Source: Lentisphaerae bacterium GWF2_45_14 (lineage in GTDB: Bacteria; Verrucomicrobiota; Lentisphaeria; Victivallales; GWF2-45-14). From it: a DNA stretch of 64,000 bases. The notes beneath the pieces were generated by a model, which was not told the origin of the DNA, ran no database searches, and was given only the letters and a program-made list of their open reading frames with translations. How positions within the stretch are numbered: the stretch's first letter is position 1; every line of letters starts with the position of its first letter. This document shows positions 1-64,000 of this stretch, piece by piece. A program made the position numbers and the translations under genes. The stretch spans positions 1-64,000 of the forward strand of contig MHBG01000059.1 of NCBI GenBank assembly GCA_001804785.1, written 5' to 3'.

Positions 1-283
1 TCCGGAGAATTGATGAGCGTCAGTCCATCGCAGGACCACCGGACTGGAACCGCCCGGAGCGGTCAGAGCTTTTCCCTGATTTCCTGTTCTGATTTTTACC
101 GGACAGTAGTGATTTAAGTTATGCCACCTGTCGTGTGCAAATAAAATTCAGTCGTCATGCCGCCCAAAGTCAAACAGGTCGAGAAATTGGAATGGTCTAA
201 GTCCGGCAAGCGCAAAATCATTTGACACGAGTGTATATACGAAGAATAAAAGCCATCTTGGGTGCGGATTCAGGGAAATAGAC
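1..283. other. Intergenic left edge, no supported gene
   Basis: No coding region can be supported here. A 23-codon open frame (157-228, plus) ends just before the tRNA, but it has no visible ribosome binding site, and the frame is closed by a stop shortly upstream, so it is not called. The stretch could be the tail of something that lies left of the window. No rho-independent terminator for the minus-strand tRNA was seen. Confidence 0.4.
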
Positions 284-359
284 TGGTGGGTTGGCCGGGA
301 TTCGAACCCGGGACCCACGCCTTAAAAGGGCGTTGCTCTACCGACTGAGCTACCAACCC
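284..359 (-). tRNA. tRNA-Lys (anticodon UUU)
   Basis: Read on the minus strand, the sequence folds as a standard cloverleaf. The 7-bp acceptor stem pairs GGGTTGG with CCAACCC, a D-arm carries AGCTCAGTCGG, the anticodon stem ACGCC/GGCGT closes the loop CTTTTAA with anticodon TTT at plus-strand 324-326, and the T-arm contains GTTCGAATC. The 3' CCA is encoded (plus-strand 284-286). It decodes AAA/AAG lysine codons. It stands alone, divergent from the topoisomerase genes that follow. Confidence 0.96.
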
Positions 360-478
360 GTAAAGTTTTTTGAGTTTACGGAAGTTCAAAAGATAGCGGA
401 CAAAATCAATATTTCAAATTAGCTTTATAATAAAGTCCCATTTATTTTGATGTCCGCGAAGGTATACTGAACTCTGTA

Positions 479-506
479 TTGAAAAAAAGGGTAAAAGGAT
501 TATCTT
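479..506 (+). promoter_or_regulatory. Candidate sigma70 promoter of parE-parC
   Basis: TTGAAA at 479-484 and TATCTT at 501-506 are separated by 16 bp, a fair sigma70 match pointing at parE. Transcription would start near 513 and leave a leader of about 35 nt. A TTAAC-ac-GTTAA inverted repeat (505-516) overlaps the -10 box and could be an operator; this is inference only. Confidence 0.4.
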
Positions 507-522
507 AACACGTTAAAAAAAA

Positions 523-537
523 GTGGAAAAAGTCCAC
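523..537 (+). promoter_or_regulatory. Leader hairpin before parE
   Basis: A perfect 5-bp stem, GTGGA/TCCAC, with a 5-nt A-rich loop lies 11 nt before the parE start codon. There is no purine-rich Shine-Dalgarno between the hairpin and the ATG, so parE may be translated from a nearly leaderless or structured leader. No function is known. Confidence 0.35.
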
Positions 538-548
538 CTATTATAAAA

Positions 549-2372
549 ATGGCAGAAGAAATAAAGCATCAATACGACGAAAGCAAGATAAAGACCCTGA
601 GTTCTCTGGAGCATATCAGGTTAAGGCCCGGTATGTACATAGGCAGGATGGGAGACGGCTCAAGCCCGAATGACGGCATATATGTGTTGTTGAAGGAAAT
701 CATCGACAATAGCGTTGATGAATACATAATGGGTATTGGTCGCAGAATAGATGTGAAGCTTGACGGCGATGAGGCATCCGTCCGTGACTATGGGCGCGGG
801 ATACCGCTCGGGAAGGTCATTGACTGCGTTTCATTGATGAATACTGGAGGAAAGTATAACGACGATGTTTTTCAGTTCTCAGTCGGGCTGAACGGAGTTG
901 GGACGAAGGCCGTGAACGCGCTTTCCGAAAAGTTCACCGTAGTGTCCGTAAGAGAGGGCAAATACCGTAGCGCCACATTCAAATCGGGGAGTATCACCGG
1001 AGAAAAAAATGGCACTACCGAGGAGAAGAACGGGACGCTGGTCTCTTTCATTCCTGACCCTCAGCTTTTTCCGAAATACACCTTCAAGGTTGAGTATATC
1101 GAAAAGCGCCTCTGGATGTACGCCTTTCTCAACAGCGGGCTTTCGCTTTATCTGAATGGAAAGCGTTTTTACTCGCAGAACGGACTCAAGGACCTTATAG
1201 ATTCGGAAGTTGGCGAAGAGCGGATCTACGACATTGTCCACTACAAAGAAAAGACCATGGAGTTCGCATTCTGCCACACTACGAACTACGGTGAGAACTA
1301 TTTTTCATTTGTAAACGGGCAGTACACAAACGATGGCGGCACGCATCTTTCGGCGTTCCGCGAGGGATTATTGAAGGCCGTGAATGAGTTTTCAGGCAAA
1401 AATTACGAACCGAGCGATGTTCGTGACGGAATCGTCGGGGCAATCGCGATAAAGCTCAAAGACCCGATATTTGAGTCGCAGACGAAGAATAAACTCGGCA
1501 ATACCGATATCCGCGGCTGGATAGTGGGCGAGGTCAAAAACGCCATTACCGCATATTTGCACAGGAACCGTGAGGAGGCCGAGCTTATTCTCCAGAAGGT
1601 AGTGAGAAACGAGCAGCTTCGTAAAGAAATTCAGGCCGTCAAGAAGCAGTCCAAGGAAAACGCGAAAAAGATGAGCCTCAAAATACCGAAGCTCAAGGAT
1701 TGCAAACGCCACTTGGGCGACAAGGGACGCCGCGGCGAGGAGCTTGGCGAGAACACCATGATATTTCTGACAGAGGGCCAATCGGCGGCGGGTTCGATGG
1801 TGAGCTGCCGCGACGTTTATACGCAGGCCATTTTCTCGCTCAAGGGAAAGCCGCTCAACTGCTACGGGGAGAAGATAGACAAGGTTTACCAGAATGAAGA
1901 GCTCTACTATATAATGCAGACCCTCAACATCGAGGACGATGTCGAAAAGCTGCGTTACGCGAAGGTAGTGATTTCCACCGACTCCGACGTGGACGGACTC
2001 CATATCAGAAATTTGCTCATAACATTTTTCCTTACCTATTTTGAGCAAATCGTCCTGGCGGGCCACCTTTATGTCCTTGAGACCCCCCTTTTCAGGGTCA
2101 GGAACAAAAAAGAGACCATCTATTGTTACGATGAACGTGAACGTGACAAAGCCGTGCAAAAGCTCGGCGGGTCCAATAAAGGGGCCGAAATAACACGTTT
2201 CAAGGGACTCGGAGAAATTTCGCCGTCGGAATTTGGCCAGTTTATCGGAGAAAATATAAGGCTGCTGAATGTTTCAGTCGACCACATGAGGGGCGTCTCC
2301 GATATGCTTGAGTTCTACATGGGGAAAAATACGCCTGACCGCAAAGACCATATAATAAATAACCTTGTGTGA
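549..2372 (+). CDS. parE: Type IIA topoisomerase subunit B (topoisomerase IV ParE type)
   Basis: The 607-residue ATPase subunit of a type IIA topoisomerase uses ATP to drive strand passage for decatenation. The GHKL ATPase fold is clear: Asn54 in the N-box region, the DYGRGIP motif at 80-86 and SVGLNGVG at 111-118. The TOPRIM domain carries EGQSAAG near 408 and the metal-binding DSDVDG near 478. It ends with FKGLGEISP and a short C-terminal part. The length and N-terminal sequence fit the compact ParE-like subunits of Bacteroidetes and PVC bacteria rather than an 800-residue GyrB. Its stop codon overlaps the possible GTG start of the next gene, so the two subunits are made from one operon. 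Confidence 0.92.
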   Translation: MAEEIKHQYDESKIKTLSSLEHIRLRPGMYIGRMGDGSSPNDGIYVLLKEIIDNSVDEYIMGIGRRIDVKLDGDEASVRDYGRGIPLGKVIDCVSLMNTGGKYNDDVFQFSVGLNGVGTKAVNALSEKFTVVSVREGKYRSATFKSGSITGEKNGTTEEKNGTLVSFIPDPQLFPKYTFKVEYIEKRLWMYAFLNSGLSLYLNGKRFYSQNGLKDLIDSEVGEERIYDIVHYKEKTMEFAFCHTTNYGENYFSFVNGQYTNDGGTHLSAFREGLLKAVNEFSGKNYEPSDVRDGIVGAIAIKLKDPIFESQTKNKLGNTDIRGWIVGEVKNAITAYLHRNREEAELILQKVVRNEQLRKEIQAVKKQSKENAKKMSLKIPKLKDCKRHLGDKGRRGEELGENTMIFLTEGQSAAGSMVSCRDVYTQAIFSLKGKPLNCYGEKIDKVYQNEELYYIMQTLNIEDDVEKLRYAKVVISTDSDVDGLHIRNLLITFFLTYFEQIVLAGHLYVLETPLFRVRNKKETIYCYDERERDKAVQKLGGSNKGAEITRFKGLGEISPSEFGQFIGENIRLLNVSVDHMRGVSDMLEFYMGKNTPDRKDHIINNLV

Positions 2373-2377
2373 AGAAT

Positions 2378-4651
2378 ATGCCGCGGAAAAAAAATAAAGC
2401 CAAAGATAATACTCCGGAAGTACCCGTTGAAGAAAACGGGATTGAGCCTAATTTGCCCGAGGCACTGGCGAGCGGCGAGACCGAGGCGTCCCTTACTGAG
2501 GATTCCGGCGGGAATATCTTCCTTAAAAAAATGCTGGATTCCAATTTTATAGAATACGCGTCATACGTTATAAAAGAACGCGCGATTCCAGATGTCGATG
2601 ACGGCTTAAAACCAGTCCAGCGTAGAATATTGTGGTCACTCTTCAAAATGGACGATGGTAAATTCCATAAGGTTGCCAACGTCATCGGCCACACAATGCA
2701 GTTTCACCCGCACGGAGATGCTTCGATAGGGGATGCACTGGTTGTCCTAGCGAATAAAGAATATTATATCGACAAGCAGGGAAACTTTGGCAATATCTTT
2801 ACCGGCGACGGCGCGTCGGCCGCGCGCTATATTGAGTGCCGCCTTACTCCGCTTGCGCGCGAAGTCCTTTTCAATGCAAATATTACTGAATTCATCGACT
2901 CGTATGACGGCAGGAACAAGGAACCTATCCGGCTGCCGGTAAAGATTCCGTCGCTCCTGATGCTTGGCTCGGATGGTATCGCCGTCGGTATGGCAACCCA
3001 CATTCTTCCGCACAACTTCAAGGAGCTCCTCGAAGCGCAAATCGCTATTCTGAAGGGCGAAAATTTCAGAATTTACCCCGATTTTCTTCAGGGCGGGCTT
3101 ATGGATGTTTCCGAATACGAAGACGGCAACGGCAAGGTAACGCTGCGCTCAAGGATCGACATTGACGGCAGAAAGCTTATCATAAGGGAAATTCCGGCCA
3201 CGACTACGACCGAAAACCTCATAGCATCCATTGAACGGGCTGTTGAAAAAAATAAAATAAAGATTGCGACAATAAATGACTTTACCACGGACAAGATTGA
3301 GATTGAAATAGTTCCGATGCGCGGGCAGGAACCGGAAAAAGCCCTGAAGGCCCTATATGCCTATACCGACTGTTCTGTCTCCGTAAACGTCAACATGATG
3401 CTGATCTGCGAAAACAGACCCGTTCATATGTCCGTCTCCGAAGTCCTTCACCGCAACACGGAGAAGCTTCTCGAATATCTCAAACTGGAACTGGAACTGG
3501 AACTGGCCTCGCTTCACGAACGCTTCCACGAAAAAACCCTCGTCCAGATATTCATAGAAAACAGGATTTATAAGAGAATAGAAAAATCGTCCACCTACGA
3601 AAATGTCTTAAGCGAAATACGCTCCGGACTAGAGAAGTTCCGTGATATGCTCCAGCGGGACATCTCCGACGAGGATATAGAAAAGTTGCTTACCCTCCAG
3701 ATTCGCCGCATATCGCTCTTCGATATAAAGAAGAACAAAAAGGAAATCGATGACATTATCGCCCATATCACGGAAGTAGAGAAGCACCTTAAGCGCCTTA
3801 AGGCATACGCCGTCAGCTACCTCAAGGCGCTTATCGATAAATACGCCGCGGCATTCCCGCGCAAAACCGAAATTGAGAAGTTCGAGAAAATCGACAGGCA
3901 CTCCGTAGCCCTCAACAACATAAAGGTGGGATGGGATAGGAAAAACTGCTATATCGGGACGAATGTGAAAAGCGATGAACAGGTAACCTGTAACGAATAT
4001 GATCACCTCCTCTGTATTGAACGCAACGGCGATTACAAAGTCATAAATATTCCAGAAAAGATTTTCTGCGACAGGCTCTTCGACTTCAGGAAGTATGACA
4101 AGGACACCATCTTCGGAATCGTCTACTCCGAAAAGAAGACCGGCAAAATTTTCGCAAAACGCACGGTCATCTCCAAATTCATAACCGATAAAGAGTACAA
4201 ACTTTGCCCCGAGGGCTGCCGACTCGAAGTAGTAACGCCGCGCCCGACATCCATATATGATTGTATTGTAGACGCCAAACGAAACGGGACATTTGAGATC
4301 GATCTGAGCCAAGTTGCCGAGCGCTCCCCGAAGGCCAGAGGCGAACTTATCTCAAAATATAAGCTCGTTAAAATAACATTCTCAAGACTTCAGGACGGTC
4401 CTGCCGATGACGACGGCACGGATAACGACAATACGCCTGTACCCGAAACGGAAACCGAAAACACCGAAATTACGGACAGCTCCCCCTCTCAAGAGGCCCA
4501 GCCGGACCTTATTCCTACGGAGAAAAGCGAAGCCCCTGTCCTGCCCGAAAAGAAAAAGCGTTCCCCCCAGAAAAAAAGTGACGCTAAAAAGGCCAAAAGC
4601 TATGTAGACGATGAAGACTGGGGCATATCACAGCCTGAATTGGAATTCTAG
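2378..4651 (+). CDS. parC: Type IIA topoisomerase subunit A (topoisomerase IV ParC type)
   Basis: This is the DNA-cleaving subunit that partners the preceding ParE. The winged-helix breakage-reunion domain contains KPVQRRILWS, HPHGDASIGDAL (the region equivalent to the quinolone-resistance region) and the catalytic tyrosine in AARYIECR at about residue 151. A coiled-coil part follows at about 400-480, then a reduced C-terminal domain without an obvious GyrA box, which argues for ParC over GyrA. The last 90 residues are a low-complexity acidic then Lys/Pro-rich tail. The ATG at 2378 is chosen; a GTG at 2369 overlapping the parE stop would add three residues. It converges on the efflux genes, with no clear terminator between. 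Confidence 0.9.
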   Translation: MPRKKNKAKDNTPEVPVEENGIEPNLPEALASGETEASLTEDSGGNIFLKKMLDSNFIEYASYVIKERAIPDVDDGLKPVQRRILWSLFKMDDGKFHKVANVIGHTMQFHPHGDASIGDALVVLANKEYYIDKQGNFGNIFTGDGASAARYIECRLTPLAREVLFNANITEFIDSYDGRNKEPIRLPVKIPSLLMLGSDGIAVGMATHILPHNFKELLEAQIAILKGENFRIYPDFLQGGLMDVSEYEDGNGKVTLRSRIDIDGRKLIIREIPATTTTENLIASIERAVEKNKIKIATINDFTTDKIEIEIVPMRGQEPEKALKALYAYTDCSVSVNVNMMLICENRPVHMSVSEVLHRNTEKLLEYLKLELELELASLHERFHEKTLVQIFIENRIYKRIEKSSTYENVLSEIRSGLEKFRDMLQRDISDEDIEKLLTLQIRRISLFDIKKNKKEIDDIIAHITEVEKHLKRLKAYAVSYLKALIDKYAAAFPRKTEIEKFEKIDRHSVALNNIKVGWDRKNCYIGTNVKSDEQVTCNEYDHLLCIERNGDYKVINIPEKIFCDRLFDFRKYDKDTIFGIVYSEKKTGKIFAKRTVISKFITDKEYKLCPEGCRLEVVTPRPTSIYDCIVDAKRNGTFEIDLSQVAERSPKARGELISKYKLVKITFSRLQDGPADDDGTDNDNTPVPETETENTEITDSSPSQEAQPDLIPTEKSEAPVLPEKKKRSPQKKSDAKKAKSYVDDEDWGISQPELEF

Positions 4652-4723
4652 ACAGCAATTGGGCAAAGAAGGCCGGATAACAAGTCGGCGCGGTAAGCTT
4701 TCTGCGGATAGACTCTTCCCTTG

Positions 4724-7700
4724 TTATTTTTGAGGGATAGTAGGTTTACCCATTTTGTTGATGAGATACTGGATGATGACGAAGAATGACGGGATGAGAA
4801 TTGTTCCGAATATACAGGAAACCAGCATCCCTCCGAAAATAACGGTCCCGAGTGAACGACGGCTCGCCGCTCCGGCACCCATGGCAATCACAAGCGGCAG
4901 AACACCGAGAACGAAAGTTACCGATGTCATAAGTACGGCCCTGAACCTCAGGCGTGCGGCAAAAATCGCGGATTCGAAAATATCTTTCCCCTGACGTTCA
5001 TGCTGTTCCTTGGCAAACTCAACAATCAATATCGCGGTTTTACAGGCGAGACCGAAGAGAAGCACAAATCCTACCTGCGTATAGATGTTATTGTCAATTC
5101 CGGTAATCCAGAGCGCGCCCAGCGCGCCGAAAAAGGCTATCGGCACCGAGAGTATGACGGCAAAGGGAATCATCCAACTTTCATACTGCGCAACAAGGAA
5201 AAGGTAAATAAAGGTCAGTGCAAGCCCGAAAATCATGATAACTTTATTGCCCGCGAGTATCTCCTGGTAAGACATGCCGGTCCACTCATACTTATAGCCG
5301 GGAGGCATGGTATCGTCGGCGCTTTTCTGGAGTGCCGCCATAGCCTGTCCTGAGCTGAAGCCGGGGGCGATATCGCCGTTGATAGTCAATGAGGAATAAA
5401 GGTTGTATCTGTACATTACCTGCGGCATGAGGCTGGTCTTCACCTCAAGAAGCGTGCCCAACGGGACCATGTCGCCCTGGTTGTTTTTGACATAGAGCGC
5501 GGATATATCGTCAATTTTATTTCTGAACTTTTCTCCGGCCTGGGCTATCACCTGATAGACTTTGCCGAACTTGTTGAAGTCATTGATATAAATAGAGCCG
5601 AGCTGTGTCTGAAGGGTGGAAAAGACGTCCGTGAGGGAAAGGCCAAGTTTTTTTGCTTTTTCGCGATCGATGTCGAGGTATATCTGCGGAACGTTCGCCC
5701 TGTAAGTGCTATAGGCAAACTCTATGGGAGGCTGCTGGTTAGCGTTGTAGACGATTCCGCCCATGACTGCGGCCAGGTCTTGCGGGCTTCTGGAAAGGGT
5801 GTCCTGAAGCATGAACTCAAGTCCCCCGGTTGTACCAACTCCGGGGATGGCTGGCATTCCGAAGGGAAAAATTTTGGCCTCCGGAATCGTATTGAACATT
5901 GCGGCGGCCTTTCTTATGAGCGAGTCTTGCGAGAGGGCGGCGGTCTTCCTCTTTTTCCAGTCTTCGAGTATAACAATTACAAGAGCGCAGTTTGAGGAAC
6001 TTGTACCTGAAAGCATGCTGTAACCGGTAACAGTCATTACATCGATGACACCATCCATCTTTTTGAGAATATCATATATTTTTGTGACGACTGCGGAAGT
6101 TCTTTTTATTGACGCGCCGTCAGGAAGCTGTACATCAACCATGAAATTTCCCCTGTCCTCATTCGGAATGAATCCCGTGGGGATTATTGTATAAAATTTC
6201 CATGTAATGAGCATGAGAACGGCGTATAACACGAGTATAAGTACTGATTTTCTCACAACATGCGTAACAATCCACGCATAACCGGATGAAACTCCGTTGA
6301 AACCTTTGTTGTAAAGCCTGAAAAGAAAGAAAGGTTTTGGTTTTTCGGGTCTGAGAATGGCGGCACAGAGTGCGGGACTCAAGGTAAGGGCATTTATTGA
6401 TGAAATCGTAACAGCTACGGAAATAGTTACCGCAAACTGCCTGTAAAGCACGCCCGTTATTCCGGGAAGAAATGTTACGGGAATAAACATAGCCAGGAGA
6501 ACGAGCGTGGTGGCTATAACGGGGCCTGTTACCTGCTCCATGGTTTTATATGCCGCGTCACGCGGAGAGAGTTTCTCCTCCTCCATAAGCCTGTTTACGT
6601 TTTCGATTACGAGGATAGCATCGTCAACTACAACCCCGATAGCGAGGATGAGGCCGAAAAGTGTTATGGTGTTTATGGAATAGCCCAAGAGATAAAGTAC
6701 GGCGAATGTGCCGACGAGCGAGACTGGGATTGCCACGGACGGAATAATAGTGGAACGCCAGTCCTGTAGAAAGACAAAAACGATAAGTATGACGAGAAAA
6801 ATGGCTTCGTAAAGGGTTTTTTCTACTTCCTCTACTGAGGAATTGACGAATTTTGTCGTATCGTAAAGAATGGAACACTTCAGGTCTTCCGGGAAGCTTT
6901 TGGACATTTTTTCAAGTTGGGCCTTTATTGCGTCGCCAATCTGAAGTCCGTTTGCGTCCGGGAGCTGATAAACCGCAAGCAACGACCCTGGCGCGCCATT
7001 AAGCTGGCTGAATGATGAATAGTCCTGCGAGCCAAGCTGGACTTTGGCAACATCTTTTATCTTAACCATCGAACCATCCGATGAAGCCCTGACAATGATG
7101 TTTTCAAATTCCTCTACGCTTGAAAGACGTCCCTTTGTCTGGACAGTAAACTCAAACTGCTGGTCAGCGGGGCAAGGGGGTGCGCCGATCTGCCCGGCTG
7201 CTACCTGGACATTCTGTTCCGTTATAGCGTTTGTGACTTCCGTTACACTCATATTAAGACTGGTCAGCTTATCGGGATCTATCCATATTCTCATGGAATA
7301 GTCGAGTCCGCCAAGCATTGAAGAATCGCCGACGCCGCTGATTCTCATTACGGCATCTCGGATATTAAGTGTCATATAGTTACTTAGATATATTCCGTCA
7401 TAAGTGCCTTTCGGCGAAAAAAGGTTTATTACGAGGAGCATGTTGCTGGACTTCTGCTTTACCGTAACACCTTGCCTTTTAACTTCTTCAGGAAGTTGCG
7501 GATTGGCTATGGCCACACGGTTCTGGACGTTTACGGTATTCATATCGCCGTCTGTACCTATCTCGAAGGTTACAGTTATCGTAGCGCTTCCGTCATTGGC
7601 TGTGGTAGACTGCATATATATCATATTTTCAACGCCGTTGACTTGGCTTTCTATGGGCTCTACAACGGTTTTCTGGACGATATCGGCGCTTGCTCCCGGG

Positions 7701-7849
7701 TATGACGTGGTAATTGAGACCTGCGGAGGGGTGATGTCCGGATACTGTGCCACTGGCAGATTATATATGGATATCGTTCCGGCTATAGTAATGACTATTG
7801 AGATAACAAGCGCGAAACGGGGCCTGTCTATGAAAAATTTACTGAACAT
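4724..7849 (-). CDS. RND multidrug efflux transporter, HAE1/AcrB family
   Basis: A 1041-residue inner-membrane proton antiporter that exports hydrophobic compounds. It starts with the typical MFSKFFIDRPRFA and has 12 predicted membrane segments in two repeats, each with a large periplasmic loop. The proton-relay Asp pair is in GVVVDDAI within TM4, and the partner Lys of TM10 in the CKTAILIVEFA segment. Full length for the family. It lies 3 bp downstream of the membrane fusion protein gene on the same strand, so the pair is an operon. No TolC-like outer-membrane channel is next to it, so one must be supplied from elsewhere. The substrate cannot be told from sequence. Confidence 0.93.
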   Translation of the reverse strand: MFSKFFIDRPRFALVISIVITIAGTISIYNLPVAQYPDITPPQVSITTSYPGASADIVQKTVVEPIESQVNGVENMIYMQSTTANDGSATITVTFEIGTDGDMNTVNVQNRVAIANPQLPEEVKRQGVTVKQKSSNMLLVINLFSPKGTYDGIYLSNYMTLNIRDAVMRISGVGDSSMLGGLDYSMRIWIDPDKLTSLNMSVTEVTNAITEQNVQVAAGQIGAPPCPADQQFEFTVQTKGRLSSVEEFENIIVRASSDGSMVKIKDVAKVQLGSQDYSSFSQLNGAPGSLLAVYQLPDANGLQIGDAIKAQLEKMSKSFPEDLKCSILYDTTKFVNSSVEEVEKTLYEAIFLVILIVFVFLQDWRSTIIPSVAIPVSLVGTFAVLYLLGYSINTITLFGLILAIGVVVDDAILVIENVNRLMEEEKLSPRDAAYKTMEQVTGPVIATTLVLLAMFIPVTFLPGITGVLYRQFAVTISVAVTISSINALTLSPALCAAILRPEKPKPFFLFRLYNKGFNGVSSGYAWIVTHVVRKSVLILVLYAVLMLITWKFYTIIPTGFIPNEDRGNFMVDVQLPDGASIKRTSAVVTKIYDILKKMDGVIDVMTVTGYSMLSGTSSSNCALVIVILEDWKKRKTAALSQDSLIRKAAAMFNTIPEAKIFPFGMPAIPGVGTTGGLEFMLQDTLSRSPQDLAAVMGGIVYNANQQPPIEFAYSTYRANVPQIYLDIDREKAKKLGLSLTDVFSTLQTQLGSIYINDFNKFGKVYQVIAQAGEKFRNKIDDISALYVKNNQGDMVPLGTLLEVKTSLMPQVMYRYNLYSSLTINGDIAPGFSSGQAMAALQKSADDTMPPGYKYEWTGMSYQEILAGNKVIMIFGLALTFIYLFLVAQYESWMIPFAVILSVPIAFFGALGALWITGIDNNIYTQVGFVLLFGLACKTAILIVEFAKEQHERQGKDIFESAIFAARLRFRAVLMTSVTFVLGVLPLVIAMGAGAASRRSLGTVIFGGMLVSCIFGTILIPSFFVIIQYLINKMGKPTIPQK

Positions 7850-7852
7850 GGC

Positions 7853-9064
7853 TTATTTCCCGGCTTCTTTTTTTTCGGTTTTCGGTAAAGAAGGTTCATC
7901 TGATTCCAAGGTTTTTTCGCTCAATGGCTTGTCAATAACAATCTTTACTTTTGAATTTGGCCGCACCTTCTGGAGGCCCTCCGTTATGACAAGCTCCCCT
8001 TCGGAGAGGCCGGAACTGACAACGGTATTTCCACCAAAATCGCCGCCCGTTATTATGTGGTTGCTGGCAACTTTGTTTTCTTTGTCCACCGTAAGTACAA
8101 ATTTACCAGCCTGGTCTTCCTGAATAGCGCTGCGTGGAACCAAAAGAGCTTTCTTTGTCTCGGGGTCTTCCACTATTACTTTAAGGTACTGGCCGGGGGT
8201 AAGAATATTATCAGGGTTTTCGAAGACGGCCCTGATAAGGATTGTTCCCGTCATCGGATTTATTTTATTGTCTGTAAACTCTATTTTCCCGGTTTTATCA
8301 TACATTGTTCCGTTCGGGAGCACGGCTTTTATTTTCAACTTGCTGTTGGATACGCGTTTTTTAACTTTTTCGAGAAGGACATCCACCAGCATTTTTTCGT
8401 TAATGCTGAACTGCACCTTCATGGGATCGGTTCTTACCACATTTGCAAGAGTTTTACTGGAAGGCCCGACGAGATTTCCCACACTGTAGTTTGCAAAGCC
8501 GATTCTTCCGTCAAAGGGGGACCTGATCTCGGTGTAACTCAAGTTAAGCTCGGCAAGTTGTAGTTGCGCCGCCGCTTCCAGCATATTTGCCTCCGCCGCC
8601 GCCTTTTGATAGGTTACATCATCGACCTGCTGCTGGCTGACCGCATTTTTCTGGAACAACGAATATTTACGGTTGTATTCAATCACGGCCCTGTCGAGTT
8701 CGGCCTTCTTTGCGGCAAGGCTCGATTTAGCTATGGTGACATTTGCGTCATACTGTGTCTTTTCTATTACGAAGAGAAGGTCGTTTTTCTTTACCTTGCG
8801 GCCTTCTATGAAATTTCGCTGCTCAAGAAAGCCTTCAACCCGTGCTATCAGATCAACATTGTCATATGCTATTGCCTGCCCTACAATATTGAATGAAAAC
8901 GCAACGTTTTCAAAAATAACCGGCGTTACAATAACTTCCGAAACGATGGCCTCGGAAACGACATTTTTCTCGCAACCCGAAAATAAAAATAAAATTGAAA
9001 ATATTGAAAGAAATGAAAATATCAGGCGGAAAAGACTTTTTGCGCACATTCCAGGCACTCCCAT
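7853..9064 (-). CDS. RND efflux periplasmic adaptor (AcrA/MexA-type lipoprotein)
   Basis: A membrane fusion protein that links the RND pump to an outer-membrane channel. The N-terminus has a hydrophobic stretch ending in the lipobox LFSGC, so it is probably lipidated. A biotinyl-lipoyl-like half motif, an alpha-helical hairpin rich in Ala/Lys/Gln (about 110-170), SPFDGRIGFANYSVGNLV and a beta-barrel follow. The C-terminus is charged. A second ATG at 9049 (codon 6) has GGGAG at good spacing and gives a cleaner signal peptide, so it may be the true start. It is divergent from the radical SAM gene, with 93 bp between. Confidence 0.9.
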   Translation of the reverse strand: MGVPGMCAKSLFRLIFSFLSIFSILFLFSGCEKNVVSEAIVSEVIVTPVIFENVAFSFNIVGQAIAYDNVDLIARVEGFLEQRNFIEGRKVKKNDLLFVIEKTQYDANVTIAKSSLAAKKAELDRAVIEYNRKYSLFQKNAVSQQQVDDVTYQKAAAEANMLEAAAQLQLAELNLSYTEIRSPFDGRIGFANYSVGNLVGPSSKTLANVVRTDPMKVQFSINEKMLVDVLLEKVKKRVSNSKLKIKAVLPNGTMYDKTGKIEFTDNKINPMTGTILIRAVFENPDNILTPGQYLKVIVEDPETKKALLVPRSAIQEDQAGKFVLTVDKENKVASNHIITGGDFGGNTVVSSGLSEGELVITEGLQKVRPNSKVKIVIDKPLSEKTLESDEPSLPKTEKKEAGK

Positions 9065-9157
9065 ACTTTTAAAGATTGATTCAAATAATATGCCTTTAAC
9101 GCTTTCCTATTCCAGCTTCCTATGTAAATTAAAGATAAATTACCCTGAAAAAACAAG

Positions 9158-10813
9158 ATGAAAATAGTTTTTGCCGCAATAAATTCTTCTTTTTCCCATT
9201 CCTCTTTGTCATACGGCTTCGTAAGAGCGTTTAATGAAGAGTTCCTCGAAGACTGGAGCTGGGAGCTTGTCGAAAATTCCCTCGGTGAAGACCATGGGCG
9301 TTTTCTTTCAAGAATCCTGAACGCCTCTCCTGATGTCCTTGTTTCCACGGCATATCTTTTTAATATTGAATACGGCCTTAAAGTCTTTGGAACATTCAAG
9401 ACCCTTATGCCGAAAGTTCCAATTTACCTCGGAGGTCCGGAATTCCTTGGAGACAATGAAAGCTTCCTCCGCCGGAATCCCCATATAAACGCGGTCATAA
9501 GAGGTGACGAAACATCTTTCCACAAAGTCTTAACCCAAAACAATCTTAATAATATTAGTGGTTTATGCTATATTGACGAAGACAGGAATTATATTGACGG
9601 TAAAATGACGGCATGCTATGACGGCTCTCTTGACGATATCCCATCCCCCTTTCTGAAAGGTTATTTCAATAAGGAAAGGGCATTTTGCCAGATTGAAACA
9701 TCAAGAGGCTGTCCGGGTTGCTGTTCATTCTGTACGAGCGCGATGTCGGGCGGTGTAAAATACTTTTCTATCGAACGCGCCCGCTCCGACATTCAGGTAA
9801 TAGCGGAAACCGGGTGTAAAGAGATAAGGGTGATAGACAGAACTTTTAACGACAATAAAAAACGCAGCCTCCAACTTCTGGAAATATTCAGGGATGAGTT
9901 TCCACAGATCCGCTTTCATCTCGAAATTAATCCGGCAATTATAGACAGCTCCTTTATAGATATGATAAGGACATTTCCCGCAAAACGACTCCACCTTGAG
10001 GCCGGAATACAGACATTCATCCCTGAAGTACTGCATGCCGTCAAACGCCCGGCATCTTCCCGAAAATCATCCGTCGGGTTAAAGAGGCTCATCGCTCAGA
10101 AGAATACAGAAGTTCATGCCGATCTTATAGCCGGACTCCCCGCGCAATCTCTTCAGAATGTATTTGATGATCTGAAAACGATGATTCTCCACGCACCCTC
10201 CGAAATCCAGCTTGAAAGACTCAAGATCCTGCCGGGAACAAAACTCCGCCAAGATCAGGAAATATTCTATAATCCCGAACCGCCGTACGAAGTACTGAAA
10301 ACGCCCTCAATTTCAAATGACGAGCTTCTTGAGGCTGAATGCCTCTCGAAAATAACGGATTCCTATTATAATTTTCCCCCGACCCAGATAATTTTCCGGC
10401 TTGCCGCAATAAATATTGATTCGTTCCTCGAAAAGTTTGTCAGGTTTTTAAAAAATAGCTATGATCCCTTCATTAAACCATCGCCATCCTCAAGACTCGA
10501 AATATTGGAAAAATTCTTCACTTCCGAAAAAAATGGATTATTTCAGGAATTCACGAAATTCCTCTGGCTTCTCAACGGGTTTCCTCCCGAAAAATATGAG
10601 ATAAAGACATTCAGAAAGGCAGAGTGGGCCGGACAAAGTACAGTAGCTTTTTCTGAGAATAAGGAACTCAAAGCGGAAAGGTTTTTCAGTACGGACTTCA
10701 GCTTTGACGTTCTGAAAATGTTTTCCGGAGAAGAAATTCCGCCCGAGAAATCCGTTACATTGCTTTTCTGCACTTCAAAATCTAAAAAAATAATTGAAAT
10801 TTTAAAAAGATAA
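9158..10813 (+). CDS. B12-binding-domain radical SAM protein (DUF4080-like)
   Basis: A 551-residue radical SAM enzyme of unknown reaction. The N-terminal 140 residues look like a cobalamin-binding (Rossmann-like) domain, with GGPEF at about 92-96. The radical SAM cluster motif CX3CX2C is at Cys185, Cys189 and Cys192. The barrel continues with ETGCKEIRVIDRTFN and DLIAGLP. The C-terminal 200 residues resemble the DUF4080 extension found in this subfamily. The start codon lies 93 bp from the divergent efflux adaptor; the downstream thioesterase follows after 18 bp, so the two may be cotranscribed. Its substrate cannot be named. Confidence 0.82.
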   Translation: MKIVFAAINSSFSHSSLSYGFVRAFNEEFLEDWSWELVENSLGEDHGRFLSRILNASPDVLVSTAYLFNIEYGLKVFGTFKTLMPKVPIYLGGPEFLGDNESFLRRNPHINAVIRGDETSFHKVLTQNNLNNISGLCYIDEDRNYIDGKMTACYDGSLDDIPSPFLKGYFNKERAFCQIETSRGCPGCCSFCTSAMSGGVKYFSIERARSDIQVIAETGCKEIRVIDRTFNDNKKRSLQLLEIFRDEFPQIRFHLEINPAIIDSSFIDMIRTFPAKRLHLEAGIQTFIPEVLHAVKRPASSRKSSVGLKRLIAQKNTEVHADLIAGLPAQSLQNVFDDLKTMILHAPSEIQLERLKILPGTKLRQDQEIFYNPEPPYEVLKTPSISNDELLEAECLSKITDSYYNFPPTQIIFRLAAINIDSFLEKFVRFLKNSYDPFIKPSPSSRLEILEKFFTSEKNGLFQEFTKFLWLLNGFPPEKYEIKTFRKAEWAGQSTVAFSENKELKAERFFSTDFSFDVLKMFSGEEIPPEKSVTLLFCTSKSKKIIEILKR

Positions 10814-10831
10814 ACTGTTAAGGAGCAAATT

Positions 10832-11263
10832 ATGGCGAGGATAAAATTGGAAGTGCCGGAGAAATTTATTTTCAGTACTCAAATCGACGTAAGGATTTCA
10901 GATATTAATTATGGTGGGCACCTCGGAAACGATTCCGTTCTTTCGATAATTCATGAGGCCAGGATGCGTTTCCTGAGGAGTGTGGGCTTCAGTGAAACGG
11001 ATATCGGCGACAACTGCGGCCTTATCATGGGAGATGCCGCAATAGTCTTTAAGGCGGAAGCCTTCTATGGCGATAAACTTGAGATCAAAATAGCGATTCA
11101 GGACATGGCAGCGCTAGGCTTCGACATGTTCTACCTCATAACGAAAGTTGACTCAGGACAGGAAACATGTCGTGCCAAGACGGGAATGGTATTCTTCGAT
11201 TACGCCTCGAAAAAAGTCCGCAAAGCCCCTGAACAATTCCTCTCCGCCGTAAGGCAGGCTTAA
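10832..11263 (+). CDS. Acyl-CoA thioesterase, hotdog fold (4HBT/YbgC-like)
   Basis: A 143-residue single hotdog-fold protein predicted to hydrolyse acyl-CoA or acyl-ACP thioesters. The segment RISDINYGGHLGND matches the catalytic region of 4-hydroxybenzoyl-CoA thioesterase/YbgC proteins (Asp, then Gly-His and Asn). It is preceded by AGGAG at good spacing. It is 18 bp behind the radical SAM gene and converges on the Bax-inhibitor gene. The substrate is unknown. Confidence 0.85.
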   Translation: MARIKLEVPEKFIFSTQIDVRISDINYGGHLGNDSVLSIIHEARMRFLRSVGFSETDIGDNCGLIMGDAAIVFKAEAFYGDKLEIKIAIQDMAALGFDMFYLITKVDSGQETCRAKTGMVFFDYASKKVRKAPEQFLSAVRQA

Positions 11264-11277
11264 CCTGCACGTCCGGG

Positions 11278-11988
11278 TCAGCGTCTGGAGCCGAAAATGC
11301 GGAGTAGAAAGAGAAAAAGGTTTATAAAGTCGAGGTAAAGTGAAAGCGCGCCCATTACTGCGCATTTTCTGCCGCTTTCAAAATCACCGTCGACCGCTGA
11401 AGCCATGGCTTTTATCTTCTGGGTATCGTAGGCGGTGAGCCCCACAAATATGATCACACCGGCATAAGTCGTTATCCAGTAAAGAATGCTGTTTGACCAG
11501 AACATATTTACAACTGAGGCTATTATGAGCCCGATAAGCGCCATGAAAAGGAGATTTCCAAGTTTCGTGAGATCTCTTTTTGTCACATAACCATAAAGAC
11601 TCATTGTTCCGAAGGTGCCGGCGGTTATAAAAAATGTCGAGGCTATTGAGGATGCCGTGTATACCAGAAAAATAGCGGCGAAAGTTACTCCATTAAGTGC
11701 GGAATAGGCTATGAAAATAGCGGTAGCGGTCTGCGCGGAAATTCTGTTGATAAAACCCGCAAGGCCGACGACTATGACAAATTCCGCGATGAATAAACCA
11801 AAAAGCAGAATCCGGTTACCGAAAATAATATTTACAACCTCCGGATTTGTAGCCACCAGAAGTGCGACAACTCCTGTTATGCTTAACGCGAAACACATCC
11901 ATCCATAAACTTTAGTTATGAATGATGACTGGATTGACGCAAGGTCCCTTGATTCGGCAAAAACTTCATTGTGTCCATCAGAATACAT
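11278..11988 (-). CDS. Bax inhibitor-1/YccA family membrane protein
   Basis: A 236-residue protein with seven hydrophobic segments, matching the BI-1/YccA family (TMBIM). The family hallmarks KVYGWMCFALSITG near the N-terminus and the LTAYDTQKIKAM segment after the sixth helix are present; the latter holds an Asp of the proposed pH-sensing pair. Proteins of this family are calcium-leak channels or interact with FtsH; the role here is inferred only from family. It lies 50 bp downstream of metH on the same strand. Confidence 0.9.
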   Translation of the reverse strand: MYSDGHNEVFAESRDLASIQSSFITKVYGWMCFALSITGVVALLVATNPEVVNIIFGNRILLFGLFIAEFVIVVGLAGFINRISAQTATAIFIAYSALNGVTFAAIFLVYTASSIASTFFITAGTFGTMSLYGYVTKRDLTKLGNLLFMALIGLIIASVVNMFWSNSILYWITTYAGVIIFVGLTAYDTQKIKAMASAVDGDFESGRKCAVMGALSLYLDFINLFLFLLRIFGSRR

Positions 11989-12038
11989 CTTTAAATACCT
12001 CTTTTATTGATTATATACTTTAGGTTAAATGAATATAA

Positions 12039-15000
12039 TTACAAATTTATCGAAAGCGATAAAGAAGCTTTTGAAAGGTCGATTCCCTTTCTTGCGGCAT
12101 AATCCTTGAGCTGATCTTCCCCAATTCTGCCGACATTAAAATATTTCGAGTCGGAATGAGAAAAACAAAGCGCGCAGACGGATGCCGCAGGAGTCATCAT
12201 AAACGATTCAGTAAGCTTGATTCCAACATTTTTTTCTACCTCCAGCAATGAGAAGAGTTCGGTTTTTTCGCTGTGGTCGGGGCAGGCTGGATAGCCGGGC
12301 GCAGGCCTTATTCCTCTATAATCGGCTTTCAGAAGTGATTCGAGATTAAGCTTTTCCGAAGGAGAGTAGCCCCAGAATTCTTTTCTGATAAGCTCGTGCA
12401 AATGTTCGGCAAACGCCTCGGCGAGTCTGTCCGCTAAAGTTTTAACCATTATCGCACTGTAGTCGTCGTTTTTACTGAGAAACGATTCTGCAAGCTCGTC
12501 AGAACCGTCGCCAGCAGTTACAGCAAATGCTCCGAGATAATCCTTAACCCCCGATGACGTGGGAGCTATGAAATCGGAAAGACAATAATTAGGAGAGTCC
12601 TCTTTTCCCATCTGCTGACGCAGGAAATGGAAGGATGTTTTATCAGAAACGTTAACATCGTTGCCCTCCGACGATGCCGGGAATATACCGAAAACGGCAT
12701 GTGCTTTCAAGAGTTTTCCGGAGACTATTTTTTCGAGCAGTTTTTTAGCGTCAGTGATAAGTTTCGAGGCTTCTTCTCCCTTTTGCGGGTCGTTCAGAAT
12801 CCCCGGGTATTTACCGTTGATATCCCATGCGGAAAGGAAGAAAGTCCAATCGATATATGGAAGGAGCTTTTCAAGGGAATAGTCCCGCATCGTCTTTATG
12901 CCTGTAAAAGAAGGTTCCGGCGGACAGTATGAGTTCCAGTCTGTCTTGAAAGAATTGACGTTTGCTTCCGGAAACGAGAGAAGCGGTTGTTTTTTTGCTT
13001 CGTGATGTTCACGGAGTGCGGCGTACTCTTCTTCAAGAGCTTGGATGAACGGCGCTGCTGCGGTCTTACTCAAAAGATTACTGACAACACTCACGCTTTT
13101 CGAGGCGTCCTTCACCTGCACCACGGGGCCGTCGCACGCAGGCGCTATTTTTACTGCTGTATGCGCCTTCGAAGTTGTGGCACCGCCGACCATAAGGGGA
13201 ATATTGAGTCCGTGTTTTTTCATTTCGGAGGCGACATGCGTCATTTCCTCAAGAGAAGGTGTTATCAGCCCGCTAAGTCCGATTATATCGACTTTTTCCT
13301 CTATTGCGGTACGGATTATTTTTTCGCACGGCACCATTACGCCGATATCAATGACTTCGTAATTATTGCACTGGAGAACGACGCCTACAATGTTCTTTCC
13401 AATATCGTGAACATCGCCCTTTACGGTAGCCATGAGGATTTTACCGGCTTTGGAAGGAACGCCTGACGTATTTTCCTTCTCGATGTAGGGCATAAGGTAG
13501 GAGACGGCCTTTTTCATGACCCTGGCGCTCTTAACTACCTGCGGCAGAAACATTTTGCCGCATCCAAAAAGGTCGCCGATATGGTCCATCCCGGTCATGA
13601 GCGGGCCTTCTATGACGGAGACTGACGAATTGTATTTTAAGCGTGCCTCCTCGACATCCTGATCGATAAAATCGGTTATTCCTTTTATCAGGGCGTGCGA
13701 AAGGCGTTTTTCCACCGAAAGTGAGCGCCATTCATCGGCGGCCTTCTCGTCTTTTTTGCCGCCCTTGAGTGATTCCGCTACTTCTATGAGCTTGTCGGTA
13801 GCGTCTTCAGAGCTGTTAAGTACCGCCGCTTCAACGGATTTCAGAACATTATCTGGAATATCTTCATAAACCGTCAACTGTCCGGGATTTACAATTCCCA
13901 TCGTCATTCCGGCTTTGATCGCGTGGTAGAGGAAAACTGAGTGAATGGCCTCGCGTATCGCGTTATTGCCGCGGAACGAGAAGGAAACGTTGCTTACTCC
14001 GCCGCTGATGGAACTGTGCGGAAATAGATGTTTAAGCGTTCTTACCGCGTCTATAAAATCTTTGGCATAGTTGTTGTGTTCTTTAATCCCAGTCGCGATA
14101 GCGAAAATATTCGGGTCGAATATGATATCCTGCTCCTTAAATCCCGCCTTTTCGGTAAGGAGTCTGTGGGATTTTGAGCATACTTCTATTCTTCGCTCGA
14201 AAGTATCGGCCTGTCCTTTTTCGTCAAAGGCCATTATGAGGACGGCGAACCCGTATTTCCGGGCAAGGCTGGCTTTTTCTATAAAGGCTTCTTCGCCTTC
14301 CTTGAGGCTTATTGAATTTATGATCCCTTTGCCCTGAACGCACTTCATTCCTTCTTCGAGGACTTCCCATTTCGATGAGTCTATCATTACCGGGACTTTG
14401 CATATATCGGGTTCAGAGGCGATGAGATGAAGGAATTTTTTCATGGCTTTGAGTGAGTCGAGCATGGCCTCATCCATATTTATATCGATAATGTTCGCGC
14501 CGTTTTCGACCTGCTGACGGGCAATGGAAAGAGCTTCCTCGTAAGATTCGTTTTTGATAAGATCAAGGAACTTTTTGGACCCTGCCACGTTCGTTCTTTC
14601 GCCAACATTTATAAAATTTGCCTCGGGCGTGATGACAAGCGGCTCAAGTCCGCTGAGGCGGCAGCAGGGTTTGATCTCCGGGATTTTGCGGGGCGGACAA
14701 TTTTTTAATGCCTCGGCAATCGCCTTTATGTGGGCCGGAGTCGTGCCGCAGCAACCGCCCGTGATATTGACTATACCCGACTCTGCAAAGCTTTTAATGA
14801 GACTTGCCATCATTTCCGGGGTCTGGTCGTATTCGCCGAACTCGTTAGGAAGTCCTGCGTTGGGATGGGCGCTTACGAATACGGGACATTTTGAGGAGAG
14901 TTCCGCAATGTGCGGTTCCATATCCTTCGCGCCGAGCGAGCAGTTAAACCCTACACTGAGAAGATTTGACGCATGCGTTACCGAGTAGAGAAATGCCTCG

Positions 15001-15692
15001 CCGGTCTGGCCCGTAAGCGTTCTTCCGCTTGCATCGGCGATGGTGCCGGAGATCATGACAGGAATTTTTATATTCAATTCTTCCTGAACTTCTTCCACGG
15101 CAAATATGGCGGCCTTCGCGTTAAGCGCGTCAAAGACTGTTTCTATAAGGACGATGTCCGCTCCGCCGTCCATGAGGCCTTTGATGGCGACTTTATACGT
15201 TTCGGCGAGCTCATCAAACGATACGTTTCTGATTCCAGGGTCGTTAACGTCGGGAGAAATGGAACACGTCCTGTTTGTCGGCCCCATGCTTCCCGCGACG
15301 AATCTCGGCTTCCCCGGGTTTCCCTTTTCGGCCTCATCGGCGGCTTTGCGTGCAATGCGTGCGGCCTCGAAGTTAAGTTCATAGACAATATCCTCAAGCC
15401 CGTAGTCTTTCTGAGATATGCTGTTGGAGTTGAATGAATTAGTTTCTACGATGTCCGCGCCGGCGTCAAAATATGACTTATGTATTTCGGAAATTATGTC
15501 GGGTCTTGTCAGGACAAGTATATCGTTGTTGCCTTTAATGTTGTGGCTGTGGTTCCTAAACCTTTCGCCACGGAAATCTCTTTCCCCGAGTCCGTATTTC
15601 TGTATAATAGTCCCCATTGCCCCGTCGAGGATAAGTATTCTTTCGGTGAGAAGCTTCTTAAGCAAATCAAAACTCTGTCTGTAACTGGCCAT
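12039..15692 (-). CDS. metH: Cobalamin-dependent methionine synthase
   Basis: This enzyme transfers a methyl group from methyltetrahydrofolate to homocysteine through cobalamin. At 1217 residues it is full length and has all four modules in order: a homocysteine-binding domain (1-330, with the zinc ligands in GGCCGTTP), a pterin-binding barrel beginning with [14 protein letters not shown], the helical cap plus B12 domain with DVHDIGKN carrying the axial histidine, and a C-terminal AdoMet-binding reactivation domain (about 880-1217). GGAG lies before the ATG. No cobalamin or SAM riboswitch motif could be found in the upstream 380 bp. Confidence 0.96.
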
Positions 15693-16014
15693 ATTTCTCC
15701 AAAACTGTTAAAAGCGTTAAATATAAATCATTTTTCTCCAATTAAAAGTAAAATCATGGCGCTTAGCCGCGAAGCTGGAGTCCTTTTAAATCAAAGATTG
15801 GTGTAAAGCTCCGCATAATCATATAGCGTTTCTGCACGGATCACAAGTCTCGAAATAGGGTTCATCCGGGGTGATATAGTCTCCGACTGCCCTCAGTGCG
15901 GTATGCAGGAATTATAGGAGTTCACCTTTTTTCTTGTTTTTAGTTTAGGAGCCTTTTAGACTTATTCAATCTCTTCAACTTTCGGGGCCAGGCGCAGAAT
16001 CATGAAAAAGCCTA
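15693..16014. other. Intergenic region between metH and the LacI operon, possible gene relic
   Basis: No complete gene is seen. Between about 15808 and 15910 both strands carry stop-free runs of about 30 codons ending in stops. On the plus strand the run ends with CPQCGMQEL, a zinc-ribbon-like CxxCG; on the minus strand it ends with PYFETCDPCRNAI. Neither has a start codon with a ribosome binding site, so at most one is a decayed gene end. The remainder is A/T-rich and should hold the metH promoter. Confidence 0.3.
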
Positions 16015-16043
16015 TTGACAAAATGGGCCAAACGTGCTAATCT
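16015..16043 (+). promoter_or_regulatory. Sigma70 promoter of the LacI-sulfatase operon
   Basis: A perfect -35 box TTGACA (16015-16020) is followed after exactly 17 bp by TAATCT (16038-16043). Transcription would begin near 16050, 26 nt before the regulator's start codon. The spacer contains AAACGTG, half of a LacI-type site centred on CG, so autoregulation is plausible, but no full palindrome is present. Confidence 0.7.
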
Positions 16044-16075
16044 AGTTAAGCAAGAGGCAAAATAGGATTAGGCAA

Positions 16076-17098
16076 ATGAGCTATTCTTTGGCAAAAATAG
16101 CGAAAGAGATTGGCGTAAGCAAGACAACCGTATCCTTTGTGTTTAATGGCAAAGGCAAGGAGCATCGGGTCAGCGCGGATATGCAGGAAAAGATCCTGGA
16201 GTTTTGCAGAAAAGTAAATTATTCAGTCAATATCCACGCCCAGCGGATGAATCAGAAGAATGTGGGCACGATAGGCGTTATTCTTTATCCGGGCGGCTTG
16301 AGGAAGATAATGAATCCGCTTTCTGACGAAAATTCCGCAAATATACTTGGCGGAGTCATAGAGGCGGCGGCAAAACGCAATTGTCGCGTTCTTATAGAGA
16401 TTGTAACCCCTGAAACTCCTCCTGAAAAAATATGCGAATGGTTCAGGAAGCGAGAAATAGACGGAATGATCTATTACGGGATGATCATGCTTGACAAATG
16501 GCGCGACATTTTGATTGCGGAGGGTTGCCATGTTGTGGGGATTGGCGGGGAACCCGGGAAGGAACTGCCGTCTGTAAATATTGACAATTACGCCTCCAGT
16601 GTTTCTCTCACAAAATACCTCCTGAAAAAAGGGCATCGCAAAATGACATTTCTTAACGGACGCGATACCAGTTATATAAATAATGAACGGCGGAGGGGAT
16701 TTATGGAAACGCTCAAGAAACATGGCATTGATTATGTGAACGGTCCGGCAAATTATGCGATGTTTCAGGAAGGCAATGCATATGCTTGGGCGAAAGAAAA
16801 GATCAAGTCCCATTCTCTTGATGAAGACGCTATCGTATGCGGCAATGACAGCATGGCGATAGGCGTTATGAACGCACTTAAGAGCAATGGGATAAAGATT
16901 CCGGACGATGTGGCCGTGGCGGGCGCTGACGGCATAAGCCTGGCAAATTATGTGACTCCTTCGCTGACCACATATTCACTGTGCCCTATGAAGCTGGGGA
17001 TGAAGGCCTCAGAGTTGCTGTTCAAGCTGATTGACGGCAAAGAAACTGAAAAAAACATCACGTTGAAATCTGATATAATAATTCGTGAATCAACTTAG
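16076..17098 (+). CDS. LacI-family transcriptional regulator
   Basis: A 340-residue repressor/activator. The N-terminal helix-turn-helix reads SLAKIAKEIGVSKTTVSFVF (residues 3-22) with the LacI hinge after it, and the C-terminal three-quarters is a periplasmic-binding-protein-like ligand domain with VCGNDSMAIGVMNAL. It is the first gene of an operon with the sulfatase (11 bp gap), pseudopilin-like protein and GH20-like lipoprotein, so its effector is probably a sugar released by those enzymes. A strong sigma70 promoter precedes it. Confidence 0.92.
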   Translation: MSYSLAKIAKEIGVSKTTVSFVFNGKGKEHRVSADMQEKILEFCRKVNYSVNIHAQRMNQKNVGTIGVILYPGGLRKIMNPLSDENSANILGGVIEAAAKRNCRVLIEIVTPETPPEKICEWFRKREIDGMIYYGMIMLDKWRDILIAEGCHVVGIGGEPGKELPSVNIDNYASSVSLTKYLLKKGHRKMTFLNGRDTSYINNERRRGFMETLKKHGIDYVNGPANYAMFQEGNAYAWAKEKIKSHSLDEDAIVCGNDSMAIGVMNALKSNGIKIPDDVAVAGADGISLANYVTPSLTTYSLCPMKLGMKASELLFKLIDGKETEKNITLKSDIIIREST

Positions 17099-17115
17099 AA
17101 GAGGCGCATTTGTTT

Positions 17116-18606
17116 ATGAAAAACGTTTTATTGATAATGGTGGATCAGGTGATTGCGTCGACCCTTCAGGTCTACGGGGGAAACTGCCGGACTCCGAACC
17201 TGGTCAGGCTTGCAGAAAAGGGGGTTGTTTTCAATAACGCCTATACGACTGTCCCTCTTTGCACTCCGGCAAGGGGCAGTGTTTTTACCGGCTTATATCC
17301 GCACAAGCATGGATTGCTTTATAATTCGACTCACGCCGCCTATGGGCGCCCTGAATTGACAAATGCCGAAACGATGATCTCAACCCCTTTGCGCCGGAAA
17401 AACTATAAATGCTGTTACATAGGCAAGTGGCATATCGGCGAAAACATGGGGCCGAGGGATTACGGTTTTGAAGGCACGTCTTTTGCCGGTTACGGATTGC
17501 CTTCAAACTATGTTGAAGATTATGATGTTTTTCTGAAAGAAAACGGACATCCCGGCTTGCGTGAAGTAGTCGCCAGAGATGTGATCGCATCGATTGATAT
17601 GCCGTCCGTAAAGTTTCCGCTTGGCGAATATCCATTGCCGGAAGAAGTCAGGGGCTCGGAAATCTACGGAGGCGTTGTGGATTTGCCTTCAGATTTGACG
17701 CCCGCCGGATTTGTGGCCAAAAGGACGATGGAAAAAATAGAGGAGCACAAGGACGATTCCTTTTTTCTTACAGCCGCCTTCTGGGGGCCTCATCATCCGG
17801 CTTTCCCATCCTCTGAATTTGCGGGCTTGCACAAAGCGGAAGAAATAAAGGAGTGGGGCAATTTCCGCGATGACCTGGAAGACAAGCCAGCCATACAGAA
17901 GCGTTATACTGACTCTTTGCACAAGCGGTTTAACCGCGAGTCATGGCCTCTCTGGCAAAAGGTCATCGCTCTGCATTTCGACTTTATGAGTATGATAGAC
18001 GCTCAAATCGGCAGGATTCTTGATTCGCTTGAGGCGCATGGGATCCAGGATGAAACAATGATCATTTTTACATCAGACCATGGCGATTCTCTGGGATGTC
18101 ATGGCGGAATCTGGGACAAAGGGCCATACGCTTATGACGAAGTATGCAAAGTGCCTATGATAGCAAGCGGGCCGGATATCGCACCGCGCGCAAGCAATGC
18201 GCTTATAAGCAATATGGACATTTATTCCACGATTCTTGAGTTCTGCGGCACCGATATTCCCGCAAATGTCGATTCTGTTTCTTTTCTCCGGGTAGCGCAG
18301 GGAACAGAAGAGTCGTGTCGCGACGCGGTATTTAGTCATTTTTATGGGTTTGACAGGAGAGGGCTGTTTTTGCAGAGGGGCATAAGGATGGGCAAATATA
18401 AATATGTTTTCAATCCATCGAGCATTGATGAATTTTATGACCTTGAAGAAGACCCTTGCGAATTAAAAAATCGCATCAATGAAGGGCGTCAGGAACTAAG
18501 CGGCTTGAAGAAGAGACTATATGTTGAAATGAAGCGTTCAGAGGATCCCTATCTTCAGTTTGCTGACGAATTAATGAACATAAGGGAAGGCAATCGTGAA
18601 CAATAA
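17116..18606 (+). CDS. Sulfatase (type I, formylglycine-dependent)
   Basis: A predicted sulfate ester hydrolase of about 496 residues. The active-site motif [11 protein letters not shown] at about residue 49 matches C-x-P-x-R, whose Cys is converted to formylglycine by a maturase. Metal ligands are visible in LIMVDQ at the N-terminus and [10 protein letters not shown] in the middle. No signal peptide is seen, unlike many sulfatases, so it may act in the cytoplasm. The ATG at 17116 is preferred; a TTG at 17110 is closer to the GAGG and is possible. Flanked by a LacI regulator and a glycosidase, it probably desulfates a sulfated polysaccharide fragment. A gene for the maturase was not seen in the window. 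Confidence 0.9.
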
Positions 18607-19285
18607 ACAAACAAAAGTGGGGAAAATAAACTGGCGATTCAGATTCACACTCATCGAATTGCTCGTTGTAATTTCCATTATAGCGATTCTCGCCAGCATG
18701 TTGCTGCCGGCTCTGAAGAAGGCGAGAGAGAGCGCAAAGAAAATAACCTGCTCAAACAAGATGAGGCAACTTCATTCAGCACATGTGATGTATATCCAGG
18801 ATTATGACGGTTGGCTCTGCGGAAACCGCGAAAGCGCGTATTGGAGAGTCTTGGTCTATCCTTATCTTGGTGGACGAAATGATTATAGCATGGCGTATGA
18901 CTGGAATGATCTTAAAAGCGCCATCGCGGAAAAAGAAGTGTTCACTTGCCCCACCCTTGCAATACCGAACTCAAACGGATTAATAACCGGGATAGGATAT
19001 AACTATAAATATTTGGGTGCTTTGATGGAAGATCCTTTGGTAAAATTAAGCAATGTGCCGAAACCTTCCTCCACAATCCTTTTGGGTGATACCAATGACG
19101 ATTCTACCGCAGATACATGGAGGCACTACAACATATATGAACCCAGCAGTTTAAGTGGAATGGGATACGCTATGGTTGCACGGCATCTGGCCGGGCTCAA
19201 CATGAATTTTGTTGATGGGCATGTGGAATGGCATCCGGTGAATTATTATAAGGGAAATCCTTCGTTATATGAGAGAATAAAATAA
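18596..19285 (+). CDS. Prepilin-type N-terminal domain protein with H-X9-DG C-terminus
   Basis: A 229-residue pseudopilin-like protein. The N-terminus has a short basic leader, then [20 protein letters not shown] (residues 17-36), the class III prepilin cleavage/methylation helix with Glu at +5; the residue before the Phe is Arg rather than Gly. The C-terminal part has exactly H-X9-DG (His in ARHLAGLN, ending FVDGH), the hallmark of the large DUF1559-like families of Lentisphaerae, Planctomycetes and Verrucomicrobia. The start is GTG with GGGAAGG upstream, and it overlaps the sulfatase end by 11 bp, so the two are translationally coupled. The role is unknown; being in a sugar-utilisation operon suggests a surface binding or scaffold function. 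Confidence 0.88.
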
Positions 19286-19306
19286 TAATAAAAAGAAAGA
19301 GAAAAA

Positions 19307-21289
19307 ATGAGAAAGCCACACAGAATTGGTCTAGTAATGTCGTGTCTGTTGGGATTGCTTGTGTCATGCGCCTCGCAACAGGGGGAAGGGAAGAAAAAAG
19401 TGGAATCGTGGATTCACTTGCATCCAAACGGCTTGAAATCACAATTTGAAGAATTCAAGGAATTTGGGAGACGTTCAAAAGAAGCTGGCTATACCACAAT
19501 CATGATCAGGTTTACAAATCCCCGGGGCTACGACAAAGCCGCCGCAAAGGAATTGATTAAATATTATAAAAATGATTTGGGACTGAAAGTAATTCCGGAA
19601 TTTAAACTCCTCGGGAAAAGCCAGAAAACTTATGGCGCAAAATTTGTCAAAGATCACCCGGATCTGTTTGTAGGTCAGGTTATTGATCCTTACGCAAAAT
19701 ATGAGGGGAAGCCCGCATTTGATTCGTTGATTATTCCTATGGTCGATGAGCATATCAAGTTGTTTGACAACCCTGAGTACTTTATGCTAGGCTGGGATGA
19801 ATACGATACCGACAATATCAAAAAAATAGCGGACAGAAATGGCAAGACTATCAGCGAAGTGTGGGCGGGAACGCTCAATCGGGTAAACGATTATTTGCTT
19901 TCCAAAAATATAACTCCCATAATTTTTGGCGACCAGCTCATTTCAAAACAGCTGGCAAAAGAAGGCAATCCAGCCGGTTATCCCGCGGACAAACGCTTTG
20001 AGAATTATTCAGCCATGCATGGAATATATCCGCCCCAGAGCAAAACTGACATGATAGAGTTTGTAAAAGACATCAAAAACAGGGACAAAATTATCATGGC
20101 CGACTGGCATTATGAAAATGAAAAAGAATATCCTTCAATCGACTATTTTAAGTGGCTGGGATTTAAAGAAGTCATTCCGGTCACTTGGGGCAACGATGGA
20201 AATATGAAATATTTCAGCAAATATGCCGCCGACAAAGGATCAACAAAAATGATGGCTTCTGTCTGGCATTATTCTTATCATCCCGCGGTGCGCCATTTGC
20301 TTTGGCCAACTGTGGACAACAGCATTATATATTTTAACAATCCCGACATGGAAATTCCGGCTAGACCCAAGGTAAGCGCTTTAAAAGACGGCAAGCCTAT
20401 AGTCTCCGCAAAACCCGGAGAGACTATAACATTGAACATGTCGCCAGCCGGAGAGAATGTTGAATTTGAAGTATATCCGGCTCATAAGATGTTGAGAGAA
20501 GATGTCATTACAGTAAAAGGGAATGAATGGAAGATTCCCGAAAATGCAAAGGAGGGGCTTTGGACAGTACAGGGATATTCCAAGCGCAAAGACGGCTATC
20601 TCTTGCATGGAATGATTGAAGCTGGATTGCTCATTGACCCAACGCCTTTTGCTGTTAAACGTGAAAAAGGCTCTTTTATCAGCTCTGATTTTTCTAAATG
20701 CGTAAGCTTTGGAGAGAAGAATGAATATGTATTGCTGAATGGAGACAGCGAAACAAACTTTGGAATAATCGAAGACAATGCCTCTATTGAGAATGGAGCG
20801 TTTCTCTGCAAACAGGGAGGAATGCTTGCGGGGCGTTCCAACTCTGATTCTGATGCGATGAGCAAGGATAAAACCGTGATGGTCGAGTTTATGATCGATA
20901 AATTCCCGGGCGAGGAACAGGAATGGGCTGGAATACTGACATGGGGACATTATGGCTACGGGTTCAGGGTAATACTCTGGCATAAAAAACTGTACGCGCA
21001 GATATTCGGAGATGGAAACGAAAAAGTCTATCTCATAAGCAAAGGAAATCTTGAAGAAGGCAAAAAATACCTTGCTGTATTCAATATGAACGACAAAGAA
21101 GCGACATTGTATTTGAACGGCGTTGAGCAGGCAAAAGAATTAACTTCTTTTCAAAGTGAAATACCGGTGACAAATCCTCTTTCTGTTGGCTGTTCTTTCG
21201 AGGGCAAACTCCGGAAATGTTTTAACGGAAAGATTTACCGTTTCGCTATCTGGAACAAATTCGTAGACGAAAAAACAGCAGGCAGATAA
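19307..21289 (+). CDS. Lipoprotein glycoside hydrolase (GH20-like barrel plus LamG domain)
   Basis: A 660-residue secreted lipoprotein. The signal peptide ends in the lipobox LVSC (Cys21). Residues about 33-350 look like a TIM barrel of the beta-hexosaminidase (GH20) type, with an Asp164-Glu165 pair in FMLGWDEYD at the place of the catalytic D-E. Residues about 370-440 form a small beta domain, and about 480-655 a concanavalin/LamG fold ending NGKIYRFAIWNK. It lies 21 bp after the pseudopilin-like gene. The GH20 assignment is by motif and fold pattern only; a related barrel without that activity is possible. Confidence 0.65.
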   Translation: MRKPHRIGLVMSCLLGLLVSCASQQGEGKKKVESWIHLHPNGLKSQFEEFKEFGRRSKEAGYTTIMIRFTNPRGYDKAAAKELIKYYKNDLGLKVIPEFKLLGKSQKTYGAKFVKDHPDLFVGQVIDPYAKYEGKPAFDSLIIPMVDEHIKLFDNPEYFMLGWDEYDTDNIKKIADRNGKTISEVWAGTLNRVNDYLLSKNITPIIFGDQLISKQLAKEGNPAGYPADKRFENYSAMHGIYPPQSKTDMIEFVKDIKNRDKIIMADWHYENEKEYPSIDYFKWLGFKEVIPVTWGNDGNMKYFSKYAADKGSTKMMASVWHYSYHPAVRHLLWPTVDNSIIYFNNPDMEIPARPKVSALKDGKPIVSAKPGETITLNMSPAGENVEFEVYPAHKMLREDVITVKGNEWKIPENAKEGLWTVQGYSKRKDGYLLHGMIEAGLLIDPTPFAVKREKGSFISSDFSKCVSFGEKNEYVLLNGDSETNFGIIEDNASIENGAFLCKQGGMLAGRSNSDSDAMSKDKTVMVEFMIDKFPGEEQEWAGILTWGHYGYGFRVILWHKKLYAQIFGDGNEKVYLISKGNLEEGKKYLAVFNMNDKEATLYLNGVEQAKELTSFQSEIPVTNPLSVGCSFEGKLRKCFNGKIYRFAIWNKFVDEKTAGR

Positions 21290-21290
21290 A

Positions 21291-21353
21291 ATGGTGTCTG
21301 TTAAAAAGTCAATGCGTTTTACTCTTGTCGAATTGTGTGCGCGGGAAATTTGA
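21291..21353 (+). pseudogene. Decayed prepilin-type N-terminus (truncated H-X9-DG family gene)
   Basis: Starting 1 bp after the glycosidase stop, a 20-codon frame reads a basic leader then MRFTLVEL, the canonical prepilin motif, but then breaks: the next codons are Cys-Ala-Arg-Glu-Ile and a stop instead of the hydrophobic helix. It appears to be the 5' remnant of a second pseudopilin-like gene whose body was deleted. The following 200 bp show no continuation in any frame that I recognise. Confidence 0.65.
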
Positions 21354-21549
21354 AACTGTGCGCTTTGCGCTTCGTAAACGAGAACTGTTTGTATATTAAA
21401 ATCGTCTAAAAAACTAATATTCACGCAGGAACTCGTTCACAATGCATTATAATACAATCTTTCGGCAGTTATTCAATTTTTAGCCCCGACATCGTTTTGA
21501 AAAAGCAATGCAGGATTCAAGATTGCGCTGATTCCGGATTAAAAATTTC

Positions 21550-21563
21550 TTTAAACGTTTAAA
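21550..21563. promoter_or_regulatory. LacI-type operator O1
   Basis: TTTAAACGTTTAAA is a perfect 14-bp palindrome with the central CG typical of LacI/GalR operators. It lies 7 bp upstream of the -35 box of the second LacI gene. The same half-site recurs at 21606 and 22647. Confidence 0.8.
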
Positions 21564-21569
21564 AAAATC

Positions 21570-21598
21570 TTGACATTTTCCCGGAAGAGTATTAGAAT
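21570..21598 (+). promoter_or_regulatory. Sigma70 promoter of the second LacI gene
   Basis: A perfect TTGACA (21570-21575) and TAGAAT (21593-21598) are spaced by 17 bp. The promoter is bracketed by operators O1 upstream and O2 at the expected start site, an arrangement that fits repression by looping or direct block. Confidence 0.78.
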
Positions 21599-21605
21599 AT
21601 AATTA

Positions 21606-21620
21606 TTCAAACGTTTTAAA
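21606..21620. promoter_or_regulatory. LacI-type operator O2
   Basis: TTCAAACGTTTTAAA contains the AAACGTTT core with one mismatch between the half-sites. It covers the predicted transcription start and ends 10 bp before the regulator's ATG, so binding should block its own gene. Confidence 0.72.
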
Positions 21621-21630
21621 AGGGTCGGAA

Positions 21631-22617
21631 ATGGCAGCGATAACCATAAAATCACTTGCGGAAATGGCCGGGGTCTCATACGCCACGGTCAGCCTGGCCC
21701 TTAACGACGACCCGAGAGTGGCAGAGAAGACAAAGAACAAAATACAGAAACTTGCCAAGGAACTTAATTATGTACCGAACAATTTCGGGAGGGCGCTCCA
21801 GTCGAACAAAAGCCGTCTCGTTGGATATCTCATCCCGAACATAACCGGTTCATTTCTAGTGGATATTCTTCAGGGGATAGGCTCGGCAGCTACCAGAAGA
21901 AATTACGGGCTTCTAGTCGCGATTGCCGATATCGATTCAAAAATGGAAGAGCAGATTGAACTCTTCAGGGAGAAAAGGGTTGACGGCATAATAGCGTCGT
22001 GTTCATCGGATAATCTTATGAAAAGGCTCTCTGAACTGGGGAGAAATGGAATTCCGACGGTACTGGCCTCAAGCGAAAACGCTAAAAAAAGTTTTCCTCT
22101 CGTTCTCACCGATAACGTGGAAGGCGGAAGGATAGCCGCGGAACACCTGATAGGCTACGGACACAGAAAAATCCTCTATGCCTTTTCGAGCGACACGAAA
22201 GATTCTTCCAAATATGACCGACTTCAGGGGGTCAGAAAAGCGTTGAGAGCACATCATATGCCCGACGCGATGACTGTGTCCTCAACAGAAGAACTTTTTC
22301 GCGTACTTTCAGGAAGGGAGCGGCCCACGGGAATAGTCTGTTATTCGGATTATGAGGCGGCTATCGTGCAGTCCGTGGCGCGAAAGGCCGGATTGAGAGT
22401 TCCGCAGGACGTCTCAATAACAGGCTTTGACGACTCGAGAACGGCGTCACTTCCCGAATATAATCTGACGACCGTCGCACAGGCAAAGACACAAATAGGC
22501 GAAATAGCCTTTGAAATGCTTCTGCGGCGAATTAACGGTGAGCAGGTCGAAAGCGTGCGGCTCAAGCCAGAAATAGTCATAAGAGGAAGCACTACCAGAA
22601 TAAAAAAAGCAGTTTAA
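21631..22617 (+). CDS. LacI-family transcriptional regulator
   Basis: A 328-residue regulator. The helix-turn-helix is ITIKSLAEMAGVSYATVSLA (residues 4-23), followed by the hinge segment LNYVPNNFGRALQ, whose residues normally intercalate at the central CG of the operator. The ligand domain carries GVRKALRAH and SITGFDD. Operators with the AAACGTTT core lie on both sides of its promoter and again before the next gene, so it very probably represses itself and the three oxidoreductase genes downstream. The effector is unknown, likely a sugar or polyol. Confidence 0.93.
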   Translation: MAAITIKSLAEMAGVSYATVSLALNDDPRVAEKTKNKIQKLAKELNYVPNNFGRALQSNKSRLVGYLIPNITGSFLVDILQGIGSAATRRNYGLLVAIADIDSKMEEQIELFREKRVDGIIASCSSDNLMKRLSELGRNGIPTVLASSENAKKSFPLVLTDNVEGGRIAAEHLIGYGHRKILYAFSSDTKDSSKYDRLQGVRKALRAHHMPDAMTVSSTEELFRVLSGRERPTGIVCYSDYEAAIVQSVARKAGLRVPQDVSITGFDDSRTASLPEYNLTTVAQAKTQIGEIAFEMLLRRINGEQVESVRLKPEIVIRGSTTRIKKAV

Positions 22618-22620
22618 ATA

Positions 22621-22649
22621 AAAGACCGGATAGAAAAAGGCCGGTTTTT
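22621..22649 (+). terminator. Rho-independent terminator after the second LacI gene
   Basis: AAAGACCGG pairs with CCGGTTTTT across an 11-nt A-rich loop and runs into a T stretch. It separates the regulator's transcript from the oxidoreductase genes, which have their own operator just after it. Confidence 0.6.
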
Positions 22650-22662
22650 AAAACGTTTAAAA
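22647..22662. promoter_or_regulatory. LacI-type operator O3 before the oxidoreductase operon
   Basis: TTTAAAACGTTTAAAA has the same core as O1 and O2 with one mismatch in the outer bases. It lies 23 bp before the start codon of the first oxidoreductase and partly overlaps the T-tract of the terminator. Confidence 0.72.
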
Positions 22663-22684
22663 AAACAAAAACGGAGATTTAAAG

Positions 22685-23629
22685 ATGAGCTCAATGAGAA
22701 TCGGAATCATCGGATGCGGAGGAATTGCGAAGTCACACGCCGCCGGCTACAAGGCAAACAATGCGGAAATATGCGCCGTAACTGACCTCAACAAAGATGC
22801 CGCCGAGGCAATGGCAAAGGAAACAGGCGCTCAGGTTTTCGCCGACTTCAAAAGCCTGATCGATTCCGGAAAAATCGACGCTGTCAGCATCTGCACTCCG
22901 CCGATTGCCCATGAAGAAGCCGCAGTTTACGCGCTTTCCAAAGGCATACATGTTCTTCTGGAAAAACCGCAGGCGCATTCGATCGAAGCCGCAAAGAGGA
23001 TTAATGAGGCAGTCGCTAAATCCAAGGCGATACTGATGATGGCTTTCCGCCACAGATTCGTCCCCGCGAATGCCAAGATGAAGGAAATGATTGACTCAGG
23101 CAAGATAGGCAAAGTCGTTTTCTTCCATAACACCTTCTGCGGGCCGGCATTTCATATGAAGGACAAATGGTTCACAAAAAAAGCAATATCGGGCGGCGGC
23201 TGTATGCTCGATACCAGCAGTCATTCGGTTGACCTTTTCCGCTTCCTCGTAGGTGAAATCGCCGAGCAGAAAGCCGTGATGTTCAAGCATTTTGAAAATA
23301 CGGACGTCGAAGATGCGGCAATCCTTTCAGTAAAGGCGGAAAATGGTGCGATTGGCGCATTCACATCTACATTCGTAGCCGGGGACGGCATCGCCTATAT
23401 AGACATAGTCGGCCAGGACGGCAGGCTCTATTTCGACTATCTCAAAGCCGATGAACTTAAATACAAGAAGCGTGGCGACAAGGACTGGGAAGTAATAAAG
23501 GTTGGAACAGGCGGGGGATTCAATGAGCAGATATCCCATTTTCTCAAGGCAGCCGCAGGCACCGAAAAACTCACGATAACAGCCTATGACGGACTGCGCG
23601 ATATCGAAGTAATACAGTCGAACTACTAA
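22685..23629 (+). CDS. Gfo/Idh/MocA family oxidoreductase
   Basis: A 314-residue NAD(P)-dependent sugar or polyol dehydrogenase. The Rossmann motif GIIGCGGIAKSH is at residues 7-18 and the family's EKP motif in VLLEKPQAHS at about 99; the second half is the alpha/beta substrate domain with DTSSHSVDLFRFL holding the catalytic His region. GGAG precedes the ATG. It is the first of three adjacent family members behind operator O3. The substrate cannot be named. Confidence 0.9.
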   Translation: MSSMRIGIIGCGGIAKSHAAGYKANNAEICAVTDLNKDAAEAMAKETGAQVFADFKSLIDSGKIDAVSICTPPIAHEEAAVYALSKGIHVLLEKPQAHSIEAAKRINEAVAKSKAILMMAFRHRFVPANAKMKEMIDSGKIGKVVFFHNTFCGPAFHMKDKWFTKKAISGGGCMLDTSSHSVDLFRFLVGEIAEQKAVMFKHFENTDVEDAAILSVKAENGAIGAFTSTFVAGDGIAYIDIVGQDGRLYFDYLKADELKYKKRGDKDWEVIKVGTGGGFNEQISHFLKAAAGTEKLTITAYDGLRDIEVIQSNY

Positions 23630-23656
23630 TTCAATTAACAATTAAGGAATCATAAA

Positions 23657-24514
23657 ATGAGCAAGAAAAAAGTCGGATTCATAGATTTTTATATAGACGA
23701 ATGGCATGCGAACAATTATCCCAAGTGGTTCAAGGAATCAAGCATGAGCGATAAATTCGAAGTCGCTCTCGCCTGGGAAGAGGCCCCGAAAGAGGGTCTG
23801 AGATCCCTTGAAAAGTGGTGCAAGGAAATGGAAATAGCCCCCGCAAAAAACGTTGAGCAGATAATAGAGGAATGCGACGCTATTTGCGTACTCGCCCCCA
23901 GCAATCCGGAAGTGCATGAACGCCTTGCCGATCTTCCGCTCAGAAGCGGGAAACCCGTTTATCTCGACAAGCCATTCGCCCCAGACAAGGCGACTGCGCT
24001 GCGCCTCTTCGAAAAAGCGGAAAATAATAAAACCCCTCTGATGTCGTCTTCCGCACTACGTTGGGGGTCAGCCCTCCAGAATGCTCTCAACGAAAAATTC
24101 GAGGAAAACAAGCCGTCATTCGTCGGTGCCCGCGGTTCCGGCAGATCGTTCTGGGAATACAGTATTCATCAAGTGGAGATGATCACAACATTGATGGGAA
24201 CGGGAGCGAAACGCGTCATGCAGTCAGGGAATTCTACCACTTTCCACATGATAATCGAGTACAACGACGAAAGACGTGCCTGCATGACTCTCATGGACGG
24301 ACAAGGCTTCCAGATATCCGCCTCCAACGGCAAAGAATCGGTCGTCATCAACGAGATGAGCGATTTCTTTCCGAACCTTATCGAAAATATGCTCAAGTTT
24401 TTCGAAACAGAAGTCTCCCCGATAGACAAAAGGGAAACCATTGAAATAGCTTCCATAGTTGCGACAGGCATCAAGGCACTTGAAAAGCCTTTCACATGGT
24501 TCAATATTGATTGA
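23657..24514 (+). CDS. Divergent Gfo/Idh/MocA-like oxidoreductase
   Basis: A 285-residue member that departs from the family pattern. The N-terminus (KVGFIDFYIDEWHANN) lacks the glycine-rich GxGxxG dinucleotide motif, and the usual EKP is DKP in VYLDKPFAPDK at about 105. The C-terminal domain is short, with EYSIHQVEMI where the catalytic His helix should be. It could bind cofactor differently or be a non-catalytic partner of its neighbours. It starts 27 bp after the first and ends 25 bp before the third oxidoreductase, so all three form one operon. Confidence 0.75.
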   Translation: MSKKKVGFIDFYIDEWHANNYPKWFKESSMSDKFEVALAWEEAPKEGLRSLEKWCKEMEIAPAKNVEQIIEECDAICVLAPSNPEVHERLADLPLRSGKPVYLDKPFAPDKATALRLFEKAENNKTPLMSSSALRWGSALQNALNEKFEENKPSFVGARGSGRSFWEYSIHQVEMITTLMGTGAKRVMQSGNSTTFHMIIEYNDERRACMTLMDGQGFQISASNGKESVVINEMSDFFPNLIENMLKFFETEVSPIDKRETIEIASIVATGIKALEKPFTWFNID

Positions 24515-24539
24515 TTTTAAACGAATGGAGAGCATTACA

Positions 24540-25607
24540 ATGGAAAAGATACGGGTATTAGTAGCAGGCTGCGGCAACATGGGGTCATCCCATGCCCGCG
24601 CCTACCACAGGATGAAAAATGACTTCGAAATTGTCGGAATCGTCGATAAATTTCCGGAGAACCGCGAAAAGCTGTCCAAAGCCCTCGACGGATTAAAGGA
24701 GTTTGATGATTTTGATAAAGCGCTCGCCGAAACAAAGCCTGACGCCGTTTCGATAAATACATATCCCGACTCGCATGCGGCACTGACGAAGAAGGCCTTT
24801 GAGGCCGGATGCCACGTATTCTGCGAAAAGCCGATAGCGACAAACGCCGCCGATGCCGAAGAAATCGCGGCGCTCGCAAAAAAATACGGCAGAAAGCTTG
24901 TGATCGGCTACATCCTGCGCCATCACCCGTCGTGGAAAAAATTTGTGGAAGTTGCGCACACGCTTGGCAAACCGCTAGTCATGAGAATGAACCTCAACCA
25001 GCAGAGCAAAGGCGCTATGTGGGCGACACACAAAAATCTCATGAACGCCATCTCCCCTATAGTTGATTGCGGAGTACATTATGTTGATATGATGTGTCTT
25101 ATGACAAAATCAAAACCTGTCCGGGTCCAGGCGATGGGCGCAAGGCTTTCCAACGAAATCAAGGAAGACATGTATAACTACGGACAGCTTCAGGTTTTCT
25201 TTGAAGACGGCTCCGTAGGATGGTATGAGGCCGGCTGGGGCCCGATGATGAGCGAAACCGCCTATTTCGTGAAGGATGTCGTCGGACCGAACGGCTGCGT
25301 GACGATAGTTTCGCCCGAGACCGCGCCGTCGTCGGACAATATCGATTCGCACACCAAGACGAACAAGCTGCGCGTTCATCACGCCGAGCTTGACAAGGAC
25401 GGCTCTTTCGTCAGAAAAGACGATATCATCAACATGGCCGAAGAACCGGTTCATGATGATCTCTGCTGTTTTGAGCAGGCGTATTTCTTAAAGGCCATTC
25501 GTGAAAACATGGATCTCTCAGAACATGTTTTTGACGCTGTAAACAGCCTCAAAATAGTGCTTGCCGCCGATCAGTCGGTGCGTGAAAGAAAAGCAATAGA
25601 TCTTTGA
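24540..25607 (+). CDS. Gfo/Idh/MocA family oxidoreductase
   Basis: A 355-residue NAD(P)-dependent oxidoreductase. The Rossmann motif VAGCGNMGSSHARAY is at the N-terminus and the EKP motif in VFCEKPIATNA. The substrate domain has PIVDCGVHYVDMM with the catalytic His. The ATG at 24540 has GGAG nine bases upstream and puts the Rossmann strand at the very start, so the longer frames further upstream are rejected. It is the last gene of the operon, ended by a strong terminator. Confidence 0.9.
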   Translation: MEKIRVLVAGCGNMGSSHARAYHRMKNDFEIVGIVDKFPENREKLSKALDGLKEFDDFDKALAETKPDAVSINTYPDSHAALTKKAFEAGCHVFCEKPIATNAADAEEIAALAKKYGRKLVIGYILRHHPSWKKFVEVAHTLGKPLVMRMNLNQQSKGAMWATHKNLMNAISPIVDCGVHYVDMMCLMTKSKPVRVQAMGARLSNEIKEDMYNYGQLQVFFEDGSVGWYEAGWGPMMSETAYFVKDVVGPNGCVTIVSPETAPSSDNIDSHTKTNKLRVHHAELDKDGSFVRKDDIINMAEEPVHDDLCCFEQAYFLKAIRENMDLSEHVFDAVNSLKIVLAADQSVRERKAIDL

Positions 25608-25618
25608 TGATTAATATT

Positions 25619-25650
25619 AAAAAGGCAGCCTTTATACGGGCTGCCTTTTT
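25619..25650. terminator. Bidirectional rho-independent terminator
   Basis: AAAAAGGCAGCC pairs with GGCTGCCTTTTT around an 8-nt loop. It has A- and T-runs on both sides and serves both the oxidoreductase operon and the convergent CBM9-like gene. Confidence 0.9.
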
Positions 25651-25673
25651 AATTTCCGTCTTTCAATAAAAAT

Positions 25674-26495
25674 CTATTTTATGAAATCCGGTTCGAATTC
25701 TATAAGCGCATACTCTTCGCAGAGATGATAGTTTCCCTTTGAAAGCTGGGGAAAACTACTAAGTTCCTGTGAAGGAAAATAACGGTTGTAATTATAACGC
25801 GATACAAGGATTTTCCATTTTGAGCCGGGACCGAATTTTTCACCTCTTGAGGTAAGGGCCTTTATAGGAACGGCCATTTCGGCGGTCCAGCCTTTGTCCT
25901 TATCTTCCCACACGTTCACAGTTCCTTCGCAAACTGCACCCGTTTTCTGTTCTTCTATTGGATGCAGGTCAGCCTCCGGAAATATTTTGCAGCCGGCTCC
26001 CGGGAAAAAGAGGGCTGTCTTTTTACCGTTGGGGGCGGCGTAAAGTTCCCAATACCAGGTTTCGTTATCATTATTTTCCGGCTTGAGAAAGACCTCGAGA
26101 ACGTCGCCTGCTTTGTAATAATGCTGCTGATCTCCTTCTCCATAACAATAAAGATCACTGTCAGTCATCTCAGCGGAAATGTAGATAAAATCTTTATCCC
26201 AGGCGATTCTTACCTTGGCGCCTTCTTTTACGGTCTTATCTCTTTTTTTGTTGAGATATTCGGGAAGTGATGAACTGCTGGTATCGACAGGAAGCGACAT
26301 ATCATAGACAATGGCGTTTTTCCAGACTTCGTCGTCTAGTTTGCCGTCGACAACAACAGGCTTCGAGGCAAAGGCCGCCTTCATCGGTCTGTCCTTAAAT
26401 TTTGCACCGTCCTCCTCCTGTGCGGATGATGTAAAAGCGAGCGCGGTTACGACACAGAATGCCAGTGCTAGTGATTTTGTCCCTGATAACTTCAT
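25674..26495 (-). CDS. Secreted CBM9-like carbohydrate-binding protein
   Basis: A 273-residue exported protein. The first 26 residues are a Sec signal peptide (hydrophobic core after Lys, ending SSAQ). The remainder is one domain of the CBM9/DUF1083 type, with KPVVVDGKLDDEVWKNA at its start and a pattern of Trp and Tyr that would line a sugar-binding face. No catalytic motif is seen. It may bind the sugar used by neighbouring operons; this is inference. Confidence 0.8.
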   Translation of the reverse strand: MKLSGTKSLALAFCVVTALAFTSSAQEEDGAKFKDRPMKAAFASKPVVVDGKLDDEVWKNAIVYDMSLPVDTSSSSLPEYLNKKRDKTVKEGAKVRIAWDKDFIYISAEMTDSDLYCYGEGDQQHYYKAGDVLEVFLKPENNDNETWYWELYAAPNGKKTALFFPGAGCKIFPEADLHPIEEQKTGAVCEGTVNVWEDKDKGWTAEMAVPIKALTSRGEKFGPGSKWKILVSRYNYNRYFPSQELSSFPQLSKGNYHLCEEYALIEFEPDFIK

Positions 26496-26582
26496 CCATG
26501 TCTCCTCATTAATTTATATATTCCGGACTTATTTTACGGGTTTATTTCTATTCCAAACCTGTAAGATTTTGTGTGTGGTTCG

Positions 26583-26948
26583 TTATTCTCCGGAGCAAAG
26601 GTGGAACGGATTGCCTTCGGGGTCGCAGAAAACATAGGTTTTGAACCCGACGCGCTGCTCCTCACCCGGCACGGAAAATGTTTCGTAACCATATTCCTTA
26701 AGCCTGGAAATGACTTCATTCACGTTTCCCACCTTATACATCCAGGATGTTCTTCCTGTGCTTTCTGGCACCTTTTCGCCTTCCTCCTTCTTCTCAAGGA
26801 AAAGCGAAAAATCGCCGGGAAGCCGGAACTCGACCCAGAAATTGCTGTCCATGACAGGTTCTCCGAGTTTCAGAATATCCCTGTAGAATGAACGTGTCAT
26901 TTCAAGGTTTTCAACTTTTATCACGACGCTGAAAAGTTTTTTTTCCAT
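26583..26948 (-). CDS. VOC-superfamily (glyoxalase-like) protein
   Basis: A 121-residue protein with the paired beta-alpha-beta-beta-beta fold of the vicinal oxygen chelate superfamily: LFSVVIKVENLEMTRSFYRD opens the first module and VNEVISRLKEYG with FCDPEGNPFHL closes the second. The C-terminal Glu-Gly-Asn-Pro-Phe is typical. The metal ligands and reaction cannot be assigned. It stands alone between the CBM9-like gene and divergent purB. Confidence 0.82.
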   Translation of the reverse strand: MEKKLFSVVIKVENLEMTRSFYRDILKLGEPVMDSNFWVEFRLPGDFSLFLEKKEEGEKVPESTGRTSWMYKVGNVNEVISRLKEYGYETFSVPGEEQRVGFKTYVFCDPEGNPFHLCSGE

Positions 26949-27075
26949 ATAAAATCCGTGCGGAAAGCTTTTGCTGTTTTACTATTGAAAATCCCGTTGT
27001 AGAATAAACCCTTGTTAAATATAAAATTCAATACGTAAAATTCAAATAGTAGTAATTTTTTGGAGGAAAAGGCGA

Positions 27076-28515
27076 ATGGAACACGACGTATATCAAAATC
27101 CGCTTACAGGACGTTACGCCAGCAAGGAAATGAGCTATAACTGGTCGGAGCAAAAAAAACACTCAACATGGCGAAAACTCTGGATTGCGCTCGCGGAATC
27201 GGAAAAAGAACTGGGACTTCCGATTACTTCCGAGCAGGTAGCGTTAATGAAAGAGCATATAGAGGACATTGATTTCGAGGCGGCGGCGGCAAAAGAAAAA
27301 GAGTTACGCCACGATGTGATGAGTCATATTCACATATATGGCGAACTCTGTCCCTCCGCAAAACCAATAATACACCTCGGCGCGACAAGTTGCTATGTTA
27401 CCGATAATACTGAGCTTATCCAGATGCGTGACGGCATGAAAATCCTCAAGCGTAAGCTCGCCAACGTTATAAAACTTTTTGCCGATGCCGCTTTGAAATA
27501 TAAGAGTATCCCAACCCTTGGCTTTACACACTATCAGCCTGCGCAACTCACTACCGTAGGAAAAAGATTTTCTCTTTACCTTCAGGATTTTGTCTTCGAT
27601 CTCGAAAGGCTCGAATCCGAAATGGAACGACTTCCTTTCCGAGGGGTAAAGGGCACTACCGGCACACAGGCCAGTTTCCTTTCTCTCTTCGATAACGATC
27701 ATGAAAAAGTCAGAGCGCTCGAAAAAACGGTGTCGGCAAAAATGGGATTCAGCAATGTTGTAAAAGTGAGCGGTCAGACCTATACACGAAAGGTTGACTT
27801 CTATGTGGTTTCCGTCCTTTCCGGAATTGCGCAGTCGGCATACAAGTTCGCGGGCGACGTAAGACTCCTTGCGAACCTCAAGGAAATAGAAGAACCCTTC
27901 GAAAGTAAACAGGTCGGCTCAAGTGCGATGGCCTATAAACGCAATCCGATGAGAAGTGAAAGGGTCTGCTCACTGGCAAGATACCTTATGTCGCTTCCCG
28001 CCAACCCGGCAAACACGCACGCCAATCAGTGGTTTGAGAGAACGCTCGATGATTCGGCAAACAGGAGAATTGTTCTTCCCGAAGCGTTCCTGGCAGCTGA
28101 TATAATCCTTTCGTTACTTTCCAATATCATAAATGGCATCCAGCTGTGGCCCAAGGTAATAGAAAAGCACGTCAACGCGGAACTCCCGTTTATGGCGACT
28201 GAAAATATAATGATGGCCGCAGTACAATCGGGAGGCGACAGACAGGAAATTCATGAGGCAATAAGGAAACATTCCATGGACGCCGGACGTCGCGTGAAGG
28301 AATCAGGACTCGAAAACGACCTTCTCGACAGACTTAAAGCCGATCCCGCATTTGCGTCCGTCAAGGATAAAATTGATGAAATAGTCAATCCTGAAGCTTT
28401 CATCGGCAGGGCTCCCGAACAGGTGGACGACTTCATAGCTTCGACTGTCGGTACCCTCATTGCAAGACTCGAAAAGGAATTTGGTTCCTTTTCCGCCGAA
28501 GAAATAAAAGTCTAA
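27076..28515 (+). CDS. purB: Adenylosuccinate lyase
   Basis: A 479-residue fumarase/aspartase-superfamily enzyme that cleaves SAICAR and adenylosuccinate in purine synthesis. The superfamily signature GSSAMAYKRNPMRSE is at about 280-294, and SHIHIYGE with LGATSCYVTDN matches the eukaryotic-type PurB subgroup. A strong GGAGG lies before the ATG. A terminator hairpin follows immediately. Confidence 0.95.
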   Translation: MEHDVYQNPLTGRYASKEMSYNWSEQKKHSTWRKLWIALAESEKELGLPITSEQVALMKEHIEDIDFEAAAAKEKELRHDVMSHIHIYGELCPSAKPIIHLGATSCYVTDNTELIQMRDGMKILKRKLANVIKLFADAALKYKSIPTLGFTHYQPAQLTTVGKRFSLYLQDFVFDLERLESEMERLPFRGVKGTTGTQASFLSLFDNDHEKVRALEKTVSAKMGFSNVVKVSGQTYTRKVDFYVVSVLSGIAQSAYKFAGDVRLLANLKEIEEPFESKQVGSSAMAYKRNPMRSERVCSLARYLMSLPANPANTHANQWFERTLDDSANRRIVLPEAFLAADIILSLLSNIINGIQLWPKVIEKHVNAELPFMATENIMMAAVQSGGDRQEIHEAIRKHSMDAGRRVKESGLENDLLDRLKADPAFASVKDKIDEIVNPEAFIGRAPEQVDDFIASTVGTLIARLEKEFGSFSAEEIKV

Positions 28516-28521
28516 ATAAAA

Positions 28522-28553
28522 AAAGCTGCCGAAATTTAAATTCCGGCAGCTTT
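28522..28553. terminator. Bidirectional rho-independent terminator
   Basis: AAAGCTGCCG pairs with CGGCAGCTTT around a 12-nt A/T loop. It sits between convergent purB and the nfu gene and can end both. Confidence 0.88.
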
Positions 28554-28570
28554 AAATAAATTCAGAACTT

Positions 28571-28792
28571 CTATTCTACTCTTTCTACGAGTATCTGCGG
28601 ATCTATTTCTTCCCTGAGTATTCTCTGGAGGCCGTCTTTAATTGTCATTGTTGCGTGCGGGCAGCAGCCGCATGCGCCACGGAGACGCAAATCGACTCTT
28701 TTGCCTTCGATTTTCACTACTTCGAGGTCTCCGCCGTCGGCCTGGAGGTGGACCCTGAGTTCTTCGAGTTTCGCCCTAATCTTTTCTTCCAT
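28571..28792 (-). CDS. NifU C-terminal-domain Fe-S scaffold protein (Nfu)
   Basis: A 73-residue protein consisting of the Nfu domain only. It carries QADGGDLEVV and the cluster-binding CxxC as Cys41 and Cys44 in GACGCCPHA. Such small Nfu proteins carry and deliver 4Fe-4S clusters. It lies 24 bp after the aminotransferase gene on the same strand and is probably cotranscribed. Confidence 0.92.
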   Translation of the reverse strand: MEEKIRAKLEELRVHLQADGGDLEVVKIEGKRVDLRLRGACGCCPHATMTIKDGLQRILREEIDPQILVERVE

Positions 28793-28816
28793 TTTTATAT
28801 CTCCATAATAGTTGGT

Positions 28817-30055
28817 TTAGAAAACAAATTTAACATTGCTCAGGCGGCGTTCAAATTCTTTAAGCACTTTTTCTTCTTCTTCTCTTCCAGCGCGGGCAAC
28901 AAATGTCGCGCTAAATCTGACATAGTTGCCGACATCGTCCCATGGTACCGAGCTTATCAGCTTTTCCTTTATCAGCCACTGGCTGAAGTCTTCGCCGGAC
29001 TCGAACTTCATGCCGTCCGCAGTGCCTTTCGGGGCTCTGACATAGAGATAGAAAGAACCTTCCGGTACTCTGGCCGGAAAGCTGAGACGTTTCAATGTTT
29101 CCGTCATACTTGCGAGACGGCGCTGGTATTTTTCGCATATTTTAGGGGTTATCGACGACTGATTGTCGAGAGCATAAATCGCAGCCTTCTGAATAGCCGC
29201 AAACTGTCCGCTGTCGGCATTGTCCTTCACATTCGCAAACGCCTTTACGGCAAGAGCGTTACCGCAGACCCAGCTCAAACGCCAGCCAGTCATATTGAAG
29301 CCTTTCGACATACTGTGGAGCTCTACCGCGACATCTTTTCCGCCGGGCAGTGAAAGTATGCTCAGGGGCTTGCCCGCGAAGTTCAGCGGAGCATATGCGG
29401 CATCGGAAACTATCAGGACATTGTTTTCCTTCGCAAACTTTATTGCCTTTTCAAATGATTCCCTTGTGGCGGAAGCGCCCGTTGGATTGTTTGGATAGTT
29501 GAGATAGAGAAGCTTCGCTTTTTTCTTCTGCTCTGGAGTCAGCGAATCGAGGTCGGGGAAAAAACCTTTTTCTTCGATAAGCGGAAGGTTTACAACGTCG
29601 CCGCCAAGGTACTTCGTCCATGTTCCCATCACCGGATAACCCGGAACGGTCATAATCGTTATATCCCCGGGATTGATGAAACACGCCGGAAGAAGGCTGA
29701 GGGCCGACTTGCTGCCGATTGCGTGAACAACCTCGTTTTCGGGGGAGACATCGACGCTATAGAGTTCCTTCATATAGCGGGAAACCGCCTGCTTGAACTC
29801 GCCTATTCCGTTATCGGCGTAAGTGCGGTTGTTCCAGTCAGCGGCTTCTTTCGCAAGCGCCTGGACGACTTCAGGAAACGCCATATCGTCCGGTTCGCCT
29901 ATTCCCATATCGATAATTTCGACTCCGGGATTGGCGTTCAATGCCGCCCGTTTGGCCCTTTTAATTTTTTCGAACTTGTAGATTTTTGTGTCTTTTCCAA
30001 AATTTTCTCCGCCTATTCTTTCGGCGAAAATTCCCTGTATATAGCTTTCCGACAT
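28817..30055 (-). CDS. dapL: LL-diaminopimelate aminotransferase
   Basis: A 412-residue fold-type I PLP enzyme that makes LL-diaminopimelate directly from tetrahydrodipicolinate, a one-step route to lysine and peptidoglycan precursors used by PVC bacteria, chlamydiae and plants. Recognised by IDMGIGEPDDM, YADNGIGEFKQAV, YPNNPTGA and the PLP-Lys segment SMSKGFNMTGWR at about 248-259. Length fits the family. The following nfu gene is 24 bp away; the isomerase gene upstream is 66 bp away on the same strand. Confidence 0.9.
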   Translation of the reverse strand: MSESYIQGIFAERIGGENFGKDTKIYKFEKIKRAKRAALNANPGVEIIDMGIGEPDDMAFPEVVQALAKEAADWNNRTYADNGIGEFKQAVSRYMKELYSVDVSPENEVVHAIGSKSALSLLPACFINPGDITIMTVPGYPVMGTWTKYLGGDVVNLPLIEEKGFFPDLDSLTPEQKKKAKLLYLNYPNNPTGASATRESFEKAIKFAKENNVLIVSDAAYAPLNFAGKPLSILSLPGGKDVAVELHSMSKGFNMTGWRLSWVCGNALAVKAFANVKDNADSGQFAAIQKAAIYALDNQSSITPKICEKYQRRLASMTETLKRLSFPARVPEGSFYLYVRAPKGTADGMKFESGEDFSQWLIKEKLISSVPWDDVGNYVRFSATFVARAGREEEEKVLKEFERRLSNVKFVF

Positions 30056-30121
30056 TCTATTTCCCTCACTGATTTTATTTTAAACAATGAAGAAAATAGA
30101 ATAATTGGAAAAGACGTTAAT

Positions 30122-30979
30122 TCAAATTTCCTTTAGAAACTTCTTGAGATTTTCAAACCCTATCCTTGAACCTTCGAGGCAGTCTTCCCTTCCTTCGAAC
30201 TCAAGCGAAAGATAGCCGTCATATCCGGCATTCTTTAAAATCCTGAGGGCTTCACGAATATCTATATCGCCTTGTCCGACAATTGCGCCGCGGCAATAAT
30301 TCTCTCCGGCTGTTTTGAAGAAACCTTCGCCGGGGTCCATATTCGCCTTCCTGAGATAGAAGTCCTTCGCATGCACCATTGAGGCAAGATGTGCGTTCTT
30401 GCGCACGCCGACGAGCGGGTCTATGTCGACAACTGAGAAATTTCCGATATCTATCGTTGTCCTGAAATTCTTCCTGTCAACCTCTTTTATCACTCTCTGT
30501 ACCCTAGAGTAGTGCTGAACGTGGTAGCCGTGATTCTCTATACTGGTAACAATCCCGTACTTCACAGCGTAGTCGGCGATTTCCCGTGCCGCCTTCACGA
30601 TAAAAGGAAGGTCTTTTTCAAAATTATCAAGCGTCGAATCCTCGGGTTTCCTGTAGGCCACGTCATGACGCATTCTCTTTACGCCCAGAGCGTTGGCTAT
30701 ATCGACCTCTTTCTTGACTCTTTCTATTTCATCGCGGTGTTCCTTTTCGGTCTTGTCCACGAAACTGGCCCCGATGGTGTAGCTTGATATTTCCATTTTG
30801 AGAGAGGAAACCTTTTCCCTTATTTTCCCGGCCATTTCCATATCGACAGTGAACGGACTGGGAACTATTTCCACATGCTCGGCCCCGATCGACGCTATCC
30901 ATTCGATGGCCTGCATAACATCCATCTTGCCTTCTTTGATAGCCCTCGAAACACTATAAGAACTTATTCCTGCTTTCAT
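30122..30979 (-). CDS. Sugar phosphate isomerase/epimerase (xylose isomerase-like barrel)
   Basis: A 285-residue TIM-barrel protein of the AP endonuclease 2/xylose isomerase-like superfamily. Metal-binding positions are visible in TSIENHGYH, TTIDIGNFSVVD, ASMVHAKDF and YLSLEFEG. It is 21 bp behind a Gfo/Idh/MocA oxidoreductase on the same strand, the common pairing in inositol and oxidised-sugar catabolism. The substrate is unknown. Confidence 0.85.
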   Translation of the reverse strand: MKAGISSYSVSRAIKEGKMDVMQAIEWIASIGAEHVEIVPSPFTVDMEMAGKIREKVSSLKMEISSYTIGASFVDKTEKEHRDEIERVKKEVDIANALGVKRMRHDVAYRKPEDSTLDNFEKDLPFIVKAAREIADYAVKYGIVTSIENHGYHVQHYSRVQRVIKEVDRKNFRTTIDIGNFSVVDIDPLVGVRKNAHLASMVHAKDFYLRKANMDPGEGFFKTAGENYCRGAIVGQGDIDIREALRILKNAGYDGYLSLEFEGREDCLEGSRIGFENLKKFLKEI

Positions 30980-31000
30980 TTATAATCCCTTCTCTATCAA

Positions 31001-31993
31001 TTATTTAACTTTTAAAGCTATGGGTTTCTTTTTTTCGCCTGATTCGATGATTGCCGAACAGATTGCAAGCGCCTTGCGGCCAACTTCTACGGGATTTGTC
31101 TGCGGCTTTCCGAGGATACCGAGAATAAAGCATTCATAGGAATTTTTTACCTTGCCGGCCTTGATCTTCCTGAATTTTTTACTTTTCGCGGCAATTTCTA
31201 TATCGCCGGAAGGATTGAAACCCTGTCTTATAATTCCCTCGGTACCATATATTTCGAGATATCCGGCCCCGGCCGGAAATGTCCAGCTCAATTCCAGACA
31301 GCCGGTCGCACCGTTCTCAAAATCTACAATCGCATTTACATTGTCAGTAACTTCGGAATCTTTACCCCTTATCTTGTTGACGGCATAGACGCTCTTGATG
31401 TCGCCCGCGTACCAACCCATCATGTCGGCCATATGTACTGCGATATCCATAACGATTCCACCACCAAAAGACTTCTGGATAAACCATTTAGCGCCTGGAG
31501 ACCAGCCTTTGTCAGGCGAACCGGATGATGCTCTCAGGCATCTTATGTGAATAATGTCGCCTATGGTCTTTTTGTCAATGAGCTGCTTCATCTTTCCATA
31601 TATGTTATTAAATCTCAGCGACTGGTTCACCTGGAGGTAGAGCTTCTTTTTGCCGGCGAGCACAATCATCTTATCGGCTTCCGCAAGATTCACCGCCATA
31701 GGCTTTTCAACAAGGACGTTAACTCCTTTTTCGAGCGCCTGAAGCGTGAGAGGACAGTGCGTACTGTTGGGGGTACCTATAACCACGCCGTCAATTCCGG
31801 AACCAAGAAGCTCCTCAGCCGATTTAAATATCTTAGCGTCTAGCAAATTATCTTTCTTCATTCTCTCGGCATTTTCCTTCTTCACATCGAAAAGACCCGT
31901 TATTTCGACATTTTTGATGGCCTTCAGGCCAGGGACGTGGGCGCAGCTGGCGATCTTTCCACACCCGATAATTCCGATTTTTACCTTTTTCAT
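31001..31993 (-). CDS. Gfo/Idh/MocA family oxidoreductase
   Basis: A 330-residue dehydrogenase with GIIGCGKIASCAHVPG at the N-terminus and the EKP motif in VLVEKPMAVN at about residue 95. DIAVHMADMMGWY carries the catalytic His. It heads a two-gene operon with the isomerase and is divergent from an AraC regulator 77 bp away, which probably controls it. Confidence 0.92.
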   Translation of the reverse strand: MKKVKIGIIGCGKIASCAHVPGLKAIKNVEITGLFDVKKENAERMKKDNLLDAKIFKSAEELLGSGIDGVVIGTPNSTHCPLTLQALEKGVNVLVEKPMAVNLAEADKMIVLAGKKKLYLQVNQSLRFNNIYGKMKQLIDKKTIGDIIHIRCLRASSGSPDKGWSPGAKWFIQKSFGGGIVMDIAVHMADMMGWYAGDIKSVYAVNKIRGKDSEVTDNVNAIVDFENGATGCLELSWTFPAGAGYLEIYGTEGIIRQGFNPSGDIEIAAKSKKFRKIKAGKVKNSYECFILGILGKPQTNPVEVGRKALAICSAIIESGEKKKPIALKVK

Positions 31994-32070
31994 CTTTACT
32001 GTCCTGTTTTTGTTAATATATTAAAGTTACAGGTTATTATTATAGTTTAAACATAAATCGGATATTTGAA

Positions 32071-32952
32071 ATGTATAAAAACACCATAATTAATGCCAAA
32101 ATGAAACTGCCGGAGCATTACCACGTAAAGAAGATACCCCTTCCAAAGGGAAAAAGAAAGATACATGAAAGTTATGGACTGTGGATATGTAAAATATTTT
32201 CAAAAATAGTCTTTCCGGGCAGAAACGAGATACATCCGCGCGCCTTCGACTTCTACTGCATATCGCACCTCGTTGAAGGCACAGGCTGGTACTGGAGCCG
32301 GAAAAGAGGTTCCATCACCCCGATAGAAACAGGACAGGGCGTGATATCGGCTCCCGGCTTCGTTCAATTCTATACCGGCTATAACTGTGCATATGTTGAA
32401 GATTCGATATGCTTTGCGGGTCCCGTCGCCGACATGCTCTTTAAAACCGGGATAATAAAAAACGGAGTAATCGATATAGGTCTCAACCGACGCCTCATGC
32501 CCATTATCGATATTGCCTCGGATCCGTCTTCTGACTCACAGATAAAAGCCAATTCGATGCTTGTAAGTCTTCTTACAGAACTCTACCTGGAAAACAGGAA
32601 GAACAAAAACTCGTCGCTTCTTTCAAAAATCGACGAACTGCTCGGGAAAATGACGTCGAACCCGGAAAACAATTGGAGCATAAAGGAAATGGCCGAATAC
32701 TGCAACTTAAGCGTAAACCATTTCAGAAGGATATTTTATAAACAGACAGGCCTTAAACCTAAAGAATATCAGGACACCATTAAAACCGAACAAGCGAAGA
32801 TGCTTATCTGCTCAAGTGAAAATTCAATTTCATCCATTGCGGAAACACTCGGCTACAGCGACCAGTATCACTTCAGCAGGCGCTTTAAGGAAATAACCGG
32901 CCTTTCCCCCTCAAAATTCAGAATTGAGTTTTTCAAGACCAATTTCCGCTGA
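32071..32952 (+). CDS. AraC-family transcriptional regulator
   Basis: A 293-residue regulator. The N-terminal 160 residues resemble a cupin-like sensing part, with HPRAFDFYCISHLVEG. The C-terminus has two helix-turn-helices: SIKEMAEYCNLSVNHFRRIF and SISSIAETLGYSDQYHFSRR, ending with the family tail GLSPSKFR. It is divergent from the oxidoreductase-isomerase pair and convergent with the symporter gene, both of which could be its targets. Confidence 0.92.
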   Translation: MYKNTIINAKMKLPEHYHVKKIPLPKGKRKIHESYGLWICKIFSKIVFPGRNEIHPRAFDFYCISHLVEGTGWYWSRKRGSITPIETGQGVISAPGFVQFYTGYNCAYVEDSICFAGPVADMLFKTGIIKNGVIDIGLNRRLMPIIDIASDPSSDSQIKANSMLVSLLTELYLENRKNKNSSLLSKIDELLGKMTSNPENNWSIKEMAEYCNLSVNHFRRIFYKQTGLKPKEYQDTIKTEQAKMLICSSENSISSIAETLGYSDQYHFSRRFKEITGLSPSKFRIEFFKTNFR

Positions 32953-32998
32953 TAAGCCTGCCCTGCGCGGTACATTGTAACGTTCGTTCCCTGCTCCC

Positions 32999-33015
32999 GC
33001 CTCGGTAAAAGAGGC
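32999..33015. terminator. Possible hairpin between convergent genes
   Basis: GCCTC and GAGGC form a 5-bp stem with a 7-nt loop in the 79-bp gap between the AraC gene and the symporter. No T-run follows directly, so a terminator role is uncertain. Confidence 0.3.
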
Positions 33016-33031
33016 ATTCCGTCTAAAAAAA

Positions 33032-35134
33032 TCAGTCTCTGTCATCATTCTCGTTTGCCTGGGGATTTTCCTTTTCGAGCTTTTCAGCTTCTTCCAGCTT
33101 CACGTAATGAGCAGCTTCTTTTTCCGTAACCGTACCATCGTCGGAGTCGTCCAACCTGATACTGCGAAGGTCTTTAGCCAACTGGATGGCGTCTTTGATT
33201 CCGCCTACGGTGAGCCATACAGTGGTCACTATTCCGAGCACGAAGCTTACGAAGAGTATTTTTATCCACCAGTACCACGACCAGAAATTATCGGAAAGTC
33301 CGAATGTAAGGGCGACAACTGTTCCTATGACGAAAGTAGCCCACCAGCCCATACTCCACCAGAAAATTGCCCAGAAAAGAAATCTGTCGAATCGTGTAAA
33401 GTGCTTGCTCATTCCCATTTTTTTGGCAAAGGCATCCGTAAAAAGGCTGAAGATGTGTTTCTTTTTCTGATTTTCTTCGACATGAACAATGTCTTCCTTT
33501 ACAGCGTATTTGCCGCGGTGCAACATCTTATCCATATCAAAAACTTTTTTAGGTCCGAGCAAAGAAATAAGTATATAGCTTGAGCATGCGACGACCATCG
33601 CGTAAAAATATATTACCTGCCCGTTGACGGGGAATTTTTCAGCATTTTCGGCAATCCATGCGCATTTTGGGAAGGCATCCATGAGAACTGGGGTGATTTT
33701 GGGCCATACGTACTGTATAAGCATTCCGCCGAAAGATAAAGTTGAGCCTGAAATGAGTGCGAACCACGCGGCTGGAGTGGTCCCCCGGCTCCAGTACAGT
33801 CCGCCGATAATGACGGCGCCAGCGCCGCCGACCCATATTGCGCCGGTCAGGGCGAAGAACATGAGTATGAAGTCTTTAACAGGGAAAAGCCAGCTGAACA
33901 TGAATCCGAATGCGGCCACACCTGTTATAGAGAGTCTGAGCCATAGCATGTGTTTTTTTGCGTCGATTGGTTTTTTTCTGAGCGGGAGCAAAACGTCCTG
34001 GACGAAAATGGAACCCCATGCGTGGACATAGGTATTGTCGCAGCTTATTGCGGAAGCGAGAATTATTGCGGCAAAAATCCCCATGAGTCCCACTGGAAGA
34101 ACATTGGTTAGAAAAAGCGGGACCGTCATCTGATTTCTTATCATGGGGTCCTGTATCTGGTTGATCTGGGCAAGTATTGGCTGGGCCATATCATGGAACT
34201 TAGGAAGATGAAGGACAGCATAGGCTGCGAGCGGAATGATGAGAAGAACAAGGGTTTTAGCCATCTGCCGCCATCCGCCTATAATCCCTGCCATCTGAGC
34301 TTCGTGTGGGGTTCTGGCAGCAGCGTTGTAGCCGGACGAGCCCTGCCATGCACGCACCCCGTAGACGCTTCCCACGATGCCTATGATAAAGTACCATATG
34401 TTGAAATCCGAGCATGTTGAAGTTTTAAAGGGGTTTATCAAAGATTTGCCTTCCGGAACGTACTTGAGTCCGTCAATAATATCGTTCCAGCTGAATGTCC
34501 ATACCAGGAAAATCATGAGGATGACGAAGAGGATCATTGTGAGGAAGCCCTCAAGAAAGTCCGTAATCATAATTGTTATCTGGCCGCCGGACAAAGCTAT
34601 ATACAAAGCGAAACTCAGGTACAAAAACATCATTACGAGAATGGTCGGCATCTGGAAAAGCCCCATAACGCTGAAATGATCAGGAAAGCCGAAGAAATAT
34701 ATCATGAAGTTTGCGGTAACGGCGGGAAATATGCCATAGTTCAGTATTCCTGATATCCAGCAGAGAAATCCGGCAAAAAACCTAAAGTTTTTACTGTAGC
34801 GCATTTCGAAGAACTGGGCGAGAGTAAGGGCGCGCGTCTGGCGGAAACGGTATACGACAAAGCCCGTCAAGGTAATGAGGAGCCCGACAGGGGCAGACAT
34901 CATCGCCCACCACTGGGTAGGGAAGCCCGCCGCGTAGATCATTTCCCACATAGCGATGATTGAGATGGCTCCGCCAAGCCCCTGAGATACCGTCAGAAGA
35001 TAACGTCCCGCCATTCGGTTCGCGGCAAGGAAGTCGGCGACGCCGCGGACGTATTTTTTGGTTTTTTCGGTAATCCAGATGAGCAATATGATAAGAAGAG
35101 CGACAATAGTCCAATCGATCCAGTGCAGGTTCAT
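33032..35134 (-). CDS. Sodium:solute symporter (SSS family), long C-terminal extension
   Basis: A 700-residue membrane carrier. About 13 membrane segments of the SSS core run from the N-terminal IDWTIVALLIILLIW, with RYLLTVSQGLGGAISIIAMW and ASAISCDNTYVHAW among the family's conserved parts. After residue about 560 two additional membrane segments (RFLFWAIFWWSMGWW onward) and a highly charged tail follow, making it longer than the usual 500-550. It probably imports a sugar or organic acid with sodium. A regulator gene is next to it. The substrate cannot be set from sequence. Confidence 0.88.
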   Translation of the reverse strand: MNLHWIDWTIVALLIILLIWITEKTKKYVRGVADFLAANRMAGRYLLTVSQGLGGAISIIAMWEMIYAAGFPTQWWAMMSAPVGLLITLTGFVVYRFRQTRALTLAQFFEMRYSKNFRFFAGFLCWISGILNYGIFPAVTANFMIYFFGFPDHFSVMGLFQMPTILVMMFLYLSFALYIALSGGQITIMITDFLEGFLTMILFVILMIFLVWTFSWNDIIDGLKYVPEGKSLINPFKTSTCSDFNIWYFIIGIVGSVYGVRAWQGSSGYNAAARTPHEAQMAGIIGGWRQMAKTLVLLIIPLAAYAVLHLPKFHDMAQPILAQINQIQDPMIRNQMTVPLFLTNVLPVGLMGIFAAIILASAISCDNTYVHAWGSIFVQDVLLPLRKKPIDAKKHMLWLRLSITGVAAFGFMFSWLFPVKDFILMFFALTGAIWVGGAGAVIIGGLYWSRGTTPAAWFALISGSTLSFGGMLIQYVWPKITPVLMDAFPKCAWIAENAEKFPVNGQVIYFYAMVVACSSYILISLLGPKKVFDMDKMLHRGKYAVKEDIVHVEENQKKKHIFSLFTDAFAKKMGMSKHFTRFDRFLFWAIFWWSMGWWATFVIGTVVALTFGLSDNFWSWYWWIKILFVSFVLGIVTTVWLTVGGIKDAIQLAKDLRSIRLDDSDDGTVTEKEAAHYVKLEEAEKLEKENPQANENDDRD

Positions 35135-35317
35135 GAAACCGTACGTCCTTCCTGATTATCAGTTTTCAACAAAACATAAACACCTATTCTAAGCTTTGTT
35201 TTCCTGTTTGTCAAGCATGGGGAAAAAATGTGGAACAGGGAATTTTATGGAAAGGCTCTTTAAAAATACGTGTCTCAGGGCTATTCTATAGGCTTTGGCA
35301 AAAGAGAGGTTCTGCAC

Positions 35318-36769
35318 ATGTCGAAATACGAAGCGGTAATAGGGCTGGAAGTGCATGTCCAGGTGAAAACCGGAAGCAAGATGTTCTGTTCATGCCCGAA
35401 CAGTTATGGAGAAGGCCCGAATACAATGGTCTGCCCTGTCTGCATGGGATATCCGGGAGTTATGCCGGTGGCGAATAAAGAGGCGATACGACGGACCATA
35501 ATCGCGGGGCTGATGTGCTCCTGCGAAATACCGAAATACAGCAAGTTCGACCGGAAAAGCTATTTTTACCCGGACATGCCGAAAAACTATCAGATATCCC
35601 AGTATGACCTGCCGTTCTGCCTCAAAGGAAAGATTCATATATCAGGAAAAGGGTTTTCCGGCAATGAACTGCCCAATAAGGATATAGGCATAACCAGAAT
35701 ACACCTTGAGGAAGACGTCGCCAAGTCCACTCATTTCCCTGGCGCGAGCGGGATTGACTTCAACCGCGCGGGGGTGCCGCTCATGGAAATTGTGAGCGAA
35801 CCGGAGATGAAAAGCGCGGACGAAGCCTATGCCTATCTCACAAGCCTCAAGCAGATAATGCAGTATGCCGGAATAAGCGACTGCGACATGGAAAAAGGCC
35901 AGATGCGCTGCGATGTTAATATTTCTATAATGCCGTGCGGCGCGGACACATTTGGAACAAAAGTCGAGTTAAAGAACCTCAACAGTTTCCGAGCCGTACA
36001 CCGCTCAATAGAATACGAGATAAGCCGACAGGAGGATGCTGTCGAAAACGGCATAAAAATCTGTCAGGAAACCCGCGGCTGGAACGATGATCAGGGAGAA
36101 ACTTATCTCATGCGCTCCAAAGAAAACGCGCATGACTACCGTTATTTTCCTGAACCAGACCTTATGCCGATTGAGTTTACGAATGAAGATATAGAAAAAT
36201 TCGGAAAAGAAATTCCCGAGCTTCCGGAAGCGAAACGGGAACGATTTGTCGCCAAGTTCGGGCTTACGCCGTACGATGCGCACGTTCTCACGCTCGAAAA
36301 ATCTTATGCCGACTATTTTGAGGAGGGAATAAAGCATACAAATACCCCCAAACTGCTGGCAAACTGGATCATTTCCGAGTTGTTGCGGGAGCTTGCCGCC
36401 TCGAATACCAGCATCAATGAATGCGGAATAAGTCCGAAAAACCTCGGAGCTATGATAGAGCTTATCAATAACGACACAATAAGCGGCAAAATCGCTAAAA
36501 CCGTGTTCTCCGAAATGTTTACAAGCGGAAAAGCTCCGGAGGAAATTGTTGAAGAAAAAGGGCTTGTGCAGGTGACCGACGAGTCGGCAATAGAGTCGTT
36601 CGTAGAACAGGCGATACGCGAAAACCAGACTCAAGTGGAGCAGTATAAAAGTGGAAACAACCCGAAGGTGCTTCAATTTTTCGTAGGACAAGTTATGAAA
36701 CTGAGTAAGGGTAAGGCAAACCCGCAAACAGTCGTGAAGCTCCTCCAAAAAAATTTAGGAAGTATATAA
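35318..36769 (+). CDS. gatB: Asp-tRNA(Asn)/Glu-tRNA(Gln) amidotransferase subunit B
   Basis: The tRNA-binding kinase subunit of GatCAB, which converts misacylated Glu-tRNA(Gln) or Asp-tRNA(Asn). At 483 residues it is full length. It starts with YEAVIGLEVHVQ, holds the zinc-binding cysteines in CSCPNSYG and CPVCMGYPG, and has the signature DFNRAGVPLMEIVSEPE. The C-terminal YqeY-like tail domain is complete. ATG at 35318 with GAGAGG is preferred over an earlier frame start at 35270. gatA and gatC are not adjacent. Confidence 0.96.
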   Translation: MSKYEAVIGLEVHVQVKTGSKMFCSCPNSYGEGPNTMVCPVCMGYPGVMPVANKEAIRRTIIAGLMCSCEIPKYSKFDRKSYFYPDMPKNYQISQYDLPFCLKGKIHISGKGFSGNELPNKDIGITRIHLEEDVAKSTHFPGASGIDFNRAGVPLMEIVSEPEMKSADEAYAYLTSLKQIMQYAGISDCDMEKGQMRCDVNISIMPCGADTFGTKVELKNLNSFRAVHRSIEYEISRQEDAVENGIKICQETRGWNDDQGETYLMRSKENAHDYRYFPEPDLMPIEFTNEDIEKFGKEIPELPEAKRERFVAKFGLTPYDAHVLTLEKSYADYFEEGIKHTNTPKLLANWIISELLRELAASNTSINECGISPKNLGAMIELINNDTISGKIAKTVFSEMFTSGKAPEEIVEEKGLVQVTDESAIESFVEQAIRENQTQVEQYKSGNNPKVLQFFVGQVMKLSKGKANPQTVVKLLQKNLGSI

Positions 36770-36812
36770 AAATATGGGAATCACCTCCCTTACCTCGGGA
36801 AAAGGAGAGCGG

Positions 36813-36859
36813 GGCATTTCATATAACCGGCTGCGAGCGGCTTCTTGACACGAAATGCC
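36813..36859. repeat. Inverted repeat upstream of the polysaccharide cluster
   Basis: GGCATTTC at 36813-36820 is exactly inverted as GAAATGCC at 36852-36859, with a 31-nt G/C-rich spacer. It lies in the 178-bp gap between gatB and the first gene of the polysaccharide cluster, 88 bp before that start codon. It has no T-run after it, so it is not a standard terminator; an RNA leader element or protein-binding site is possible. Confidence 0.5.
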
Positions 36860-36947
36860 GTAAGAAACGTACTTTGAAATAGATTGCGAAGAAGGCTGGA
36901 AAATAGTTGGTTCAATGATCAGAAAATATCACCAGGAGCAGTAAAAA

Positions 36948-38864
36948 ATGCGCGAAATAATCGTAGGCGGCAAAAAAATAGGCGACGGCCATCCGTGTTA
37001 CCTCATAGGCGAAATAGGGCTTAACCATAATGGACGACTGGACATTGCTAAAAAGCTCGTTGATGTCGCTGTAGAGGCCGGCTTCAATGCCGTAAAGACT
37101 CAGAGGAGAAACCTTGCAACACTTTACCGTCCGGGCATTCTCGATGAGACGGAAACCGCCGACAAAGGCGTGCAGTATGTCATGCCGTTCCTCAAGAAGT
37201 TTCAGCTTCCGGACCGGGATCTGGTAAAACTCAAGGAATATGCGGAATCGAAGGGTCTGGACTTTCTCTGTACTCCCTTTGACTTCGAAAGCTACGAGTA
37301 CCTTGTCAATGAACTCGGCATAAAGTGCATAAAAATAGCGTCCGTCGACTTGCCCAATCTTCCGCTCCTTGAGCGCTACATATCAAGCAAGTTGCCAATG
37401 ATAATATCAACAGGAATGTCCACGGAAGAGGAAGTCAATAATACGTATAAGTTTTTGAAAAGCAAAGGTGCGGAGTTCGCGTTTCTACACTGCAATTCAA
37501 ATTATCCCGCCCCGTTTCAGCAGATAAATCTCAACTATATGCTGAAAATGAAAGAAGAATTCGGCATTCCAGTAGGTTACTCCGGACATGAACTCGGTAT
37601 AGCCGTTTCGATTGCGGCGGCGGCAATGGGTGCAAACATAGTCGAAAGACATATCACGCTCGACAGAACCATGGAAGGCCCCGACCATGCCGCGAGTCTC
37701 GAACCGACCGGAACGAAAAAGCTTGGACGCGATATCAGATGTATCGAAATGGCGATGGGAAGAAAAGAAAGATCGCTTTCGCGCGGCGAAGTGATGAACC
37801 GCCAGGCGCTCGGCAAGAGTCTTGTAGCGGCGCGCGACATCGTCACCGGAGAAAAGCTTTCCGAAAAAGACTTTTCGACAATGTCGCCGGGCGATGGACT
37901 TTCGCCACAAAAGTATAAAGAGCTTGTAAATGTAAATATAAAGCGCGCAATGAAAAAAGGCGATATTTTTCTTGCCTCCGATATCTCAGGCACTGCCGGA
38001 GAATGCTTCTCGAACGTCTCCTTCAAGTATGGCGTGATAGCCAGATGGCACGACATAAAGTTCCTGCTTGATAACTTTAAACCGACTATCCTCGAAGTGC
38101 ATATGACTGCCGACGACATGAATCACAGACCCGATATAAAAGAACAGGTCGAGCCGGAACTGGTCGTCCACATGCCCGAGCATTACGGAAATATTCTTCT
38201 TGACATATGTTCGCGCGACGAAGAGCACAGGGTGTGGTCGGTCGAAAGAATAAGGGAGGCCGCACGGCTCAGTGTGGAAGTGGCTCCCCTCTTTAAAAAT
38301 ACGCCGAAGAGACCTAAAATGGTTGTCCACCCTGGCGCGATGTCGGTTGATTCATTTCTTGACGCGAAGGAAGTCCAGAAACTCAGAGACCAGGCGCAAA
38401 GATCACTTGATGAGCTTGAGGGTCTCGAAGTCGAGATGATGCTTGAAAATATAGCTCCTTTTCCATGGTATCTCGGGGGGCAGTGGTACACTAACTACTC
38501 GCTTTCATCCGACGACATGCTGGAGTTGGTCAAGGGCCGCGACTACGGAATAACTTTCGATACTTCACATATGCAGCTTTACTGCAACTGGAAAGGTCTT
38601 GACATTGTCGAAGAGTTCAAAAAAGTAAGACACGTCATCAGGCACCTGCATGTGTCGGATGCGTCTGGAATCGACGGAGAAGGTCTTCAGATCGGAATGG
38701 GCAATCTCCCCTGGGAAAGCTTTGCTCCGTACATGTTTGACGGCGAAATGGTTATAATGCCCGAAATATGGCTGGGACATCTGCACGGGATGGCTGGAAT
38801 GAATGAGGCCCTCTTCAAGCTTCAGAAAATGTGGGATAATATCAACGGAAATAAAAAAGTCTGA
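36948..38864 (+). CDS. NeuB-like nonulosonic acid synthase fused to a sugar isomerase-like domain
   Basis: A 638-residue fusion. Residues 1-280 are a NeuB TIM barrel (IGEIGLNHNGRLDIAKKLVD at the start, STGMSTEEE and GYSGHE), which condenses phosphoenolpyruvate with a 6-carbon N-acetyl sugar to a nonulosonic acid; residues about 285-350 are the SAF antifreeze-like domain (SLVAARDIVTGEKLSEKDF). Residues about 360-638 form a second barrel of the xylose isomerase/AP endonuclease 2 superfamily, with MMLENIAPFP, TFDTSHMQLY and HLHVSDASG as probable metal-site segments. Single-function NeuB is about 340 residues. This is the first gene of the polysaccharide cluster. The exact product (sialic, legionaminic or other) is not determined; no NeuC, PseB or CMP-transferase is in the window. 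Confidence 0.88.
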   Translation: MREIIVGGKKIGDGHPCYLIGEIGLNHNGRLDIAKKLVDVAVEAGFNAVKTQRRNLATLYRPGILDETETADKGVQYVMPFLKKFQLPDRDLVKLKEYAESKGLDFLCTPFDFESYEYLVNELGIKCIKIASVDLPNLPLLERYISSKLPMIISTGMSTEEEVNNTYKFLKSKGAEFAFLHCNSNYPAPFQQINLNYMLKMKEEFGIPVGYSGHELGIAVSIAAAAMGANIVERHITLDRTMEGPDHAASLEPTGTKKLGRDIRCIEMAMGRKERSLSRGEVMNRQALGKSLVAARDIVTGEKLSEKDFSTMSPGDGLSPQKYKELVNVNIKRAMKKGDIFLASDISGTAGECFSNVSFKYGVIARWHDIKFLLDNFKPTILEVHMTADDMNHRPDIKEQVEPELVVHMPEHYGNILLDICSRDEEHRVWSVERIREAARLSVEVAPLFKNTPKRPKMVVHPGAMSVDSFLDAKEVQKLRDQAQRSLDELEGLEVEMMLENIAPFPWYLGGQWYTNYSLSSDDMLELVKGRDYGITFDTSHMQLYCNWKGLDIVEEFKKVRHVIRHLHVSDASGIDGEGLQIGMGNLPWESFAPYMFDGEMVIMPEIWLGHLHGMAGMNEALFKLQKMWDNINGNKKV

Positions 38865-38893
38865 ATTCGTAAAAACGGAGTTTCCCTCTCTTC

Positions 38894-40483
38894 ATGAATA
38901 TTGTACCCTTAGATATAGAGGCCCTTTCCGTGATGGAAATGGAAGCCTTTTTCAAGGCCCCGTTCTGGCCGTGCGGGCCTGATATTTATGATTCGATTGC
39001 CACCCAGAACATGGATTTTCTTTTCGGGCTCTACGATTCATTATTTGGAACGGAAAGAACACTTATTCAGCTTGTTTTCAGGCAGTTGTACATGGATTTT
39101 AATTTTTTCGCATGCGATTTCCTTGATGTCTTCTTTACAAAAAAGGCCGAAAGAAAACCTGTCTGCGGAAAAAACTCAGTTCTTTATAAAGGGACTATAG
39201 AGGAATCTTTATCGAACATTCCGCCCTCGATGGCACTCGACCGTAAGTCCTTTACGGAAAAACTAAAAGATGTACTCAGGCCTATCATAAAAAAACGCTT
39301 CGTGATGGAGTCCATAAATCAGGCAGGGACTCCACTTTATTTCACAAACGGTCTGACAAAAATGTTTTCTACGTACTGCTGTGAAAATTCACTCCCGGTA
39401 CCGTGCACAATTCCCAATTATTTTTTCAGCCGCGCGCCTTCCTTCTCGTTCAGGCTGAGCGGAGCGGAAAAACTATCGGAAACAGTCGCGGATGGATGGG
39501 CAAAAATCATTTCCTCAACCACCGGAACCCAACTACCTGAAAATTACCGCTCCTATGTAAAAGGAATAGCCGGCTATTATATTTCATGGGGACTGCGTGA
39601 CATTGTGAAAAAATGCCCGTTCCCACTCAAGGATTCCGTCTTTTTCAGCGGAACAGGCGGCGGCTACTGGAACAGGCTGATAAGCTTGAAGGTACAAAGT
39701 GTCGGCGGAACGGTGATACGTATGGACCACGGAGGCGAGAGGCCGTTTTTCGCGGACAAGTGGTGGGGCATTAACGAGCTTGCGTTCTGCGATAAGTTCG
39801 TAACCTTCAGCACGGCCGGGGCACTTCAGATAAAGAAAAATCTTGAAAAAGTTTACAGAACCTTGCTGGACTCCCCCGAGAAGCTTGAAGTTGAAACAAT
39901 AAAAGAAAAGAATTTTTCAGCATTGACGGAAAAAAGTACAAGATTTCCGCTGAAAAATGAAGTGCCAAAGTCGGTGATGCTTGTTCCTGCCGGCTTCATG
40001 GGCGAGTTCAACGCGGTTCCATCATTTACGGTGCCGGACGTACCTTATGCCGCTTTTCAGGTAAAAATTCTTGAAGCTCTGAAAAATGCCGGACTTGAGG
40101 TCTACTACAAGCAGGCTCCGAAGGCGGCACGCGACTGTCTTTTCGGGCCTGAAAAGTACGGTGCTAAAATAGTCAGGGGCTTTCTTTCGGAATGCCTGGA
40201 TATGCCGGACTCATTCCTTTTCACCTTCTGCGGAACGGCGTTCTGCGAGGCGCTCTGCACGGAAAAAATCATCATACTCATCAAGGCCCCACCATTCCGT
40301 CCTATGCTGCCGGAGCTGGAAAAGGAGCTGGATGCGGCATGCCGGGTAGTGAGGGGTTCTCTCGGCAAAGACAATATTCAGACTGTAAACATGGAAGAGC
40401 TTTTGAACGCATTAAAAAAACCGATGAGCACGTCCGAACTTGAAGAAAGAAGGATTTTCAGAGAAAAATGGCTTCTTCTATAG
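38894..40483 (+). CDS. Unrecognised cytoplasmic protein, possible GT-B type transferase
   Basis: A 529-residue protein I do not recognise. No signal peptide or membrane segment is seen. The middle contains MDHGGERPFFADKWWG and FCDKFVTFS, and the C-terminal third has YGAKIVRGFLSECL and FTFCGTAFCEALCTEKI, an arrangement like the nucleotide-binding half of GT-B glycosyltransferases and of surface-carbohydrate transferases. It sits 29 bp after the NeuB fusion, and the next gene overlaps its 3' end by 16 bp, so it belongs to the cluster. A glycosyltransferase role is inference. Confidence 0.55.
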   Translation: MNIVPLDIEALSVMEMEAFFKAPFWPCGPDIYDSIATQNMDFLFGLYDSLFGTERTLIQLVFRQLYMDFNFFACDFLDVFFTKKAERKPVCGKNSVLYKGTIEESLSNIPPSMALDRKSFTEKLKDVLRPIIKKRFVMESINQAGTPLYFTNGLTKMFSTYCCENSLPVPCTIPNYFFSRAPSFSFRLSGAEKLSETVADGWAKIISSTTGTQLPENYRSYVKGIAGYYISWGLRDIVKKCPFPLKDSVFFSGTGGGYWNRLISLKVQSVGGTVIRMDHGGERPFFADKWWGINELAFCDKFVTFSTAGALQIKKNLEKVYRTLLDSPEKLEVETIKEKNFSALTEKSTRFPLKNEVPKSVMLVPAGFMGEFNAVPSFTVPDVPYAAFQVKILEALKNAGLEVYYKQAPKAARDCLFGPEKYGAKIVRGFLSECLDMPDSFLFTFCGTAFCEALCTEKIIILIKAPPFRPMLPELEKELDAACRVVRGSLGKDNIQTVNMEELLNALKKPMSTSELEERRIFREKWLLL

Positions 40484-41565
40484 TGAAAATAAATGTTCTT
40501 ACAAACAATGACTGCCCCAACTCGCGTGCGTTCAACTGTCCGCTGCTTTCGGCGAAAAGGCATTTTTCCGAGAGGAAACGGAAACTTCATTTTATTTTCG
40601 GCCCTCCTGAAAAAGCCCTTGAATGCGATGTTCTTTTCATCAATTCCAAAGTCTTCAGGTACGACTGGCGCAAAGGGAAAAACAAGATAATTGATTTTCT
40701 TGAGAGCGCACGGAGAAAAGGCGTTAAGACTGTATGGTTTGATGCTACCGACAGTACGTGGTGTACTCAGTTCGAGGCCCTTGAACATGTTGACCTCTTC
40801 CTGAAAAGCCAGATATTGAAAGACAAAACGCTTTACCTCAAGCCGTTCAGGACGGGGCGGATTTTTACGGATTATTTTGACGAACTTTATAAGTGCGGCG
40901 AGGAAAGCGTCAGCTATCCGGTTCCGCGCGAAGAGGATTTGAAAAAGCTGGACGTTTCGTGGAACAGCTGTTTTGAGAATTATAATTCGTCGCGCTATGG
41001 TTTCGCGGCAAAAATGAAGCAGAAGCTGAGGCCGTATCTCGCCAACCTTTTAGGGGAAAAGCTCAGCATCGCATTTACTCCGGCGGCTAAAGAAAGAACA
41101 ATTTCCGTCAGCTGCCGCGTGGGGCTGGGACATTCAAGGCCTTCGGTCATAGCGCACCGGAAGTCCGTGACTGAAAAAATGACGTCCTTCGGAGCGGAAT
41201 CGGGAAAAATACCGCTCGATAGATATTTTGAGGAGATGAGGAATTCAAAAATTGCCGCGGGTCCTTTCGGGGTAGGCGAGATAACGCTGAGGGATTTTGA
41301 AATCATCATCTGCGGAGCGCTGCTCTTCAAGCCGGAAATGGACCACATGGAGACATGGCCTGATCTTTTTCAGCCGGGCAAGACATTTATTCAGCACAAG
41401 TGGGACCTTTCCGATCTTGACGAGGCATTTGAAGAAATACTGAAAAATGACTCAATGAGAATTGAGACGGCATCTGAAGCTCAGAAGGTTTACGCGGATG
41501 CGGTGTCCGAAGAGGGAATGGAAAAATTTGCAGTCCGGCTGATAGAAAAAATTTCAAGGATATAA
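40468..41565 (+). CDS. Putative glycosyltransferase (CgeB/GT1-like)
   Basis: A 365-residue soluble protein. The C-terminal part has AAGPFGVGEITLRDFEIIIC followed by GALLFKPEMDHMETWPDLF, the pattern of the CgeB-type and other GT-B proteins where Glu binds the nucleotide sugar. The N-terminal half is divergent (WFDATDSTWCTQFE). It overlaps the previous gene by 16 bp and ends 3 bp before the next, implying coupled translation. Donor and acceptor unknown. Confidence 0.65.
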   Translation: MASSIVKINVLTNNDCPNSRAFNCPLLSAKRHFSERKRKLHFIFGPPEKALECDVLFINSKVFRYDWRKGKNKIIDFLESARRKGVKTVWFDATDSTWCTQFEALEHVDLFLKSQILKDKTLYLKPFRTGRIFTDYFDELYKCGEESVSYPVPREEDLKKLDVSWNSCFENYNSSRYGFAAKMKQKLRPYLANLLGEKLSIAFTPAAKERTISVSCRVGLGHSRPSVIAHRKSVTEKMTSFGAESGKIPLDRYFEEMRNSKIAAGPFGVGEITLRDFEIIICGALLFKPEMDHMETWPDLFQPGKTFIQHKWDLSDLDEAFEEILKNDSMRIETASEAQKVYADAVSEEGMEKFAVRLIEKISRI

Positions 41566-41568
41566 GAT

Positions 41569-42777
41569 ATGTTGAACGTACTTTTGGTAAGCAGTAAATA
41601 CATGCCCGAATATTCGGGGTCGGGTTTCCGCGCCCATAACCAGTATAAAAGGCTTTGTGAAAAATATCCGGAAATCAGCCTTAAAGTGCTTTGCGGATCG
41701 GAGACATTTAACAATATAGAGGACTATGAATATGACGGGCTAAAGGTTTCGCGGATCGCGGCAAAATCGCTTTCGCTTCCAGGAGGCGGCATAATGAGAA
41801 GGCTCGCGCTGCTTCGAAACTTCCAGAAGGAAGTTTCGAAGGTACATTCCTACCTGAAAAATCTGACCCCTCAGCCGGACGTTATTCATATTTTCGGGAA
41901 AAACTATGTGACCTCTGCTGTTATCGATTTCGCGTCGAAAAGAAATATTCCGACGATTATAGAGCTTTGCAACGAAATGGACAGCCCCTATCACTTTGTC
42001 CCGTTCCCACACAGGCTCTGGATGGAAACAAAGTTCCCGCCACGCTCCCATATCGTGGCTATTTCGGAACACCTCAGAGACATATCTCTTCGAGGCGGGG
42101 TATCCGGCGAGAAAATATGGTGCCGTCCGAATCCTGTCGATGAAAAGAAATTCTTCCCGGTCGATGAGGATACCAAGATGACGATGCGTAAGGAACTTAC
42201 TAAATTTTCGGGCGACTATAAGCTTGTGACATACATCGCAAAGTATAAAAAGACAAAGAATCAGGAATTCCTGGTTGATGTTGTTAAAGCGCTTCCGGAG
42301 GAATATAAACTTTATCTTGGAGGTCCGATAGTTGACAGCGGCCCAAAGGCTAAAGAAGACGTGGCGTTCTATGAAAAAATTGTCCGGAGGGTGAAGGATG
42401 AAGGGCTGGAACAGAGGGTGCAAGTGGAATGCGGCTTTGTGAAAAATATTGATAAATTCTACCAGATGGCGGATGTTTACGGCTTTCCTACTACTTATGA
42501 AGGGCTTGGAACTCCGATGCTTGAGAGCATAGCTTGCGGCACCCCCGTAATAGGGGTACTGATTCCAGGGATCACAGACGTATGGATAAAGGACGGTGAA
42601 AACGGTTTCGTCGCGGCCAAGAGTGCTGAAGATTTCGCCGGCAAAATAGTCGAGGCCGCCGGATTTTCAAAGGAAAAAAGAAAAAATGAATCGCTGAAAA
42701 TCCTGAACATCGCTGGAACAAATGTGATTGACATGGAATATTACGCTCTTTTGAGGAAAATGGCGGAAAGCCGTTAA
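41569..42777 (+). CDS. Glycosyltransferase family 4 protein
   Basis: A 402-residue GT-B retaining glycosyltransferase. It opens with LLVSSKYMPEYSGSGFRAHN, has HIFGKNYVTSAVIDFA in the first domain, and in the second CRPNPVDEKKF, YIAKYKKTKN and the donor-site YGFPTTYEGLGTPMLESIAC with its conserved Glu pair. It adds one sugar of the repeat unit, identity unknown. Confidence 0.9.
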   Translation: MLNVLLVSSKYMPEYSGSGFRAHNQYKRLCEKYPEISLKVLCGSETFNNIEDYEYDGLKVSRIAAKSLSLPGGGIMRRLALLRNFQKEVSKVHSYLKNLTPQPDVIHIFGKNYVTSAVIDFASKRNIPTIIELCNEMDSPYHFVPFPHRLWMETKFPPRSHIVAISEHLRDISLRGGVSGEKIWCRPNPVDEKKFFPVDEDTKMTMRKELTKFSGDYKLVTYIAKYKKTKNQEFLVDVVKALPEEYKLYLGGPIVDSGPKAKEDVAFYEKIVRRVKDEGLEQRVQVECGFVKNIDKFYQMADVYGFPTTYEGLGTPMLESIACGTPVIGVLIPGITDVWIKDGENGFVAAKSAEDFAGKIVEAAGFSKEKRKNESLKILNIAGTNVIDMEYYALLRKMAESR

Positions 42778-42792
42778 GTACGAAGGTTACTA

Positions 42793-44586
42793 ATGAATAT
42801 TCTTAAATATTTTGGATTTTACTACAGGCGGCTTGGAAAGCAGTTTTTCCTTTTCATGTTTATGGCTTTTGCGGCTACCTCGCTCCAGGGACTGGGCGTT
42901 GCCGCATTCGTTGCGGTGATGAGCTTCGGACAGGAAAACGCGGAAAAGTCGAACCTTGTAACGACGTACGCCTTCAAGCTGTTGAATTTCTGTGGGATAA
43001 CCGGGATGGAGAATATGCTCCTGGCTCTCCTTATTTCCTGCTCGTTGATATTCTTTCTCAGTACGATTATTCTGATAGGCGTGATATGGTACAGTGCACA
43101 TCTGGAATCATCACTTACGATAAAGCTCCAGGAAGAAATTATGAGGAAGCTCTTCCGCGCACGCTATGAGTATTTTCTTACGCACAGTATCGGTTTTCTC
43201 AATAACGTGGCGATACATGAGATGGGAAAAGTCAGTTCGTCTTTCAGGTTTCTGAGCAACGTATTGATAAATTTTCTACTGGAAATATCCTTTCTGGCGG
43301 TATCGGTACTCACGAGCCTGAAAGTCACAATACTTGTCGGGACACTCGGAGTGCCACTGCTTTTTCTCTTCAAATATATAAATAAAAGGATTAAGCATTA
43401 CGCGCTGAGAAACAGCATTGAAGTATGTTCTCTTTACAGCATCATCCACCAGATACTTGTAAACTTCAAGTACCTGAAGGCCGCAAATGTGCATCCGGCC
43501 GCTACGAGAAAGATGAAGTCTCAGGGAGAAGTATATGCTTCGGTGATAAGGCAGCAGGCGCTCTGGTGCAGCGTAAGCGTGGAAGGGCTCAAGCCTTTCG
43601 CCATAACGATGCTGGCGGTGATAGTCTATGTTCAGGTGGTTTTTCTAAAGGGTACGCCTGCGGATTCCATAGTTCTGATGGGAATACTCTATTTATGCTA
43701 TCAGAAATCAGTTGTGATAATGGGTGCGTATCAGAAGTTCCTGAACTCATCTGGTGGTATCGTGATATATGAGCAGATTCACAAAGAGCTTGATAAATTC
43801 AAGGAGAGAGAAGATGTTTTTCAGGGTCAGGTTCCTGACTTCTCAAAGGGCATCGAATTTAAAGATGTATATTTCAAGTATATGCAGGGCGATTATGTCC
43901 TGAACGGCATGAGTTTCAATATAAAACCGAACAGCACAGTGGCTTTTGTCGGCGGTTCCGGCGCAGGCAAGTCAACGATAGTGAACCTGGTTTCCGGATT
44001 GCTTGATCCGCAAAAAGGCGAAATACTTATCTCAGGGGTAGCTTATAAAGACGTAAATCTGGATAAGTTACGCTCCGGAATCGGCTATGTCACCCAGGAG
44101 CCAGTCGTTTTTAATGATACCGTGCTTAACAACATCACGCTCTGGGAGCCTTCCCTTAAGGACAATGCAGAAGAGGCGGCGAGAAAAGCTTACGCCCACA
44201 AATTCATCTCTGAAATGGAAAAGGGCTTTGATTCGATGCTTGGCGACGACGGCATGAATATATCCGGCGGACAGCGTCAGCGCATAACTATAGCACGTGA
44301 ACTTATGAGAGACACACCTCTGCTTATCCTTGACGAGGCAACCAGCTCCCTTGATTCCGAAACCGAAAAGTTCATTCAGAAAAGTATAGACGATGCCCAC
44401 GGAAAAAGAACAATGATCATTATCGCACACAGGCTTTCCACAGTGAGAAAAGCGGACAAAATTTATGTTCTCGAAAAAGGAAGGATCATCGAAGAGGGCA
44501 CTTACGATGAGCTTTATGCCAAAGGCGGCAAGTTCCGTGAAATGGTAGAGCTTCAGGGGCTTGCGGGCCGAAATATGGAGGGCTGA
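42793..44586 (+). CDS. ABC exporter (fused membrane and ATPase domains)
   Basis: A 597-residue half-transporter of the MsbA/PglK kind that dimerises. Six membrane segments fill residues 1-330. The ATPase domain has Walker A GGSGAGKSTI at about 388-397, signature SGGQRQR at about 491 and Walker B LLILDEATSS at about 509. By context it is the best candidate in the window for flipping a lipid-linked oligosaccharide across the inner membrane, as PglK does; there is no Wzx here. Substrate is inferred. Confidence 0.9.
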   Translation: MNILKYFGFYYRRLGKQFFLFMFMAFAATSLQGLGVAAFVAVMSFGQENAEKSNLVTTYAFKLLNFCGITGMENMLLALLISCSLIFFLSTIILIGVIWYSAHLESSLTIKLQEEIMRKLFRARYEYFLTHSIGFLNNVAIHEMGKVSSSFRFLSNVLINFLLEISFLAVSVLTSLKVTILVGTLGVPLLFLFKYINKRIKHYALRNSIEVCSLYSIIHQILVNFKYLKAANVHPAATRKMKSQGEVYASVIRQQALWCSVSVEGLKPFAITMLAVIVYVQVVFLKGTPADSIVLMGILYLCYQKSVVIMGAYQKFLNSSGGIVIYEQIHKELDKFKEREDVFQGQVPDFSKGIEFKDVYFKYMQGDYVLNGMSFNIKPNSTVAFVGGSGAGKSTIVNLVSGLLDPQKGEILISGVAYKDVNLDKLRSGIGYVTQEPVVFNDTVLNNITLWEPSLKDNAEEAARKAYAHKFISEMEKGFDSMLGDDGMNISGGQRQRITIARELMRDTPLLILDEATSSLDSETEKFIQKSIDDAHGKRTMIIIAHRLSTVRKADKIYVLEKGRIIEEGTYDELYAKGGKFREMVELQGLAGRNMEG

Positions 44587-44590
44587 CAGC

Positions 44591-46471
44591 GTGTGCGGCT
44601 TTGTAGGCGTAATATCCAAAACAGCAAAAAAGTTTCCCGAGGAAACCCTCAGGAAAATGAACGCGATGATTGTTCACCGCGGTCCTGATGATGAAGGTTT
44701 TTTCTCCGACGGCGAATGGATTTCGCTTGCATTCAGGCGATTAAGCATTCTCGATTTGAGCGAAAAGGGGCATCAGCCCATGGTCGACCGCGAAAACGGT
44801 CTTGCGATAGTCTTTAACGGGGAGATATATAATTTCAAGGAATTGAGAAGCGAGCTTCAGGCTTCAGGATGTTCATTTAATTCCGACAGCGATACAGAGG
44901 TGTTGCTTGCAGCCTACAGGGTATGGGGTAAGAAATGCCTCGACCGCTTCATCGGGATGTTTGCGTTCGTTATTGCCGACCTGCGGAAGAAGGAGGTTTT
45001 TTTCGCACGGGATCAGCTAGGGATAAAGCCGCTTTTCCACTTTGAGGATGCCGACTACCATATATTTTGCAGCGAAATAAAGTCGATTCTCCCCTATAAA
45101 AACCTTGAACCCGACCCAACCGCATTCGACGAATACATCATTTTCCGCTCTGTTATCGGAAGCAACACGATGTTCAAAGGCGTCTCGAGTGTTCTTCAGG
45201 GGCATTGCGGCGAGCTGAAAACAGGGCGGGTCAGGATATCGAAATACTTTGACATTAATTCCACAATAAGACATAACAAGAGTAAAAGTTTTGAGGACTC
45301 CTGTGAAGAAACAGAGCATCTTTTCAGGGAAAGCGTCAAAATCCATCTGAGGAGCGATGTTGAGCTAGGCGTACAGTTGAGCGGTGGTGTTGACTCAAGC
45401 CTGATAACCGCGCTCGCCTCGGAAATGACGGGAAAAAAGCTGCATTCGTTCTCAATCTCTTTCAAGGAGGATGTTTACGACGAATCCGAGTATCAGAAGA
45501 GGATATCGAAACGCTACAACACCGAACACCACGATTACGCCATGAGCAGCGATATTTTCATGGATTTCCTCATGCCCTCAATATGGCACTATGAGCACCC
45601 GCTGAACGATCCCAATACCGTGTGTACCTACTACCTTACAGAACAGGCAAGGAAACATATCACGGTAATGCTTGCCGGTGAAGGCGCGGACGAGTCTTTC
45701 ATGGGCTACGGAAGGTTCAGCCATGAATTTCTGGCGAATATACGGAAGAGAAATTTTCTTTACTATCATCCGGGCATAAGAAATTTGATATCTCGTTTAT
45801 GGCCTCTTAAAAAGGGCGAATCATTTTTAAATATTTCCCGCTATTCACCTTCCATGTATGCGCTTTCATATGCCGATTTAAACTTTACAGACCTTCTTCT
45901 TAAAGGAGATGATTCCGGAATAAAGTTCCGAAAAGAAGTTCTTAAAATGGGAGATCGCGACTCCTTGATGGAAACAATCCTCCAGTATGAATTATGCGAC
46001 CTCCCACAATGGTTCTGGAGGGCCGACAGAATGGGCATGGCTTCGTCGATGGAACTCAGGGTTCCTTTCTGCACCGTTCCGATGTTCTCTCTGGCGAATA
46101 CCATACCGTACAGCAAGCATCTGCGGGGCGGCGTCTGCAAATCGGTACTCAAAAAAGTAGCCGAAAAATATATTGACAACGATCAGATATACCGTAAGAA
46201 AGTCGGTTTCGGAACCCCGTTCAAGGAATGGATACTCAAAGCCGGAGGCCGAGGCTCAGATCTCTTCGAGGAGGTAATAAATTCCGAGTCAATAAGGAAA
46301 AGAGACGGCATCAACTCCGAACATCTCGACAATATTCTGAAATTGATGAAGGAAGGAAAATTCCAGGAAACAAACGCAGGCTTCCTCTGGACGTATTTCT
46401 GTTTCGAGCTTTGGTACAGAATATTTTTTGACGGCGGATGGAAAAAGTTCGCGCCCGCGGAGGCTTTATAA
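44591..46471 (+). CDS. asnB: Glutamine-dependent asparagine synthetase-like amidotransferase, copy 1
   Basis: A 626-residue protein starting at a GTG so that Cys2 becomes the glutaminase nucleophile (CGFVGVIS); GGAGGG lies 8 bp upstream. The class II glutaminase has IVFNGEIYNF and RDQLGIKPLF; the synthetase PP-loop is LSGGVDSS at about 263. Longer frames with an upstream start would bury the nucleophile and are rejected. Paralogs in surface-glycan clusters (WbpS-like) amidate uronic acids; that is more likely here than free asparagine synthesis, but asparagine cannot be excluded. It starts 5 bp after the ABC gene and abuts the next asnB copy with no gap. Confidence 0.87.
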   Translation: MCGFVGVISKTAKKFPEETLRKMNAMIVHRGPDDEGFFSDGEWISLAFRRLSILDLSEKGHQPMVDRENGLAIVFNGEIYNFKELRSELQASGCSFNSDSDTEVLLAAYRVWGKKCLDRFIGMFAFVIADLRKKEVFFARDQLGIKPLFHFEDADYHIFCSEIKSILPYKNLEPDPTAFDEYIIFRSVIGSNTMFKGVSSVLQGHCGELKTGRVRISKYFDINSTIRHNKSKSFEDSCEETEHLFRESVKIHLRSDVELGVQLSGGVDSSLITALASEMTGKKLHSFSISFKEDVYDESEYQKRISKRYNTEHHDYAMSSDIFMDFLMPSIWHYEHPLNDPNTVCTYYLTEQARKHITVMLAGEGADESFMGYGRFSHEFLANIRKRNFLYYHPGIRNLISRLWPLKKGESFLNISRYSPSMYALSYADLNFTDLLLKGDDSGIKFRKEVLKMGDRDSLMETILQYELCDLPQWFWRADRMGMASSMELRVPFCTVPMFSLANTIPYSKHLRGGVCKSVLKKVAEKYIDNDQIYRKKVGFGTPFKEWILKAGGRGSDLFEEVINSESIRKRDGINSEHLDNILKLMKEGKFQETNAGFLWTYFCFELWYRIFFDGGWKKFAPAEAL

Positions 46472-48325
46472 ATGTGCGGCATACTCGTAAATATAAGCCG
46501 AGAAAGAATTCGTCCCGACCACCCGGCGCTTGAAATAATAAAACACCGGGGGCCGGACGCTTTCGGCGCAGAGACCTTTGAAACCCCCGCGTCGTTATTA
46601 AGTTTCGGGCACAGGAGGCTTTCCATCATAGACCTTTCGGAGAGAGGTCGCCAGCCCATGTCTTACGCAAACGGAAATCTCTGGATAACCTACAACGGAG
46701 AAGTCTATAATTACCTCGAAATAAGAGAAGAGCTGGAAAGGGAGAACTTTAGCTTTGTTTCGGATTCCGATACCGAGGTTATTCTGGCGGCCTACATGAG
46801 GTGGGGAAGCGCCTGCCTCGACAGGTTCAACGGAATGTTCTCTTTTGCTATTTACGATAAGAAAGCGGCCACGCTTTTCATTGCACGCGACAGGCTGGGG
46901 ATAAAACCGCTCTATTACAATAACAGTCCGTCGGGGTTCAGGACGGTTTCCGAAATAAAACAGTTTACCGGGTTCAGTGATTTCGTTCCCGAAGCCGATA
47001 CGGAAAGGCTTTACCATTACCTCAACACCGGAGATTTTTCATTCGACAGCCGCACCATGTGGAGGAACGTAACCGAGCTTGAACCGGGTCATTGCATTGA
47101 ACTTGACCTTTCAAAATGGAAACCCGGCAACGAAATAACGCCGCGCAGATGGTACAGCCCGCCGTTCGGACCGGAGTTGGACATTACCTTTGAAGATGCC
47201 ATTTCAGAATTTCGCGAAAAACTTGATCAATCGGTAAAGTTCCGGCTCAGGGCGGATGTTCCTGTCGGCTTTCTTCTTTCGGGAGGACTTGACTCCTCGA
47301 CACTGGTAGGCTTGGGACACCTTTTCCCGCGGGAAAAAGATGCCGGTCTCAAAACTTACTCCTCATGTTACGACGACAAGTCCATAGATGAAAGGAAGTA
47401 CATAAAGGCCGTACTCGCAAGTACCGGGGCGGACTCCTCGCTGCACTTTCCGAAACCCGACGACGTACGGGAAAACCTCGACAGGGTAATATGGCACAAC
47501 GATATACCTATACTTCACGGTTCGCCGGTCCCTCACTGGCTTCTCTATAAGCACGTCAGGGCGGAAAATGACAACCGCAAGGTCATCATTGAAGGCCAGG
47601 GCGCGGATGAGATTCTCTGCGGCTATGGCGATTTTCACTGGGCCTTCTTTTCTGAAATGCTCAGGAAAGGGCATCTGATCGATCTGGCCTCGGAATTCAT
47701 ACCGTTCCAAATGCGCCACCATGAGGAATGGAAGATAATCATAAGAAAGTTCATCAGGCTTTCCGCTCCGGACAGGATACCCTCGCCCGTAAATCCCCTC
47801 CTCAATACGGAATTCCTTTTCAACGGTGGAAAAGTCCAACCCCGCCCGACGAGAAGAGAAGAGCCGAATGTGCCGTCACTGCACAGGAACAGGCTCACCA
47901 TTCTAAGATATATATTGCATAATGTGGACAGGAACTCAATGGCCCACTCACGTGAAACAAGAGTGCCATTCCTAGACTATAAGCTCGTGGAATTCTGCCT
48001 CAGGTTGCCATCCGTCTACAAGATACACAGAGGACTTACAAAGAGGGTAATGCGCGAGGCGGTGAAGGACGTGCTTCCGCCTCTTGTGGGCAACAGGCAC
48101 GACAAGCAGGGCTACTCAAGTCCGGTTGGACGCTGGGCAGCGGGTGAGCTGAAGGATTTTTTCGCAGAAAATTTAAGGAACGCTTCTGATTTGCCTTTTG
48201 TGAGAAAAGAAACAATATTAGATGCCTTTACGAAGTTTACAAAGACGGGAGGGGCGTTTGACCCTGTCTGGTGGCGGATAATAAATGCAAAAAGATGGAT
48301 TGATATTTTTAAGATTAAGATATGA
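46472..48325 (+). CDS. asnB: Glutamine-dependent asparagine synthetase-like amidotransferase, copy 2
   Basis: A 617-residue paralog of the previous gene. MCGILVNIS places the nucleophile Cys2, ITYNGEVYNY and RDRLGIKPLYY complete the glutaminase, and LLSGGLDSS at about 269 is the AMP-forming PP-loop. The ATG comes directly after the previous stop, with GGAGG eight bases before it. The adjacent copies are diverged, which argues against a very recent duplication. Probably transfers ammonia to a carboxyl on the glycan or its precursor. Confidence 0.87.
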   Translation: MCGILVNISRERIRPDHPALEIIKHRGPDAFGAETFETPASLLSFGHRRLSIIDLSERGRQPMSYANGNLWITYNGEVYNYLEIREELERENFSFVSDSDTEVILAAYMRWGSACLDRFNGMFSFAIYDKKAATLFIARDRLGIKPLYYNNSPSGFRTVSEIKQFTGFSDFVPEADTERLYHYLNTGDFSFDSRTMWRNVTELEPGHCIELDLSKWKPGNEITPRRWYSPPFGPELDITFEDAISEFREKLDQSVKFRLRADVPVGFLLSGGLDSSTLVGLGHLFPREKDAGLKTYSSCYDDKSIDERKYIKAVLASTGADSSLHFPKPDDVRENLDRVIWHNDIPILHGSPVPHWLLYKHVRAENDNRKVIIEGQGADEILCGYGDFHWAFFSEMLRKGHLIDLASEFIPFQMRHHEEWKIIIRKFIRLSAPDRIPSPVNPLLNTEFLFNGGKVQPRPTRREEPNVPSLHRNRLTILRYILHNVDRNSMAHSRETRVPFLDYKLVEFCLRLPSVYKIHRGLTKRVMREAVKDVLPPLVGNRHDKQGYSSPVGRWAAGELKDFFAENLRNASDLPFVRKETILDAFTKFTKTGGAFDPVWWRIINAKRWIDIFKIKI

Positions 48326-49188
48326 AAAAGACGCATATAATAATTTTTTCCAAGGACAGAACACTTCAGCTTAAATCGTTGCTTCTCTCGGCAAAACATT
48401 ATTCCGGGATAGACGAGAAAAATATTACGATACTCTATAAGGCCGATTCCGGCATAAGTTATAAGTCTCTGATAAATGAGTTTAAATGCGAATTTGTGCG
48501 GCAGGGTAATTTCCTTGAGGACGTTAAAAATATAATTAACGGCAGCAAATCCGAGTATATAGGGTTCATGGTGGACGACCTCATTTTCTACGATTCCTTC
48601 AGCTGGGATACGATTGAGGGCTTTATGGAAACAAGGAAGGACGTCGGTTGCTTTACACTCAGGCTCGGCAGAAATATAAAGCGAGGAAACTCACCGGATT
48701 TCAAGGATGCCGGTGACGGCATAATCACTTGGGACACGGCGAGAGATCAAGGGAAATACTGGAATTATTTCTGGGAGCTTTGCAGTTCCGTCTACCGCCG
48801 GAAACTTGTTATGAAGTATCTCGCCAGATGCCGCCCGGAAAAAGAAAGGTTTCCAAACCCGTTCGAGGCCCATTTCTATACATGCATGCCTACGACAAGA
48901 TGCGACGGAATAGTAAGGCTTGTCAATTCCGTGCGTTTTGTCTTCAATAAGAAAAGCGAGCGAGTTGCCTGTTTCGAAAAATCAAAATGTTTTACTCAGG
49001 GCGTGAATCTTGTTGCCGACATCGGAGTGGAAAGGAAAGAGTTTCACTCAATTGAGGAACTCCACAATAAAATGCTGAAAGGCTATATCGCAGATTACCT
49101 TTCGCTGAAGGATGTCCAGACCGACAATCCCCAGCCGGGTCCGGCATTTTTCAAACTTGTGAAGGAAGAGACTCCGGTAAATGGCTGA
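48322..49188 (+). CDS. Putative GT-A type glycosyltransferase
   Basis: A 288-residue protein. It opens like GT2 enzymes with HIIIFSKDRTLQLKSLL and carries FMVDDLIFYD at about 72-81, where Asp-Asp can serve as the metal-binding DxD. CSSVYRRKLVMKYL follows. It overlaps the asnB stop by 4 bp. The family is not certain and the sugar is unknown. Confidence 0.65.
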   Translation: MKKTHIIIFSKDRTLQLKSLLLSAKHYSGIDEKNITILYKADSGISYKSLINEFKCEFVRQGNFLEDVKNIINGSKSEYIGFMVDDLIFYDSFSWDTIEGFMETRKDVGCFTLRLGRNIKRGNSPDFKDAGDGIITWDTARDQGKYWNYFWELCSSVYRRKLVMKYLARCRPEKERFPNPFEAHFYTCMPTTRCDGIVRLVNSVRFVFNKKSERVACFEKSKCFTQGVNLVADIGVERKEFHSIEELHNKMLKGYIADYLSLKDVQTDNPQPGPAFFKLVKEETPVNG

Positions 49189-51037
49189 ACAATTCAAATC
49201 CGTATTCTCAATCCCTTATTTTCTGATGAGCTTCGGAGATGACACGGGCGCATGTCCTCTCAAGGAAAAGGGCAAAAAACTTTCTTTTTCCGGCGCTGGA
49301 AAAAGGCTTTCAATTGATTTTTCGGGAGTACTCCCTGCCCCGTCGGTAAGGGAAACGGAAAAAACGGTTTCGGTTATAATAGCCGGTTTTCCTGTAATTG
49401 ACGAAATAGCAGGAAGGGGCGGATTGCTTGACGAGCTGGCTTCAAAACCGAAGCCGGAAGCGAACTTTATTAGGAAAATTGACGGCGAATTTCTCTTTAT
49501 TCATTTCGACAAGAGCAGCGGAAAACTTTTCATAGTCAACGACCGTTTTACATCAATGCCTCTTTTTTACCACATAGACAGTGCGGGGAAAACTCTTACG
49601 GCAAGCCCTTATTTTACCTGTCTCTGGCGCTATCTTTCGGCGACAAATCAGCTCAGGATTGAAAAGGAAGCTTTCTTCGAGTTTCTCTGGTTCCAGCGGC
49701 TTTTCGGCACCAAAACTTATGCAAAGGACGCTTACTTTCTGCCGGATGCCTCGATACTTGAGTTCGGCAGCGGCCCCGTCAGGATAGAAAATTACTGGAA
49801 GCGCAATTACGAAAAAAGCCGTCTCAGCCTGAATGACCATTCCCATAGGATGGCCGAACTTACTAAAAAAAGTGTCCGATGGAAAACGGAAGACGGTAAG
49901 CGTTACGGGCATTTTCTGAGCGGGGGTATGGATTCGCGCTCCGTGCTGGCGGCCTTCGAGGACAATTTTCCTGTCTGTTTTACGGCGACAGTTGGTGAAA
50001 ACCGGGAACTTCGAATCGCACGTGAGATTGCCATCACTAAGGGGTCCCAGCATCTCGCACTGGAGCTGGATGAGGAGCATTACGGTAAAATACTGCGTCC
50101 TTCTGTCGAGGTAATCGGCGGAATGTACAATTATGACCACGGTCTTTTCTACGGTTTTAATGAGGCCGTAAACACAAGGGCCGACGTATGTTTCCACGGG
50201 CACGGCTTCGACTATATGTTCCAGGGTATGTATATTCCTGGGAAAAATCTCAATTTCCAGGGCAGGACGCTTTATTATAGAACGATGATGGAGCCGCCCG
50301 AAGACCTGACAAATTTCTTCATCGAAAATGCATCGTACAGAATAAAAAAGGCAAATATCTGGAAATATATCGCGGAAGATAAAAAATTGGCTCTCAGGGA
50401 ATTTCAGCAAGCGAGTATCAATGGGGTTTTGGAGCGCGGAAAAGAGCTTACTTCAAACCGTTTCGATCTTTGGGAATATCTTACATTTCACCATCTTTCC
50501 AGGCATTACAGTTACCCCAACCACGCGAGCATAGCCACATTTTCGGAGCAGCGGACAATATCCTTCATCAACGAACTTTTTGATCTCTACCTGACGCTTC
50601 CGGCGGAACACCGCTTCAACGGCAGGATAGAAAAGAAATGCCTTCAGATACTTGATAAGCGACTGGCACATATCTGGAGCGCCAATACAAATCTGCCAGT
50701 TACGGCCTCCTGTCTGAAACAAACGCTTTATCAGATTGCAGGATTCGCAAAGAGACGTATATTCCCAGAACGACAGGACGCCGACAAGGAATGGGCCGAA
50801 AGGACATGGCCAACACGGGACTATGCCCTGAGAAATCAGGAGACCCTCAAAAACGCAGTGAAGTCCCTTTGTTCCTCGGACACTCTTGACAGTCTGGGCT
50901 TTTTTGATATGACAAAGTTGAAGAAAGATTTTCCCAAATGGATAGACGGTGAAAATGTGGAGGGCGTCAGCGGAGATCTTGTGCAGACCGTCCTCACAAT
51001 AGGAACTTTTTTAAATATGAAGAATCAGCGAGGTTGA
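49181..51037 (+). CDS. Asparagine synthetase-like protein without the glutaminase cysteine, copy 3
   Basis: A 618-residue protein with the asparagine synthetase fold. Residues 90-160 keep traces of the glutaminase domain (KIDGEFLFIHFD, VNDRFTSMPLFY), but the N-terminus has no Met-Cys-Gly and starts MAEQFKSVF, so glutamine hydrolysis is unlikely. The PP-loop is intact as LSGGMDSR at about 245. It could use free ammonia or another nucleophile, as in beta-lactam synthetases, which also lack the Cys. It overlaps the previous gene by 8 bp, and the carbamoyltransferase starts 5 bp after it. Confidence 0.8.
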   Translation: MAEQFKSVFSIPYFLMSFGDDTGACPLKEKGKKLSFSGAGKRLSIDFSGVLPAPSVRETEKTVSVIIAGFPVIDEIAGRGGLLDELASKPKPEANFIRKIDGEFLFIHFDKSSGKLFIVNDRFTSMPLFYHIDSAGKTLTASPYFTCLWRYLSATNQLRIEKEAFFEFLWFQRLFGTKTYAKDAYFLPDASILEFGSGPVRIENYWKRNYEKSRLSLNDHSHRMAELTKKSVRWKTEDGKRYGHFLSGGMDSRSVLAAFEDNFPVCFTATVGENRELRIAREIAITKGSQHLALELDEEHYGKILRPSVEVIGGMYNYDHGLFYGFNEAVNTRADVCFHGHGFDYMFQGMYIPGKNLNFQGRTLYYRTMMEPPEDLTNFFIENASYRIKKANIWKYIAEDKKLALREFQQASINGVLERGKELTSNRFDLWEYLTFHHLSRHYSYPNHASIATFSEQRTISFINELFDLYLTLPAEHRFNGRIEKKCLQILDKRLAHIWSANTNLPVTASCLKQTLYQIAGFAKRRIFPERQDADKEWAERTWPTRDYALRNQETLKNAVKSLCSSDTLDSLGFFDMTKLKKDFPKWIDGENVEGVSGDLVQTVLTIGTFLNMKNQRG

Positions 51038-51041
51038 AATC

Positions 51042-52814
51042 ATGTATATTCTGGGTATAAATACCGGATTAAATTCATCGGCTGTTCTGATGAAAGACAA
51101 CAAGATTGTCTTCGCAATACAGGAAGAGCGGATATCAAGAATCAAGAATCAGCCCGGTTTCCCGAAACTGTCCATTAAGGCGGCCCTTGAGAAATTTAAT
51201 CTTTCCATTGACGACATAGACAAGGTGGTGCTTGGGGGAAAAGGCTCCAAAATGATAGAATGCAGGGAAGATGATATCAATAAATTTCATACCCGATATA
51301 ATATCATAAAGAAAAAATGGTTCGGCGATGAAATCGATTTCCCGTCCTTCGGCACGCTGTTGCAAAAAGGGATACGCAGGCTCGCAGGAAAAAGCCCCAA
51401 AGGCAGGAAAAAGGTTATTGAAGACTATCTCAAAGAGGCCGGCATACACGAAAAACACGAGAGGTTTGAACACCACCTTTGCCATGCTGCATGTGCATAT
51501 TACGGGCTCGCCCCAAGGAAAGACGACGACAAATATCTGGTATTTTCACTTGACGGCGGCGGCGACAGCAAGACCAGCGCCGTCTATATCGGAGAAAAAG
51601 GCAAGCTTAGCGAAATAGCCTCGTCCGACTCATTTTCACCGGCCTGCATATACGCGCACGTCACATATATAATGGGTTTTATTCCGCATGAGCACGAGTA
51701 CAAGCTCATGGGGCTTGCTCCCTACGCCCAGAAAAAATACGCAGAAAAAGCCAAGGATATTTTGAAAGATTTTGTCGGATTCGACAAGGAAAACCCGCTG
51801 GTTTTTAACAATACGGGAAAATATCCCGACGTAAGAAACTCCCGCGGAGAAGCGAAACAGAAACTGGTTGAGGACCTTTTTAAATCAGTATTTACCCTGA
51901 GATTCGATACCCTTTCAGCCGGACTCCAGCTCATGGCAGAGGATGTGGCGATAGAATGGGTAAAGGCAGGCATAAAAAAGACCGGAATAAAGAAGGTGCT
52001 TCTTTCCGGGGGCTTCTTTATGAATGTGAAGGCCAATAAACTCATAGCGGAATTGCCGGAAGTGGAGTTCGTCAGCTGTTTTCCGTCGTGCGGAGACGAA
52101 GCAAATGCGTTCGGGGCGGCATTTCTGGGCTATGAAAGCGCCAGGGGAAAAGATTCGCCCCATATTGAATTCAATACTTGCTGCCTGGGGACTGAAGCTT
52201 CCGACGACATAGAAGAGGCCATGAAGAAATATTCAAATAATGTTTCCTTCCGCAAGTCCTCCGATATAAATGAAGAGATCGCCGAAATGCTGGTTGCCCG
52301 CAAGATAGTCGCGCGTTGTTCGGGAAAGATGGAATTCGGTGCGAGAGCGCTCGGGAACAGATCTATTATCGCATCTCCCGATGACCTTAGGATAATAAAT
52401 AAAATCAACGCGGCGATAAAGAAGAGGGACTTTTGGATGCCATTTGCACCCGCTGTAATGGAGGACAAACTTGAAACGGTTGTCGATGTGCCGGATTCTC
52501 TAAAAGAACTCTATTCGCCTTATATGATGTTTACCTTTCAGGCAAAAAATGAAATGTGGGACAAGGTCATTGCCGGAATACATCAGACAGATAGAACCGC
52601 GCGGGCCCAAACTGTCAACCCCGCGACATACCCGGAATTCTATGATTTGATTAGTAAATTTTACAAGAAAACAGGTATCCCGTCGGTTCTGAACACCTCC
52701 TTCAATCTTCACGGGTTCCCGATTGTAATGGGCGCATGCGATGCGGTTGACGTTTACCTCGATTCGGAACTGGACGTGCTGGTGGTAGATGATTACGTCA
52801 TAACCAGAAAATAG
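51042..52814 (+). CDS. Carbamoyltransferase (NodU/CmcH family)
   Basis: A 590-residue enzyme that transfers a carbamoyl group from carbamoyl phosphate to a hydroxyl, with ATP. The N-terminal Kae1-like part starts with YILGINTGLNSSAVLM and has the metal-binding HHLCHAACAYYG at about 144-155; the C-terminal domain carries GARALGNRSI at about 434 and PSVLNTSFNLHG. In NodU the acceptor is a Nod-factor sugar and in CmcH a cephalosporin; here a sugar of the surface polysaccharide is the natural guess. Confidence 0.92.
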   Translation: MYILGINTGLNSSAVLMKDNKIVFAIQEERISRIKNQPGFPKLSIKAALEKFNLSIDDIDKVVLGGKGSKMIECREDDINKFHTRYNIIKKKWFGDEIDFPSFGTLLQKGIRRLAGKSPKGRKKVIEDYLKEAGIHEKHERFEHHLCHAACAYYGLAPRKDDDKYLVFSLDGGGDSKTSAVYIGEKGKLSEIASSDSFSPACIYAHVTYIMGFIPHEHEYKLMGLAPYAQKKYAEKAKDILKDFVGFDKENPLVFNNTGKYPDVRNSRGEAKQKLVEDLFKSVFTLRFDTLSAGLQLMAEDVAIEWVKAGIKKTGIKKVLLSGGFFMNVKANKLIAELPEVEFVSCFPSCGDEANAFGAAFLGYESARGKDSPHIEFNTCCLGTEASDDIEEAMKKYSNNVSFRKSSDINEEIAEMLVARKIVARCSGKMEFGARALGNRSIIASPDDLRIINKINAAIKKRDFWMPFAPAVMEDKLETVVDVPDSLKELYSPYMMFTFQAKNEMWDKVIAGIHQTDRTARAQTVNPATYPEFYDLISKFYKKTGIPSVLNTSFNLHGFPIVMGACDAVDVYLDSELDVLVVDDYVITRK

Positions 52815-52836
52815 AAAGTCTGTAGCGCGGGATAAA

Positions 52837-54048
52837 ATGAAAATAGCTCATCTCATTCCTCAATTCTATCCTTATTTCGGAGGAGCCGAAGTGTGCATAC
52901 ATAACGTATGCGAATCACTGGTCAGGGCCGGACATCAGCCGATTGTGATAACGACCACGCCGCCGCCTAAAGTAAAAGCTCCATTCAAGTATGATACAAT
53001 ACATCTTTCCAAATGGACGGGCGGACTTTTCCGGCGTGCGCCCTTTCTCGGCAAAATATATCTGAGGAACCGTCTCGCCGCCCTCCAGAAGAAATATGGA
53101 TTTGACCTCTGGCAGGTAACAATGGGGTATCCGGCAGGAATATATTCCGTTGACTTTTTCAAAAAAAACAAAATACCCTGCATACTCCGTTGCTGCGGTG
53201 ATGACATTCAAAAGTATCCGCAAATAAATTACGGATGTCGGCTTGATCCTGCGATAGACGCTCTGGCAATGGAAAAATATCCTAAATTCGATGGCCTTGT
53301 CGCACTTACCCCAAGCGTAAAAAAGGAATATCTTGAGCTTGGCATAGACGAGAACAAAATCAGGATAATTCCGAACGGAGTGGATGTGGAGCGCTTCGCG
53401 GCTTCCAAAAACGGAAGCGTAAAGGAAAAGGTTTTTTCAGAGCTTGGCATGAAAAACACCGACAAGCTTATTCTGACAGTTGGCCGCTACCATCCCAAAA
53501 AAGGCTACGAGCTCATACCTGCAATTGCAGCGGAACTAAAGAAAAAGGGCTTTAAATTTACCTGGGTCGTCGCCGGAAAGGCGGCGGGTCTCATAAACAC
53601 CAAATTTCCGGAGGCGCGGTCGCTCGGAATAGTGACAATGGAAAAATTCGCAGGTCTCCAGTCCGATTTTTTCAGCCTCCCCTCGCAGGGGCTTGTGGAT
53701 CTCTATTGTGCCGCGAATATTTTTGTGCTTCCGACACTGATAGAGACCTTCGGCATGGTACTGGTCGAGGCGATGGCCGCCGGCCTTCCCATAGTCACCA
53801 CTGAAGCGCCAGGAGTTACGGACGTTATAAGCAACGGAGTGAACGGGCTTAAGGTGCCTGTCGGAGATACGGAGGCGATGGCAGAAGCAATCGCGAATAT
53901 TTTCAATGACAGGGAGCTGCGCTCAACGCTTTCATCTACCGCCCTGAAAGAAGCCGAAAATAAATATGACTGGAAAAGCGTTACCGCAAGATACCTTGAG
54001 TTTTATGAGGACGTGCTTTCATCCTATAAAAACGGAGATTTAAAGTGA
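52837..54048 (+). CDS. Glycosyltransferase family 4 protein
   Basis: A 403-residue GT-B enzyme. It starts IAHLIPQFYPYFGGAEVCIH, has IIPNGVDVERFA, TVGRYHPKKGYELI and the donor-binding segment LIETFGMVLVEAMAAGLPIV with both conserved Glu residues. It is followed by another GT4 gene overlapping by 4 bp. Sugar and linkage unknown. Confidence 0.92.
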   Translation: MKIAHLIPQFYPYFGGAEVCIHNVCESLVRAGHQPIVITTTPPPKVKAPFKYDTIHLSKWTGGLFRRAPFLGKIYLRNRLAALQKKYGFDLWQVTMGYPAGIYSVDFFKKNKIPCILRCCGDDIQKYPQINYGCRLDPAIDALAMEKYPKFDGLVALTPSVKKEYLELGIDENKIRIIPNGVDVERFAASKNGSVKEKVFSELGMKNTDKLILTVGRYHPKKGYELIPAIAAELKKKGFKFTWVVAGKAAGLINTKFPEARSLGIVTMEKFAGLQSDFFSLPSQGLVDLYCAANIFVLPTLIETFGMVLVEAMAAGLPIVTTEAPGVTDVISNGVNGLKVPVGDTEAMAEAIANIFNDRELRSTLSSTALKEAENKYDWKSVTARYLEFYEDVLSSYKNGDLK

Positions 54049-55142
54049 AAAATATAATATGCCTGATCGGTCAACTAGGAAACGGCGGGAGCGAAAGACA
54101 GCTCTCGCTTTTTCTGAAACACCTTGACCGAACAAAATACAACCCTGCGGTGGTCGTAACATCTAATTCTGTCGGCCGATGGGAAGACTATATCAAAAAT
54201 GAACTTTCAATCCCCGTAATCGCTCTCGGCGGCTCATCCGCCCTCATAAAGACACTTAAATACCGTCTTTTTCTCATGAAGTTCCGTCCGGAGGCCGTAA
54301 TATGCTGGAGTTTTTTTGCAAACCCGCTCTGCAAGGCTTCCTGGGGCACAAATTTCGTAGGCGCGCTTAGAAACAGTTTACCCGCCGCGATGGAAGAGCT
54401 TGGCCCGCTGCGCCTCAAACTGGCGCTCTCCCCCAAAAATTTCATAGTAAATTCCTCAATGCTCAGAGGTCAGCTTATCGATGAAGGAATAGCTGACGAA
54501 AAAGTCCATCTGATATGGAATATATTTGAACGGACGGCCGATTTTGCCGATCCGGTCAAAAGGGAAAACATAAAAAGAGAACTTCGTAAAAAATACAATG
54601 TGCCGGAAGACGCGGTAGTTGTCGGCTGGGCCGGACGTGACAATCCTGTAAAAGGGCTTTCCTTCTTTATGGAAGCCTTCGAGAAAACCATTGATAAGGT
54701 ACCCGGAATACACGCGTTTCTCGGGGGTTCCGGCAGTCTCGCCGTAAAGGATGAGATAAAAAGAAAAGGCCTTGAAAAATATTTTACCGTCGCGGGAGAT
54801 ATAAAGGACATACGTTTTACGCTGCCGCTGGCGGATATTTTCTTTCTGAGTTCGACATCGGAGGGAATGCCGAATATACTAATCGAGGCTATTGACGCGG
54901 GTTGCGGAGTTCTCGCAACCGACGTGGGTGGGGTAAGGAATATCCTTGAAATGCTCGATGAAGATGAACTTTCCAAAGTTGTTCTTGAAAACAGAGACCC
55001 TGACAACGCCTCGCAAAAGCTGACCGCTCTCTGCCTTGACAAAACCATGAGAAATGGAATAAGCACGAAAGCCGCACGCGCATTGGAGCTCATGGAACCC
55101 CGGAAAGTCATGTCCATGTTCATGAAACTCATCGAAAAATAA
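54045..55142 (+). CDS. Glycosyltransferase family 4 protein
   Basis: A 365-residue GT-B enzyme beginning with GTG in the overlap GTGA. The segments IGQLGNGGSERQLSLFL, VGWAGRDNPVKGLSFF and LSSTSEGMPNILIEAIDAGC mark the family. The upstream copy carries Glu in FGMVLVEAM, here ILIEAI is the corresponding place. It ends the first transcription block; a promoter-like sequence follows before gmd. Confidence 0.9.
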   Translation: MKNIICLIGQLGNGGSERQLSLFLKHLDRTKYNPAVVVTSNSVGRWEDYIKNELSIPVIALGGSSALIKTLKYRLFLMKFRPEAVICWSFFANPLCKASWGTNFVGALRNSLPAAMEELGPLRLKLALSPKNFIVNSSMLRGQLIDEGIADEKVHLIWNIFERTADFADPVKRENIKRELRKKYNVPEDAVVVGWAGRDNPVKGLSFFMEAFEKTIDKVPGIHAFLGGSGSLAVKDEIKRKGLEKYFTVAGDIKDIRFTLPLADIFFLSSTSEGMPNILIEAIDAGCGVLATDVGGVRNILEMLDEDELSKVVLENRDPDNASQKLTALCLDKTMRNGISTKAARALELMEPRKVMSMFMKLIEK

Positions 55143-55166
55143 GCTCTCCCACTAAAAAACATCACT

Positions 55167-55195
55167 TTTACTGTTATATTTAGCATCTATATATT
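55167..55195 (+). promoter_or_regulatory. Candidate internal promoter before gmd
   Basis: TTTACT (55167-55172) and TATATT (55190-55195) are exactly 17 bp apart within the 75-bp gap, the widest in the second half of the cluster. It could give the nucleotide-sugar and sulfate-activation genes their own transcript. Confidence 0.42.
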
Positions 55196-55217
55196 TTAGA
55201 TACGGAAGAAGATAACT

Positions 55218-56231
55218 ATGAAAAAAGCCCTGATAACTGGAATCACCGGACAGGATGGTTCGTACCTGGCAGAACTCTTGATTGACAAAGGCTACGAGGT
55301 GCACGGCATAATAAGGCGCTCAAGCTCGTTCAATACCGGAAGAATAGAACATCTCTTCAAGGATCCCCACGTAAAAGATGCGAAAATGTTTCTGCATTAC
55401 GGAGATCTCTCAGAGTCTGGGGACCTCGTTAAGATAATCGAAAATATTAAGCCGGACGAGATATACAACCTCGGCGCCCAGTCACATGTAAAGGTTTCCT
55501 TCGACCAGCCGGAATTTACGGTGAATGTTGACGGACTCGGCACCCTCAGGATACTGGAGGCAATAAGAGATTACCAGCAGAAAAGCGGGAAACAGGTGAG
55601 GTTTTACCAAGCCGGCTCATCCGAAATGTTCGGAAAAGTGCAGGAGATCCCCCAGAAAGAAACGACCCCCTTCTATCCGCGCAGTCCCTATGCCTGCGCA
55701 AAGCTGTTTTCGCACTGGCAGACAGTTAACTATCGCGAAGCGTACGGGCTTTTCGCGCTTAACGGAATACTATTTAACCACGAAAGCCCTAGGCGCGGCG
55801 AAACGTTCGTAACAAGAAAAATAACCAGGGCAGCGACTAGGATAAAGCTCGGACTACAGGACAAGCTCTTCCTCGGCAATATCGATGCAAAGAGAGACTG
55901 GGGTTTCGCAGGTGACTATGTCGAGGCCATGTGGCTCATGCTTCAACGGGACAAGCCCGATGATTATGTTGTCGCGACAGGAGAAACGCATTCGGTAAGG
56001 GAATTTCTTGAAGAAACATTCAGCACGCTGGAGCTGGACTGGAACAAATATGTGGAAGTTGACGAGCGCTATTTCCGTCCGTCAGAAGTAGATTTTCTTC
56101 TTGGTGACTCATCAAAAGCCAGGAAGGAACTCAACTGGAAACCGAAAGTCGACTTCAAAGGATTAGTAAAAATGATGGTAGAAAGCGACATGAAAATAGC
56201 CGAAAAAGAAAAAGCGGTATCCCACATATAA
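55218..56231 (+). CDS. gmd: GDP-mannose 4,6-dehydratase
   Basis: This enzyme converts GDP-D-mannose to GDP-4-keto-6-deoxy-D-mannose. Of 337 residues, the NADP motif [14 protein letters not shown] is at 7-20 and the extended SDR active site Tyr158-x3-Lys162 is in YACAK, with [10 protein letters not shown] before it. The product feeds both the GDP-fucose synthase, whose start codon overlaps the gmd stop by 1 bp, and the 3-dehydratase-like PLP enzyme further on. GDP-mannose-forming enzymes are not in the window. Confidence 0.95.
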
Positions 56232-57160
56232 TGAATACCCACGACAAGATATACGTCGCAGGGCATAATGGGCTGGTCGGTTCCGCGGTGCTCAGGCTTC
56301 TCAAGTCACGCGGCTTTGAGAACATAATATATCGGAGCCGCAAGGAACTTGATCTCACCGATTCCGTTCAGACGGAAGCTTTTTTCAAAGATGAAAAGCC
56401 CGCCTATGTCGTGCTGGCTGCCGCCCGCGTAGGCGGAATAAAGGCGAATATGACCTATCCTGCCGACTTTCTTTACGAAAATCTCATGATCCAGAACAAT
56501 GTCATTCATTTATCCTCGAAATATGGCGTCAGAAAACTTTGCTTCCTGGGAAGCTCGTGTATCTATCCTAGAGAATGTTTCCAGCCAATGAAGGAAGAGT
56601 ATCTGATGACCGGGCCATTCGAGCCCACCAACGAGGGCTATGCCATAGCGAAACTCGCCGGGTACAAGCTTTGTCTTTTTTATAAAAAACAGCACGGTCT
56701 TGATGCCGTTTCGCTAATGCCTAGCAACATATACGGGCCCAACGACCATTTCGACCTCGAAAAAAGTCATGTTCTCTCGGCTTTTGTAAAAAGATTTGTC
56801 GACGCCATAGAAAGTGGGACGGAAGAAGTTACTCTTTGGGGTACGGGTTCGGCGCGGCGCGAATTTCTTCACGCCGATGATATGGCAAGAGCGGTACTCT
56901 ATTTCCTGGAAACGCACAATACCTCCGAATTCATAAATATCGGGCCGGGAACGGATGTTTCAATAAAGGAACTCGCCGGAAAAGTCGTCAGAATGACCGG
57001 CTATCGCGGCATTATAAAATGGGACACGTCAAGACCGGATGGAATGCCGAGAAAATGCCTCGACGTCTCAAGGATGAGGCAGGAGGGTTTCGAGCCGGAG
57101 ATCGGTCTTGACGAGGGAATAACTCAAATGATTGAAATTTATAGGCAGCAAAGGATTTGA
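56231..57160 (+). CDS. fcl: GDP-L-fucose synthase or related GDP-4-keto-6-deoxysugar epimerase-reductase
   Basis: A 309-residue SDR enzyme that epimerises C3 and C5 and reduces C4 of GDP-4-keto-6-deoxymannose. AGHNGLVGSAV is the NADP site; LGSSCIYPRE carries the active-site Ser and Cys; Tyr137-x3-Lys141 in YAIAK is the catalytic pair, and PSNIYGPNDHF follows. It looks like a standard Fcl. Because a ColD-like 3-dehydratase follows, it could instead or additionally act on the 3-deoxy intermediate in the manner of ColC to give GDP-L-colitose. Confidence 0.9.
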   Translation: MNTHDKIYVAGHNGLVGSAVLRLLKSRGFENIIYRSRKELDLTDSVQTEAFFKDEKPAYVVLAAARVGGIKANMTYPADFLYENLMIQNNVIHLSSKYGVRKLCFLGSSCIYPRECFQPMKEEYLMTGPFEPTNEGYAIAKLAGYKLCLFYKKQHGLDAVSLMPSNIYGPNDHFDLEKSHVLSAFVKRFVDAIESGTEEVTLWGTGSARREFLHADDMARAVLYFLETHNTSEFINIGPGTDVSIKELAGKVVRMTGYRGIIKWDTSRPDGMPRKCLDVSRMRQEGFEPEIGLDEGITQMIEIYRQQRI

Positions 57161-57164
57161 TCAT

Positions 57165-58346
57165 ATGAAAATACCGTTGATGAAATGTGCTTTTTCGCAT
57201 GAAGAAGAGACAAAGCGGAAGCTCGCGGAATTTATAATCAGCGCTCCAAGGCTCAGCATGGACAAGCAGTGCGCGATGTTCGAAAAGGAATTCTCCACGT
57301 ATCAGGGTCAAAGGGACGGAATATTTTTCAACAGTGGCGGCAGCGCAAATTTGGCAATGTTCCAAGCATTAAAAAACCTTGGCCTCCTTAAAAACGGCGA
57401 CAAAATAGGATTTTCAGCACTCACGTGGTCGACAAATCTGATGCCGATAATCCAGCTTGGAATGGAGCCTGTGGCGGTGGACTGTGATTCGCACACCCTC
57501 AACGTAATGTCGCACAACCTGAAAAAGCGTCTTGCCGATACAAAACTTCAGGCGCTTTTCATAACCAACGCGCTAGGTTTCGCCGGGGATCTCGACGAGA
57601 TAAAAAATATATGCCATGAAAATAAAATGCTGCTCCTCGAAGATAACTGTGAAGCACTCGGCACCGAACTTAAAAATGGCGGAAAGACAGGTACCTTCGG
57701 AGGAATGGCGAGCTTTTCTTTTTTCGTGGCGCATCACATGTCAACCGTCGAGGGCGGCATGATTTGTACCGACAACTCCGAATATGCCGAGATGCTCAGA
57801 ATTGTCCGGGCAAACGGTTGGGATAGAAACCTTACCCCCGCCCAGCAGGAAAAATGGCGCGCCAGATATGGGGTAGGCTCTGAATTCGAAGCTAAATATA
57901 CCTTTTTCGATCTCGGGTTTAACCTCAGGCCGAACGAAATGACGGGCTTCCTCGGGCGTTCTCAGCTCAAATACCTTCCCGAAAATGTGATAAAAAGGCA
58001 GGAGCATTATCTCAGGCTAGAAAAAACCATGCTTTCCAATCCCGATTTGCTCGGCTTCACGCATGATCATATAAAACTGCTTTCCAATTTTGCCTTCCCG
58101 GTGATGTGCAAAAGCATGGAACTCCGCGAAAAATATGTCTCTATATTTGAAAAGGCAGGAGTTGAGGCGCGCCCCATGATTGCCGGCAATATCCAGAAGC
58201 AGCCTTTTTATAAGAAATATGTATCAAAGCTTTACGAGCTGCCCGGAGCTGATGCCGTACATGACTGCGGCTTCTACTGCGGAAACTGCCCGGAACTCAA
58301 TGATGAAGAACTCAATATAATTGCAGACGCTCTTAGGAAAAAGTGA
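57165..58346 (+). CDS. ColD-like PLP-dependent sugar 3-dehydratase (DegT/DnrJ/EryC1 fold)
   Basis: A 393-residue DegT-family protein in which the PLP-binding lysine of aminotransferases is replaced. Where aminotransferases have a Lys, the sequence reads SFFVAHHMSTVEGG, putting His190 in its place. That His is characteristic of the coenzyme-B6 3-dehydratases ColD (GDP-4-keto-6-deoxymannose) and DdhC/E1 (CDP sugar). The length is close to ColD (388) and shorter than DdhC; the DdhC ferredoxin reductase partner is absent; and gmd directly upstream makes the ColD substrate. ATG at 57165 is preferred over a frame start at 57132. Confidence 0.8.
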   Translation: MKIPLMKCAFSHEEETKRKLAEFIISAPRLSMDKQCAMFEKEFSTYQGQRDGIFFNSGGSANLAMFQALKNLGLLKNGDKIGFSALTWSTNLMPIIQLGMEPVAVDCDSHTLNVMSHNLKKRLADTKLQALFITNALGFAGDLDEIKNICHENKMLLLEDNCEALGTELKNGGKTGTFGGMASFSFFVAHHMSTVEGGMICTDNSEYAEMLRIVRANGWDRNLTPAQQEKWRARYGVGSEFEAKYTFFDLGFNLRPNEMTGFLGRSQLKYLPENVIKRQEHYLRLEKTMLSNPDLLGFTHDHIKLLSNFAFPVMCKSMELREKYVSIFEKAGVEARPMIAGNIQKQPFYKKYVSKLYELPGADAVHDCGFYCGNCPELNDEELNIIADALRKK

Positions 58347-58948
58347 TGACTGAAAAAAACATAGTATGGTCCGAGAGCAATATATCCTCGGAAGAAAGAG
58401 AAAAAGCGCTGGGCCAGAAGGGCTGTGTGGTCTGGCTTACCGGGCTTTCCGGCTCGGGAAAGTCCACAATCGCCAGAGAGCTTGAAAAGATGCTTTTTGA
58501 AAAGGGAAGGACGGCATATATCCTTGACGGGGACAATGTCCGTCACGGACTATGTTCAGACCTCAAGTTTTCGGATGCCGATAGAGAAGAAAATATCAGG
58601 CGGGTTTCCGAGCTGGCCGCCCTTTTCGCCGATGCCGGACTTATTACGATAACGGCATTCATTTCTCCATTTACCGCCGACAGGCGAAAGGCGCGGAAGC
58701 TTCTTTCTGATGGGAGGTTTTTTGAGGTTTTCGTAGATGCGCCGTTCGAGCTATGCCGTGAGCGAGATCCGAAGGGCCTTTATAAAAAAGCGGCTAGCGG
58801 CGAAATCACCTCGTTTACCGGAATAGATTCGCGTTATGAAAAGCCTCTCAACGCTGAGCTTGTATTAGAAACGGGAATTCTTTCGGTCAGAGCTGCCGCG
58901 GAAAATATAATCTGCCTATTGATTGAAAGGGGAATTTGGGGGAAATGA
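58346..58948 (+). CDS. cysC: Adenylylsulfate (APS) kinase
   Basis: A 200-residue kinase that makes PAPS, the sulfate donor. Walker [10 protein letters not shown] is at about 33-41, DGDNVRHG follows, and [16 protein letters not shown] and [11 protein letters not shown] are family segments. The start is ATG in TGATG, overlapping the previous stop by 1 bp, with AGGA upstream; a GTG at 58343 is possible. With cysD and cysN and without a PAPS reductase it points to sulfation of the glycan rather than to cysteine synthesis. Confidence 0.94.
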
Positions 58949-59853
58949 GCGGAAAATATAATCTTAATCATCTTAAGCAGCTGGAGTCGGAAAGCATTCA
59001 TATAATGCGTGAAGTAGCTTCCGAGTTCGAACGGCCCGTAATGCTTTACTCTATAGGAAAAGACTCGTCCGTAATGCTCAGACTCGCGGAAAAAGCGTTT
59101 TATCCGGGAAAAATCCCATTCCCTCTTATGCATGTCGATACAGGGTTCAAGTTCAAGGAAATGTATGAATTCCGCGATACCTACATCAAAGAAATCGGCG
59201 CTGAACTCATAATCTACCGCAACGAAAAATCAATCAGCGAAAAGATGAACCCCTACGATTACGGCACTCAGAAATGCTGCTCCTTTCTCAAGACACAGGC
59301 GCTTGTAGATTCCATAAGGGCAATGAAGTTCGATGTGGCATTCGGCGGCGCTAGGAGAGACGAAGAAAAATCGCGTGCGAAGGAAAGAATATACTCGTTT
59401 CGCGACGAGTCGGGCCAGTGGGATCCTAAAAACCAGCGACCCGAGCTTTGGGACATTTACAACGGGAAAATAAATAAGGGTCAGTCAATAAGGGTTTTTC
59501 CGCTTTCAAACTGGACGGAACTTGACGTATGGAACTATATATACCTCGAAAAAATACCTATAGTCCCGCTCTATTTCGCGAAGGAAAGAGAAATGGTCGT
59601 AAGGGATGGTCAGCTTATTCCATGCGACGGACCAGTGCCGCTCGGCAAAAACGAGAAGACCACAAAAATCATGAGCCGTTTCAGAACACTGGGCTGCTAC
59701 CCATGCACTGGAGCAATAAAGTCTACTGCCGCAACGGTTCCTGACATTATTCAGGAAATGATGACCGTGACCATTTCCGAGCGCTCCACAAGAATCATCG
59801 ATCACGACGCGGAAGGTTCGATGGAAGACAAGAAAAAGGAGGGCTATTTCTGA
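58945..59853 (+). CDS. cysD: Sulfate adenylyltransferase subunit 2
   Basis: The PP-loop ATPase subunit of ATP sulfurylase, forming APS with CysN. Of 302 residues, the PP-loop is SIGKDSS at 36-42, followed by [20 protein letters not shown] and [18 protein letters not shown]. The ATG overlaps the cysC stop in ATGA and the cysN start overlaps its own stop in TGATG, so the three subunits are translated together. It ends with [12 protein letters not shown], the usual CysD C-terminus. Confidence 0.96.
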
Positions 59854-61760
59854 TGAATATAGAGGAATTTCTCAAAAACGACGCAGAAAAAGACCTTCTC
59901 CGCTTTTCCACCGCTGGCAGCGTAGACGATGGAAAATCCACCCTTATCGGAAGACTTCTTCACGATTCGAAGCAGATATATGAGGATCAGCTCGCGTCCG
60001 TAAAAAAAGCATCGGGAAAGATAAACGCAGATCTTGAGATCGACTTTGCTCTCGTCACCGACGGCCTCAAGGCCGAACGGGAACAAGGTATAACCATCGA
60101 CGTGGCATACCGTTACTTCTCAACTCCGAAAAGAAAGTTCATAATTGCCGATACCCCCGGACACGAGCAGTATACCCGAAATATGGCAACTGGCGCATCC
60201 ACCGCCAATCTCGCGATAGTCCTGATAGACGCCAGAAACGGGGTGCTTACACAATCAAAACGGCATGCCTTTATTTCTTCGCTTCTCGGAATACCGCACA
60301 TGGTAGTGGCGATAAACAAAATGGACATTGTTAACTATAGCGAAGAAGTCTTTGAGAGGATAAAAAAAGAATTTTCTGAATTCGCATCCAAGCTCAATAT
60401 AAGGGACTTGCACTTCATCCCAATGAGCGCGCTCAATGGCGACAATGTGGTCGAGCCGTCCCCCGGCAATATGCCGTGGTACAAGGGTCAGTGCCTAATG
60501 GAGCTGCTCGAAAATATCTATATAGGAAGCGACAGAAACCTTATAGACCTGCGCTTTCCGGTGCAGTACGTCATCAGGCCGACGCAGGACTTCAGGGGCT
60601 ACAGCGGCAGGGTCGCCTCCGGAATAATCAGGAAGGGCGATGAGATAATGGTCATGCCCTCAATGAAGAAAAACAGGGTGAAATCCATAATCACATTCGA
60701 TGGCGAACTCAATGAGGCTGTTGTCGGAGAATCAGTTACGATTGCGCTCGAAAAGGAAGTCGATATCAGCCGCGGCGACATGATAGTCCATCCCAACAAC
60801 CTGCCTTCCTGCGAAAACCACTTCGAGGCAATGGTCGTATGGATGAGCGAAGTACCGCTGGACCCGGCAAAGTCATATCATATAAAGCACACCTCGAATA
60901 TGACCAGCATAAGTATCGATGAAATCCGGTATAAAATAGATGTGAACACCATGCACAGGCTTAACACTGACTCGCTAACGCTTAACGAGATAGGCCGGGT
61001 AGTCTTCTCCAGCCGCAAAAAAATATTCTTCGACCCCTATTCCAAAAATAAAGCCGTCGGAAGCTTCATCATAATAGATAAAATAAGCAACAACACCATC
61101 GCTGCCGGAATGATACTCGACAGGCTTTCAGCCGATAAACTGCCGAAAAAAATAAGCCGCCCTGCCGAAGCATCGAATTACAAGAACTACCGCATGGTGA
61201 GTACTGAAGAGAAATCCGCACGCTATTCGCAGAGCCCCGTAACATTATGGTTAACCGGGCTTGTCTCATCGGGCAAACGCGAGATTGCCTGGAAAATAGA
61301 GAAGGAGCTTTTCGATAAAGGTCACTCCGCAATAGTAATGGACGCTTCAACAATCCGCTCGGGTATCTGCCGCGAACTGGAATTCACTCAGTCCGACAGG
61401 ACGGAAAATATTCGTCGCGCCGCTGAAATATCCAGAATGCTCAACGACAACGGCCTCGTATCGGTATGCGCCTTTGTCTCGCCTGACGAATCCGTGAGAA
61501 AACAGCTTTCCTCGATAATAGGCCAGGAGCGTTTTATCGAAATATACGTGAAGGCCTCTCTGGAATCATGCAAAAAACGCAACCCTGCCATTTATGAAAA
61601 AGCCTTGAGCGGCGAGATAGAAAATTTTACCGGAGTAAGCGCACCTTATGATGAACCAGTATCACCCGCACTGACTCTCAATATGAACTCAATGACCGTT
61701 GACGAAGCCGCCGCTTCCGTAATAGACTATATGACGAAAAACAGTTTTATAAGGAACTGA
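59853..61760 (+). CDS. cysN: Sulfate adenylyltransferase subunit 1 with a degenerate C-terminal APS kinase domain
   Basis: A 635-residue CysNC-like fusion. Residues 1-430 are the GTPase that drives APS synthesis: [10 protein letters not shown]-loop at 22-30, [15 protein letters not shown] as switch region and [15 protein letters not shown]. Residues about 460-635 are homologous to APS kinase but look inactive: the P-loop is G469-LVSS-G474-K475-R476 with Arg instead of Ser/Thr, and the DGD triad of the previous cysC is here DAS. The intact neighbouring cysC supplies the kinase. GGAGG lies before the ATG. Confidence 0.93.
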
Positions 61761-61766
61761 AAAAGT

Positions 61767-62861
61767 ATGGCAGCTCCATCCATAAAAATCCTTTTCCTAG
61801 GCGACTTTCAGAGTGCTAATACCGCAAGCTGGATCGAAGGGTTCCGCGAGGCAGGGGCTGAAGTAATTGCCGCCTCGGCGAGACCGGAAGGCCGCTCCGG
61901 AGTTTATCCGTTGGGTCCGTCGGGCCTTCCGGCAAGGCTGAGAATGCTTCTTGGCGGACGTGACCTCAAAAAACTTATAACCTCGTTTAATCCCGATGTT
62001 ATAGTAGGCTACAGAGTAACAAGTTATGGCTATATGACGACAAAAACGTCCTTTCATCCGGTTATTGTCGCTGCCCAGAACGAACAAATCACGTTTTTGC
62101 GCGAACCTAACTGGCTCAGGCAGAAAATTTTAACTTATTTTGCGAGAAAGGCGATTAAAAATGCTGACTTGCTGCACGCATGGAGCACAAATATCGCTGA
62201 AGGTCTCGAAAAGTTCGGGGCCGACGAGAAAAAGATTCTCCTCATGCACAGAGGAATAAGTACGGATATTTTTACGGCATCGGGCAACAGGGTTTTCACA
62301 TCAAAAAGTCCGAGAATCGTCTCCACAAGATCGCTTTACCCGGAGTACAGGCTCGACGACCTGATAAAGGCCTTCGCCGTCGTGAGAAGCAGGTATTCCG
62401 GAGCAAAACTTTCCATCATCGGGGACGGGCCCGAAAAGAAAAACCTTATGAAGCTTGCGGAATCACTCGGAGTCGCCGAAGGAGTCAGTTTCCCGGGCAA
62501 AATAAAGCAGGTAGAAATAGCAGTGATGCTTTCGGAATCGGATATATATATTTCTCTTATCGATACCGAAGGTCTTTCAAGTTCGCTGCTTGAGGCATGT
62601 TCCTGCGGGGTACTTCCGATAGTTTCCGATATCCCCGCATCAAGGGAGATCATAAAAAATGGCGAAAACGGAATCCTGATTACGGTCGAAAGCCCCGAAG
62701 AGACAGGAAATATCATCTGTACTGCCTTTGAAAACAGACAGCTCCGCGAAAGGTGCGCCCTCCGCAACCCTGAGTTCATACAGAATAAATATGACAGGAA
62801 GAAAAATATCGCCGCGTTCATAGCAAAATATAAAGAGCTCTCCAAAAAATGTGCGGAATAG
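61767..62861 (+). CDS. Glycosyltransferase family 4 protein
   Basis: A 364-residue GT-B enzyme following cysN after 6 bp. Markers are VSTRSLYPEYRLDDLIKAF, SIIGDGPEKKNLMKLAES, FPGKIKQVEIAVML and the donor-site segment DTEGLSSSLLEACSCGVLPI with its Glu. The sugar is unknown. The next asparagine synthetase gene overlaps its 3' end by 13 bp. Confidence 0.92.
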   Translation: MAAPSIKILFLGDFQSANTASWIEGFREAGAEVIAASARPEGRSGVYPLGPSGLPARLRMLLGGRDLKKLITSFNPDVIVGYRVTSYGYMTTKTSFHPVIVAAQNEQITFLREPNWLRQKILTYFARKAIKNADLLHAWSTNIAEGLEKFGADEKKILLMHRGISTDIFTASGNRVFTSKSPRIVSTRSLYPEYRLDDLIKAFAVVRSRYSGAKLSIIGDGPEKKNLMKLAESLGVAEGVSFPGKIKQVEIAVMLSESDIYISLIDTEGLSSSLLEACSCGVLPIVSDIPASREIIKNGENGILITVESPEETGNIICTAFENRQLRERCALRNPEFIQNKYDRKKNIAAFIAKYKELSKKCAE

Positions 62862-64000
62862 CCTGCATAATAAATAATGGGAACAACGAGGATTTATCCA
62901 CGATGGATAGATTCATCGATGTCATCTCCCATCGAGGCCCGGATGGGCGCGGCATGGCGGCATTCGATCAGAATATGAACCGCATGCAAAGTTCTCAGGG
63001 CACTTTTCTTGCCGGACTCGGCCATAGACGACTTTCTATTCTAGACCTCTCTGACGCAGGTTCCCAGCCGATGTACTCGGACTGCGGAAACTACGGAATA
63101 GTCTTTAACGGTGAAATTTACAACTATATCGAACTTGCCGCGGAGCTAAGGGAAAAGGGTTACAGTTTCAAATCGCACTGTGATACCGAAGTTCTTTTAG
63201 CCGCATACAAAGCCTGGGGGATAAAGTGCCTCGAACGCTTCAACGGCATGTGGTCTTTCGTAATTCTCGACAGAAACAAAAGAAAACTTTTTATTTCGCG
63301 TGACAGGATCGGCGTTAAGCCGCTTTACTATTTTCAGAAAAATGATTTCCTTGCTCTCGCTTCTGAGATCAAGCAGTTTAAGACATTAAGCTCCTTCAAG
63401 TCAGAAGCTAACGCAAGAGCTTGCCTCTCGTATCTTGCTACAGGCTACGAAGTTCCGCCGGAAACCTTTTATAAGGATATTTACGCCTTCCCGCCCGCGC
63501 ATTATGCCGTAATAGATATAGACAAGCCCATTGTCAGACCCGAAAAATACTGGCACCCGGAGCGTATAGAAGCGAAAACAGGTGACCCCGTCGAGCTTGC
63601 CGGAAAAATAAGAGAGACTTTTTTGATTGCTGTCAAATTCCGCCTCCGCTCAGACGTGCCGGTCGGCGGCTGTCTTTCGGGCGGGCTTGACTCTTCATCG
63701 ATATTCGTCATGATGAAGGAGCTTAACCCTTCCCAGACTTTCAATGCCTTTTCCGCCTGTTTCAATGACCCTTCGATAGACGAGAGAAAATTTATGGCGA
63801 GGGTTGTCGAAAGTACGTCGTCCGATCACGTCCGGGTATTTCCGGAGGCTTCCGAACTTGCTTCGGATATTGAAAGATTCCTAAAACAACACGATGAACC
63901 GGTCGGCAGCGTCAGCATGTACGCTCAGTACCGGGTAATGAAGGCGGCACGCGAAAAAAATATCCCCGTTCTTCTTGACGGACAGGGCGGCGATGAGCTT
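62849..64000 (+). CDS. asnB: Glutamine-dependent asparagine synthetase-like amidotransferase, copy 4 (cut by window end)
   Basis: The reading frame is open for 384 codons to the last base of the window and no stop is reached, so this is a partial gene. MCGIACI sets Cys2 as the nucleophile; IVFNGEIYNY, RDRIGVKPLYY and the PP-loop CLSGGLDSS at about 275 are intact, and the frame ends at LLDGQGGDEL, a conserved asparagine synthetase segment. It starts inside the end of the preceding glycosyltransferase gene in another frame. It is the fourth copy of this family in about 20 kb. Confidence 0.9.
   Translation, partial: MCGIACIINNGNNEDLSTMDRFIDVISHRGPDGRGMAAFDQNMNRMQSSQGTFLAGLGHRRLSILDLSDAGSQPMYSDCGNYGIVFNGEIYNYIELAAELREKGYSFKSHCDTEVLLAAYKAWGIKCLERFNGMWSFVILDRNKRKLFISRDRIGVKPLYYFQKNDFLALASEIKQFKTLSSFKSEANARACLSYLATGYEVPPETFYKDIYAFPPAHYAVIDIDKPIVRPEKYWHPERIEAKTGDPVELAGKIRETFLIAVKFRLRSDVPVGGCLSGGLDSSSIFVMMKELNPSQTFNAFSACFNDPSIDERKFMARVVESTSSDHVRVFPEASELASDIERFLKQHDEPVGSVSMYAQYRVMKAAREKNIPVLLDGQGGDEL

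Follow-up and report, generated by a model that had tools for sequence, protein, structure and literature searches.

Several described systems are related to the gene studied here. In AsnB-type enzymes, the residues E348, E352 and K449 serve adenylation and amide formation, i.e., the handling of the carboxylate and its adenylate. Beta-lactam synthetase and carbapenam synthetase (CarA) are Cys-less, glutamine-independent ligases of the AsnB fold, with a Tyr at the Glu348 position, a partner Glu and a conserved Lys. The lasso-peptide cyclases (NF033535) are a further AsnB-fold family, of isopeptide-forming ligases. Argininosuccinate synthetase and the acetamidino-forming PseA/WbpG are PP-loop enzymes with non-carboxylate-type chemistry. 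To our knowledge, few Cys-less AsnB relatives have a known function, and their chemistry (beta-lactams, lasso peptides) is prized. In other surface-glycan loci, AsnB-like enzymes have been found to convert uronic acids to their amides (PMC7468200; PMC12407052). The AsnB-like PesC is a precedent for a PP-loop enzyme carrying out an amide-to-nitrile step; mutants showed the importance of its Glu363-Tyr368 pair, which has a spacing of five residues and is also conserved in E. coli AsnB (PMC13060819).

The gene at 49181-51037 lies in a surface-glycan type cluster of the window, i.e., the whole 64-kb stretch of DNA that was analysed. The features referred to below are as follows.

36948-38864, + strand: NeuB-type nonulosonic acid synthase fused to a TIM-barrel domain, in the same cluster
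44591-46471, + strand: canonical AsnB 1, GTG start, complete glutaminase and synthetase residues (Pfam, alignment)
46472-48325, + strand: canonical AsnB 2, complete glutaminase residues (Pfam, alignment)
48322-49188, + strand: uncharacterised 288-aa protein (ORF), conserved in loci L009 and L015 only
49181-51037, + strand: Cys-less AsnB-fold protein of 618 aa (ORF, Pfam, AlphaFold2 model, alignment)
49181-49801, + strand: its degenerate Ntn (glutaminase-like) N-terminal domain, about residues 1-207 (alignment, structural matches to GlmS and PurF)
49916-49939, + strand: its PP-loop LSGGMDSR, residues 246-253 (alignment)
50198-50233, + strand: GHGFDYMFQGMY, residues 340-351, which replaces GEGxDExxxGY of AsnB (alignment)
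51042-52814, + strand: O-carbamoyltransferase of NodU/CmcH type (Pfam)

The cluster comprises NeuB, glycosyltransferases, a DegT aminotransferase, sulfate activation, an ABC transporter and the carbamoyltransferase. The TIM barrel fused to the NeuB-type synthase is AP_endonuc_2 or xylose-isomerase-like, and the 529-aa protein at 38894-40483, which has no Pfam match, has relatives in the NeuB-containing loci L017, L018 and L120. Sulfate activation is represented at 58343-61760 by APS kinase, PAPS-reductase-like and GTPase/APS-kinase genes. The gene at 48322-49188 shares 8 bases with the 5' end of the Cys-less gene, the end of which is followed 4 bases later by the carbamoyltransferase; this arrangement suggests one operon. 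An earlier note on this DNA had described the product of 48322-49188 as GT-A-like; this could not be confirmed, as the protein has no Pfam match and its structure model is too poor (pLDDT 41) to support such an identity. The two canonical AsnBs of the window, and not the 618-aa protein, look like the uronamide-forming AsnBs of the WbpS and PGN_1234 type, which likewise stand in surface polysaccharide clusters and are ordinary amidotransferases annotated as AsnB (PMC7468200; PMC12407052).

The open reading frame at 49181-51037 is intact, with an ATG start and no internal stop. An in-frame TAA immediately precedes the ATG, so that no longer start could supply Met-Cys-Gly, and the DNA further upstream codes for another gene (48322-49188). 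A Cys-Gly-[IFV] start was also absent from all stop-to-stop frames of the orthologs examined. The absence of Met-Cys from the N-terminus, claimed in the earlier note, is thus genuine and is common to all relatives (Cys in 0/34); a hidden start or frameshift supplying Cys-Gly, which that note had named as the observation that would speak against it, is excluded by the upstream TAA and the agreeing orthologs. In Pfam scans the protein matched Asn_synthase (PF00733) with 54.5 bits (cut-off 21), placing it in the AsnB superfamily, and GATase_7 only marginally, over residues 94-142 (27.3 bits against a cut-off of 25). No NCBIfam model scored above its cut-off: TIGR01536, the model of asparagine synthetase, gave 88 bits against a cut-off of 267, and the lasso-peptide cyclase model NF033535 gave 36.4 bits, far below its curated cut-off of 525. 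The CarA profile matched at 2.2e-4.

Altogether 34 relatives were gathered from Lentisphaerae, Bacteroidetes, Alphaproteobacteria including SAR11, and haloarchaea, none of them with the Cys. Among 84,980 species genomes scanned, 12 relatives with 31-65% identity were found (Lentisphaerae/Verrucomicrobia, one Bacteroidetes, two SAR11 and one alphaproteobacterial genome), and further relatives were added by whole-genome searches. The distribution is patchy, with 9 of 388 genomes in the phylum sample and 13 of 385 in the class sample around L020. The matches in a viral collection (47) and a phage collection (2) were weak and mostly partial, and no close relatives of the Cys-less protein were among them. 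The remote haloarchaeal relatives sit on plasmids and are annotated as "asparagine synthase-related protein"; a literature search on that name found no paper on the Cys-less family by title or abstract. Three of them (WP_254546589.1, WP_253521276.1 and WP_227380444.1) share the loss of the Cys, the motif SGG[GS]DSR and the same side of the AsnB branch with the 618-aa protein, but have only 22-27% identity to it and different gene neighbourhoods. A plasmid of Halorussus vallis carries a tandem pair of Cys-less AsnB-like genes (L088:7698-11695), one of them with LSAGQDSR.

In the ML tree, the 34 Cys-less proteins were separated from 14 canonical AsnBs with support of 100/100; the outgroup consisted solely of the AsnBs of these loci and of E. 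coli, and midpoint rooting was used for drawing only. The haloarchaeal L090 and L088b were on long branches. Alphaproteobacterial and some haloarchaeal members start with MIGLFG, MIGLYG, MVGLIG or MTGFVG, and such starts are, to judge from their sequences, a Cys-substituted relic of MCGIFG; members of the Lentisphaerae branch have an entirely different start. The dN/dS values for computable pairs of close orthologs were 0.066-0.069, similar to those of the adjacent canonical AsnBs (0.056-0.088), and indicate purifying selection, although the ratios are rough because synonymous sites are near saturation. With dN/dS of about 0.07, an intact frame and broad conservation, a pseudogene can be ruled out. 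Since the pattern is common to all 34 relatives and the dN/dS is purifying, the loss of the Cys is neither chance nor local decay. On sequence grounds, the Cys-less clade is an ancient, cross-domain clade of the AsnB superfamily without a name.

The active-site residues were compared in a MAFFT genafpair alignment of the 34 Cys-less proteins with 14 canonical AsnBs (E. coli AsnB and 13 canonical neighbours). Of the glutaminase residues, Cys1, Asn74 and Asp98 were each present in 0/34 relatives, and Gly75 was kept in all 34. The N-terminal domain of the 618-aa protein likewise lacks Cys1, N74 and D98 and retains G75 and the GEF and NDRF strands; at the AsnB columns R49, N74, E76 and D98 it has R, A, F and L, the R49 column being poorly aligned, and so differs here from AsnB. 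Without these residues the protein could not hydrolyse glutamine by the Ntn-Cys mechanism, which agrees with the earlier proposal that the protein has no glutamine-derived ammonia of its own. On the synthetase side, the PP-loop LSGGMDSR was found intact, as had been claimed, and the form LS[GA]GxD[ST]R is common to 34/34 relatives. Its Arg (Arg253 of the 618-aa protein, position 240) occurs in all 34 relatives and in none of the 14 canonical AsnBs. Asp351 of AsnB is kept in 33/34 and corresponds to Asp344 here, so that both the SGGxDS loop and the second Asp of AsnB are present, and with them the two conserved aspartates for metal and ATP. The loss of ATP-binding residues in a full alignment, the other refutation considered in the earlier note, was therefore not seen; it is other synthetase residues that are lost. 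Glu352 was present in 0/34 relatives. The Glu348 column has His, Tyr, Leu, Met or Cys instead, with His in the 618-aa protein and most close relatives and Tyr in L013, L092, L093, L094 and L095. The Lys449 column has Pro or Arg in nearly all relatives and Lys in few, and as the C-terminal region is poorly alignable, Lys449 is probably, rather than certainly, lost in the 618-aa protein. Glu352 and Tyr357 are replaced there by Tyr and Met. From the spacing, we infer that the Glu363-Tyr368 pair of PesC corresponds to Glu352-Tyr357 of AsnB; this dyad is thus absent. The clade has conserved residues of its own, in GHGFDY, SGGxDSR, SANTNLPVTAS and RTWPxR. Taken by column, the residues for ATP and PPi stay and those on the acceptor side change, and since the new conserved residues stand in for the Glu/Tyr/Lys set of AsnB, an aspartate-like acceptor is improbable.

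The AlphaFold2 model of the 618-aa protein, built from a 12-row alignment, had a pLDDT of 87.7 and a pTM of 0.89. In Foldseek searches of the PDB, the best match was the hydroxyamidotransferase TsnB9 (7ylz; TM 0.66), the name of which implies that its nitrogen nucleophile is not just ammonia; with 14% identity, the kinship is at the superfamily level only. Beta-lactam synthetase (E 7.5e-18), CarA (E 1.2e-15) and AsnB followed. Further down were GlmS and PurF, as would be expected if the N-terminal domain is Ntn-like. The E-value ranking of beta-lactam synthetase over AsnB was disregarded because the TM-scores place AsnB higher (0.54, against about 0.46 for beta-lactam synthetase). The predicted structure thus favours the AsnB/beta-lactam-synthetase-like fold suggested earlier. 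The protein shares with AsnB the two domains, the PP-loop, the second Asp of G-x-G-x-D and the predicted overall fold; however, the missing glutaminase and synthetase residues rule out an asparagine synthetase proper. With beta-lactam synthetase and CarA it shares a Cys-less AsnB fold, but identity is only 12-16%, their Tyr is a His here, there is no conserved Lys in the aligned column, and the loci are those of glycans and not of antibiotics.

The Cys-less clade probably works mostly in surface-glycan, often nonulosonic-acid, loci. NeuB-like genes were found near the Cys-less gene in L009, L017, L112, L115, L119 and L121, and no evident glycan cluster was found around the members in L093, L095, L113 and L114. 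The carbamoyltransferase, which the earlier note had taken as a functional clue, is directly downstream in Lentisphaerae/Verrucomicrobia loci only; it is therefore ruled out as an obligate partner and says little on the family as a whole. Just upstream of the Cys-less gene in L017, a chimera or fusion (L017:3956-5699) joins a Cys-less-type GATase_7-like N-terminal domain in frame to a protein like that at 38894-40483 of the window, without a PP-loop.

Based on these results, a glutamine-independent, AMP-forming ligase of surface-glycan loci, receiving no ammonia from its own N-terminal domain, is the best reading of the 618-aa protein, although we give it about as much credence as doubt. Such an enzyme would still bind MgATP and release PPi, and would adenylate a sugar or glycan intermediate at an acidic group or another group with an oxygen. 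As nucleophile it would use an amine of the substrate or a co-substrate, or outside ammonia; in some loci, the outside ammonia may come from a co-transcribed canonical AsnB. However, E348, E352 and apparently K449 are not conserved in the clade, which makes the predicted ATP turnover less certain, and the four loci without an evident glycan cluster do not fit well. Of the glycan amide ligase proposed earlier, the part resting on the ATP/PPi residues stands; amide formation is no more than a possibility, as E348, E352 and, by alignment, K449 are replaced and the Glu-Tyr dyad is absent. A rather unlikely explanation is a split amidotransferase, in which a canonical AsnB encoded next door supplies the ammonia and the Cys-less protein acts as the synthetase half, the two forming a hetero-oligomer or channelled pair. 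An AsnB with a complete glutaminase site is indeed found within 1 kb on the same strand in 10/34 loci, spanning Lentisphaerae, Bacteroidetes, SAR11 and another alphaproteobacterium, and the frames mostly overlap or nearly touch (L010, L011, L016-L020 and L094). The AsnBs that immediately follow the Cys-less gene in four of these loci (L017:7731-9539, L018:7753-9492, L019:7714-9453 and L020:3323-5116) have T, L or M in place of Glu348, which would fit a division of labour; three of these four have SSGxDS rather than SGGxDS. On the other hand, the partner AsnBs keep all glutaminase residues, SGG/SSGxDS, E352, Y357 and K449 and look self-sufficient, and no AsnB was found within 1 kb at the other 24 loci, including an eight-member alphaproteobacterial group, although contig ends cut some of them (L092, L014). 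A dedicated glutaminase partner is therefore possible and not obligatory, and the earlier suggestion of a neighbouring glutaminase fits those 10 loci only.

The joint loss of the glutaminase site and the E352/K449-type residues, together with the canonical AsnB adjoining the gene in some loci, could also point to a pseudoenzyme that binds a nucleotide or glycan intermediate and regulates or scaffolds the other AsnB-like enzymes of the cluster, with no chemistry of its own. We regard this as unlikely, given that the PP-loop and the second Asp hardly vary across bacteria and archaea, that the new invariant His/Arg/Asn set looks like a rebuilt active site, and that many Cys-less copies have no AsnB nearby. 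Alternatively, the PP-loop might adenylate a non-carboxylate group, e.g., an amide, ureido or N-acetyl oxygen, in amidine formation or dehydration. The loss of carboxylate-handling residues with retention of those for ATP, the NeuB context and the PP-loop precedents mentioned above are in line with this; however, the family scans gave no sequence match to WbpG/PseA, and we consider it quite improbable.

The Cys-less clade is undescribed in the libraries and open literature searched and belongs to the AsnB/beta-lactam-synthetase kind, not to a new category. Across bacteria and archaea its members are annotated merely as "asparagine synthase-related", with no specific Pfam or NCBIfam model, and such genes should not be read as asparagine synthetases. 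The residue signature and several compact loci make the role of the clade directly testable. As a tentative proposal, this cross-domain clade with its rebuilt synthetase site may carry out an undescribed ATP-dependent modification of surface-glycan sugars, such as amide ligation of a sugar acid to a non-ammonia amine or activation of a non-carboxylate group, and in some lineages may do so in partnership with a canonical AsnB.
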